The notes under the pieces are model-generated. The model was not told the DNA's origin. It saw nothing but the letters and a program-made list of their open reading frames with translations, and made no database searches. A stretch of DNA of 38,623 nucleotides, taken from NCBI GenBank assembly GCA_017526785.1, contig JAFXQV010000031.1:1-38623 (forward strand). The letters run 5' to 3'. The translations under genes and the position numbers were made by a program. Below, piece after piece: positions 1 through 38,623 of the stretch; positions within the stretch are counted from its first letter, which is position 1, and every line of letters starts with the position of its first letter. Origin of the DNA: Oscillibacter sp. (lineage in GTDB: Bacteria > Bacillota > Clostridia > Oscillospirales > Oscillospiraceae).

Positions 1-40
1 ATTCTGTCCCTTGGGGCGGGAATCTAAGGAGGTTTTTGTT

Positions 41-283
41 ATGGCTTTTTCTATGCGCGACTTTGTGAAAAATGGTTTCCTGAACGCTGTCGGCAAGCTG
101 GCCGATTACCAGATTATCCTCAACGCGTCCGGCTGGTTTGAAAAGGGCGTCCTGACGGCGGACGACCTCGCGGAAATCCAGTCCGCCATCGACGCCAAAA
201 ACGCGCCGCCGCCGTCCGTTGACGCCGAACGCCCCGCCGACGCTCCGTTTGATACTGGCGCCGACGTTGCGCCGCTGGCGTAA
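41..283 (+). CDS. Small phage late-region protein (XkdX-like position), 80 aa
   Basis: I chose the ATG at 41 because an AAGGAGG ribosome binding site lies at 27-33, whereas the earlier in-frame start at 11 has none. The N-terminal half is predicted helical, with a W-F-x-K-G-V-L-T-A-D-D-L-A-E-I segment. The last 30 residues are Pro/Ala/Asp-rich and look disordered. Small proteins with a 'ring of helices then V-L-T-x-D' pattern commonly sit between tail genes and holins in phages of Firmicutes, sometimes called XkdX-like; that is a positional inference, not a family match I can prove. It is the first gene of the late/lysis stretch. The frame stays open for 34 codons after the TAA, but without a start codon there. 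Confidence 0.6.
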   Translation: MAFSMRDFVKNGFLNAVGKLADYQIILNASGWFEKGVLTADDLAEIQSAIDAKNAPPPSVDAERPADAPFDTGADVAPLA

Positions 284-378
284 GCCATCGGGAAGCGCGG
301 CGTTTTTGAGGAATGCCAGCGCCGCCGGGAAAGCCAGAAAAGCCGCTGGGACAAGCGGAAAGAAAGTGGGGACATTAA

Positions 379-657
379 ATGTACGTGGACGTGAACACCA
401 TCCTTCTGGGGGCAAGCCTTCTGACGGCGCTCGGCTCTATCACCGGAGCGATTATCACCGTTTATAAGGCATACGAAACCAACAAAAAACAAAGCGAAGC
501 CATCAACGCTATCAGGGAGGAACAAACCCTTGTCTGCTACGGAATGCGCGGAGCCTTGCAGGGCATTGTGGAACTGGGCGGGAACGGCCCGGTCAAAGAC
601 GCGCTGGCGAAGCTGGAAGCATATCTGAACAAGACAAGCCATAAAGCGGAGTTTTAA
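379..657 (+). CDS. Small single-TM phage protein next to the holin, 92 aa
   Basis: Residues 7-31 form one hydrophobic segment (ILLGASLLTALGSITGAIIT), followed by a charged, probably helical tail (YETNKKQSEAINAIREE) and a Gly-rich C-terminus. The topology of a short N-terminus, one membrane helix and a cytoplasmic coil is typical of the accessory membrane proteins encoded beside holins in prophages of Clostridia. It could be a second holin, an antiholin or a spanin-like helper; the sequence does not decide. The ribosome binding site is weak (GTGGGGAC upstream of ATG 379). The gene lies 13 bp before the r1t-type holin gene and is probably co-transcribed with it. Confidence 0.65.
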   Translation: MYVDVNTILLGASLLTALGSITGAIITVYKAYETNKKQSEAINAIREEQTLVCYGMRGALQGIVELGGNGPVKDALAKLEAYLNKTSHKAEF

Positions 658-670
658 CAGGAGGTGCCGC

Positions 671-904
671 ATGAAGATTCCCAACGGACTTTATGACAAG
701 CTGAAATGGGTATGCCTGATTTTCCTTCCGGCGTTATCCACAGCTTATTCCGCGCTGGCCGGAATCTGGAACCTGCCCTACGCGGAACAGGTTCCCGCCA
801 CCGTGACGGTAGTTTCTCTTTTCTTGGGGACGCTCCTCGGCGTTTCCAGCGCGGAATACAACCGCGTACAGCAACAGGATTCTGACAGGAGGAAAGCGGC
901 ATGA
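671..904 (+). CDS. Phage holin, r1t-type, 77 aa
   Basis: The protein has two hydrophobic segments, at about residues 12-33 and 42-60, with a short turn between them (GIWNLPYAEQV) and a polar C-terminus. The pattern 'I-P-N-x-x-Y-D-K-L-K-W ... L-P-A-L-S-T-x-Y ... W-x-L-P-Y-x-E-Q-V ... F-L-G-T-L-L-G-V-S-S' matches what I know of the Lactococcus phage r1t holin family (Pfam Phage_r1t_holin). Holins form the membrane lesion that releases the endolysin at the end of the lytic cycle. AGGAGGTG precedes ATG 671. The stop overlaps the endolysin start (ATGA at 901-904), so the two are probably translationally coupled. Confidence 0.85.
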   Translation: MKIPNGLYDKLKWVCLIFLPALSTAYSALAGIWNLPYAEQVPATVTVVSLFLGTLLGVSSAEYNRVQQQDSDRRKAA

Positions 905-1779
905 ACGAAGCGCAGGTACGGAAACAGATTGTCGATATTGCACGGGGTTGGATTGGCCTGAAGGAAAGCGACGGCTCCTTCAGACACATCATCGACATCT
1001 ACAACAGCCTCCAGCCCCTGCCCCGGAATTACCGGATGACCTACAAGGACGCGTGGTGCGCCGCCACGATGTCCGCCGCCGCAATCGAAGCGGGATATAC
1101 CGACATCATCCCCCGTGAATGCTCCTGCGCCCGGATGATTGCCCGCTTTATGGAGATGGGGCGCTGGATGGAGACTGACAGCTACATCCCTTCCCCCGGC
1201 GACCTTATCTTCTACGATTGGAAGGATAACGGCGCAGGGGACAACAAAGGCCAGCCCGACCATGTCGGCATGGTAGAGAAAGTCGCCAACGGCAAAATCA
1301 CCGTCATCGAGGGCAACTACCATGACGCCGTGGGACGCCGGACGCTTGCCATTAACGGACGCTTCATTCGGGGGTACGGCCTCCCGAATTACGGAAGCAT
1401 AGCGGACGCCACACCCGCCGCCGCTCCAAGCGGCGTCCTCACGGTCGGGAGCGAGGTCAACTTCACCGGACGCCGACAGTACGCCAACAGTTACGAGGAC
1501 GCCCCCGGCTATGCCGCCACGCCCGGCTCCGCCGTGATTACCCTCATCCGGGAGGGCAGAGCGCACCCCTACCATCTGGAGGGGAGCGGGGTAAACGGAT
1601 GGGTTGACGCCGCCGATGTTCTCGACCCGTCCCGGAAGTCCGTGGAGACGGTAGCGCGTGAAGTCCTGAGCGGCCTGTGGGGGAACGCCCCGGAACGCGC
1701 TCTCCGTCTGAAAGAGGCCGGATACGACCCCGCCGAGGTACAGGCGAAAGTAAACGCCATCGCCAACGGGAACATCTGA
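901..1779 (+). CDS. Phage endolysin: CHAP peptidase + SH3-like + CW_7 wall-binding domain
   Basis: The first 165 residues read as a CHAP/NlpC-type amidase-endopeptidase: the catalytic Cys is in DAWCAATMS (about residue 52), the His in QPDHVGMVE (about 121), followed by the polar residue in VIEGNY. Residues 180-240 form an SH3-like segment (LTVGSEVNFTG ... NGWVDAADV). Residues 247-289 (VETVAREVLSGLWGN ... GYDPAEVQAKVN) are a good match to the Cpl-7-type CW_7 cell-wall-binding repeat. The protein would cleave peptidoglycan peptides after the holin permits its exit. It has no signal peptide, as expected with a holin. The start overlaps the holin stop by 4 bp. The three-part architecture is complete and no key residue is obviously missing. 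Confidence 0.92.
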   Translation: MNEAQVRKQIVDIARGWIGLKESDGSFRHIIDIYNSLQPLPRNYRMTYKDAWCAATMSAAAIEAGYTDIIPRECSCARMIARFMEMGRWMETDSYIPSPGDLIFYDWKDNGAGDNKGQPDHVGMVEKVANGKITVIEGNYHDAVGRRTLAINGRFIRGYGLPNYGSIADATPAAAPSGVLTVGSEVNFTGRRQYANSYEDAPGYAATPGSAVITLIREGRAHPYHLEGSGVNGWVDAADVLDPSRKSVETVAREVLSGLWGNAPERALRLKEAGYDPAEVQAKVNAIANGNI

Positions 1780-1797
1780 GAAAGGCAGGTAATCGCA

Positions 1798-2310
1798 ATG
1801 GCAACCAAAAAGAAGAAAGCCGCCCCGGAAGCGGCGACGCCGACCGCCGCCCCGGAAACGCCGGAAGCCGACACCGGGAATTTTGACAGGGCTACTCTGA
1901 AAACCCTGAGTACGGAAGCCCTCAATGCGCTGGCGGAAAACATGGGAGTGACGGTTCCCGACCCGGAGGACAGGGAAGCCCTTATCGACATTATCGCCGG
2001 GGAGGACGCCACGCCTTCCGTCCCGGATGGTGCCGGGGACGCGGAGCCGACCGAAGCGCAAGCCCCGCCCCCGGAAGCGCAAAGCGTCCCTGCGGCACCG
2101 GAGCCGGAAACCCCGTCCCCGGAACAGGCCACGCCGCCCTACGAGGCCGTGACCGTTCCCGCCCTTCTGGTGGCGCGGAGAGAGCCGGACGGCCCCGCCG
2201 TCGCAACCCTGCCCCACGGCGCAACCATCCGCGTGACCGGAAGCCGGGACGGATACGCCCAAATGGAAAACGGCCTCTACGTCCGGGAGGGCATGATTCG
2301 CCCCGTTTGA
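1798..2310 (+). CDS. Ala/Pro-rich phage protein with helical and SH3-like ends, 170 aa
   Basis: This is the last gene of the lysis stretch, 18 bp after the endolysin. The N-terminus is Lys-rich (MATKKKKAAPEAATP). A small helical segment follows at about residues 27-66 (FDRATLKTLSTEALNALAEN ... REALIDIIAG), resembling SAP or Rho-N-like helix-extension-helix modules. A long Pro/Ala/Glu linker spans about 67-115, and the last 55 residues resemble a bacterial SH3 module (VPALLVARREPDGPAVATLP ... NGLYVREGMIRPV). The linker length suggests a tether between a binding module and an SH3-type wall- or protein-binding end. I know no named family and assign no function; position suggests a role around lysis or virion assembly. 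Confidence 0.6.
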   Translation: MATKKKKAAPEAATPTAAPETPEADTGNFDRATLKTLSTEALNALAENMGVTVPDPEDREALIDIIAGEDATPSVPDGAGDAEPTEAQAPPPEAQSVPAAPEPETPSPEQATPPYEAVTVPALLVARREPDGPAVATLPHGATIRVTGSRDGYAQMENGLYVREGMIRPV

Positions 2311-2312
2311 AA

Positions 2313-2344
2313 ACGCCCCGAAAAGTTGCGGATTTTTCGGGCGG
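2313..2344 (+). terminator. GC/A-T hairpin after the phage late genes
   Basis: The stem CGCCCCGAAAA pairs with TTTTTCGGGCG across an 8-nt loop, starting right after the stop codon of the last phage gene. Its U-rich strand is inside the stem rather than after it, so it may be a weak terminator or an mRNA-stabilising hairpin. The rest of 2345-2531 shows no gene I can support. Confidence 0.4.
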
Positions 2345-2531
2345 TTCGCCGCCCTCAGCGGCGATGTGAAACACCCGCAGAATAGCCCGTAAACGCCCCG
2401 TGTCGCGCTTTTCGTGCCGGAGGGGTACAAGGACGCCCCCGCGCACAAACGCGGAGTTTTTTCTTGTGGAAAAAATTGCAGTTCTGCGCAAAGCGGCGAA
2501 ACGGGGCAAGGGTAAACAGGGGGACGAAAAA

Positions 2532-2581
2532 GGGAACCGCCGTGCGGCCTGTGTGAGGCCGTGCGGCGGTTCCCCGTTTTT
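2532..2581. terminator. Bidirectional rho-independent terminator between convergent phage operons
   Basis: A 19-bp stem (GGGAACCGCC... at 2532-2550 with ...GGCGGTTCCC at 2556-2574, two non-Watson-Crick positions) closes a 5-nt loop. It has a T run on the plus side (2577-2581) and a T5 run on the minus side (complement of 2527-2531). It ends both the plus-strand lysis genes and the minus-strand small-protein operon. Confidence 0.88.
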
Positions 2582-2587
2582 CGCTTT

Positions 2588-2794
2588 TCAGTCCACCCAC
2601 GCCGGACGGAAGCCGTGACGCTTCAGGTAGGCTTCGGCCTGAGCGGACTGCGTGAACACGCGGGACTTCTTACGCTGGCGGTCGCGTCCCATGATGAGCG
2701 TGTCCCCAATCCCCTTGAGAATCCACAGGGGCTTTCCGTTCTTGGTCACGTCGTTGAAGTACAGCTCCTCGCCCTTGTCATTCTTCATACGCAT
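2588..2794 (-). CDS. Small prophage protein, unknown function, 68 aa (operon gene 5)
   Basis: This is the last gene of the five-gene minus-strand operon of the prophage end. It is a soluble, basic protein with several predicted beta strands (EELYFNDVTKNGKPLWILKG) and a helical C-terminus (SAQAEAYLKRHGFRPAWVD). GGGAGGCG lies 6 bp before the ATG at 2794. I see no membrane segment, signal peptide or known catalytic motif. The stop codon is immediately followed by the bidirectional terminator. It could be a nucleic-acid-binding or inhibitor protein; nothing in the sequence decides. Confidence 0.7.
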   Translation of the reverse strand: MRMKNDKGEELYFNDVTKNGKPLWILKGIGDTLIMGRDRQRKKSRVFTQSAQAEAYLKRHGFRPAWVD

Positions 2795-2817
2795 TTCAAG
2801 CGCCTCCCTTCCAGATT

Positions 2818-3075
2818 TCAGGCGTCCTCGCCATGGACGATTACATAGCCGTTGTACTCGAACTTCTCAGCGGCGTCGGCGGCTTCCATAAGCCGACTGG
2901 CGAACTCCCGCGCTTCGGCGGCGGGGACGGTTCCGATAGCCGCCCAATTCACGCCAAGCCGGACGGCCTCGAACCCGCCGTTCATGTCATAGACCTCAAT
3001 GCGGCGGTCGCCGCCGAGCTTCTCCCGGAGCTTCGACAAAGCCTGACAGTACACGCGATAAGATACGGTTTTCAT
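2818..3075 (-). CDS. Small prophage protein, unknown function, 85 aa (operon gene 4)
   Basis: The start at 3075 is chosen over an upstream in-frame start because AAAGGAGAG lies just before it and the upstream extension (RGIPLPVNPGAGRKES) is the translation of an intergenic inverted repeat. The protein looks like a small alpha/beta fold: an N-terminal helix (YRVYCQALSKLREKLGG), strands (RIEVYDM, EAVRLGVNWAAIG), a long helix (AAEAREFASRLMEAADAAEK) and a final strand (YNGYVIVHGED). No family is recognised. Spacing to its neighbours is about 20-55 bp, consistent with one operon with a ribosome binding site per gene. Confidence 0.72.
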   Translation of the reverse strand: MKTVSYRVYCQALSKLREKLGGDRRIEVYDMNGGFEAVRLGVNWAAIGTVPAAEAREFASRLMEAADAAEKFEYNGYVIVHGEDA

Positions 3076-3128
3076 GTTGCTCTCCTTTCTCCCCGCTCCC
3101 GGATTTACCGGGAGCGGGATTCCGCGTT

Positions 3129-3431
3129 TCATCTGACCCATTCGCCGTTTCTGATGTTGACTTCCCCGTCCACCTCGAAGTAGCCGAGCCGCTCAAGGTC
3201 GCCGTCCATCCATGTGCCAACATCGACCTGATGTCCCATGCGCCGGAGGATTGCGGCGGCGGTAAGCGCACAACCGTAATTCACCTTGAAGCGTTCGACA
3301 TCCCCGTCCTTCTCACAGCGGAGCATATAGTCAACGTCTTCGTAAAGCTGGTTGACCATTTCGCGTTCCAGCGTCTGGATGAGGCTGGCGGCCTCTTCTC
3401 CCGACAGGCTGCTTGTTTTCATATCGACCAT
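3129..3431 (-). CDS. Small prophage protein, unknown function, 100 aa (operon gene 3)
   Basis: The ATG at 3431 is preceded by GGGGAAAGGGG. The first 60 residues are strongly helical and acidic (SGEEAASLIQTLEREMVNQL, YEDVDYMLRCEKDGDVERF). A Gly/Ala-rich helix (GCALTAAAILRRMGHQVD) follows, then a short beta-rich tail ending EVDGEVNIRNGEWVR. The protein is soluble, with no recognised motif. An inverted GC-rich repeat (CCCGCTCCCGG ... CCGGGAGCGGG at about 3094-3120) lies between this gene and the next one downstream and may tune relative expression. Confidence 0.72.
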   Translation of the reverse strand: MVDMKTSSLSGEEAASLIQTLEREMVNQLYEDVDYMLRCEKDGDVERFKVNYGCALTAAAILRRMGHQVDVGTWMDGDLERLGYFEVDGEVNIRNGEWVR

Positions 3432-3484
3432 GACAGATTCCCCTTTCCCCGGCTCCGGATTATCCCGGAGCCGGAACCCGCTTT

Positions 3485-3733
3485 TTAATTCAACCGCTCC
3501 AAGAGCATGGAGAGCGCCGCGTTCGCGGCCTCATCGTCGGAAGCCGGATAGATGTCCCATCCGCGCTCGTACCGGACGCGGCTTTCACATTCATCGTCCG
3601 TCCAGATTTCCAGCTTGGAGACGCGGCCCCCGTTGATTCCGTATTCACTGGGATTGTCGTAGCGCTTCACGGCGTAGCGGAGAAGCGTCTGACTGTCGCC
3701 CACAGGAATGGAAAGCGTTCCCTTTTCCCACAT
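3485..3733 (-). CDS. Small prophage protein, DUF7678-like, 82 aa (operon gene 2)
   Basis: The start at 3733 (MWEKGTLSIPVG) has AAGGGGG upstream. The core pattern 'Y-x-x-x-x-x-Y-x-x-x-S-E-Y-G-I-N-G-G-R-x-S-K-L-x-I ... Y-x-R-G-W-D-I-x-P ... A-x-x-A-L-x-x-L-L' is one I recognise from small conserved proteins of phages, plasmids and conjugative elements of Firmicutes (annotated DUF7678). No biochemical function is known to me. A GC-rich inverted repeat around 3450-3475 separates it from operon gene 3. Confidence 0.78.
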   Translation of the reverse strand: MWEKGTLSIPVGDSQTLLRYAVKRYDNPSEYGINGGRVSKLEIWTDDECESRVRYERGWDIYPASDDEAANAALSMLLERLN

Positions 3734-3746
3734 TTTCAAGACCCCC

Positions 3747-4058
3747 TTACATTTCGTATCCGGCGAACCGGACGGTATCAGCGATGGCGTTGTAGGTGCG
3801 CTTCCCGATGGTGTCGTACCAGCGGTCTTTGTACGGCGTCCGGTCGCCACGGGAAAAACAGACATAGCAGATTCCCGAATTGACGTTCACGAACACGCGA
3901 ACCGCGAACTTCATCATGTGGGAGCCGCCGAAAACCACCCGCTCTTCCTTTTCCCAGCGCCGCTCCAGCGTGACGCCGTTTTCCCGGAGAATTTCGCTCT
4001 CGTCCTGAACTTCCCCGAAACCGTGTTCTTTCAGAAGCTCCACCAGATTCATCTTCAT
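3747..4058 (-). CDS. Small prophage protein, unknown function, 103 aa (operon gene 1)
   Basis: This is the first gene of the minus-strand operon. The ATG at 4058 (MKMNLVELLKEHGF) sits 9 nt after GGAGG; an in-frame start at 4100 would lie inside the promoter and is rejected. A short N-terminal helix precedes an alternating beta-rich domain (GVTLERRWEKEERVVFGG, KFAVRVFVNVNSGICYVCFS), followed by a helical C-terminus (YNAIADTVRFAGYEM). One Cys pair is present (ICYVC). No family is recognised. It would be the most strongly transcribed product of the operator-controlled promoter. Confidence 0.72.
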   Translation of the reverse strand: MKMNLVELLKEHGFGEVQDESEILRENGVTLERRWEKEERVVFGGSHMMKFAVRVFVNVNSGICYVCFSRGDRTPYKDRWYDTIGKRTYNAIADTVRFAGYEM

Positions 4059-4091
4059 TTTCTTTAGCCTCCGTCCTTCAGGATGTTTGTA

Positions 4092-4120
4092 TATTACCAC
4101 TCAAACGGGTGGTTTTCAAG
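4092..4120 (-). promoter_or_regulatory. Promoter of the small-protein operon
   Basis: On the minus strand, TTGAAA (4115-4120) is followed after 17 nt by TAATAT (4092-4097). The spacer holds an operator palindrome (4098-4113), so repressor binding would directly block RNA polymerase. Confidence 0.7.
4098..4113. promoter_or_regulatory. Operator 1: CCACTC-N4-GGGTGG
   Basis: This 16-bp imperfect palindrome fills the spacer of the leftward promoter. It shares half-sites with operator 2 and is the probable binding site of the XRE protein encoded at 4225-4458. Confidence 0.7.
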
Positions 4121-4140
4121 TGTCAATAATGACAAAATTC

Positions 4141-4156
4141 CACTCGATTGAGTGGT
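4141..4156. promoter_or_regulatory. Operator 2: CCACTC-N4-GAGTGG
   Basis: This perfect palindrome lies 43 bp (start to start) from operator 1, just upstream of the rightward promoter's -35. A further perfect short palindrome, TGTCA-N4-TGACA, lies between the two at 4122-4135. Two equal sites between divergent promoters are typical of a phage-type repressor circuit. Confidence 0.7.
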
Positions 4157-4169
4157 AATATTGACGAAT

Positions 4170-4198
4170 TGACAAAACCATGCAAACGGATTATAATA
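4170..4198 (+). promoter_or_regulatory. Consensus sigma-A promoter of the XRE repressor gene
   Basis: TTGACA (4170-4175), a 17-nt spacer and TATAAT (4193-4198) match consensus exactly. The promoter fixes the repressor start at 4225, since the earlier in-frame ATG at 4180 lies inside the promoter spacer. Confidence 0.88.
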
Positions 4199-4224
4199 AA
4201 GGACGATTTCAGGAGGTGTGCGGC

Positions 4225-4458
4225 ATGAGGCGAATGGAGCTGAGGGACGATATAACCCCCATCGACAGGAAGTGCATTGAAAAGGGAATCAGCCGGACAG
4301 ACCTCTCCCGGATGAGCGGCGTTCCCATTCGGACGCTCGAAGGATGGGCAAAGAGGGCAAGAACCAACCCGAACGTGTACCAGCTTCTCAAGGTGGCGCA
4401 AGTCTTGGGATGCCATATTGAGGACTTGCTGGAACCGGAGAGGGAAACGCAAGAGTAA
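4225..4458 (+). CDS. XRE-family HTH repressor of the prophage end, 77 aa
   Basis: The start at 4225 is set by AGGAGG at 4211-4216 and by the promoter -10 at 4193-4198. The HTH lies at about residues 22-58: KGISRTDLSRMSGVPIRTLE, then GWAKRARTNPNVYQLLKVAQ and LGCHIEDLLEPE, the usual Cro/C1 layout with Leu-Asp at the end. The protein is essentially one DNA-binding domain and is too short for a separate sensor or protease domain. It is divergent from the five-gene small-protein operon, and two copies of one palindrome lie between them, so it most likely represses that operon and perhaps itself. A strong terminator follows 8 bp after its stop. Confidence 0.88.
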   Translation: MRRMELRDDITPIDRKCIEKGISRTDLSRMSGVPIRTLEGWAKRARTNPNVYQLLKVAQVLGCHIEDLLEPERETQE

Positions 4459-4466
4459 CGGGACGC

Positions 4467-4508
4467 AACAAAACGCCGTCAGGACTTACCCTGACGGCGT
4501 TTTGTTTT
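4467..4508. terminator. Bidirectional terminator after the XRE gene
   Basis: The 17-bp stem AACAAAACGCCGTCAGG / CCTGACGGCGTTTTGTT is perfect around a 6-nt loop and has U-rich ends on both strands. It serves the XRE gene (plus) and the small gene at 4515-4754 (minus). Confidence 0.93.
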
Positions 4509-4514
4509 GAGGCG

Positions 4515-4754
4515 TTACGCCTCGGCGCGGGATTCGGATTCCCAGTGGCGAACCGTGGCCTCCGGCAAGCGGACGGAGCGCAACGCCTTATCGACAGCGG
4601 ACGGCGCAATGCCGGAATCAGCCTCGGCTTCAACCGGAGATTCCGCAAAGACACGCCGAATCGCTGTGGCAAGGGGGCTGTCAGGCTCCATCCGGTCAAG
4701 AACGGCATGAATCCGCCCCACGGCCTCACGGTCTGAAATTTTCGCGTTTTCCAT
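4515..4754 (-). CDS. Small prophage-end protein, unknown function, 79 aa
   Basis: The ATG at 4754 follows GGGGAGGTG. The protein is soluble and acidic with mostly helical segments (DREAVGRIHAVLDRMEP, LATAIRRVFAESPVE, PSAVDKALRSVRLPEATVRH). No motif is recognised. It is the gene closest to the putative attachment site, a position where excisionases or other recombination helpers are often found, but I see no clear winged-helix pattern, so that remains a guess. The convergent terminator at 4467-4508 ends it. Confidence 0.65.
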   Translation of the reverse strand: MENAKISDREAVGRIHAVLDRMEPDSPLATAIRRVFAESPVEAEADSGIAPSAVDKALRSVRLPEATVRHWESESRAEA

Positions 4755-4860
4755 GTGTACACCTCCCCGGCATTTCCCCGAAACGGCAAACCTCGCCCTA
4801 TGGGGAATATCATACCACTTTCGCCGGAAAAGTCTACATCATTTTTACATCATTTATCTT

Positions 4861-4894
4861 GCTAACCCTTGCTATTCCGTGCTACTTTTTGCTA
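4861..4894. repeat. Four GCTA motifs at exact 10-bp spacing next to the tRNA (integrase/Xis arm-type sites?)
   Basis: GCTA starts at 4861, 4871, 4881 and 4891, three of the four preceded by TT and the third by GT. One helical turn between copies would place all four on one face of the DNA. They lie 95-130 bp from the tRNA 3' end, where the recombinase and excisionase sites of a tRNA-integrated element are expected. No gene is supported in 4755-4988. Confidence 0.55.
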
Positions 4895-4952
4895 AGGGGG
4901 CGAATTTGACCCGGCAACTTTTGACGCGCAAAAGTACGGAAAACAAAGCGAA

Positions 4953-4982
4953 CCGCCGCGAAAGCCTGAACTTTCGCGGCGG
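4953..4982 (-). terminator. Hairpin downstream of tRNA-Pro
   Basis: A 12-bp perfect stem (CCGCCGCGAAAG / CTTTCGCGGCGG) with a 6-nt loop lies 6 bp after the tRNA 3' end on the minus strand, followed by TTCGCTTTGTTTT. It is probably the tRNA terminator. Confidence 0.75.
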
Positions 4983-4988
4983 CTCGTA

Positions 4989-5064
<76 letters not shown>

Positions 5065-5081
5065 TTCTCAACGACTTGCTT

Positions 5082-5110
5082 ACTATACCACATCTTTTCG
5101 GGGAATGCAA
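5082..5110 (-). promoter_or_regulatory. Promoter of tRNA-Pro
   Basis: On the minus strand, TTGCAT (5105-5110), a 17-nt spacer and TATAGT (5082-5087) end 17 bp before the tRNA 5' end. Confidence 0.75.
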
Positions 5111-5133
5111 GGGGTATTTGAAAAAAATTTTTC

Positions 5134-5170
5134 CGCGCCACTCTCCCCGCGTACAGGAGAGGGTGGCGCG
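5134..5170 (-). terminator. Terminator of the CAP/cohesin-like/thiN operon
   Basis: A strong GC stem (CGCGCCAC-TCTCC with GGAGA-GGGTGGCGCG) is followed on the minus strand by GGAAAAATTTTTTTC. It lies just after the thiamine pyrophosphokinase stop codon at 5177. Confidence 0.85.
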
Positions 5171-5176
5171 TGCTTC

Positions 5177-5812
5177 TCACAGCGGCGGGAGCGCCCAGCC
5201 AATCAGTAACGCGCCGTCGGCGACGGAAATCGACGCGCTCTCCGCCGTGATATGGTTGCTGACGCCCAGCGGGAAGTCACAGGACAGCGCCGCGCCGTCC
5301 AGCGGGTAGAGTACGCCGCGAATCGTCACGCCCTCGGCGCGCCCCGTCAGCGCGAACACGGACAGCAGGCCGTCGGGCAAAAGGCGCGGCACCTCGAACG
5401 ATTCGTTCTCAATGGCCGTCCAGACGAAGCCGCGCCCGTAGAGGAAGCCCCGCGCCCCGTGGCGGCGCAGGTACAGCAGGCCTTGCAGGTTGGCCACGGT
5501 GTGGTCCATGCGGCCGCCCCCGGTGCCGCCATAGACGTGGAACTCGGCGCAGTGGCGGGAAAGCCCCGCTTTGAGCGCTAACATGGTGTCGGTGTCGTCC
5601 TTCATGACGGGGACGCGCTCGACATGCGCGACCCCGGCAAGGTCGGACGGCTCCTCCATGGAATCGAAATCGCCGATGAGCAAGTCCGGCGACAGGCCGA
5701 TTTTCCGGCAGAGGCGGAATCCGGCGTCGGCGGCAATGACGTAATCCCCGGAAGCGGGCGACTCGCGCAGGCCGTCGAACTCGGCGGCGGAGAATACGAA
5801 ACAGCGGCGCAT
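5177..5812 (-). CDS. thiN: Thiamine pyrophosphokinase
   Basis: This 211-residue protein would convert thiamine and ATP to thiamine pyrophosphate. The start at 5812 (MRRCFVFSAAEF) is preceded by AAAGGA; the longer frame to 5995 is an Arg-rich artefact overlapping the upstream gene. Family motifs visible: DYVIAADAGFRLCRKIGLSP (about residues 23-42), LLIGDFDSM (about 44-52), the aspartate-rich MKDDTDTMLAL (about 69-79), and GGTGGGRMDHTVANLQGL (about 95-112). The last 60 residues form the thiamine-binding beta sandwich (RAEGVTIRGVLYPLDGA, FPLGVSNHI). Length is normal. It is the last gene of an operon behind two secreted proteins, with gaps of 13-17 bp, an unexpected partnership. Confidence 0.93.
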   Translation of the reverse strand: MRRCFVFSAAEFDGLRESPASGDYVIAADAGFRLCRKIGLSPDLLIGDFDSMEEPSDLAGVAHVERVPVMKDDTDTMLALKAGLSRHCAEFHVYGGTGGGRMDHTVANLQGLLYLRRHGARGFLYGRGFVWTAIENESFEVPRLLPDGLLSVFALTGRAEGVTIRGVLYPLDGAALSCDFPLGVSNHITAESASISVADGALLIGWALPPL

Positions 5813-5829
5813 GGCGGCACATCCTTTCG

Positions 5830-6675
5830 TTAGTTCATCACATACGGACAGCGTTCGCACAGAGGCCGGAAATTGTCGTCGAACAGCATGACGTAGGCCT
5901 TGCGGGCGTCGCCGAAGTCCACGGGGACGCTTCCGGCGTCGGCGGGTACGCTCCGCGTGGACGCCGACACAAATTTCCCGTCGGCGTCGAAGCACGAGAC
6001 CGCCAGCGTCACGGGGGCGGGATTGGTCAGCGTGACGCGCCCGGCGGTGACGGAGGTAATCGCGCAGGGCGGAACTTCCCCCAGCGCCACGCGCACGGGC
6101 TGGAACGCGGCCAGAGACAGCGATTTCCGCGAGGCGTTGATGATATCGGTTTTCACGCCGTCGAACGTGAACGCCGCCTCACCGGAGGCGTCCGCGCTGG
6201 CCTGAAACGCCATCCGGGCTAACACAAGTTCCGAATTGGCCGCGACGGCGTACGCGTCGGAGCCGACAGCGCTGACAGAGATAAAGCCGTCTTTGGAAGT
6301 GTTGCCCGAGAAAATCCATTGGTAATCACGCGTCAGGCCGTTATTGGACTGATACGGATTTCTCGTAAAGGGTGCCGTACCCGTGTAGGGCGTGACTTTG
6401 GCTGCGTCATACCAGAGTTTCACGGTGAAGCCGGAGACATCGACCGCCGCGGCGGTATCGTTCCGGAAAGCGACCGTCAGCACAAAAACATCCTCCGGGG
6501 AAACGGCCGCCACTTCCGGGGCGGTACCGGGGTCAAAGGCCGCTCCCGGCGTGAGACGCTGTATCCCGCTGACGGTCAGCGAAAAGCCGCCGTCCGCCGC
6601 GCCGGGAAACACCGTCGTTACGGAAAGTGCCGCCAGCGCCAGCAGGACGCATAACAGACGCCTGTATGTTCGCAT
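5830..6675 (-). CDS. Secreted cohesin-like beta-sandwich protein, 281 aa
   Basis: Residues 1-27 form a signal peptide (MRTYRRLLCVLLALAALSVT, cleavage near PGAADG). Residues 30-205 read like a cohesin/CBM-type beta sandwich: VSPEDVFVLTVAFRND, VSGFTVKLWYDAAKVTPY, SELVLARMAFQASADASGEA and FDGVKTDIINAS match the usual 'P-G-D-x-V-x-V-x-V ... G-F-x-L-x-Y-D-P ... L-x-x-I-x-F-x-x-x' pattern. The last 75 residues (ITSVTAGRVTLTNPAPVTLA ... DDNFRPLC) resemble the end of the neighbouring CAP protein. There is no anchor (no LPxTG, no SLH), so it may be released or bound through its C-terminal module. The gene lies 13 bp after the CAP gene and 17 bp before thiN. A protein-protein interaction role is likely but not shown. 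Confidence 0.78.
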   Translation of the reverse strand: MRTYRRLLCVLLALAALSVTTVFPGAADGGFSLTVSGIQRLTPGAAFDPGTAPEVAAVSPEDVFVLTVAFRNDTAAAVDVSGFTVKLWYDAAKVTPYTGTAPFTRNPYQSNNGLTRDYQWIFSGNTSKDGFISVSAVGSDAYAVAANSELVLARMAFQASADASGEAAFTFDGVKTDIINASRKSLSLAAFQPVRVALGEVPPCAITSVTAGRVTLTNPAPVTLAVSCFDADGKFVSASTRSVPADAGSVPVDFGDARKAYVMLFDDNFRPLCERCPYVMN

Positions 6676-6688
6676 AAGTAGCCCCCCT

Positions 6689-8005
6689 TCAAAGCGCGGA
6701 AACGGGCTGACAGAGCAGTTTCCCGTTTGCGTTCAGCAGGAACACGGACACCCGCGCCCCGTCCACGGCGGCGGAGTAAATCCCGGGGGACGACGCCTCC
6801 CGCAGTGCCGCAGACAGGAATTTTCCCTTGCCGTCGAACGCCGCGAAGTAGAGTACCGCGCCCGCGCCGGGTTCGCCCTTGACGGTTACGGACGCCGTTC
6901 CGCCGGACGCCTCCGCCCCGGAGAGCGACACAGTAGCCTCGAAAAAGGTCGTCTGATAGGAGAACTCACCGACAGCCTTGCCGGACTTGTCCTTCAGGCC
7001 GCTGATACTCACGGTATACGCCCCGTTGTAGGCCTCCACGCCGTCCGGACGGAAAATAATGCAGTTCCGGATACCGTACCCGCCCGTATTGACATTGAAA
7101 TACAGTCCGGAATTGGCGGGAGTGTACGAGTTCGCGCCGGAGAATGTCCACGTTTTGCCGTCGTCGCGCCGGAGCGTCACCGTCAAGTCGGCCTTGGCCG
7201 GAACCGCGTAACGGTCAGGGTTCAGGGACACACTCCACGCTTGATTCGCGTCGAAGAGTTCCGCCGGGAAATTCCCGGACGGCGGCCACGCCACAAAGTC
7301 GTAGTCCCCGACGGCCGCGCTCTTGTCAAAGACTTTTTCCGTGGTGCGCCTGTTGGCGTAGCCGAAGCCGACTTTGCCCATGGCGGGGTTCAACTGCCAT
7401 CGGCGGTGTCCGAGAAGCGGGATATTGCCGCCGTCGGAGTCGTTCATGAAGCCGTCCACGGCTCCGGTCAGCGAGTAGCCGGAGGCGATGTTGCTGGAAG
7501 AGGTCGCGGTTTTGCCCTTCTGGTAGAAATCGTCGTCCATGTCGTCGGGCTTCGGGGGCGAGTGGCTGAACGTGGAGGCCGCCAGCAGAACCGCGCCGTA
7601 TTGGGCGTTCTCGTTGAGCGCGTCGTCGAGCGCCACGGGCTTCAGTCCCGCGATACGGCGCAGGGCGTTGAGACGGTTTAGCGCCGCCTGTAGCACCGCC
7701 TCTTTGAGCTTGCCCGTGGCGTAGGGAGCCTTGACCGACGGCGCGACATCAAACAGCACCGCCGGGAGTGTCAGCGGGTTTTCGGAGAGCAGGGCGGAGA
7801 TTTCCTGCCGGGAGAGCTTGTCGAGGGACTTGTCACCGCTTTGCAGATTGCTTCCGGACGCGGCCTGTACGCCGTCATCGGCCAGAAGCCCGGCCTCCGC
7901 GCCGGGATATTCGGGCGGTTCCCCCAGTTCCGAGGCGTACGCCCAAGCCGAGAGCGTCAGCAGAAGCGCCCCCGCGAGCAGTATAGTCCGGTATCGTGTT
8001 CGCAT
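6689..8005 (-). CDS. Secreted CAP/SCP-domain protein, 438 aa
   Basis: The signal peptide is at residues 1-24 (ILLAGALLLTLSAWAYAS), followed by a disordered acidic linker to about 110. The CAP domain spans about 110-250: the core helix ALNRLNALRRIAGLKPVALD, then NENAQYGAVLLAAS, TFSHSPPKP with the conserved His, and LLGHRRWQLNPAMGKVGFGY with GHR. A beta-rich middle (PAKADLTVTLRRDDGKTW ... DGVEAYNGAYTVSISGLKDK) follows. The last 70 residues (VTVKGEPGAGAVLYFAAFDG ... NANGKLLC) are a module also found at the end of the next gene. CAP proteins are secreted, often wall-associated, and have no single activity. AGGAGGAA precedes the ATG at 8005. Confidence 0.88.
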   Translation of the reverse strand: MRTRYRTILLAGALLLTLSAWAYASELGEPPEYPGAEAGLLADDGVQAASGSNLQSGDKSLDKLSRQEISALLSENPLTLPAVLFDVAPSVKAPYATGKLKEAVLQAALNRLNALRRIAGLKPVALDDALNENAQYGAVLLAASTFSHSPPKPDDMDDDFYQKGKTATSSSNIASGYSLTGAVDGFMNDSDGGNIPLLGHRRWQLNPAMGKVGFGYANRRTTEKVFDKSAAVGDYDFVAWPPSGNFPAELFDANQAWSVSLNPDRYAVPAKADLTVTLRRDDGKTWTFSGANSYTPANSGLYFNVNTGGYGIRNCIIFRPDGVEAYNGAYTVSISGLKDKSGKAVGEFSYQTTFFEATVSLSGAEASGGTASVTVKGEPGAGAVLYFAAFDGKGKFLSAALREASSPGIYSAAVDGARVSVFLLNANGKLLCQPVSAL

Positions 8006-8058
8006 GCGGATTCCTCCTGTTCGTCGTCAGATTTCGCGGAATGGAACATTACAAGCCT

Positions 8059-8087
8059 ATCATAGCAGATATCGGCCGAAATTACAA
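8059..8087 (-). promoter_or_regulatory. Promoter of the CAP/cohesin-like/thiN operon
   Basis: On the minus strand, TTGTAA (8082-8087), 17 nt and TATGAT (8059-8064) lie about 50 bp before the CAP start codon. Confidence 0.65.
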
Positions 8088-8142
8088 GGACGGCGGCGCA
8101 AGGAATCCGCCTGCCGCATAGAATGGCCGGGAGGGAACGCAC

Positions 8143-8622
8143 ATGATTTATCAACGCGCAAAGGCCGTGGCGTACGCGCATAAGTGGGCGTTCGGACGCA
8201 ACCCGGCCTATTACGACTTCGAGAACATCGGCGGCGACTGCACAAATTTCGCGTCGCAGTGTATCCGGGCGGGCGGCGGCGTGATGAACTTTACGCCGAC
8301 ATTCGGCTGGTACTACGTCAGCGCGGCGCGGCGCGCCCCGGCGTGGACGGGCGTGGAATACCTCTGGAACTTCCTCACGCGTGACAAGCGGAGCGCGGGG
8401 CCGTACGGGCGGCCGTGCCAGCTTTCGGAGCTGGAACCCGGCGACATCGTGCAACTGTCGTTTGACGGCCAGACGTACACGCATTGTCCGGTCGTGGTGT
8501 CGGCGACGCCCGGGGAAATCCTGATTGCCGCCCATACGTACGACGCCGACAACCGCCCCCTGTCGAGTTACGACTACCGGAAACTCCGCTGTCTGCACAT
8601 CACGGGCGTGAACGCGCCGTAA
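8143..8622 (+). CDS. Amidase-like cysteine peptidase (Amidase_6 type), 159 aa
   Basis: The pattern 'R-x-x-A-V-x-Y-A-x-K-W-A ... N-P-x-Y-Y-D-F-x-x-x-G-G-D-C-T-N-F-A-S-Q-C' with the nucleophile in GGDCTNFASQC (about residue 33), and the later His in YTHCPVVVS and AAHTYD, matches the 'putative amidase domain' family (PF12671), a papain/NlpC-like fold. The match spans the whole protein: it is a bare domain with no signal peptide, whereas many relatives are secreted with extra modules. GGGAGGGA precedes ATG 8143. It is divergent from the CAP operon and directly precedes the CRISPR leader region. Target (wall peptide or other amide) unknown. Confidence 0.85.
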   Translation: MIYQRAKAVAYAHKWAFGRNPAYYDFENIGGDCTNFASQCIRAGGGVMNFTPTFGWYYVSAARRAPAWTGVEYLWNFLTRDKRSAGPYGRPCQLSELEPGDIVQLSFDGQTYTHCPVVVSATPGEILIAAHTYDADNRPLSSYDYRKLRCLHITGVNAP

Positions 8623-8702
8623 CAGGCACGATAGAACAAACTTTCTATTATGCCTTACAAAAAGTCGGTCGGTCTTTCGGACACTTTTTTCAGACAAACA
8701 CC

Positions 8703-8731
8703 TTGACAGGCCGTCGAAAAGCGGCTATAAT
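8703..8731 (+). promoter_or_regulatory. Consensus promoter reading toward the CRISPR array
   Basis: TTGACA (8703-8708), a 17-nt spacer and TATAAT (8726-8731) match consensus exactly. Transcription would begin near 8738 and run through a leader of about 210 nt into the first repeat at 8949. Confidence 0.82.
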
Positions 8732-8803
8732 GGTTCCAGCCTGAAAGAAGCCTTTGACACTGTAAATGGATTTTGACCGGAAATCGGCTCAAAAGTCGGC
8801 CGA

Positions 8804-8830
8804 TGTCAATTCCAGAAACTGGCATTGACA
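8804..8830 (+). other. RNA hairpin in the pre-CRISPR leader transcript
   Basis: TGTCAATTCCAG and CTGGCATTGACA pair over 11 of 12 positions around a 3-nt AAA loop. The hairpin would form in the leader RNA between the promoter and the first repeat, and has no T run after it. It could slow polymerase or protect the RNA; as DNA it is also a palindrome that could bind a protein. Confidence 0.55.
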
Positions 8831-8948
8831 GAAATGCCCTTGTCAAGCGGGTTAGAGCGTTTTTCCGTTCCGGCACCGACCGACTTTTTGACCATGAAAG
8901 GAGCTGACCGCGCAAGTTTTCGCCTTTACACCCAGCATAACGACTGTT

Positions 8949-9638
8949 GTCATACCTTCCCTATGAGGGATTAAAACAGTAATCACTCCTTAATTTGTTC
9001 ATTGTTTTCAAGAACTCGTATATGTCATACCTTCCCTATGAGGGATTAAAACTAATACAGTTATTGTTTTTGAATACAAACTACTGGAATTTGTACAGTG
9101 TCATACCTTCCCTATGAGGGATTAAAACTTCTTCTCGGTGTAAAAATTCATAATGACTGTTAAACCATCCAGTGTCATACCTTCCCTATGAGGGATTAAA
9201 ACACACACGAGCAGTGACGAGAGGGGTGAAACTGCGAGTTCCACGGATTCGCCGTCATACCTTCCCTATGAGGGATTAAAACACGGTGTAATCGCCGACC
9301 TTTTGTTCCTTAGACCATTGAGGTACAAGTCATACCTTCCCTATGAGGGATTAAAACTTCATGCTCTCCATAGCCTCCGCAGGAGTACGGTAAGTGATAA
9401 GTCATACCTTCCCTATGAGGGATTAAAACTACACCCAGCATGGCATACTGGAGCGCATACAGCACACTTGCCGTCATACCTTCCCTATGAGGGATTAAAA
9501 CACCTGAGCTGAATAGCAAATTTCTACAGGGGTTTCAAGTCATACCTTCCCTGCGAGGGATTAAAACTAACTGGCGAGGTCAACAAAGTCGAGACCGTCA
9601 ATGGTTGCCGTCATACCTTCCCTATGAGGGATTCAAAC
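8949..9638 (+). CRISPR. CRISPR array, 10 repeats of 29 nt, 9 spacers, no cas genes nearby
   Basis: Repeats start at 8949, 9024, 9100, 9174, 9254, 9329, 9401, 9473, 9539 and 9610. Each begins GTCATACCTT, has the small palindrome TCCCT-ATG-AGGGA in the middle and ends GATTAAAAC, the ATTAAAAC/ATTGAAAC-type 5' handle of Cas6-processed type I-B or III repeats. Spacers are 46, 47, 45, 51, 46, 43, 43, 37 and 42 nt. The last two repeats are degenerate (CTGCGAGGG in repeat 9, ATTCAAAC in repeat 10), which places the leader on the left and transcription on the plus strand. No cas gene lies within this window on either side, so the array depends on Cas proteins encoded elsewhere or is a relic. Confidence 0.97.
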
Positions 9639-9640
9639 AA

Positions 9641-9677
9641 AAAGCGTCCCGTCCCCGTTGAGAGGACAGGACGCTTT
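9641..9677 (-). terminator. Terminator of the mscS-metY-metA operon
   Basis: The 14-bp stem AAAGCGTCCCGTCC / GGACAGGACGCTTT (one G-U) is followed on the minus strand by TTTTTGTTTG. That U run overlaps the end of the last CRISPR repeat. On the plus strand it may also end the CRISPR transcript. Confidence 0.85.
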
Positions 9678-9693
9678 CTCTATAACGATACAT

Positions 9694-10641
9694 TCACTCC
9701 ATGTTGTCGTGACTGCGGATACCGCGCCGGATGTCGGCGAGGTCGTAGGGGACGGTCTGGTAGACGCAGTAATTGAGCCAGTTCGCGTAAAGCAAATGGG
9801 CGCAACTCCGCCACGTCACGAGCGGTTCCCGTGACGGGTCGTCGTCCGGGAAGTAGTTCACGGGGATTTGGATGTCAAGCCCGGCGCGTACGTCGCGTTC
9901 ATACTCCTTTTTGAGCGTGTCGCGGTCGTACTCGGCGTGTCCCATGAGAAAGACCTGCCGCCCTTGGTCGGTCTTGACGGCGTAGACGCCCGCCTCCGGC
10001 GACGCCGCTAAAATTTTCAGTTCCGGCACCGCTTCAATGTCGGCGCGTGACACGGTGGTGTTGCGCGAGTGCGGCACGTCGAAAACGTCGTCAAAGCCCC
10101 GGAACAGAATAAATTTCTTGTCCTCCACCCGGTGGCGGAACACGCCGAAGAGCTTTTGGTCGAGTACGCGCTTCCGTATGCCGTAGTGGTAGTAAAGCCC
10201 CGCCTGCGCCCCCCAGCAGATATGCAGTGTCGAGTGAACATGGGTCTTGCTCCACTCCATGATGTCGCACAGTTCCGGCCAGTAGTCGACTTCCTCAAAC
10301 GGCATGAGTTCCACGGGCGCGCCCGTGATAATCAGCCCGTCGAAGTCGCGCTCCCGCACGTCGGCGAAAGTCCGGTAGAAGTCGAGCATATGTTCCTGAG
10401 ACGTGTTCTTGACGGCATGCCCGGACGGCGCAATCAATTCGAGTTCGATTTGCAGGGGGGTATTGCCCAAGACACGCGCTAACTGCGTTTCGGTCTCGAT
10501 TTTCGTGGGCATGAGGTTCAGTAACAGAATTTGCAGAGGCCGGATATCCTGCCGGACGGCGCGTGTCTCCGTCATGACAAAGATGTTTTCGGCGGTGAGT
10601 GTGGCGGTCGCCGGGAGGCGGTTGGGAATCTTAATGGGCAT
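9694..10641 (-). CDS. metA: Homoserine O-acetyltransferase (MetA type)
   Basis: This 315-residue protein acylates L-homoserine in the cytoplasm as the first committed step of methionine synthesis. The start at 10641 ([11 protein letters not shown]) has AAGGAAG upstream. The nucleophile Cys142 is in [10 protein letters not shown], and His235 and Glu237 are in FLMGHAEYD; the numbering coincides exactly with characterised MetA enzymes. Residue 111 is Glu (GAPVELMPF), the residue associated with acetyl-CoA rather than succinyl-CoA use in this family, and an O-acetylhomoserine sulfhydrylase gene sits just upstream, so the acetyl route is coherent. The gene lies 56 bp after metY and is the last of the operon. 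Confidence 0.96.
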
Positions 10642-10697
10642 GTCGTCACTTCCTTGACAGAGTAGCGCCGGACAGCCTGTCACTGTCCGGCACGGTA

Positions 10698-11984
10698 TCA
10701 CTTCACGGCGTCCAGCGCCTGCGCCATATCGGCAATGAGGTCTTCTTTACTTTCCAGCCCGCAGCTCATGCGCACCAGTCCGGCGGGGATTCCGGCGGCG
10801 TCCAGCTCGGCGTCGGTCAACTGCCGGTGCGTACTCGTGGCGGGGTTCAGACAGCACGTCACGGCGTCGGCGACGTGGGTCTCAATGGCGGCAAGTTTCA
10901 GGTTGCGCATGAACGTTTCGGCGGCGGGGCGGCCGCCCTTCATCACGAACGACACCACCCCGCAAGAGCCGTTGGGGAGATACTTTTGGGCAAGTTTGTA
11001 GTACGGGTCGGACGGGAGGCCGCAGTAGTGGACGGTCTCGACTTCCGGGCGCGTCGAGAGAAATTCGGCGACGGCCTGCCCGTTTTCGCAGTGGCGCGGC
11101 ATGCGGACGTGTAAACTTTCCAAGCCCAGATTCAGGTAAAACGCGCTTTGCGGCGACGGCGTGGAGCCGAAGTCGCGCATAAGCTGCGCGGTGCATTTCG
11201 TGATGAACGCGCCCCCCTGTCCGAACTTCTCCGCGTAGGTAATGCCGTGGTAGCTCTCGTCGGGGGTGCAGAGGCCGGGGAACTTGTCGGCATGCGCCAT
11301 CCAGTCGAATTTTCCGGCGTCGACGATAGCCCCCCCGACCGCCACGCCGTGGCCGTCCATATACTTTGTCGTGGAGTGGGTGACGATATCCGCGCCCCAC
11401 GCAATCGGGCGGCACATGACGGGCGTCGGAAACGTGTTGTCGACGACCAGCGGCACGCCGTGGGCGTGGGCGACACGGGCGTACTGTTCGATATCCAGCA
11501 CGGTCAGCGCGGGATTGGCCAGCGTCTCGCCGAAAAGGGCTTTTGTGTTCGGGCGGAACGCGGCGTGCAGTTCCTCCTCCGTGCAGTCGGGGCGGACAAA
11601 CGTCACGTCGATTCCCATTTTCCGCATGGTGACATTGAACAGGTTGAACGTGCCGCCGTAAATCGACGCCCCCGACACGAAGTGGTCTCCGCAGTTGGCC
11701 AGATTGAACATCGCGAAGAAGTTCGCCGCCTGCCCGGACGAGGTCAGCATTCCGGCGCTTCCGCCCTCCAGCGCGGCGATTTTCGCGGCTACCGTGTCGC
11801 AAGTCGGATTCTGGAGCCGGGAGTAGAAGTAGCCGCTGGCCTCCAAGTCGAACAGGTTCGCCATGTCCCGCGAAGTCTCGTATTGGAACGTGGTGGACTG
11901 AATAATCGGAATCTGCCGGGGTTCGCCGTTCTTGGGCTGGTACGCCCCGCGTACGCACACGGTCTCGATATGGCGCTCAGACAT
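10698..11984 (-). CDS. metY: O-acetylhomoserine sulfhydrylase
   Basis: This 428-residue PLP enzyme condenses O-acetylhomoserine with sulfide to give homocysteine. The start at 11984 ([15 protein letters not shown]) has AAGGAAGTG upstream; a GTG three codons earlier is less likely because it lies in the ribosome binding site. Cys/Met-metabolism features visible: [44 protein letters not shown], the PLP lysine in [13 protein letters not shown], and [11 protein letters not shown] followed by [17 protein letters not shown] near the end. Full family length (about 425-430) supports MetY rather than the shorter MetB/MetC. It is followed by metA and preceded, 16 bp away, by mscS in the same direction. 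Confidence 0.95.
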
Positions 11985-12000
11985 AATCAGCACTTCCTTT

Positions 12001-12846
12001 TCAGACGTTGGGCTTTTGCATGTTCACTTTGCCGTCGTTAATCAGGTGGACGTTCAGGTGGTCGTAGGTCATTTCGACGCCCGCTTCCTCAAACGCCGGA
12101 CGCAATGCGGCCATCAGCGCAAAGTAAACATTCCAGTATTCCCGCGCCGGAACCCAGCAGAAAATGGTGTACTCAATGGCGCTGGAACCGTAGTCGGTGA
12201 CGCAGTATTTCGGGGCGGGGTCTTCAAGAATATTCTCCGTACGCGCAACGGCGGTGCGGAGCGCGGACATGACGCTTTCGGTCGGCGCGTCGTAGGACGC
12301 CGTGACTTTCACGGTCACGCGGCGGCGTCCGAGGCGCGTATAGTTGATAACCCGCGAAGAGGCAAGTTCCTTGTTGGGAATGTAGACGTTGTAACCGTCC
12401 AGCGTCATCAGGCGCGTATGGTGCAGGTCGATTTCCTCCACGGTGCCGACGGTGCCGGAAATCTCGATAATGTCATTGATTGCGAACGGGTGCGCCGAGA
12501 AAAGCACGAGGCCGCCCGCGAAGTTGCTCAGGATATCCTCCGAGGCCAGCGTGATTCCGAGGGACACCACCGACAGCAACGCCACAAAGGACGACATATT
12601 AATGCCCAGTCCCTGCGCCACGATGACCACCGTCAGAATGTACATGGCGTATTTCAGGAGGTTGGCAATCAGGCCGCGGATACGCTTATCCAGCGGGGTT
12701 CTCTCCAGAAGCCCCGTGACGACGCGCATTATCACGCGGATTGCAATCAGGCAGACGATGAACGTGACAACCGCCGTGAGGAGGTGTCCGAGCGTGTAGC
12801 CGCCAATGGACGTGTTGAGCAGGGAAGTAAGGGTCATGCTGCCCAT
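12001..12846 (-). CDS. mscS: Small-conductance mechanosensitive channel, MscS family
   Basis: This 281-residue membrane protein releases solutes when membrane tension rises. Three membrane segments lie at about residues 18-42, 62-85 and 87-118; the third is the pore helix with small residues (FVALLSVVSLGITLASEDIL then NFAGGLVLFSAHPF). The beta domain follows (AINDIIEISGTVGTVEEIDL, VYIPNKEL), then the alpha/beta C-terminal domain ending in LNVHLINDGKVN. GGAG precedes the ATG at 12846. It is the first gene of the operon with metY and metA, so methionine genes appear to lack a promoter or riboswitch of their own here. Confidence 0.94.
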   Translation of the reverse strand: MGSMTLTSLLNTSIGGYTLGHLLTAVVTFIVCLIAIRVIMRVVTGLLERTPLDKRIRGLIANLLKYAMYILTVVIVAQGLGINMSSFVALLSVVSLGITLASEDILSNFAGGLVLFSAHPFAINDIIEISGTVGTVEEIDLHHTRLMTLDGYNVYIPNKELASSRVINYTRLGRRRVTVKVTASYDAPTESVMSALRTAVARTENILEDPAPKYCVTDYGSSAIEYTIFCWVPAREYWNVYFALMAALRPAFEEAGVEMTYDHLNVHLINDGKVNMQKPNV

Positions 12847-12901
12847 GTTACCAACTCCTTTGTGTGAAATGGTCGTGTCCCGGGAAGCCGGAACTTATGC
12901 C

Positions 12902-12930
12902 ATTATAGGCGGGTACGCGCCGAATGTCAA
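12902..12930 (-). promoter_or_regulatory. Consensus promoter of mscS-metY-metA
   Basis: On the minus strand, TTGACA (12925-12930), 17 nt and TATAAT (12902-12907) match consensus exactly, with the start site about 50 bp before the mscS ATG. No S-box or T-box structure is evident in that leader. Confidence 0.85.
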
Positions 12931-13033
12931 GGAAACACGCGGTGAAATCGTCTGTTCTTTGCGTTTCCTCTCCCTGTCGATTGCCTTGGGACGTTGTTCT
13001 GAAGAAAGATTTTGCCGCGCCCTGCTTGGGCGC

Positions 13034-13068
13034 AAAAAACAGCCCCGCTCCCTGTCAAGGGGCGGGGG
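13034..13068 (-). terminator. Terminator in the mscS/zinc-ribbon intergenic region
   Basis: On the minus strand, CCCCGC-CCCT ... AGGG-A-GCGGGG is followed by CTGTTTTTTG. A second hairpin (GCGCCC-N5-GGGCGC, 13017-13033) follows it. Both lie over 110 bp after the zinc-ribbon gene stop, so the stretch 13069-13180 is either a long 3' UTR or a small RNA. The rest of 12931-13016 holds no gene I can support. Confidence 0.75.
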
Positions 13069-13180
13069 TGTTGGTTTCGCGCCAGATTCCCACGCGTTCC
13101 GGGTCAGCCCATGTCTGTTAGGACGCCCAACGCGGCGAAAGGGACGGGCAGCGCGGATTGGTCAAAACGGGCGGACGGCG

Positions 13181-13459
13181 TCAAGCCTGCTCGCGCATTC
13201 TGGCGAAGCACTCACTGCAATACACCGGGCGGTCGGACTTGGGCTCGAACGGCACGCGCGCCACGCCACCGCAGTTGGCGCAGACGGCCTCGAAATACTG
13301 CCGGGGGCCGCGGGCGGCGTTCTTGCGGGCGTCGCGGCAGGACTTGCAACGCTGGGGCTCGTTCTGGAAGCCGCGCTCGGCGTAAAATTCCTGCTCCCCG
13401 GCGGTGAACACGAACTCGTTGCCGCACTCTTTGCAGACCAATACCTTATCCTCGTACAT
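13181..13459 (-). CDS. Zinc-ribbon domain protein, 92 aa
   Basis: Four Cys pairs are visible: CKECG near residue 9, CKSC near 38, CANCGG near 60 and CSEC near 80. This gives two zinc ribbons separated by a basic linker (RDARKNAARGPRQYFEAV). The arrangement matches the 'probable zinc-ribbon' proteins common in Clostridia, whose role is not established; binding to nucleic acid or to the ribosome is plausible. AGGAGAGG precedes the ATG at 13459. It lies 36 bp downstream of sigH on the same strand and is likely in its transcript. Confidence 0.85.
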   Translation of the reverse strand: MYEDKVLVCKECGNEFVFTAGEQEFYAERGFQNEPQRCKSCRDARKNAARGPRQYFEAVCANCGGVARVPFEPKSDRPVYCSECFARMREQA

Positions 13460-13495
13460 GTTGATACCCTCTCCTGTGATGGAATTATATTGCGC

Positions 13496-14149
13496 TCAGC
13501 GTTCGCTGGAGTCGCCGGATTGGATGTGCCGCGCAACCTTGCGCCGGATGCGCTGCACCGCGTTGTCCACGGACTTTGGGGTTCTGCCGACGGTATCGGC
13601 GATTTCCCTGCATGAAAGGCCGTCCAGATAGTACCCCAAAATCGTTGCTTCAAATTCGGACAACCGCTTCCGTACACCAGAGAGGAGGGAGGCCGTATGC
13701 TCCCTGTCGATGAGGAACTCTTCGGGGTTCCTCTGGAGCATGGGCGCGTATAAGGCGCTGGAATCGCTGTCAAAACCGGGAGAATTAAGGGAAACGGACT
13801 GGGTAGACGCTCTGCGTTTGTCCCGTACGGAATCGCGCAACAGGGAGGAGAGGCGGCTTCGGACGCAGATTTCCGCGAATGTGCGGAACGCGGCCTCTTT
13901 GCGGGGGTCGTACTCCCGGATAGCCTTCAACAGTCCGAGCATGCCTTCCTGAATCAGGTCTTCGCTGTCCCACCCGGCCAGAAAGAACGGGCGCGCACAG
14001 CTTCGGACAAGGCGGTAATGCCGTCTGACAAGCGCCTCCTCGGCGGTGCGGTCGCCGGAGGCGGCGCGGCGGCAAAGCTCTTCGTCCGGGACAGGCCGGA
14101 CGCCTTCGGGGGGCTGGCCGTAAACGGACTCCGTACAGAAATCAAACAT
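13496..14149 (-). CDS. sigH: RNA polymerase sigma-H factor
   Basis: This 217-residue sigma-70-family factor directs early sporulation and stationary-phase genes. Region 2 is clear: VPDEELCRRAASGDRTAEEA (about residues 18-37), then SEDLIQEGMLGLLKAIREYD with FRTFAEICVRSRLSSLLRD. Region 4 follows: LSEFEATILGYYLDGLSCRE, IADTVGRTPKSVDNAVQRIR. The spacing and the 'FAEIC+R' and 'YLDG-S--EI' signatures match Bacillus SigH. No ribosome binding site precedes the ATG at 14149. Instead a consensus promoter ends 6 nt before it, so the mRNA probably begins at the AUG itself. A zinc-ribbon gene follows. Confidence 0.9.
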   Translation of the reverse strand: MFDFCTESVYGQPPEGVRPVPDEELCRRAASGDRTAEEALVRRHYRLVRSCARPFFLAGWDSEDLIQEGMLGLLKAIREYDPRKEAAFRTFAEICVRSRLSSLLRDSVRDKRRASTQSVSLNSPGFDSDSSALYAPMLQRNPEEFLIDREHTASLLSGVRKRLSEFEATILGYYLDGLSCREIADTVGRTPKSVDNAVQRIRRKVARHIQSGDSSER

Positions 14150-14155
14150 GGGTGT

Positions 14156-14185
14156 ATTATAACCGTCCTCTGTGGAAAATGTCAA
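14156..14185 (-). promoter_or_regulatory. Promoter of sigH, implying a leaderless mRNA
   Basis: On the minus strand, TTGACA (14180-14185), 18 nt and TATAAT (14156-14161) are followed by only 6 nt before the ATG at 14149. The stretch 14186-14384 is AT-rich (several TTTTT runs) and holds no gene I can support. Confidence 0.75.
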
Positions 14186-14384
14186 GCGTTTTCTCCTGTC
14201 GGGTACAAATTTTTTCTCGAAAATCCGGCAATTTTTGTGCGTTCAGGCCATATTTTTACTGCTTTTAGTGCAAATTTTTACTTTGCCGTTCTCCGTCGCG
14301 GCACCGACGGAAGGCGCTGTTTACCCGCTCTCACACGTTGCGTCGACATCTTCTCCGGATGAGTGGCAGGAACACGCCACCCGC

Positions 14385-14768
14385 TCAGACGGTAATTTCA
14401 ATCTGGTTGCCCTCAATGACCACGACACAGCTTTCATAGTAGCCGTCGCCGGTCGTCCGGGGACCGCTGACGACCTCATAGCCGCTTTCGCGTAAGCGCG
14501 CCGTCAGTTCGTCGACTTTCTGTTTGCTCCCGACGCTGAACGCCACATGAACAAATCCCGTACGGTTCAGGCCTTTGGGGGCGTCGGTCATGTCGGGCTT
14601 GTTCATGACTTCCAGCCGCGCCCCGTCGCCGAAGCTGACAAAGTACGACCGGAACCCGGTCTTGACGTTGTGGTAGCCGTCATTGGAACGCCCGTCAAGG
14701 AAGTTCACGAAAAAATCCCGCGCCGCCTGCAAGTCGTTGACGTACAGCGCAACGTGTTCGATTTTCAT
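14385..14768 (-). CDS. VOC-family (glyoxalase/bleomycin-resistance-like) protein, 127 aa
   Basis: The protein has two beta-alpha-beta-beta-beta modules of the vicinal oxygen chelate fold. Likely metal ligands are the His in MKIEHVALYV, the Glu in ARLEVMN, the His in TGFVHVAFSV and the Glu in NQIEITV. This set is the usual glyoxalase I-like one, but members also include dioxygenases and resistance proteins, so substrate is undetermined. GGGGAC precedes the ATG at 14768. The gene starts 12 bp after the glyA stop and is probably co-transcribed with it. Confidence 0.87.
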   Translation of the reverse strand: MKIEHVALYVNDLQAARDFFVNFLDGRSNDGYHNVKTGFRSYFVSFGDGARLEVMNKPDMTDAPKGLNRTGFVHVAFSVGSKQKVDELTARLRESGYEVVSGPRTTGDGYYESCVVVIEGNQIEITV

Positions 14769-14780
14769 GGATTTGTCCCC

Positions 14781-16031
14781 TTAAACCCGATACAGCGGAT
14801 ATTTTTCACAGAGTTCGTCCACCGTGGAGAGGATTTCGCCCCGGCTGACATCAAACTCGAAAATTGCTTTCAGAATCAGGTCGCCCACAATCTTCATTTC
14901 CTCTTCCTTGAATCCTCTGGTCGTCACGGCGGGGGTACCCAGACGCACGCCGGAAGTCTCCGACACCGGGCGCGGGTCGTTCGGGATTGCGTTCTTGTTG
15001 ACCGTGATATGCACGCGGTCGAGACGGTCTTCCAGTTCGCGGCCGCTCATGTTCAGCTTGCGCAAGTCCAGCAACATCAAGTGGTTGTCCGTGCCGCCGC
15101 TGACAAGGTCAATGCCGCCGTTGATGAGGGTTTCGGCGAGTGTGCGGGCGTTCTTGACAATCTGCGCCTGATAGTCCTTGAACTCCGGGCGCAAGGCCTC
15201 GCCCATGGCCACGGCCTTCGCCGCGATGATGTGCATGAGGGGGCCGCCCTGCGTCCCCGGGAACATGGCGCGGTTGATTTTCTTCGCGATGTCCTCGTGA
15301 TTCGTGAGGATGATGCCGCCCCGGGGGCCGCGCATGGTCTTGTGGGTCGTCGTCGTGACCACGTCCGCGTAAGGCAACGGGTTCGGGTGTTCCCCGGCGG
15401 CCACAAGCCCGGCAATGTGCGCCATGTCCACCATGAGATACGCCCCGACATCATGCGCGATTTCCGCGAACTTCTTAAAGTCGATGATTCGGGGGTAGGC
15501 CGACGCGCCCGCGATAATCATCTTGGGCTTGTGGGTCTCGGCCTGCTTGCGCACGTCCTCATAGTCGATACAGCCCGTTTCGGGGTTGACGCCATAGGAG
15601 ACCGCGTTGTAGAGTTTGCCGGAAAAGCTGGCCTTACTGCCGTGGGTCAGATGTCCGCCCGCGCCCAAATCCATGCCCAGCACGGTGTCGCCGGGCTTGC
15701 AGAGTGCCAAGTAAACGCAGAAATTCGCCTGTGAACCGCTGTGCGCCTGTACATTGGCGTACTTCGCCGAGAAAACCTGCTTTGCGCGCTCAATGCAGAT
15801 TTGTTCGGCAATGTCCACGTACTCACAGCCGCCGTAATAGCGGTGTCCGGGGTAGCCTTCGGCGTACTTGTTCGTAAGGACACTGCCCATCGTCGCCATG
15901 ACTTCGGGGCTGACAAGGTTCTCCGAGGCGATGAGTTCAAGGTTGTTCTGCTGGCGCTTGAGTTCCAGAGACAGGACACGGGCGATTTTCGGGTCTTTCT
16001 GCTCCACAATGTGGATGTTTTCGTTAATCAT
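14781..16031 (-). CDS. glyA: Serine hydroxymethyltransferase
   Basis: This 416-residue PLP enzyme interconverts serine and glycine with tetrahydrofolate, feeding one-carbon metabolism. The start at 16031 ([16 protein letters not shown]) has GAGG upstream; the longer frame to 16166 covers the promoter. Signatures include [52 protein letters not shown]-like [31 protein letters not shown] and the PLP lysine in [15 protein letters not shown]. Length is normal. The VOC gene follows at 12 bp. Confidence 0.97.
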
Positions 16032-16099
16032 GTTAGCCTCATTTCCGGCCGTCCCGGCGTCCGGGGCGGCTTTATTGGGATTGCGTAACGCGTCCACAC

Positions 16100-16128
16100 A
16101 CTTTACCAGATTTCGGCGCGGATTGCAA
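16100..16128 (-). promoter_or_regulatory. Promoter of glyA
   Basis: On the minus strand, TTGCAA (16123-16128), 17 nt and TAAAGT (16100-16105) give a start site about 60 bp before the glyA ATG. Confidence 0.6.
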
Positions 16129-16188
16129 CAGAAATTTTCGGTCTCCGCGACATCGCCCCCTGTCACCGGGGCGACAGAGGGCGAGGGA

Positions 16189-16749
16189 CTATTTCATCAT
16201 CCCGGACACGCGGCGGCTCAGAAGCACGGCCAGAGACAGTTTCACCGCGTCGGGAATCAGGAACGGGAACACGCACCAGCACAGCGCGTCCCAGACGCGG
16301 ATTTCCGACACATAGAGGAACACAAACCACGCCGTCCCGAACGTGTAGCACACGGCCAGTCCGGCGGCGCAGGCGGCAACCTGTACGGGCATGGCGTCGC
16401 CGAAACGGGAGGTCAGGAACCAGTAGACGAGCGCCAGCGCCACAAATCCGAGGAGATAGCCGCCGGTCGTGTCCAGCAGTACGCCGAGGCCGCCGCGAAA
16501 GCCGCTGAACACGGGCAGTCCCACGGCACCTAACAGCAGATAGACGGCCACGCTACAGAGGCCGCGCCGTCCGCCCAGACACATCATGGCGGCGAACACG
16601 CCGAAAGTCTGCATGGTGAACGGAACCAGCGGCTTCGGCACGGGAATCGAGACCCAAGCGCAGACGGCGATAAGTACGGCGAACAGCGCGGTATAGGCGA
16701 GGTCGAGCGTACGCATACGAGCCGCCCCCGCGGATACAGATTGTGACAT
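16189..16749 (-). CDS. bioY: Biotin transporter BioY (ECF substrate-binding component)
   Basis: This 186-residue membrane protein has about six hydrophobic segments. Family signatures are the N-terminal [60 protein letters not shown] and TTGGYLLGF, all close to the BioY consensus. It captures biotin and normally works with shared EcfA/EcfT units, not present in this window. The start at 16749 has AAAGGTGG upstream. A BirA-type operator covers its promoter -35, so expression should fall when biotin is plentiful. Confidence 0.95.
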
Positions 16750-16783
16750 GACAAGGCCACCTTTCGGAATGGATTTGCGCGTC

Positions 16784-16812
16784 ATGATAGCACAGGCCGG
16801 GAAGATTGTCAA
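16784..16812 (-). promoter_or_regulatory. Promoter of bioY
   Basis: On the minus strand, TTGACA (16807-16812), 17 nt and TATCAT (16784-16789). The -35 lies inside the left arm of the BirA-type operator. Confidence 0.8.
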
Positions 16813-16838
16813 CCGATTTTTTTATAAGGGTTGACAAT
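16805..16838. promoter_or_regulatory. BirA-type biotin operator
   Basis: ATTGTCAACC, 14 nt, GGTTGACAAT is a perfect inverted repeat matching the BirA operator pattern known from Firmicutes (TTGTNAACC-N14/15-GGTTNACAA). It overlaps the bioY -35 and would repress bioY through biotinoyl-AMP-bound BirA. Confidence 0.88.
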
Positions 16839-16860
16839 ACGCACCCGCCGACACAGCCCG

Positions 16861-16888
16861 CATAAATTCCAACATCGGCGCATAGAGT
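16861..16888 (+). promoter_or_regulatory. Possible sigma-E promoter of the spoIVFA/B pair
   Basis: CATAAA (16861-16866), 14 nt and CATAGAGT (16881-16888) resemble mother-cell sigma-E elements (ATA-N14-16-CATAnnnT). A 7-bp inverted repeat (TCCAACA ... TGTTGGA) overlaps. The match is modest. Confidence 0.4.
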
Positions 16889-16917
16889 GTTGGAAACGGC
16901 GCGGGGAGGCGGTCATC

Positions 16918-17949
16918 ATGACAACGGTTCACAGGTACGGCAAGCGTCCGGCACAGCACAGGCACAGACGGGGACGGCGGCAGTTTTGGCAGTTCATGAT
17001 ATGCGGTACGGTGTTCGTGGCGCTGGTGGCCGCCAAGCTCTACAGTCCGCGCCACGCCGCGACACTCCGCCGCGCCATCAGCGGGGCAATGGACAGAAAT
17101 ATGGACGTTCAGGAAGTGTTCGCAAGCGTGGGGCGTACGTTCGCCGGGGAGAACGCGCCCGCCGAGGGCTTGCGGGAAGTCTGGAACGCGGTATTTCTCC
17201 CGTCGGGCGGCGGCACGGAAACCGGACGGACCGTCACGGAAACGCTCTCCGGCCTGATATCCGGTAACGCTTCGGAGACGCTTTCCGGGGACGCGGCGGA
17301 GCCTCCCGCCGGGGACGTTCCCGAAATCGCGCCGCAAACGGATTCCGAACCTCCGGAGACGCTCACGCGGCACCAGTGGACGGAGACTTTCGGCAACAGT
17401 ACGGCGTTCGCGTCGCTCTCGGAACCTTGGCCGGAGACGTCCGGCGCGGCGGTCATCCCGGAAGCGTCCGTCGACGACGCCCGCCCGGAAGGACAGGCTT
17501 CTTTCCTCTACACAGGACAGAACCTGCCCCAAAACGTCGGCATGGAGCAGGTTCTGTTGAACTTCGACTACCAAAGCCCGGTACACGGGGAAATGACGTC
17601 CGGCTTCGGCTACCGCAAACACCCCGTTGACGGCGTGGAGCGCTTCCATTACGGCGTGGACATCGCCGCCGAAACGGGTACCGATATCGTCTGTTTCGCG
17701 GACGGCGTTGTGACCGCCACCGGGGAGAGTACCAGTTTCGGCAGGTATTGCACCGTCGAACACGTCGGCGGCTTCACGACCCTATACGCGCACTGCGACC
17801 GCGTCACGGCGACATCCGGCGCGACGGTTCACAAGGGCGACAAACTCGCGGAAGTCGGCGCGACCGGACAGGCCACGGGACCCCATTTACATTTCGCCTT
17901 ACAGCGGGAAGGCGTCTACCTGAACCCCGTTTACTATCTGGCGGGATAA
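16918..17949 (+). CDS. Membrane-anchored M23 (LytM) protein, SpoIVFA-like
   Basis: This 343-residue protein starts at ATG 16918 after GGGGAGGCGG. A basic N-terminus (RYGKRPAQHRHRRGRRQ) precedes one membrane helix at about residues 21-40 (WQFMICGTVFVALVAAKLY), giving an extracytoplasmic C-terminus. A low-complexity Thr/Glu/Pro linker spans about 95-195. The LytM domain occupies about 215-340: SPVHGEMTSGFGYRKHP, FHYGVDIAAETGTDI with the H-x3-D zinc ligands, TTLYAHCD and GPHLHFAL with the second His pair. It is followed after 51 bp by an M50 protease gene, the spoIVFA-spoIVFB order of Bacillus, hence the assignment. Unlike the regulator-type SpoIVFA I recall, the zinc ligands appear intact. Confidence 0.75.
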   Translation: MTTVHRYGKRPAQHRHRRGRRQFWQFMICGTVFVALVAAKLYSPRHAATLRRAISGAMDRNMDVQEVFASVGRTFAGENAPAEGLREVWNAVFLPSGGGTETGRTVTETLSGLISGNASETLSGDAAEPPAGDVPEIAPQTDSEPPETLTRHQWTETFGNSTAFASLSEPWPETSGAAVIPEASVDDARPEGQASFLYTGQNLPQNVGMEQVLLNFDYQSPVHGEMTSGFGYRKHPVDGVERFHYGVDIAAETGTDIVCFADGVVTATGESTSFGRYCTVEHVGGFTTLYAHCDRVTATSGATVHKGDKLAEVGATGQATGPHLHFALQREGVYLNPVYYLAG

Positions 17950-18000
17950 CGTTGCTATCTGGCGGAACGGCCGCCTGTCCACGAAAGGAGTTTTCAAGTT

Positions 18001-18582
18001 ATGGCACGGGTACGCGTGAAGGGTTCTCCGGCATTCTACATTCTTCTGGTATGGTTCGCGGCGGTCAACGGCTTGCGGCCGCTTCTGACGGTGCTTTCGG
18101 CGGCTCTCGTCCACGAGTGCGGACACTTCGCCGCGCTTCGGCGTTGCGGGGCGCGCGTGACGGGGTTCCGGCTGGGCGTCTGCGGTGCCGTGCTGGACAG
18201 TAACTGCTCCCGGCTATCCTACGCCGACGAATTGTTTTGCGTTTTGGCCGGGGCGGGTGCCAATCTGCTGGCGGCGGTACTCTGCGCGGCGGCCGGGAAT
18301 CCGTACCCCGCTTTCACGGGCGCAAATTTGATTCTCTGCGCGTTTAACCTGTTGCCCGTGCGCCCACTCGACGGCGGCCGGGCGCTGGAACTGCTCCTGT
18401 CATGGGCGGCGGGACCCGCCGCCGGGGAGTACGCGGCACGCTGGGTCAGCGCGGCGGGCGCGCTCGCGCTGGCCTCCGGGCTGGCCTATGTCATGCACGG
18501 AAGCGGGGGCAGTCTGTGGCTCCTGCCCGCCATGTTCGGACTGCTCGCCGTATCCGTGCGGGAATGCGCCGGGCGGGCGTGA
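18001..18582 (+). CDS. M50 site-2 protease, SpoIVFB-like
   Basis: This 193-residue multi-pass membrane metalloprotease has the active-site helix AALVHECGHFAALRR (HExxH, about residues 37-41) and the second motif NLLPVRPLDGGRALE (N-x-x-P-x-x-P-L-D-G-G). About five hydrophobic segments are visible. In Bacillus, SpoIVFB in the outer forespore membrane cleaves pro-sigma-K and is held inactive by SpoIVFA; the LytM gene directly upstream supports the same pair here. The protein lacks the C-terminal CBS domain of Bacillus SpoIVFB, being about 95 residues shorter. AAAGGAG precedes ATG 18001. Confidence 0.82.
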   Translation: MARVRVKGSPAFYILLVWFAAVNGLRPLLTVLSAALVHECGHFAALRRCGARVTGFRLGVCGAVLDSNCSRLSYADELFCVLAGAGANLLAAVLCAAAGNPYPAFTGANLILCAFNLLPVRPLDGGRALELLLSWAAGPAAGEYAARWVSAAGALALASGLAYVMHGSGGSLWLLPAMFGLLAVSVRECAGRA

Positions 18583-18609
18583 ATGTCGCGCTTCGCCGGA
18601 CGCGACATT
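18582..18609. terminator. Perfect hairpin between convergent operons
   Basis: AATGTCGCG and CGCGACATT pair perfectly over 9 bp around a 10-nt loop, beginning at the last base of the spoIVFB-like stop. No U run follows on either strand, so it may act as a weak terminator or as 3'-end protection for both convergent transcripts. Confidence 0.5.
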
Positions 18610-18624
18610 GGGCAGCTTGCGGCA

Positions 18625-19254
18625 CTATGGAAGCAGTTCCCGGAGTTGCGTTTTTACGCGGTTCAGGTCGGGACAGGTCAATAACGGAATCAGTCGGTTG
18701 ATTTCCTCTATGCTCTTGTCCCACCAGCGGAACGCCAACAGTAACGCAATGAGTTCGCTGTCAAAGCGTTTCCGGAGTTCCCGCGCCGGGTTCCCGACGA
18801 CAATTGTATACGGTTCGATATCGTGTCCCACGACGCTGTTGGCTCCGATAATCGCGCCGTCGCCGACGTGGACGCCCGGCAGAATCACCGCGTTCTGTCC
18901 AATCCAGACATCATTGCCAATCACGGTATCACCTTTCAGGGGCAGGTCGGACAGCGGCGGCGGCGACATGTCCCAGCCCTCCAGCGTGTAAAAGGGAAAC
19001 GTAGAAACGGCGTTCATCTGGTGGTTCGCGCCGTTCATCACAAATTCGACGCCCCGCGCAATCTGACAGAATTTCCCGATGATGAGCTTGTCCCCGGTAA
19101 ACGCGTAATGGTGCGTGACGTGGCTTTCAAACTCGCTGTCGGCGATATATGTGAAGTCGCCAACAAGGATATTGGGATTCCGAATCGTCGGCTTGACATA
19201 GATTTCCTGTTTGTAGCCCGGAATCGGGAAAACTTGATTCGGGTCAGGTTTCAC
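18625..19254 (-). CDS. Vat-like xenobiotic O-acetyltransferase (left-handed beta helix)
   Basis: This 209-residue hexapeptide-repeat protein starts with GTG at 19254; AGGAGG lies inside the end of the preceding gene. Signatures of the Vat/CatB-type xenobiotic acetyltransferases are visible: NPNILVGDFTYIADSEFESH, VTHHYAFTGDKLIIGKFCQI, ARGVEFVMNGANHQMNAVST with the catalytic-type His, and the repeats DTVIGNDVWIGQNAVILPGV and HVGDGAIIGANSVVGHDIEP. Known members acetylate streptogramin A or chloramphenicol using acetyl-CoA, but many chromosomal relatives have no proven drug substrate. It overlaps the preceding acetyltransferase gene by 11 bp. Calling it a resistance gene would go beyond the sequence. 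Confidence 0.88.
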   Translation of the reverse strand: MKPDPNQVFPIPGYKQEIYVKPTIRNPNILVGDFTYIADSEFESHVTHHYAFTGDKLIIGKFCQIARGVEFVMNGANHQMNAVSTFPFYTLEGWDMSPPPLSDLPLKGDTVIGNDVWIGQNAVILPGVHVGDGAIIGANSVVGHDIEPYTIVVGNPARELRKRFDSELIALLLAFRWWDKSIEEINRLIPLLTCPDLNRVKTQLRELLP

Positions 19255-19876
19255 CGCGTTCGCCTCCTAAATTTTCCCAGTCGATTTTGTCGGACTTGTA
19301 GAAAAATTCCCGGTCACGTTCGCCGACGGCGCGTAACACTCGGCAAGGGTTCCCGACAGCAAGCACGTTGTCGGGAATGTCCTTCGTGACGACGCTTCCG
19401 GCTCCGATAACGGCATTTTTGCCGATTCTCACGCCGGGGACAATCACGACGCCCGCCCCAATCCACGCGTTGTCGCCTATGCGGACATCCCGGTTATACT
19501 GCAGGCCGCGTCCGCGCAGTCCGGCGTCAATGGGGTGATTCGCCGTGGCAATCGTGACGTTGGGGGCAAACATCACTTTGTCGCCGACGTAAATGTGACC
19601 GTCGTCGACAAGGGTCAGATTGAAGTTGACGTAAACGCCGGAACCCAAATGCAAATGGCGTCCGCCCCAGTTGGCGCGAAACGGGAGTTCAATATAGCAG
19701 TTTTCGCCGCACTCGGCAAAGGTTTCTTTCATGTAGGCCTGCTTGGCGTCGCAGTCCGACGGCTTCAACTGGTTGAACGCCCACAATTTATCCTGATACG
19801 GCACCTGCTCGCGCATAATCTCGGGGTCGGCGGGGTCGTAAATCAGCCCGTTTGCCATTCTCTCGTATTGCGTCAT
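19244..19876 (-). CDS. Maltose/galactoside O-acetyltransferase-like protein
   Basis: This 210-residue protein has the N-terminal Mac domain (YERMANGLIYDPADPEIMRE ... QLKPSDCDAKQAYMKETFAE) followed by left-handed beta-helix hexapeptide repeats with ATANHPIDAGLR carrying the catalytic His, and RIGDNAWIGAGVVIVPGVRI, GKNAVIGAGSVVTKDIPDNV, LAVGNPCRVLR. This is the LacA/Maa type, which acetylates sugar hydroxyls with acetyl-CoA. AAAGGTGA precedes the ATG at 19876. It lies 6 bp after the oxidase-like gene and overlaps the next acetyltransferase gene, so three to four genes form one operon. Confidence 0.92.
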   Translation of the reverse strand: MTQYERMANGLIYDPADPEIMREQVPYQDKLWAFNQLKPSDCDAKQAYMKETFAECGENCYIELPFRANWGGRHLHLGSGVYVNFNLTLVDDGHIYVGDKVMFAPNVTIATANHPIDAGLRGRGLQYNRDVRIGDNAWIGAGVVIVPGVRIGKNAVIGAGSVVTKDIPDNVLAVGNPCRVLRAVGERDREFFYKSDKIDWENLGGERGET

Positions 19877-19882
19877 AGAGCG

Positions 19883-20350
19883 TCACCTTTCCCGTACGCG
19901 TTTCCCGGTCATGTATTCCACGGTCAGTTCCAGACACTGCACGCGCTTTCCGTCGTTTTGTAGTTCCTTTTCCACGTAATCGGGGGCGGCGTATTTCAGC
20001 CCCAAGTCGCGCACCCGTGCAAGCACTTCCGCCCGGTCGTCCAGAATCCGTACCCGCCCGAACACAATCACGCTTCGGAACGTCAGCCACCACTCCCCCG
20101 GCGTGCGTTCCCCGGCGTCCATGACGCAGAATGTCGCCTTGTCACAGCGCCGGACGGCGTCTATCTTGTGACCCTCCCCGGCGCAGTGAAAGTAAAGCCT
20201 CCCGTCCTGATAGACGAAGTCCAGCGGCACCGCGTAGGGGTAGCCGTCGTCGCCCGACACGGCCAGCACGCCGCGCGGCTCCCGGCACAGAATTTCCACG
20301 CATTCCGATTCCGTCAACTGCTGTTTCCAGCGGCGCATTTTCCGGAACAT
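19883..20350 (-). CDS. Pyridoxamine 5'-phosphate oxidase-like FMN-binding protein, 155 aa
   Basis: The N-terminal MRRWKQQLTESECVEILCRE, then GVLAVSGDDGYPYAVPLDFV, YFHCAGEGHKIDAVRRCDKA and FCVMDAGE match the split-barrel flavin-binding family that includes NimA-type nitroimidazole reductases and PNPOx-like proteins. The His in HCAGEGHK would contact FMN. Small proteins of this type are common in Clostridia with unclear substrates. AAGGACGG precedes the ATG at 20350. The gene lies 14 bp after the DUF1846 gene. Confidence 0.88.
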   Translation of the reverse strand: MFRKMRRWKQQLTESECVEILCREPRGVLAVSGDDGYPYAVPLDFVYQDGRLYFHCAGEGHKIDAVRRCDKATFCVMDAGERTPGEWWLTFRSVIVFGRVRILDDRAEVLARVRDLGLKYAAPDYVEKELQNDGKRVQCLELTVEYMTGKRVRER

Positions 20351-20364
20351 CGTTTCACCGTCCT

Positions 20365-21846
20365 TTACTTGTGATACAGTTGTTTTGTCTCGTAGCGCGG
20401 TTCGCAGGTGACGTTAATGCCCAGTTGCCGCAAAAGGCTGATGTCCTCCTCGCTGAGTATCACGGAGAAATGGGCGTCACAGCCGTGGAGTTTGGGCAGT
20501 TGCTGTTGGGCGATATCGGCAAGCGGATTCGTCAGCGCGGAGATTGTCAGCGCCATTAAGACTTCATCCGTGTGCAGACGGGGGTTTCTGTGTCCCATGT
20601 AGCGCGTTTTGAGGCGGCAGACGGGTTCGAGTACCTTTGGCGACATGATGTCCAAGTCCGGGTCAATGCCACATAGGGCTTTCAGCGAGTTGAGAAGCAG
20701 GGACGACGCCGCCCCCAGCCGGGAGGACGTTTTTCCGGTGATAATGCGCCCGTCGTTGAGTACCATAGCGCCGGCGGGGGCGTCGGTGTCCTCGGCCTTT
20801 TTCAGGGCGGCGGCGATGGCCGGATTGAGTTCCGGCGTGACGCCGCCGCGCCGCATGATGAGTTCGAGCCGCCGTACGGCCTCGTCCTGTCCGCGCCCCT
20901 GCACGCGTTCGACCCGGGCGGCGTAGTAGCGCCGGAGAATCTCCCGGCACGACGCCGCGCGGCATACTTCGTCGTCGATGATACATTCCCCCGCCATGTT
21001 CACGCCCATGTCCGTGGGGGAGCGGTACGGCGAACCGCCCTGAATCCGCTGGAACATGGCGCTCAGTACCGGGAACGTCTCCACGTCGCGGTTGTAGTTG
21101 ACGGCGGTCTCTCCGTAGGCCTCCAAATGGAAGGGGTCAATCATGTTCACGTCGTCTAAGTCGGCGGTGGCGGCCTCATAGGCGAGGTTGACGGGGTGCG
21201 TCAGCGGGAGATTCCAGATGGGGAATGTCTCGAACTTGGCATAGCCGGAGGTCATGCCGCGCTTGTAGTCGTGGTAGAGCTGGGACAGGCAGGTGGCCAT
21301 TTTGCCGCTTCCGGGTCCCGGCGCGGTGACGACTACTAAAGAGTGTGTCGTTTCGATGTAGTCATTGCGCCCCAAGCCGTCGTCACTGACGACATGGGGG
21401 ATGTCGGCGGGGTAGTTCTCGATGGGGTAGTGGCAGTAACAGCGTACGCCGAGTTCCCGGAGGCGTTGCAGAAAGGCGTTGGCGGCGCTCTGCGCCCGGT
21501 AGCGCGTCACGACGACACTGCCCACATACAGGTCAAGGGACTGGAAAATGTCCATGAGGCGAAGCACGTCGTCATCGTAGGTTATGCCGAGGTCGCCGCG
21601 AATCTTGCTCTTCTCGATATCGGCGGCGTTGATGGCAATGATGATTTCCACGTCCTCTTTCAACTGCTGGAGCATTTTTAATTTGCTATCGGGCTGGAAT
21701 CCGGGCAGAACCCGCGACGCGTGGTAATCGTCAAAGAGTTTCCCGCCGAATTCAAGGTAGAGTTTCCCGCCGAAGCGGGCGATTCTCTCCTTGATTTTTT
21801 CGGACTGGATTTCCAGATATTTTTGGTTGTCGAAGCCGATTTTCAT
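20365..21846 (-). CDS. DUF1846 family protein, 493 aa
   Basis: The start at 21846 (MKIGFDNQKYLEIQSEKIKE) has GGGAG upstream; longer in-frame starts overlap the promoter region. The protein matches the DUF1846 family end to end: FGGKLYLEFGGKLFDDYHAS, RVLPGFQPDSKLKMLQQLKE, VTAPGPGSGKMATCLSQLYH (a P-loop-like PGPGSGK at about residue 185), FPIWNLPLTHPVNLAYEAAT and NMAGECIIDDE. Structures exist for this family, but its reaction is not established to my knowledge. It heads an operon with an FMN protein and two acetyltransferases. Confidence 0.93.
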   Translation of the reverse strand: MKIGFDNQKYLEIQSEKIKERIARFGGKLYLEFGGKLFDDYHASRVLPGFQPDSKLKMLQQLKEDVEIIIAINAADIEKSKIRGDLGITYDDDVLRLMDIFQSLDLYVGSVVVTRYRAQSAANAFLQRLRELGVRCYCHYPIENYPADIPHVVSDDGLGRNDYIETTHSLVVVTAPGPGSGKMATCLSQLYHDYKRGMTSGYAKFETFPIWNLPLTHPVNLAYEAATADLDDVNMIDPFHLEAYGETAVNYNRDVETFPVLSAMFQRIQGGSPYRSPTDMGVNMAGECIIDDEVCRAASCREILRRYYAARVERVQGRGQDEAVRRLELIMRRGGVTPELNPAIAAALKKAEDTDAPAGAMVLNDGRIITGKTSSRLGAASSLLLNSLKALCGIDPDLDIMSPKVLEPVCRLKTRYMGHRNPRLHTDEVLMALTISALTNPLADIAQQQLPKLHGCDAHFSVILSEEDISLLRQLGINVTCEPRYETKQLYHK

Positions 21847-21973
21847 GGTTTTCTCCCTTTCCATGTACGCTGGCCGTCTCTTCATCTCTTTAGTATATCA
21901 CAGTTCGGCGGACAATGGAATACAGGATTTTGCATTGAATCTTTCCGGAAACTTTAGTCACTTTGACGGGAAG

Positions 21974-22357
21974 TCACAGAATCAGCAACAGTCCAAGCGC
22001 CACTAATAGTTCCTCGTCCGCGCCCTCGCGGTAGAGCAGGAACAGCAGGCACAAAAGCAACAAATCCCCGGTGTCCACGTTCTCCAAGCGCGACACGTCC
22101 AGCAGGTGCCGGAGAAAGCCGTCATGAATCGGCGGTTGTGGCGGCGGCCTATGTGGCGCGTCCGGGGGCGGCGGCCTGTGTGACATGTCCGGGGGCGGCG
22201 GGGGTCTGTGTGACGCCTCCGGGGGCGGGGGTTCGGGCGGCCGTCCGGACATGTCCGGCGGCGGGGCAGGGGCGCTTGAAGGACGACGGGGCGTGCCGTC
22301 GTCCTCCGTGATACGGGTGTATGTGCCGCGGTCGTTGCGGATGTAGCGATTGTACAC
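21974..22357 (-). CDS. Pro-rich small protein with hydrophobic Leu-rich C-terminus, 127 aa
   Basis: The start is a GTG at 22357 with GGGAGG upstream, overlapping the ribosome-binding region of the previous gene's end. The N-terminus (YNRYIRNDRGTYTRITEDD) is followed by a proline-rich repeat region at about residues 30-78 with units such as PPPPDMSHRP and PPPPDAPHRP. The C-terminal 45 residues end in DTGDLLLLCLLFLLYREGAD then EELLVALGLLLIL. I recall similar short proteins with a D-T-G-D-L-L-L-L end in spore-forming Oscillospiraceae, but no function. A spore-surface role is a guess based on the Pro-rich plus hydrophobic layout. It is the third gene of a three-gene operon. Confidence 0.7.
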   Translation of the reverse strand: MYNRYIRNDRGTYTRITEDDGTPRRPSSAPAPPPDMSGRPPEPPPPEASHRPPPPPDMSHRPPPPDAPHRPPPQPPIHDGFLRHLLDVSRLENVDTGDLLLLCLLFLLYREGADEELLVALGLLLIL

Positions 22358-22360
22358 GGT

Positions 22361-22795
22361 TCATCCCTCCCACTGTGACAGGAAGCGCTTCCCGACGCGG
22401 AACAGCCGCGCGAAGCGTAACGCCCGTTCGACTTTCTCCTGTTTCTGCGGGCGCAGGTACGGGCGGAGCGCGTACAGGAGCCGCCGGGCGTCGGAGTCCC
22501 CGCCCAATTCCCGCAAGAGCGGCAGGAATTGCGCCACGCCTCCGGCGTCCGGACTTGCGTCCGGCGAGTTGTCGGGGCTTGGCGGCGCGGGACTTGACGC
22601 GGTATCGGGCGGCGCGGGGCTTTGCGTATTGCCGGACGGCGCGGGGCTTGACACGGTATCGGACGGCGCGGGGCTTGACATATTGCCGGACGGCGCGGGG
22701 GCGTCGGCGTTCAGCGACTGCGCAAGCCGCGCAATTTGCGCCATTGCGTCGGGGTTCGACAGAATCTGGTTCAGCTTGTCGTCAAACTCCGCCAT
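22361..22795 (-). CDS. Small protein with Ser/Ala/Pro repeat linker, 144 aa
   Basis: An N-terminal helix (MAEFDDKLNQILSNPDAMAQ) leads into a linker of four to five imperfect 10-11-residue units built on SSPAPSGN / SSPAPSDT (about residues 33-75). A helical C-terminal part follows (AQFLPLLRELGGDSDARRLL, YALRPYLRPQKQEKVERALR). The linker DNA shows matching direct repeats of about 33 bp (GGACGGCGCGGGGCTTGAC units, 22590-22695), so unit number may vary between strains. It overlaps the previous gene by 14 bp. Function unknown. Confidence 0.75.
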   Translation of the reverse strand: MAEFDDKLNQILSNPDAMAQIARLAQSLNADAPAPSGNMSSPAPSDTVSSPAPSGNTQSPAPPDTASSPAPPSPDNSPDASPDAGGVAQFLPLLRELGGDSDARRLLYALRPYLRPQKQEKVERALRFARLFRVGKRFLSQWEG

Positions 22796-23054
22796 AGCGC
22801 CCCGCCCCTCTCTGTTCCATGAGGAGCCGCAGACGGGCTACCAGTGCCGCGCCCTCGCGGCTCTCCGTGACCTGCCGGAGACAGTCCGCCATTTCGGACG
22901 GGTTCCCGTTGGCGGCGGACTGCACCGCGTGCCGGAAGCGTGTACCGTTGTCGGAACGCGTCAGCAGTTTCATGAGCGTCTGGCCGTCCTGAGAGTTCAT
23001 GATGTGGCGCAGGAGTTCGGGATTACCGCGCAATTCCTGTTCAAACTTATCCAT
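22782..23054 (-). CDS. Small helical protein, 90 aa, first of the Pro-rich three-gene operon
   Basis: AGGAGG lies 6 bp before the ATG at 23054. The protein is almost entirely helical: MDKFEQELRGNPELLRHIMN, SQDGQTLMKLLTRSDNGTRF and AANGNPSEMADCLRQVTESR. Its start resembles that of the next gene in the operon ('N-P-x-x-x-x-x-I/L' after an amphipathic helix), suggesting related domains. A CATATACT box with an upstream AC pair at about 23088-23115 on the minus strand vaguely resembles mother-cell sigma-E/K promoters. No family name is known to me. Confidence 0.72.
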   Translation of the reverse strand: MDKFEQELRGNPELLRHIMNSQDGQTLMKLLTRSDNGTRFRHAVQSAANGNPSEMADCLRQVTESREGAALVARLRLLMEQRGAGRYGGV

Positions 23055-23165
23055 AATCGGCCTCCTGTTCCGTGCGGATTGCGTACGGGACAGTATATGA
23101 GGCGCGGCGGGAAAACGTGCCTCTTGCGTGGCGCGTGAAAGACGTGTACAATACGGAAGCCCGCT

Positions 23166-23798
23166 TCAAGTTTGCGGGTTGTCGCAGAGGTGCCGCAACG
23201 GACAGCCGCCGCATTTGGGCGCGCGCGCCGCGCAGGTGTCGCGGCCGAACAGAACCATTCTGTGGCAGAAGTTCGACGACTCCTCCGGCGGCAGGACTTC
23301 GCGTAACTGCCGTTCGACTTTCACCGGGTCTTTGGAGCCGTCCGTGAGGCCTAAGCGCCCCGTGATACGAATACAATGCGTGTCGCACACATAGGCGGGT
23401 TTCCCGTACACGTCGCCTAAAATCAAATTCGCGGTCTTGCGCCCGACGCCGGGCAGGGCGGTCAAGGCCTCCATGGTGTCGGGAACCTTGCCGCCGTGGC
23501 GCTCAATTAACGCCTTGGCACAAGCCACGATGTCACGCGACTTCCCGTTAAAGAAGCCGCAGGAGTGGATATACTCCCCGACTTCCTTGGGGTCGGCCTC
23601 CGCGAAACTCTCCAGCGTCGGGAAGCGGGCGTACAGCGCGGGCGTCACGCGGTTGACGCGCTCATCCGTACACTGCGCCGAGAGCCGCACGGCAAAGAGC
23701 AATTCGTAGTCTTTATCGTACCGCAGGGAGCAGAGGGCGTCGGGATAGCGCGTCTTTAGTGTCTCGATGATGTCCCGCACTTGGGATTCTGTTTTCAT
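23166..23798 (-). CDS. nth: Endonuclease III
   Basis: This 210-residue DNA glycosylase/AP lyase removes oxidised pyrimidines. The start at 23798 (MKTESQVRDIIE) has GGAGG upstream; a TTG two codons earlier is less likely. The helix-hairpin-helix LTALPGVGRKTANLILG carries catalytic Lys121, and VCDTHCIRITGRLGL carries catalytic Asp139. The [4Fe-4S] ligands are C-x6-C-x2-C-x5-C near the end (from CAARAPKCGGCPLRHLC). Length is normal. It is divergent from the dipeptidase gene. Confidence 0.97.
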   Translation of the reverse strand: MKTESQVRDIIETLKTRYPDALCSLRYDKDYELLFAVRLSAQCTDERVNRVTPALYARFPTLESFAEADPKEVGEYIHSCGFFNGKSRDIVACAKALIERHGGKVPDTMEALTALPGVGRKTANLILGDVYGKPAYVCDTHCIRITGRLGLTDGSKDPVKVERQLREVLPPEESSNFCHRMVLFGRDTCAARAPKCGGCPLRHLCDNPQT

Positions 23799-23834
23799 GG
23801 GCAAGCCTCCGTATGTCGGGAAAGGGGACGGAAA

Positions 23835-24707
23835 ATGAAATTAGGGTACTTTGACGCGCACTGTGACACGTTAAGCCGCTGTGCGCGGACGGGCGAAAGC
23901 CTTTTAAACGCGTCGGGGCAGTGTAATTTAGAGCGGCTGTCGCGCTACGCGCCGTTCGGGCAGGTGTTCGCAATCTTCGCGGACAGCGCGAAAACGCCCG
24001 ACCTGCCGGAGAGCGTACGGCGTCAGGCGGCGTTGTTCCGGCGGGAACGGGAACGCTACCCGGACAAAATGTGCCGCGCGGCGCTGTCGGTGGAGGGCGG
24101 CGAACTGCTGGATTGTGACCCCGGACGGCTCGACGACGCCAAAGCGTGGGGCGTCCGCTGGGTGAATCCGACGTGGAACCACGCAAACGCGTTGTCGGGC
24201 AGTCACCGGGAAGCGCCGGAGCGGGGGCTTTCGGACATCGGCCGGGAGTTCGTACGCCGCGCGGCCGAACTGGGCATTTTCACGGACGTTTCGCATTTAT
24301 CGGACAGGGGCTTCTATGACGCGGCCGAATTGGGCGTGCCGATACTGGCGAGCCACTCGAACAGTCGGGCAGTGTGTCCGCATACGCGCAACCTGACCGA
24401 CGACCAGTTTAAAGTCATCCGGGACAGCGGCGGGTTCGTGGGCGTGAACCTGTACCGGGATTTCGTCGGCGGGGACGGTTCCATGAATGCGTTACTGTGC
24501 CACTTTGACCGCTTTCTGGACATGGACGGCGCGTCGTGCGTCGGGCTGGGTTCCGACTGGGACGGCGGAATCACGGGTGCCGGAAATCTCAACGGCGTGG
24601 AGGACATGGAGCGCTTAGCCCACGCCATGGAACGTCGCGGCTACGGCCAGCCGCTGATTCACGATATCTTTTACGGGAATTTGTCGCGGTTTCTTGGCAT
24701 ATCGTGA
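23835..24707 (+). CDS. Membrane dipeptidase (M19 family)
   Basis: This 290-residue zinc dipeptidase starts at ATG 23835 with AAAGGGGAC upstream. Motifs are FDAHCDTL (H-x-D, about residues 6-12), LSVEGGELLDCD (the bridging Glu), GVRWVNPTWNHANALSGS, TDVSHLSDRGFYDAAE, PILASHSNSRAVCPHTRNLT and GLGSDWDGG near the end. It lacks a signal peptide, as do many bacterial members, and would hydrolyse dipeptides in the cytoplasm, possibly including D-residue-containing ones. The next gene begins 19 bp downstream. Confidence 0.95.
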   Translation: MKLGYFDAHCDTLSRCARTGESLLNASGQCNLERLSRYAPFGQVFAIFADSAKTPDLPESVRRQAALFRRERERYPDKMCRAALSVEGGELLDCDPGRLDDAKAWGVRWVNPTWNHANALSGSHREAPERGLSDIGREFVRRAAELGIFTDVSHLSDRGFYDAAELGVPILASHSNSRAVCPHTRNLTDDQFKVIRDSGGFVGVNLYRDFVGGDGSMNALLCHFDRFLDMDGASCVGLGSDWDGGITGAGNLNGVEDMERLAHAMERRGYGQPLIHDIFYGNLSRFLGIS

Positions 24708-24726
24708 TGCAGAGGGGGCGGCGGAC

Positions 24727-25359
24727 ATGGAAAAATTTCCGATTCTGTGCGGGGCGGAGCGCGTCGGGGAGGCCGAGGCGGAACAGGAGCGGCTTTACAT
24801 CTGCCTACGTGTACGGATACCGTCACGGCGCGGACTGTGGCGGGCGTGGGCGGTCGGCGAGCGCGGGGAGATACGGATTGGGACGTTAGAACCCGTGAAC
24901 GGCGAAAGCGTGATTTCGCGGCGTTTTTCGCGGCAGGCGCTCTCGAAAATCGGGGCGCTGGCGCGGGTGGAGATACGCGTCGCGGAACAGGCGGAAAACG
25001 TCGCGGGGGATTGTCTCCCCCCTCCGCCGCCTGACGGTTCCGCCGCCCCAAAAACGCCGCCTGACGGTTCCATTTCCACAGAAAAGGGGGGCGACGAGAG
25101 CGCGTCGGAACGTGTCGAAACATGGCAACGCGCCGGAAAAGAGCCGCTGTTCCGCTGTAAGCGTTTCCGGCGGCAGTCGCGGCATGTCCGGGACGCGCTG
25201 ACGCGCACCGACGGAGACCGACGCCGCGTCGCGCTGGTTCGCGACGAAAACGCGCCGTTTCCGATTCCGGAACTGTTCTGTCTGGCGTCGGCGGCGAGAA
25301 TCGGGGCGCGGGATTACTGGGTCTTCGCCTTTGACCGCCACGAATGGCCAGTGCTGTAA
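24727..25359 (+). CDS. Conserved-looking protein of unknown function, 210 aa
   Basis: The start at 24727 (MEKFPILCGAERVGEAEAEQ) follows AGAGGGGGCGG. The N-terminal 85 residues look like a beta-rich domain (YICLRVRIPSRRGLWRAWAV, GEIRIGTLEPVNG). A low-complexity linker with PPPPPDGS and TPPDGS units spans about 98-130. The C-terminal 80 residues form a second domain (FRRQSRHVRDALTRTDGDRR, ARDYWVFAFDRHEW). No catalytic motif is recognised. It lies 19 bp after the dipeptidase gene and is probably co-transcribed. The convergent nrdR stop lies 12 bp beyond its end. Confidence 0.7.
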   Translation: MEKFPILCGAERVGEAEAEQERLYICLRVRIPSRRGLWRAWAVGERGEIRIGTLEPVNGESVISRRFSRQALSKIGALARVEIRVAEQAENVAGDCLPPPPPDGSAAPKTPPDGSISTEKGGDESASERVETWQRAGKEPLFRCKRFRRQSRHVRDALTRTDGDRRRVALVRDENAPFPIPELFCLASAARIGARDYWVFAFDRHEWPVL

Positions 25360-25370
25360 GGCGAAAACAC

Positions 25371-25826
25371 TTACTTGTCTTTTATCAGCTTGTCCAGTTC
25401 CGACATGAAAGACCCGATATCCTGAAACTGTCGGTACACCGACGCGAAACGCACGTAGGCCACTTCGTCGAGGTCGCGCAAGTGGCGCAGTACGATTTCC
25501 CCGAGCGCCTCCGAACAAATTTCGTGTTCCATGGCGCTCTGCAAGTCCTGCTCAATGCGGTTGACGATTTCCTCCAGCGCGTCCACGGACACGGGGCGCT
25601 TTTCGCAGGCGCGGAGCATGCCGTTCAGGATTTTGCGTCGGTCGAACCCCTGCCGCCGCCCGTCCTTCTTGACAACGATAATCGGGACAAATTCCACGGT
25701 TTCATAGGTCGTGAAGCGTCTGGCGCAGGAAAGACACTCCCGGCGGCGGCGGATACTGTTCCCCTCGTCGGACGGGCGCGAATCCACGACCTTGCTTTCC
25801 GGGTAGGCGCAAAACGGACATTTCAT
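25371..25826 (-). CDS. nrdR: Transcriptional repressor NrdR
   Basis: This 151-residue repressor of ribonucleotide reductase genes has an N-terminal zinc ribbon (MKCPFCAYPES and RRRECLSCARRFTTYET, C3/C6/C31/C34) followed by an ATP-cone domain at about residues 49-139 (IIVVKKDGRRQGFDRRKILN, VRFASVYRQFQDI). It binds paired NrdR boxes according to dATP/ATP. No nrd genes lie in the window. AAAAGGAG precedes the ATG at 25826. Confidence 0.97.
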   Translation of the reverse strand: MKCPFCAYPESKVVDSRPSDEGNSIRRRRECLSCARRFTTYETVEFVPIIVVKKDGRRQGFDRRKILNGMLRACEKRPVSVDALEEIVNRIEQDLQSAMEHEICSEALGEIVLRHLRDLDEVAYVRFASVYRQFQDIGSFMSELDKLIKDK

Positions 25827-25891
25827 AACAGAACTCCTTTTCTGTCTCTGCTTTCTATGTTTTCGGCACGGATTTTCCTGTTTTCGTATCC

Positions 25892-25921
25892 ATTATAATC
25901 CATTTCCGGCGCGTTCGTCAA
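25892..25921 (-). promoter_or_regulatory. Promoter of nrdR
   Basis: On the minus strand, TTGACG (25916-25921), 18 nt and TATAAT (25892-25897), about 60 bp before the nrdR ATG. Confidence 0.75.
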
Positions 25922-25988
25922 CCATGTTCCGGGAATTTTTGTAAGAAAGCGGCCGTCGCGGACGGTCTCTGTTCTTGCGTTTTGACCA

Positions 25989-26016
25989 TTGACTTTTCCA
26001 CGGGTTGTGCTAAACT
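25989..26016 (+). promoter_or_regulatory. Possible promoter of the deacetylase gene
   Basis: TTGACT (25989-25994), 16 nt and TAAACT (26011-26016) lie about 60 bp before the start codon at 26077. Confidence 0.5.
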
Positions 26017-26076
26017 GTTTTCGGTAAGTGAAAGGCGTTACACATACAGAAAATGGATTGGAGGAGACACCACAAT

Positions 26077-27843
26077 ATGAAGCAAACGCCCATAAAAACA
26101 TCCGCGCGGCGTTTCGCCGCGCTGTTCCTGCTGATACTCCTGACGCTTCCGGCGTTCCCGGCGCGCGCCGCCGAATCCGGCAACGGCGGAAAGAAACTCA
26201 TCGCCATTACCTTTGACGACGGCCCCTCCGACCACACCCCCACACTGCTGGACGGTCTGGAAGCCCGCGGCGCGGTGGCAACCTTTTTCATGTGCGGCCG
26301 GAACGGCAGTCACGGCGTGGTCAAGCACTCCGACATCCTCCCGCGCATGGTCGCGCTTGGCTGTCAGCTCGCCAACCACTCCAGCGAACACCCGAATTTC
26401 ACGAAGCTGTCCGCCGGGCAGATTCACGAGCAGTTGGAGGCCGTGGAGCCGTACCTGTACAACGCCGTCGGGGACAAGTATCTCGAAGTCGTACGCATTC
26501 CGGGCGGTTCCAACACGGAGCGTATCCGCGCCAACACCGAACACCCCATTATTATTTGGAGCATTGACCCGCTCGACTGGCGCGACCGTAACGAGGAAGT
26601 AGTCTACAAGCGTATCTTGGAGAAGGCGCACGACGGCGGCGTGATTCTCCTGCACGACCTCTACCCGACGAGTATCGCGGCCGGACTGCGCGCCATCGAC
26701 ACTTTACGGGAACGCGGCTATGAGTTCGTGACCGTCTCCGAACTGTTCCGGCGTCGCGGGGTGTACCTGCAAAACGGCGTGACGTACACCGGAGCGCCCG
26801 GCGCGGCCGAAGCCGTCACGAAACCCGCCTACACCGCCCCGTTGGTGGATGTGCGCGTGAACCCGTCCACGGGCGAGACCACGGTCTCCATGGACACCAC
26901 CGAGAACGGCGTGGAGAGCATCCACTACACCACCGACGGGAGCCTCCCCACGCTGGCAAGCCCGAAGTACACAGGCGCGTTTACCATTTCCAAAGTGACG
27001 AACATCCGCGCCGCCGGGTTTGACCGTTTCGCCACGCGTACGCCGCTCAACGAAAAGGAAGTGCAACCGGGCGTGGCGCGTCCGCGTATCGCCGACACCG
27101 CCCACGGGCGCTTGACGCTGGCCTGTCCCACGGACGGCGCACAAATCCTCTACACCGCCGACGGGAGCGACCCCCGTACCAACGGGCAGGAATATACCCA
27201 GCCGTTCGCGGCGGGAGAGCAGACACGCGCCGTCGCCGTCGCGCAGGGCAGGGCGCGGAGCGACGTACTGAACATCGTGAAAATGTCAAACGGCGCTTTT
27301 TACTGCGACGTGCCTTACGGCGCTTGGTACGCCCCGGGCGTGGACGACGTAATCAGTCAGGGACTCATGAACGGGGTGGAGCCGTACTATTTCGCGCCGG
27401 AAAGCCCCACGACCCGCGCCGCGCTCGTGACGATTCTGTACCGCATGGAGAACAGCCCCCGCGTCAATAAGAAAGTGCCGTGGACGGACGTACCGTCCGG
27501 CGAGTGGTATTCCGACGCCGTGGCGTGGGCGTACGACAAAAGCCTTGTCACCGGGAAGTCGGACACGCTTTTCGCCCCCAGTGACACCCTCACGCGCCAG
27601 CAGGCGGCGGCCATCGTGAAGCGCTACGCCGATTGGGCGAGGCTCAAGGGCAAAAGCGGCGGCACGCTCAACGGGTTCCGTGACGCGGGAGGCGTGGCGG
27701 CGTACGCCGTCGAGCCTATGGCGTGGTGCGTCGAAAACGGGATGTTGCAGAGCGTCGGCGACAACCGCATAGCCCCGGAGGAGGCCGCGCTTCGGGCGCA
27801 GGTCGCCGTGATGATTAGCAAGTTACACGCCTTGAAGAAGTGA
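26077..27843 (+). CDS. Secreted polysaccharide deacetylase with chitobiase-C-type repeats and three SLH domains
   Basis: This 588-residue protein starts at ATG 26077 after TTGGAGGAG. The signal peptide is at 1-32 (FAALFLLILLTLPAFPARAA). The CE4 domain spans about 38-235 with all motifs: ITFDDGPS (zinc Asp), ANHSSEHPNF (H-x4-H), RIPGGSN, SIDPLDWRDRN and GVILLHDLYP. Two chitobiase/hexosaminidase C-terminal-type units follow (SIHYTTDGSLPT at about 278 and ILYTADGSDP at about 353). Three SLH domains occupy about 405-588 (FYCDVPYGAWYAPGVDDVIS, PWTDVPSGEWYSDAVAWAYD, FRDAGG ... MAWCVENGML). It would be held at the S-layer or wall polymer and deacetylate N-acetylated glycans such as peptidoglycan. 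Confidence 0.95.
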   Translation: MKQTPIKTSARRFAALFLLILLTLPAFPARAAESGNGGKKLIAITFDDGPSDHTPTLLDGLEARGAVATFFMCGRNGSHGVVKHSDILPRMVALGCQLANHSSEHPNFTKLSAGQIHEQLEAVEPYLYNAVGDKYLEVVRIPGGSNTERIRANTEHPIIIWSIDPLDWRDRNEEVVYKRILEKAHDGGVILLHDLYPTSIAAGLRAIDTLRERGYEFVTVSELFRRRGVYLQNGVTYTGAPGAAEAVTKPAYTAPLVDVRVNPSTGETTVSMDTTENGVESIHYTTDGSLPTLASPKYTGAFTISKVTNIRAAGFDRFATRTPLNEKEVQPGVARPRIADTAHGRLTLACPTDGAQILYTADGSDPRTNGQEYTQPFAAGEQTRAVAVAQGRARSDVLNIVKMSNGAFYCDVPYGAWYAPGVDDVISQGLMNGVEPYYFAPESPTTRAALVTILYRMENSPRVNKKVPWTDVPSGEWYSDAVAWAYDKSLVTGKSDTLFAPSDTLTRQQAAAIVKRYADWARLKGKSGGTLNGFRDAGGVAAYAVEPMAWCVENGMLQSVGDNRIAPEEAALRAQVAVMISKLHALKK

Positions 27844-27904
27844 GAAACTGTACCGATTCCTTCCACCGTCTGTCAAATCACGTCCGCCATTTTATGAATA
27901 CGGC

Positions 27905-29170
27905 CTAACGGTAGTCCATATTGATTTCGGACAGTTGCAGGATTTCCGCGCCCGTGGTGGACGTGATTTCCAGTCGGTAATACTGAAAGGCGGGGGCGTC
28001 GCCGCTGAACGCGGTGGTGTGCGTCAAATAATTCTGGTCATCGTGTTCCTCGAATCCGGCGGGGTTCATTTCGCCCAGCACTGTCCAGACGCCGTCCTGA
28101 CGGTGCGCGTCGTCGGTGCCGAGCAGACGCCACGCGCCCGGATTCCGGCCGGGATACTTGCTGTGATTGTCGCCGGAGGTCAGCGAAAGATGTGCCACGC
28201 TCCCCGGGCAGGCCATTTCCCACTCGACATAAGCCACGTTGTTGAGAATCAGACACCATTTCGTGTCGGGGTTCCCGTCAAAGAGCGCGGGAAAGTTGCG
28301 GGCGTCGTCGAAGCCGGGCGTCCCGGCTATCGGCGTGGCCGAAAAGCGGACGGGGACATTTTTCATATAGTCGTCGCGGAGTTCCACGGACGAAAAATCA
28401 AAACTGCTCCGCTCGAAGCGTTCCAGCGCGGCGCACTCCGCGAACATCCAGCGCACATCCGTGACCCGCGACATGTCAAAGCCGCTGACATCCAGCGCCT
28501 TCAACGCGCCGCAGTTCCGGAACATGGAGCGCATGTCCGTGACTTGTGAGGTGTCAAAGCCGCTGACATCCAGCGCCGTCAGCGCGGCGCAGTGGCGGAA
28601 CATGGACTGCATGTCCGTGACTTGCGAGGTGTCAAAGCCGCTGACGTCCAGCGCCGTGAGGCTGACGCAGGAATCAAACATACTCCGCATGTCCGTGACG
28701 CGGGAGGTGTCAAACGGGGCTTCAAAGCGGATACTCCGCAACTGGGAATAGCCGCAGAAGAGTTCGGCGCAGTCTCGCGGCGCGACAACGCCGCCTTCCG
28801 CCGCGAGATACAGGTCAAACGACGGCCGCGTTTTGAGCGTCCACGCCAGCACGGAACGGTCTCCGGCCTCGGAGACGTCCCACGCGCTCTCGGGGGCTTT
28901 CGCGGGGTCGGGGAGAATCGTAATGGACGCGATTTCCCCCCGCGTGATATCCGAACCGAACACGGCGCTATGTTCGGCCTCCTCGCTGACGACGGAAATC
29001 GTATCCGGCCTGAGCATGTGTTCGGGGGGACGCGGTTCCGCGTCCGGCGCGTCGGCGGTGTCCGGCGGCGGTTCCACGGCGTCCCGCGCCGGGGCGGCAC
29101 AGCAGGCCAGTATCACGAACAGCGCGGCCAGCAGTAACAGCGGCAACGCCTTTATGTATTTTTTGAACAT
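27905..29170 (-). CDS. BspA-type leucine-rich-repeat lipoprotein with F5/8C-like C-terminus
   Basis: The N-terminus (LLLLAALFVILACC) has a lipobox-like LAC|C, so the protein is probably a lipoprotein. A Pro/Asp/Glu-rich spacer covers about 25-55. Residues about 140-260 hold four DUF285/BspA repeats of 24 residues of the type DTSQVTDMQSMFRHCAALTA plus LDVSGF; the DNA is a near-perfect 72-bp tandem repeat (about 28450-28715). The C-terminal 150 residues (NFPALFDGNPDTKWCLILNN, VAYVEWEMACPGSVAHLSLT) resemble a discoidin/F5/8C carbohydrate-binding fold. A surface adhesion or glycan-binding role is likely. AAGGAG precedes the ATG at 29170. Confidence 0.9.
   Translation of the reverse strand: MFKKYIKALPLLLLAALFVILACCAAPARDAVEPPPDTADAPDAEPRPPEHMLRPDTISVVSEEAEHSAVFGSDITRGEIASITILPDPAKAPESAWDVSEAGDRSVLAWTLKTRPSFDLYLAAEGGVVAPRDCAELFCGYSQLRSIRFEAPFDTSRVTDMRSMFDSCVSLTALDVSGFDTSQVTDMQSMFRHCAALTALDVSGFDTSQVTDMRSMFRNCGALKALDVSGFDMSRVTDVRWMFAECAALERFERSSFDFSSVELRDDYMKNVPVRFSATPIAGTPGFDDARNFPALFDGNPDTKWCLILNNVAYVEWEMACPGSVAHLSLTSGDNHSKYPGRNPGAWRLLGTDDAHRQDGVWTVLGEMNPAGFEEHDDQNYLTHTTAFSGDAPAFQYYRLEITSTTGAEILQLSEINMDYR
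28450..28715. repeat. 72-bp tandem repeats encoding the BspA units
   Basis: About three and a half units share long identical stretches, for example GAGGTGTCAAAGCCGCTGAC and CGGAACATGGA..., in register with the 24-residue protein repeat. Such repeats can gain or lose units and may be assembly-sensitive. Confidence 0.8.
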
Positions 29171-29207
29171 GAGATACGGTACTCCTTATGTGACAGGCAT
29201 TGTGAGA

Positions 29208-29236
29208 AATATAGCACCCGAAGCCGCAAAAGTCAA
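29208..29236 (-). promoter_or_regulatory. Promoter of the BspA-type gene
   Basis: On the minus strand, TTGACT (29231-29236), 17 nt and TATATT (29208-29213), about 35 bp before the start codon at 29170. Confidence 0.7.
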
Positions 29237-29258
29237 TAGAGCATGGGAAACAGGAAAA

Positions 29259-29288
29259 CCACGGACAGACGCTGATTCTGTGCCGTGG
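29259..29288 (-). terminator. Terminator of the SNF2/DUF362 transcript
   Basis: On the minus strand, CCACGG-C-ACAGA ... TCTGT-C-CGTGG is followed by TTTTCCTGTTTCC, 11 bp after the SNF2 stop codon at 29300. Confidence 0.75.
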
Positions 29289-29299
29289 CTTTTCGCGCT

Positions 29300-32200
29300 T
29301 CAATTCAGCAAGTCCATGAGTTCCTCGTTCGAGAGGCTGAAAAGCGATTCCCGTTCGCCGGAGAGTATCGCGTCGGCAAGGTCTCTTTTCGCTTCCTGCA
29401 TGGCTAATATTTTCTCCTCGATACTCCCCTTGACAATCATCCGGTAGACCGTGACCTGATTTTTCTGCCCGATTCTGTGGGCGCGGTCGGTGGCCTGATT
29501 CTGCGCGGCCAAGTTCCACCACGGGTCGTAGTGGATAACCACGTCCGCGCCAGTGAGGTTCAGTCCGGTTCCGCCCGCTTTCAGGGAAATCAGAAACACG
29601 GGGGTGTCGTCCTCGTTGAACGCCCGCACAAGCCGGAGGCGCTCTTCTTTGGGCGTGGAGCCGATGATTTTGTAGTGGGGGATTTTGGCCTTGCGCAAAT
29701 CTTCTTCGAGCAGTGCCAGCATGGAGGCGAACTGCGAGAAAATCAGCGTTTTGTGTCCGCCGCCCATGGCGCTTTCCACGAGTTCCAGACACGCCGAGCG
29801 CTTGGCGCTTCCGCCGTGGTAGTCCTCGAAAATCAGGGACGGGTCACAGCAGATTTGGCGTATCCGCATGAGTTCGGCGAAAATCCGGATACGGTCTTGC
29901 CCGGACTGCCCCGAATCGGCAAGCATGCGCTTCATGCGCACAACCTGCCCGTCGTAGAGTTTCCGCTGTTCGTCCTCGAAACGGGTATAGCGGATTTCCT
30001 CCAGCTTGGGCGGCAGGTCTTTGAGAACGTCGGCTTTCAGGCGGCGCAGAATAAAGGGTGCCGTCACCTGTTTGAGACGTTCGGCGGGTTCGGCCTCGCG
30101 GTTCTTGGTGATGGGCGTCTCGAAGCGCCGTAGAAATGTCGGGTAATCGTAGAGGAAGCCGGGCATAAGAAAGTCAAAGATACTCCAAAGTTCGGCCAGA
30201 CGGTTTTCGATGGGCGTCCCGGTGAGCGCCAGACGCGTGCGGGCGTACACGATTTTGACGGCTTTCGTCATGCCGGCCTTTTGGTTCTTGATATACTGCG
30301 CCTCGTCCAGAATCATGACCGAGAAACGGAGTTGCGCGTAAATCGTGATGTCCTGCCGGAGGAGGTCGTAACTGGTAATATAGGCGTCAACGGCGGCGGA
30401 GCCGTCCAGCGCGCCTTGCAGGAAGCCTTTCCGGGCGGCGGCGTTCCCGGCCACCGGGAGTACGGACAGCGACGGCGCGAAGTGGTGAAACTCTTCCTGC
30501 CAGTTGTAGACCAGCGAGGCCGGACAGACTATCAACGCGGGTTCGGCCTCCCCGGATTCTTTGAGCGCCTGCAAAAACGTGATGGCCTGTAACGTCTTGC
30601 CGAGACCCATTTCATCGGCCAGAATCCCGCCGAACCCGGCGGCGGCGAGTGTGCGGAGCCACTTGTAGCCGTAAATCTGGTACGGGCGGAGGATGTCGGC
30701 CTGCGCGGCGGGGACTTCGTAATCGGCGTCGCGGATTGTCCGGAAGCCGCGAATCAGGCCGCGATAAGTCCTGTCACGGTTGGCGGCCAACTCGTGGTGC
30801 TTGTCCAGCATGGTGTCGAGGTACAGGGCGCGGAAAAGGGGTAACTCGATATGCCCCTGTATGACTTCCTCCGCGGACAGGTTCAGGTCATGCGTGAGGG
30901 CGTCGAGGGACGCGAGCTGGTCGTCTCCGGAGAGCGTCACAAAGTCGCCGTTTTTGAGGCGGTGAAAGGTCTTTTTGCGGCGGTAGCTCTCCAGAACGTC
31001 GAGCAGTTCCCGCGTGGAAATGTCTTTGGACAAAATGGAGATGTCCAGAAGCCCGCTGTTCACGGACACGCCCACGTGAATCTGCGGCACGGAGCGAATG
31101 ACGCAATTCCGGAAAGCGTTGCTCCCCTGCACCTCCCCGTAGCGGGAGAGTTCCGGGACGCCCTCCGTGAGAACGCGGTAGAGGCTGTCTTCCTCGGCGT
31201 CGCCGCGATAGGTCGAAGTCTCCGGGTCGAAGCGCGGGAAGTAGCGGCGTATGACCTTTTCGACGCGCGCCTCCTGCGCGCCGTCGGAGTACATGCCGCC
31301 GGACGCGCGGCGGGGCAGGCGGCACGGCTCCGCGTCGCCGTAAGATACAAATTCTTCCAGAAAGCAGTCGTCCTCCAAGTCAATCCGGAACAGAAACGAC
31401 GGTTCCGGCGGCAGGACGCTTTCGGCCTCTTGGGCGCAGTTGTCGACGAACTCCACATAGGGCGATTCCAGCAGGCGCGGCGCGATACGGTAGTAGAACT
31501 CCGCAAGGCGGTTCCTGCCCACCAAAAAGCGGATTTTCCCGGAATACTCCTCGGCCACGGACAAAAACGGCTGTATGGCCTGCGTTTCTTCGGCGTTCAG
31601 GCGGCTGAGTGCGTGTTCGTCAAGGACGTACAAATCGGAACTGCCTTGGAGCGTCAGCGGCAAGTCGCCCGTGACCTCTATGCCGAGGAAGCCGCCGTTG
31701 GCGTCGGCGATACGCCGCGAGACGAGGCGTAGCTTCAAGTCCGCGTGGCCGACGCGAATGCTACCCGAGTGTTTCCGGAGTCGGTCTGTCAGTTCGCAAG
31801 TACGCCCGTCGGCGGCCTCATAGAAGCGGTCGAGCGCGGCACCCCTGAGCGTTTCCCGCGCAAGCGTACGCGTTTCGGCGGGTTCGTCCCAGTAGTGATA
31901 GGCGCGGATTTGTTCCCGGAGCAGGTCGGCCTCGCTGATTCTCCGCCGGATGAAGGCCAGCCACGGGAGGCTGTCGTCCGCGAAAGTCATGGAGGCGAAG
32001 TCCGCGCGGACAGTCTTACTCAAAAAGAGCTTCCGCCCCTGTTCGGCGGCGTCCGAGAGTTCCCGCAGGTTCTTCAGGATGATGAACCGCCCGTTGAGGC
32101 CGATTTTAAAGGAAAGGTTCGCCTCCTGCCAGTCCTCCAGCACGATACGGGGCAGGAGTGTCAGAACGGGCGCTTTGTCCGAATCCGGCGCGCCGGGTTC

Positions 32201-33109
32201 GGACGCTTCCGGGGCGGTCTGCGCGGCGTCCATCTCCTGAAAGAAGCGCTCGGCGGTGCTGTCCGTGGCGTCGCCGGGGTTTTCGCGCTCGATATACTCC
32301 CCCACGCGCGCCAGCAACGCTAATTCGTGTTCACACAGGGAGTCGTCCATAGAGAAGCGGCGGCAGTCGCAGGCATGCGAGAGCAGTTCGTTCGCGGAGA
32401 GCGCGACGCTGACGGACTGGCTTTCCAGCGCGTCCGACACGTTCGCGCTTACGGACAAGGCCTGTTGTCCGGCGCGGGTGTAGACGATTTCCGGGGCGGA
32501 CATGGCAACGATACCCTCCCGGAGTAACGCCTTGGCGCGGTTGAGCGCGTACAAACTGGCGCTTCGCCCCTTCATTGCGCGGCGGACTTGGAAGTAGGAC
32601 GACGCGGCGGACGCCTCCGGGCGCGGGAAAAACGGCGCGACTTCCACGCGAATGGTACTCTCTTCCATATACTGCCGCTTTCTGCGGAGGCGTTCCTGTT
32701 TGAGCTGTTCGGCCTGTTCCTCTTTCCTCTGGCGGATAAGGGATTCTTCGGAGGTCTCGCGGAAGCGCCACGGCCCGCGCTTGCGCTCCCAGAGCATCAG
32801 AAGCGCGGCCTCGTGTACGCACAGGGTCACGCGTTCGCCCGCGTAGCGGTCGGCCAGACAACTGCACGCAAATCGTTTCGGGTTCCAGTCGTCGGAGCAG
32901 GAGGCCGGGGCGTCACGAATCACAGCGCGCCCCATGCTCTGCCCCTGCCCGATGATGGCGTGTGCCTCGCGTTCCGTACAGGCGAAGTCCTCATACTGGT
33001 GCATGGTCAGAAACTGCGCGGCCTTCTTCAATATCTGCCCGTTAAAGAATCCCCGCCACTCTTTCAGGCATTCTCGCGGGGGGTTATTCGGGTTAGAGCG
33101 TTGCTTCAT
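29300..33109 (-). CDS. SNF2-family helicase-like ATPase with two SWIM-type zinc motifs, 1269 aa
   Basis: The start at 33109 (MKQRSNPNNPPREC) has AAGGAG upstream. Two separate C-x-C ... C-x-H motifs are visible: CSCLADRYAGERVTLCVH at about residues 82-99 and CDCRRFSMDDSLCEH at about 246-260. A long SNF2-associated region follows to about 800. The helicase core carries ADEMGLGKT (about 832), ILDEAQYIKN (about 935), LTGTPIENRLAELWSIFDFL, LKAGGTGLNLTGADVVIHYD and ATDRAHRIGQKNQVTVYRMI. Such bacterial SNF2 proteins translocate on double-stranded DNA and are thought to remodel DNA-bound proteins such as RNA polymerase. One SWIM domain is the usual number. No phage-defence genes adjoin it. It lies 40 bp after the DUF362 gene and probably shares its transcript. 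Confidence 0.95.
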   Translation of the reverse strand: MKQRSNPNNPPRECLKEWRGFFNGQILKKAAQFLTMHQYEDFACTEREAHAIIGQGQSMGRAVIRDAPASCSDDWNPKRFACSCLADRYAGERVTLCVHEAALLMLWERKRGPWRFRETSEESLIRQRKEEQAEQLKQERLRRKRQYMEESTIRVEVAPFFPRPEASAASSYFQVRRAMKGRSASLYALNRAKALLREGIVAMSAPEIVYTRAGQQALSVSANVSDALESQSVSVALSANELLSHACDCRRFSMDDSLCEHELALLARVGEYIERENPGDATDSTAERFFQEMDAAQTAPEASEPGAPDSDKAPVLTLLPRIVLEDWQEANLSFKIGLNGRFIILKNLRELSDAAEQGRKLFLSKTVRADFASMTFADDSLPWLAFIRRRISEADLLREQIRAYHYWDEPAETRTLARETLRGAALDRFYEAADGRTCELTDRLRKHSGSIRVGHADLKLRLVSRRIADANGGFLGIEVTGDLPLTLQGSSDLYVLDEHALSRLNAEETQAIQPFLSVAEEYSGKIRFLVGRNRLAEFYYRIAPRLLESPYVEFVDNCAQEAESVLPPEPSFLFRIDLEDDCFLEEFVSYGDAEPCRLPRRASGGMYSDGAQEARVEKVIRRYFPRFDPETSTYRGDAEEDSLYRVLTEGVPELSRYGEVQGSNAFRNCVIRSVPQIHVGVSVNSGLLDISILSKDISTRELLDVLESYRRKKTFHRLKNGDFVTLSGDDQLASLDALTHDLNLSAEEVIQGHIELPLFRALYLDTMLDKHHELAANRDRTYRGLIRGFRTIRDADYEVPAAQADILRPYQIYGYKWLRTLAAAGFGGILADEMGLGKTLQAITFLQALKESGEAEPALIVCPASLVYNWQEEFHHFAPSLSVLPVAGNAAARKGFLQGALDGSAAVDAYITSYDLLRQDITIYAQLRFSVMILDEAQYIKNQKAGMTKAVKIVYARTRLALTGTPIENRLAELWSIFDFLMPGFLYDYPTFLRRFETPITKNREAEPAERLKQVTAPFILRRLKADVLKDLPPKLEEIRYTRFEDEQRKLYDGQVVRMKRMLADSGQSGQDRIRIFAELMRIRQICCDPSLIFEDYHGGSAKRSACLELVESAMGGGHKTLIFSQFASMLALLEEDLRKAKIPHYKIIGSTPKEERLRLVRAFNEDDTPVFLISLKAGGTGLNLTGADVVIHYDPWWNLAAQNQATDRAHRIGQKNQVTVYRMIVKGSIEEKILAMQEAKRDLADAILSGERESLFSLSNEELMDLLN

Positions 33110-33149
33110 GAATTCCCATTCTCCTTGGGGGACGGTGCGCGGCGGACAG

Positions 33150-34043
33150 TCACAGTGTGACAAGTTCATATTCACGGGAGCCGAAGCCCAGCGCGGCGGC
33201 GGCCTCAATCGTGTGGACGCCGTGGCGGGATTCCACGCGCTCGAGGAAATGCGCCTGTCCGGGGTCGTCCTTGGCGGCGTAAATCAGGTCAATACAGGCT
33301 TGGTCAATGGCCACCGGGTCGAGTGACGCCAGTATGCCAATGTCCCTCATGCACGGGTCCTCCGCCACGGCGCAGCAGTCACAGTCCACAGACAGATTTT
33401 TCATGACGTTGACAAAGGCGATTTTGCCCTTGAAGTGTTCGACGACGGTCGAGGCGGCGTCGGCCATTGCCTCACAGAAAGCGTCCTGTTCGGCGTGAAC
33501 GTCCCACGCCTTGACGTTGTCGTCGGAGCGCCCGCCGGAGTGGATGAGCGCTTTCCCGGCGCGGGAGGCACAGCCAATCGACAACTGCTTCAGCGCCCCG
33601 CCGTAGCCGCCCATGGGGTGTCCCTTGAAGTGCGCAAGCACCAGCATGGAATCGTAATTGGCGATGTCCTTGCCGACGGTGTTGGTTTTCAGGACTTTTC
33701 CGTTTTTGACAGGCCAGACGAGGTCGGGGCCTTCCGCGTCCATCAGGTCAACGTGGAACAAGCGGTTCCAGCCGTGGTACTCAATCAGCTTTCTGTGTTC
33801 GTCGGTGTAGTCCCGGACGCCGCCGGCGGCCTTGCCGTAGGCGGTGTTGCACTCGACAATCGTGCCGTCGACGGCCTCGACCATCGGTTTCCAGAACTCC
33901 GGACGCAGGAAGTTTTGGTTGCCCTTTTCGCCGGAGTGGATTTTCGCGGCGACTTTCCCGGGCAGTTCGACGCCCAAAGCGCGGTACACTTCCACGACTT
34001 TTTCCGGCGTGATGTCTTTTGTGAAGTACACTTTTGATTTCAT
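33150..34043 (-). CDS. DUF362 family protein, 297 aa
   Basis: The start at 34043 (MKSKVYFTKDITPEKVVEV) has AGGAGGG upstream. Family features visible: KIHSGEKGNQNFLRPEFWKP, VECNTAYGKAAGGVRDYT, DSMLVLAHFKGHPMGGYGGA, LKQLSIGCASRAGKALIHSG and a Cys-rich VDCDCCAVAEDPCMRDIGIL followed by LDPVAIDQAC. DUF362 proteins are widespread in anaerobes, often with iron-sulfur clusters; this one has the Cys cluster but no separate ferredoxin domain. The reaction is unknown. The SNF2 gene follows. Confidence 0.92.
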   Translation of the reverse strand: MKSKVYFTKDITPEKVVEVYRALGVELPGKVAAKIHSGEKGNQNFLRPEFWKPMVEAVDGTIVECNTAYGKAAGGVRDYTDEHRKLIEYHGWNRLFHVDLMDAEGPDLVWPVKNGKVLKTNTVGKDIANYDSMLVLAHFKGHPMGGYGGALKQLSIGCASRAGKALIHSGGRSDDNVKAWDVHAEQDAFCEAMADAASTVVEHFKGKIAFVNVMKNLSVDCDCCAVAEDPCMRDIGILASLDPVAIDQACIDLIYAAKDDPGQAHFLERVESRHGVHTIEAAAALGFGSREYELVTL

Positions 34044-34104
34044 GTCCAGTTCCCTCCTGATTTCCCGCAAGGGCGACAGATTACAAATTTGCGTTTCCGC
34101 GTCC

Positions 34105-34133
34105 ATTATAACAGACCGCGGACGTTTAAGCAA
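34105..34133 (-). promoter_or_regulatory. Promoter of the DUF362/SNF2 genes
   Basis: On the minus strand, TTGCTT (34128-34133), 17 nt and TATAAT (34105-34110), about 60 bp before the DUF362 start. Confidence 0.75.
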
Positions 34134-34192
34134 GCCTTTTTCGTGCAAGTACGCGTCATGGGAAATTTCGGCCGTCCGCGCCGGAAAAGCGC

Positions 34193-34221
34193 TTGTAATT
34201 TCTCCGGACTACTGCTAAAAT
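34193..34221 (+). promoter_or_regulatory. Promoter of glnN
   Basis: TTGTAA (34193-34198), 17 nt and TAAAAT (34216-34221) give a start site about 25 bp before the ATG at 34251. Confidence 0.7.
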
Positions 34222-34250
34222 GGCGTGGTTGACTGAAAGGGGATGTTACA

Positions 34251-36338
34251 ATGTCAGACACGCGCAGACTCCCGGAACTGTTCGGAAGCATGGTATTCGA
34301 CGAGCAGACCATGAAAGAACGGCTTTCGGCGGCGTCCTACGGCGCTTGGAAGCACTGCGTCACGGGCGGGACGGCGCTGGACTTGTCCACCGCCAACGAA
34401 ATCGCGCAGGCCATGAAGCAGTGGGCGGTCGAACGCGGCGCGACGCACTTTACGCACTGGTTCCAGCCCATGACGGGCGTCACCGCCGAAAAACACGACA
34501 GCTTTATAACGCCCGTCGGCGGCGGGCGCGTCCTGATGGAGTTCTCCGGAAAGGAACTCGTCCGGGGAGAGCCGGACGCGTCGTCGTTCCCGTCGGGCGG
34601 CCTCCGCGCCACGTTCGAGGCGCGCGGGTACACCGCGTGGGACCCAACTTCGTTCGCGTTCATCAAAGAAGGCTCTCTGTGCATTCCGACGGCCTTTTGT
34701 TCGTATTCCGGACACGCGCTCGATAAAAAAACGCCTCTGCTCCGCTCTATGGACGACGTTTCGCGGCAGGCCGTGCGGATTCTCCGCCTCTTCGGCGACA
34801 CCCGGACAAAGCGCGTCATTCCGCAGGTCGGCCCCGAACAGGAATACTTCCTCATCGACCGGGACATGTACCGCGAACGGCAGGACTTGCGCATGACGGG
34901 GCGAACCCTGTTCGGCGCGAAGCCGCCGCGCGGACAGGAACTCGACGACCATTATTACGGCGCGATTCGCCCGCGCGTGGCGGCCTACATGCGAGACTTG
35001 GACGAGGCGCTATGGGAACTCGGCATTTTCGCGAAGACCAAACACAACGAAGTCGCGCCGTCCCAGCACGAAATGGCACCGATTTACACCGACGCGAACA
35101 CGGCGTGTGACCAGAATCAGTTGACCATGGAGGTCATGAAGAAAGTCGCCGAACGCCACGGACTGGTATGCTTACTGCATGAGAAGCCGTTCGCGGGCTT
35201 CAACGGCTCCGGCAAACACGACAACTGGTCACTGTCCACGGACGGCGGGGAGAACCTCTTCAAGCCCGGCGACACCCCCGGCGAAAACGCCCGCTTCCTG
35301 CTCTTTCTGGCGGCGTTCCTGAAAGGCGTCGACGACTATCAGGACTTCCTACGCGCCACCGTGGCGTTCCCGGGCAATGACCACCGCCTCGGCGGACTGG
35401 AAGCCCCGCCCGCGATACTGTCCGTGTTCCTCGGCGACGAGCTGACCGCCGTCGTGAACGCCATCATTCACGGCACCCCGGTCGCCTCCAGCGGGAAGCG
35501 ACAGCTCCGCATTGGCGTGGACGTACTCCCGGCCATTCCGCAGGACACCACAGACCGCAACAGAACAAGCCCCATGGCCTTCACGGGCAACAAATTCGAG
35601 TTCCGCATGCTGGGGGCGTCGCAGTCGGTCTCGGGACCCAATATCGCCCTCAACACGATTATGGCGGAGGAGTTGCGGCAGTTCGCCGACGCGCTCGAAT
35701 CGTGCGACGACTTCCAGCGCGCCTTAAACGACCTCATGAAGCGGGTCTTTACCGAACACCAGAGAATCATTTTCAACGGCAACGGCTACGACGACGCGTG
35801 GGTGCGCGAGGCCGAACAGCGCGGGTTAAGCAACTTCACCTCCGCCGCCGACGCGCTCCCGATGTACACCGCCGGGAAGAACGTGGAACTGTTCGTGCGG
35901 CACGGTATCTACACCGAAGAAGAGATTCAAGCCCGCGCCGAAATCCATGTGGAGAACTACACCGCCGTGACCGCAATCGAAGCCCGGACAATGGCCGACA
36001 TGATACGCCACGAGATACTCCCGGCCGTCTCGTCGTACGCGGCGGAACTGTGCGGGCGTATCACGCGCAAGGACGCCCACGGCATGCCGTGCGACTACGA
36101 AACCCGTACGGCGGAGGAAATTTCCGCGCTGACGGACGCGCTTTTCGGGGCGTGTGAGCGTCTGGAACGCGACCTCGGCGAAATGCCCAAAGAGCCGACA
36201 AAAGCCATGGTCTACAGTCACGATGTGATTGTCCGCGACATGTCCGACGCCCGGGCGTACGCCGACCGTCTCGAACTGCTGACGGCCTCCGATTACTGGC
36301 CGTTCCCGACTTACGCGCAACTGCTGTTTTCCGTGTAA
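34251..36338 (+). CDS. glnN: Glutamine synthetase, type III
   Basis: This 695-residue enzyme makes glutamine from glutamate, ammonia and ATP. The length and the N-terminal FGSMVFDEQTMKERLSAASY are those of the GSIII (GlnN) class. Conserved parts: THFTHWFQPMTGVTAEKHDS, QVGPEQEYFLID, FAKTKHNEVAPSQHEMAPIY, CLLHEKPFAGFNGSGKHDNW and NRTSPMAFTGNKFEFRMLGA. AAAGGGGA precedes ATG 34251. It is monocistronic, ended by the hairpin at 36350-36381. No GlnR-type operator was identified. Confidence 0.97.
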   Translation: MSDTRRLPELFGSMVFDEQTMKERLSAASYGAWKHCVTGGTALDLSTANEIAQAMKQWAVERGATHFTHWFQPMTGVTAEKHDSFITPVGGGRVLMEFSGKELVRGEPDASSFPSGGLRATFEARGYTAWDPTSFAFIKEGSLCIPTAFCSYSGHALDKKTPLLRSMDDVSRQAVRILRLFGDTRTKRVIPQVGPEQEYFLIDRDMYRERQDLRMTGRTLFGAKPPRGQELDDHYYGAIRPRVAAYMRDLDEALWELGIFAKTKHNEVAPSQHEMAPIYTDANTACDQNQLTMEVMKKVAERHGLVCLLHEKPFAGFNGSGKHDNWSLSTDGGENLFKPGDTPGENARFLLFLAAFLKGVDDYQDFLRATVAFPGNDHRLGGLEAPPAILSVFLGDELTAVVNAIIHGTPVASSGKRQLRIGVDVLPAIPQDTTDRNRTSPMAFTGNKFEFRMLGASQSVSGPNIALNTIMAEELRQFADALESCDDFQRALNDLMKRVFTEHQRIIFNGNGYDDAWVREAEQRGLSNFTSAADALPMYTAGKNVELFVRHGIYTEEEIQARAEIHVENYTAVTAIEARTMADMIRHEILPAVSSYAAELCGRITRKDAHGMPCDYETRTAEEISALTDALFGACERLERDLGEMPKEPTKAMVYSHDVIVRDMSDARAYADRLELLTASDYWPFPTYAQLLFSV

Positions 36339-36349
36339 AGTCGTGCTAA

Positions 36350-36381
36350 AGTCCCTCTCCCGCGCAAACGGGAGAGGGACT
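36350..36381. terminator. Hairpin between convergent glnN and GGDEF-EIIC genes
   Basis: AGTCCCTCTCCCG and CGGGAGAGGGACT pair perfectly over 13 bp with a 6-nt loop. There is little U after it on the plus strand and only TTTA on the minus strand, yet its position between two convergent stops supports a shared terminator. Confidence 0.75.
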
Positions 36382-36422
36382 GACATTACGCGCTGTCTCG
36401 AGGACAAAACTTGACGCGTCGC

Positions 36423-38623
36423 TTACTTTTGTTCGGCACGGCAAATCGGCTTCCAAAGCCCCAGCAGAACGGCCGTGACGAGGGAGCCGACCGCCAGAGA
36501 GAGCGCGTAAAGAAGCGGCTTTCCCATGACAGGCAGCACGAACAGTCCGCCGTGGGGCGCGGGCAGGGTACAGCCGAACAGCGCGGACAGTCCCCCCGCG
36601 ACCGCCGAACCCGCCATGCACGACGGGATAACCCGTCGTATGTCCGTAAAGACATACGGCAGCGCGCCCTCCGTGATGAAGGACAGCCCCATGAACAACG
36701 TACCCGGTCCGCGTTCCCATTCCGCGTCCGAAAACTTCTTGCGGAACAGCGCTATGGAAAGGGAAATCCCAATCGGCGGCACCATGCCGCCCGCCATGAC
36801 CGACGCCATCATGTCGGCGCGGCCGTTCAAAATGCCGTCCACGCCATAATTGTACGCCACTTTGTTGACAATGCCGCCCATGTCGAAGGCCATCATGCCG
36901 CCGGAGAGCGCGCCCGCCGCGACGTGGCTCTTGGCGGCGGCGTATTCCAGCAGGGACGTGAAGAAGCCCCCCAGCGACAGCGACAGCGGCGTGATTATCA
37001 GCCACGACAGCAACTGCATGAAAATCAGGTTGAACACAGGGTACACGACGATTGGCGCGACTTTCCGGAAAAAGCGCGGCAGGCGGTTCGTGAACTGCCG
37101 CAATTCCCCGGTAATCACCCCGGCGGCCATGCCCGCTATCATAGCGCCGATAAAGCCCGAGTGGCTGTCAATGGTCATATAGCCGCCGACAAAGCCCGCC
37201 ATGAACGCTTCCTCTCCGTTGATTCCGTAGGCCATGAACCCCGCGAAGACCGGGAGCATGAAATTGAAGGTCGTGCCGCCAATCGCCTTTAACGTCGCCG
37301 CCATGGGCGTAATGGAGCCGAACTGCGCCCGGATGTCAAGGGAGAGCGCGGACAGGTCAAGCGAGGCGGCGTCGAACAGGAAGGCCAAGCCAATCAGCAC
37401 GCCGCCCCCGGCGATAAACGGAGCCATCCAGCGTACGCCCAGAATCGTGCCTTTCACGAGATGTTCCCGGAAATAGGCTTTGAGGCGTTCCCGGAATCGC
37501 TTGGCCGCGCCGGACACAACGGGCGTTTCCGCTTTTGCGGGAATGACCAGCTTTTCGGCGTGGGCAATGGCCGCCGCGACCGTCACGAGCTTTTTCTCCG
37601 TCGACGCCGTTTTCTGCGCGTCGGGCTTGTAGAGGCTGGCCGTGTTGCGTCCGCTCTCCTTCGACTGGTAGAGCGCCAAGTCCGCCTTTTCCGACAGCTT
37701 GGCCAGCGGCAGGCCGTCCTCGACGGGTGCCACGCCCGCGCTTATGGTCATGCGGAAGCCGTCGGGCGGGCGCGAATCCTCCACCTTGCGGCACAGTTCC
37801 AACAAGGCCTCGTGCGCCTTGGAGCCGTCAAGGGGAAGCACGCCTATGAACTCGTCGCCGCCCCAGCGCCCCCCGAATCCGCCATAGCGCTTTATCATAT
37901 CCTGTATGCCCCGCGCCAGATGACGCAGGGCGTTGTCCCCGGCGGCGTGGCCGTAATTGTCGTTAATCTGCTTGAAAAAGTCGATGTCCAGCAGGAACAG
38001 CGACGCCTCGCGGCGGTGTTCCGCGCCGCTGAACTCCGCGAAAGCGGCGTTGAACGATTTGCGGTTTGCAAGCCCGGTCAGTTCGTCGGTGGTGGCGTAG
38101 CGGAGGATTTCGCGGCGGTACTTGGAAATAATATTGGCAATCAGAACCACAACGAACACCATCAGAAGCGCGTCAATGCCCAGCAACAGCGTAAATTGCC
38201 GCCGCTGTAAGGCCTGCAAGTCCCCGCCGCGGCTGACGACTTCCAGAAAATACGCGCCGCCGTAGAGCGGGCGCACAACGTAACAGTCCTGCATGAGCAG
38301 GAACGGCGAGTTACTGCCCGTCCAGAATACCGCCTTGCCGTTTTTCAAGGCCTCGTCCAGCGTCGCCCTGTCCGGAGCCTCCCAGTCGTACGGCGCGCCG
38401 GGGCTGGAGTACGACATGCCGCCGTTGGAGCCCGTCACCCGGAAGCCGACGTTTTTTTGAATCCATTCCGACATCGTGGGCATGTACTGCGTGATACCGT
38501 GCTCGGGAGTCTGCGCGGACAGCGCGTTGGCAATCATGCGGGAATACAAATCTGTTTCCATTTCCGCCGACATCCGGAAAATGTCGGTGTTGAGGGAGGA
38601 GAAGAGAAGCGCGTTACCGAAAA
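36423..38623 (-). CDS. Partial: extracytoplasmic sensor + GGDEF + PTS EIIC (fructose type) fusion protein
   Basis: The reading frame is open to the window edge, so the N-terminus is missing. At least 732 residues are visible; numbers below count from the in-frame ATG at 38573. Residues 1-122 are a probable extracytoplasmic sensor (YMPTMSEWIQKNVGFRVTGS, FLLMQDCYVVRPLYGGAYFL), followed by a membrane helix at about 127-150. The GGDEF domain spans about 158-316: TDELTGLANRKSF, FLLDIDFFKQINDNYGHAAG and an intact RWGGDEF at 236-242; no RxxD inhibitory site precedes it. From about 370 to the end lies an EIIC domain of the fructose family: MLPVFAGFMAYGINGEEAFM, MMAFDMGGIVNKVAYNYG, LSFITEGALPYVFTDIRRVI and PHGGLFVLPVMGKP. 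No EIIA or EIIB part is present. The continuous frame argues against an assembly join. Confidence 0.9.
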   Translation of the reverse strand, partial: FGNALLFSSLNTDIFRMSAEMETDLYSRMIANALSAQTPEHGITQYMPTMSEWIQKNVGFRVTGSNGGMSYSSPGAPYDWEAPDRATLDEALKNGKAVFWTGSNSPFLLMQDCYVVRPLYGGAYFLEVVSRGGDLQALQRRQFTLLLGIDALLMVFVVVLIANIISKYRREILRYATTDELTGLANRKSFNAAFAEFSGAEHRREASLFLLDIDFFKQINDNYGHAAGDNALRHLARGIQDMIKRYGGFGGRWGGDEFIGVLPLDGSKAHEALLELCRKVEDSRPPDGFRMTISAGVAPVEDGLPLAKLSEKADLALYQSKESGRNTASLYKPDAQKTASTEKKLVTVAAAIAHAEKLVIPAKAETPVVSGAAKRFRERLKAYFREHLVKGTILGVRWMAPFIAGGGVLIGLAFLFDAASLDLSALSLDIRAQFGSITPMAATLKAIGGTTFNFMLPVFAGFMAYGINGEEAFMAGFVGGYMTIDSHSGFIGAMIAGMAAGVITGELRQFTNRLPRFFRKVAPIVVYPVFNLIFMQLLSWLIITPLSLSLGGFFTSLLEYAAAKSHVAAGALSGGMMAFDMGGIVNKVAYNYGVDGILNGRADMMASVMAGGMVPPIGISLSIALFRKKFSDAEWERGPGTLFMGLSFITEGALPYVFTDIRRVIPSCMAGSAVAGGLSALFGCTLPAPHGGLFVLPVMGKPLLYALSLAVGSLVTAVLLGLWKPICRAEQK

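Follow-up and report, generated by a model that had tools for sequence, protein, structure and literature searches.

At the end of the window, the whole 38,623-base stretch of DNA analysed here, a minus-strand open reading frame closes with a stop at 36423-36425 and runs past the last base in the upstream direction. The longer contig surrounding the window (188,898 bases) contains the whole gene, which encodes 753 amino acids (L036:2423-4684, minus strand). Its start codon, an ATG with GGGAG standing upstream, begins 61 bases past the window end, a position that agrees with the starts of its relatives. The protein is made up, in order, of a transmembrane helix, a Cache-like domain predicted to lie outside, a second transmembrane helix, a GGDEF domain, a variable linker and a fructose-family PTS EIIC domain (Table 1). 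A single unbroken frame with a sensor, a membrane helix, a GGDEF domain and a full-length fructose EIIC was what the original prediction had described, and the 753-residue gene with its PF00990 and TIGR01427 matches bears this out. The extension of the contig that it had proposed gave the start codon, and the neighbours were listed in seven loci. Residue numbers refer to the 753-residue protein, in which the first residue of the window is residue 22.

The fusion gene is convergent with a gene for a type III-like glutamine synthetase (695 aa; window 34251-36338, by eye). A perfect hairpin stands between the two at 36353-36378, with arms of 10 bp as searched and 13 bp by eye; it is the sole match within the window and perhaps serves both genes as a shared terminator. 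At 29300-33208 lies a long frame that reads by eye as an SNF2-type helicase, its N-terminal part resembling SWIM.

Table 1. Parts of the fusion gene and their positions in the window
Feature	Position	Strand	Basis or remark
Cache-GGDEF-EIIC fusion gene, residues 22-753 of 753 and stop	36423..38621	-	first 21 codons at or past window end
End of first transmembrane helix (hydrophobic segment residues 10-28; from residue 22 inside window)	38577..38621	-	hydropathy; helix in structure model
Extracytoplasmic single Cache-like sensor, residues about 33-155	38220..38588	-	predicted
Second transmembrane helix, residues 164-182	38139..38195	-	hydropathy
GGDEF diguanylate cyclase domain, residues 197-347	37644..38096	-	Pfam PF00990, 1.7e-32
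GGDEF active-site motif, residues 275-279	37848..37862	-	sequence
Variable linker, residues 353-400	37485..37628	-	low model confidence, block means of pLDDT 33-48; identity 8-64% to 11 relatives
Fructose-family PTS EIIC domain, residues 404-745	36450..37475	-	TIGR01427
E672 of FITEG motif	36669..36671	-	identical in 12 fusions, 32 FruA and 3 E. coli EIICs
H711 of PHGG motif	36552..36554	-	identical in 12 fusions and 32 FruA

The GGDEF domain scores 112.9 bits against PF00990 (cut-off 23.8), a model that matches all six fusion members scanned. The Pfam EIIC model, PTS_EIIC, matches one of the six and gives no match to the window protein even at E 10. The NCBIfam model TIGR01427 was therefore used instead, and it matches the EIIC domain over model positions 10-346 of 346 (3.6e-83, 279.8 bits, cut-off 157.55). 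The intact GGDEF active-site motif and the DMGG and PHGG signatures of EIIC, all part of the original prediction, are present. A Cache fold lies between the two transmembrane helices, as in Cache-type extracytoplasmic sensors. The EIIA and EIIB of a complete fructose PTS enzyme II are found neither in the fusion protein, as predicted, nor among the ten neighbours scanned in seven loci; a search with EIIB models for an EIIB remnant within the fusion gave matches in other genes only. The structure model of the whole protein is weak (pLDDT 65.4, 6 rows), and the geometry of the EIIC was therefore left uninterpreted. No solved fructose-family EIIC was found either by sequence search, where a FruA query gave 14 rows at E up to 10 with EIIA or EIIB only, or with a profile of the fusion, whose 53 rows have their best stretches in the GGDEF region.

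The same architecture was sought in other genomes, and it occurs in one stop-free frame in at least 12 distinct genomes, the window's own included. In a sample of the window's genus, 6 of 86 genomes carry the full-length fusion, again counting the window's own. The samples of the phylum and of Lachnospiraceae, the family of the Oribacterium carrier, give lower bounds, with at most two candidates scored per genome: at least 1 of 398 phylum genomes (the window's own; two further genomes match over the EIIC only) and at least 4 of 397 Lachnospiraceae genomes, that carrier included, where the other 66 of 70 matching genomes match over the EIIC only. A scan of genome contigs kept 80 loci, of which at least five are full-length, with the titles Oscillibacter (two), Lachnospiraceae, Solobacterium and Oribacterium sp. 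P6A1. Two of these five are members of the genus sample and one is the Oribacterium carrier; with overlaps removed to reach the 12, one Lachnospiraceae MAG and one Solobacterium MAG are added. The carriers' record titles suggest Bacillota from the rumen and the gut. A stop between GGDEF and EIIC in other strains, which the original prediction had named as the mark of two separate genes, is absent from all 12 members, and in alignments that span the whole protein, relatives share 44-80% identity with the window protein; the open frames in 12 genomes rule out an assembly or sequencing join of two genes, an explanation with next to no chance of being correct.

In a maximum-likelihood tree of 44 EIICs, the 12 fusions form one group apart from the 32 FruA proteins with a support of 100/100, which would be consistent with a single old origin. 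When three E. coli EIICs were added, the fusion group came to lie inside the clostridial FruA on a long stem (1.81), and the deciding node is without support; the topology suggests that the fusion EIIC may have arisen within clostridial FruA. Different hosts are interspersed in the fusion tree, with Solobacterium placed among Lachnospiraceae and the window's genus, as would fit transfer of the fusion between gut bacteria. L146 and L147 (genomes G915 and G623) make up a divergent sub-branch of the family, in genomes with no detectable fructose EIIB. Their EIICs have Ser at G673, as has that of the genus member G009.

The GGDEF domain is predicted to be a working cyclase. Its cyclase residues (D.D.FK..ND, GGDEF and K..GR) are intact in all 12 fusions, with contexts read by eye, and the Asp of the RxxD inhibitory I-site is missing in all 12, also by eye; the roles of these residues are presumably those of their counterparts in PleD and WspR, after which we assigned them. 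EAL domains occur in all 12 carrier genomes, so c-di-GMP is likely turned over in these bacteria.

The EIIC domain retains a core that is shared with FruA. D601, N607, K608, E672 and H711 are kept in all 12 fusions. They belong to a set of 61 columns that are identical in every fusion, out of 124 that at least 31 of the 32 FruA EIICs have in common; in 24 of the 124, the FruA residue occurs in no fusion. Three E. coli EIICs (FruA, MngA and FrwC) were taken together with the 32 FruA as 35 transporter-type EIICs. When conservation in all three E. coli EIICs is required as well as in at least 31 of the 32 FruA, 41 columns remain; every fusion retains 25 of these, no fusion retains 6, and the other 10 are mixed. 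The residues at these six positions (413, 418, 480, 494, 605 and 678) are present in 32/32 FruA and 3/3 E. coli EIICs and in 0/12 fusions. At the position aligned with H711, E. coli FruA has His, MngA Gly and FrwC Trp, a pattern that hints at a fructose-like ligand. In the five genomes that have both proteins, all 10 pairwise comparisons give the fusion EIIC the higher dN/dS (0.13-0.28, against 0.04-0.09 for the FruA EIIC), 1.6 to 6 times as high. The pairs are not independent, and in 9 of the 10 the fusion has the higher dS too. The six lost family-wide residues and the higher dN/dS may be taken as signs of a changed job for the EIIC.

We propose, with moderate confidence, that the protein is a dual-input membrane-bound diguanylate cyclase with its EIIC as a sugar receptor. 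A membrane module would flank the GGDEF domain on either side: towards the N terminus the Cache-like domain, exposed to the outside, and towards the C terminus the FruA-like EIIC. The EIIC would be a transceptor-like receptor for a fructose-like sugar and would no longer carry it across the membrane. Cache-type and EIIC-type modules dimerise in their families, and the occupancy or the inward/outward state of the EIIC dimer could be passed on through the linker. Jointly with ligand binding by the Cache domain, it would set whether the two GGDEF domains of the dimer meet and produce c-di-GMP, the presumed direction of the response being from sugar to cyclase. Solved GGDEF-bearing chains named 'Ammonium transporter', discussed below, indicate that fusion of a transporter with a cyclase is possible. 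The original prediction had allowed for either a sugar-sensing or an uptake-coupled c-di-GMP synthase; that reading remains the preferred one, and the sequences speak somewhat more for sensing than for transport. The claim of novelty has to be narrowed. A fuller scenario, for which we see somewhat less than an even chance, is that the EIIC was captured once from a clostridial FruA, was freed from phosphotransfer and is now a sugar receptor that together with the Cache domain gates a diguanylate cyclase, the fusion having spread among gut and rumen Bacillota.

In the main rival reading, which we consider unlikely, the EIIC is a functional sugar permease that receives phosphate in trans from the EIIB of FruA or from another EIIB, and its flux or phosphorylation state sets c-di-GMP synthesis. 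The window's genome has EI and its own FruA (EIIA-EIIB-EIIC), which adjoins a gene reading by eye as FruK (1-phosphofructokinase) and holds the genome's one fructose-type EIIB, on another contig than the fusion. A second EIIB-bearing frame (653 aa; G000:C23:180383-180637) lies on the same contig as the fusion and is not of the fructose type by TIGR00829. EI is found in 9 of the 12 carriers, a fructose-type EIIB in 7, and a match to the broader EIIB model PF02302 in 9 (all but G518, G623 and G915, and thus also G027 and G520). Within the genus, 13 of 86 genomes have a fructose-type EIIB, 5 of 6 carriers vs 8 of 80 non-carriers (Fisher p 2e-4, uncorrected for kinship). Such an enrichment is expected if EIIB acts on the EIIC in trans and thus counts against a receptor, as does the polar EIIC core kept in 12/12 fusions, which a pure receptor might not need. 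Among the remaining carriers, G519 and G573 have a fructose-type EIIB and G518, G520, G623 and G915 do not; its base rate in the Lachnospiraceae sample is 142 of 397 genomes over the cut-off.

Several observations speak against phosphorylation in trans. Five of the 12 carriers are without a detectable fructose EIIB, and two of these have EI: G623, which is without any PF02302 EIIB, and G520. On the other side, each of these five genomes is either known to be incomplete (G027, 76%) or has no stated completeness, and EI is missing from three of them as well. These three, G027, G518 and G915, show no match at all to the EI model, which matches 83 of 86 genus genomes, and may therefore be incomplete. 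The family-wide EIIC residues lost at six positions in every fusion also argue against an ordinary permease, as do the 24 columns in which no fusion has the FruA residue and the dN/dS above that of the FruA EIIC. Neighbours were compared for seven of the 12 carriers (L036, L037, L038, L039, L041, L044 and L045); ten adjacent genes were classified by Pfam, with no PTS gene among them, and the rest by eye. The neighbours differ among the seven loci, which rules out a conserved operon there. The absence of PTS genes among these ten neighbours, the separate FruA of the window's own genome and the presence of EI without a fructose EIIB in G623 and G520 are points in favour of the EIIC as a receptor. 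A second GGDEF gene adjoins the fusion in two of the seven loci (L041:7323-8489, an Oscillibacter MAG, and L044:5799-7352, Oribacterium sp. P6A1). A CcpA-type cre pattern has 0 matches in 20 kb of L036, with 0.38 expected by chance.

That the EIIC is a mere membrane anchor and dimeriser, with the Cache domain as the sole input, seems improbable. Many diguanylate cyclases consist of Cache and GGDEF and nothing more, and EIICs form dimers, both of which would suit an anchor. However, the EIIC is 51-84% identical between the window protein and 11 relatives, against 45-86% for the GGDEF domain, 13-67% for the sensor and 8-64% for the linker; its identity exceeds that of the sensor in 11/11 relatives and that of GGDEF in 9/11, being equal in one and lower in one (G105, where GGDEF is slightly more conserved). 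When dN/dS is compared across the four stretches, the EIIC comes lowest in three of three pairs (0.10, 0.22 and 0.15), compared with 0.17, 0.27 and 0.20 for GGDEF, 0.47, 0.44 and 0.31 for the sensor and 0.96, 0.50 and 0.24 for the linker, as computed by our own Nei-Gojobori script, with dS above 1 for sensor and linker in the third pair. It is thus under purifying selection and, judged by its codons, is a maintained part in use; the outside sensor and the linker are by the same measures the most variable parts. What is kept in the EIIC includes polar core residues and not its helices alone. Less probable still is a reverse flow in which the GGDEF domain, with GTP or c-di-GMP bound, gates the passage of sugar through the EIIC as facilitator or permease: GGDEF does occupy the place of EIIB in the FruA layout, N-terminal to EIIC, but its catalytic residues are kept and it has no I-site for binding c-di-GMP.

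The fusion resembles several known systems in part. FruA (EIIABC or EIIBC) has an EIIC of the same family (TIGR01427 over cut-off) with shared DMGG, NK, GGM-PP, ITE and PHGG residues. It differs in that the fusion has TM-Cache-TM-GGDEF in place of EIIA and EIIB, and the fusion EIIC forms a separate group marked by the lost residues and the higher dN/dS. In the solved chains named 'Ammonium transporter' (PDB 8QPF, 8QJ3 and 8QJ4), a permease is likewise joined to a diguanylate cyclase domain, with GGDEF at residues 461-633 of 644-661; the Amt identity of the first 460 residues is taken from the chain name. They belong to another transporter family and their GGDEF is chain-terminal, whereas in Cache-GGDEF-EIIC it lies between two membrane modules. 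A permease joined to a cyclase is therefore already known, and what is new is the Cache-GGDEF-EIIC family rather than a new category. The Cache-GGDEF diguanylate cyclases GcbC and SpdE share the extracytoplasmic Cache-type sensor and the GGDEF domain with the fusion. They end after GGDEF, where the fusion has a further 340-residue permease domain.

GcbC and SpdE are named in a 2022 review (PMC8846402), whose Fig. 4 legend counts PTS_EIIC-containing c-di-GMP proteins, that is, proteins that likewise have an EIIC and a c-di-GMP enzyme domain in one architecture. That set is defined by Pfam PTS_EIIC, which does not match five of the six fusion members, and the text accompanying it names neither architecture nor function. 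Since the model matches one in six members, the Cache-GGDEF-EIIC family would mostly escape a Pfam census of this kind. The same review describes control of the c-di-GMP level by PTS state in Vibrio cholerae through EIIA-Glc and PdeS; there the proteins are separate, and EIIA and a phosphodiesterase take part instead of EIIC and a cyclase. In Salmonella, c-di-GMP affects PTS transcription, according to a passage of PMC10100716 that contains no fusion, and the part of PMC5209957 touching on permease-cyclase fusions concerns a neighbouring gene only. In open-literature searches, judged mostly without full text, we recognised no paper describing a GGDEF-EIIC protein; the second refuting result named in the original prediction, an earlier description with a settled function, thus did not turn up. 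The original statement that no described protein of this kind was known holds to that extent, but has to be qualified by the count of EIICs with c-di-GMP enzyme domains in the review's legend.

To our knowledge, few inputs of diguanylate cyclases have been identified, and very few of them are transporters. Pfam-based surveys likely under-count proteins such as the one described here, because the Pfam EIIC model matched only one of the six members scanned. Cache-GGDEF-EIIC is probably a real sugar-responsive switch that is conserved in several bacteria, and since the family is conserved and offers clear candidate residues, whether it is a transporter or a receptor can be tested directly. If the captured-permease scenario is true, the protein would be a one-protein, two-input gate from nutrient to c-di-GMP. 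If the EIIC is a receptor, a PTS permease would have been turned into a sensor, and Firmicutes of the gut and rumen would have a means of linking sugar directly to c-di-GMP.
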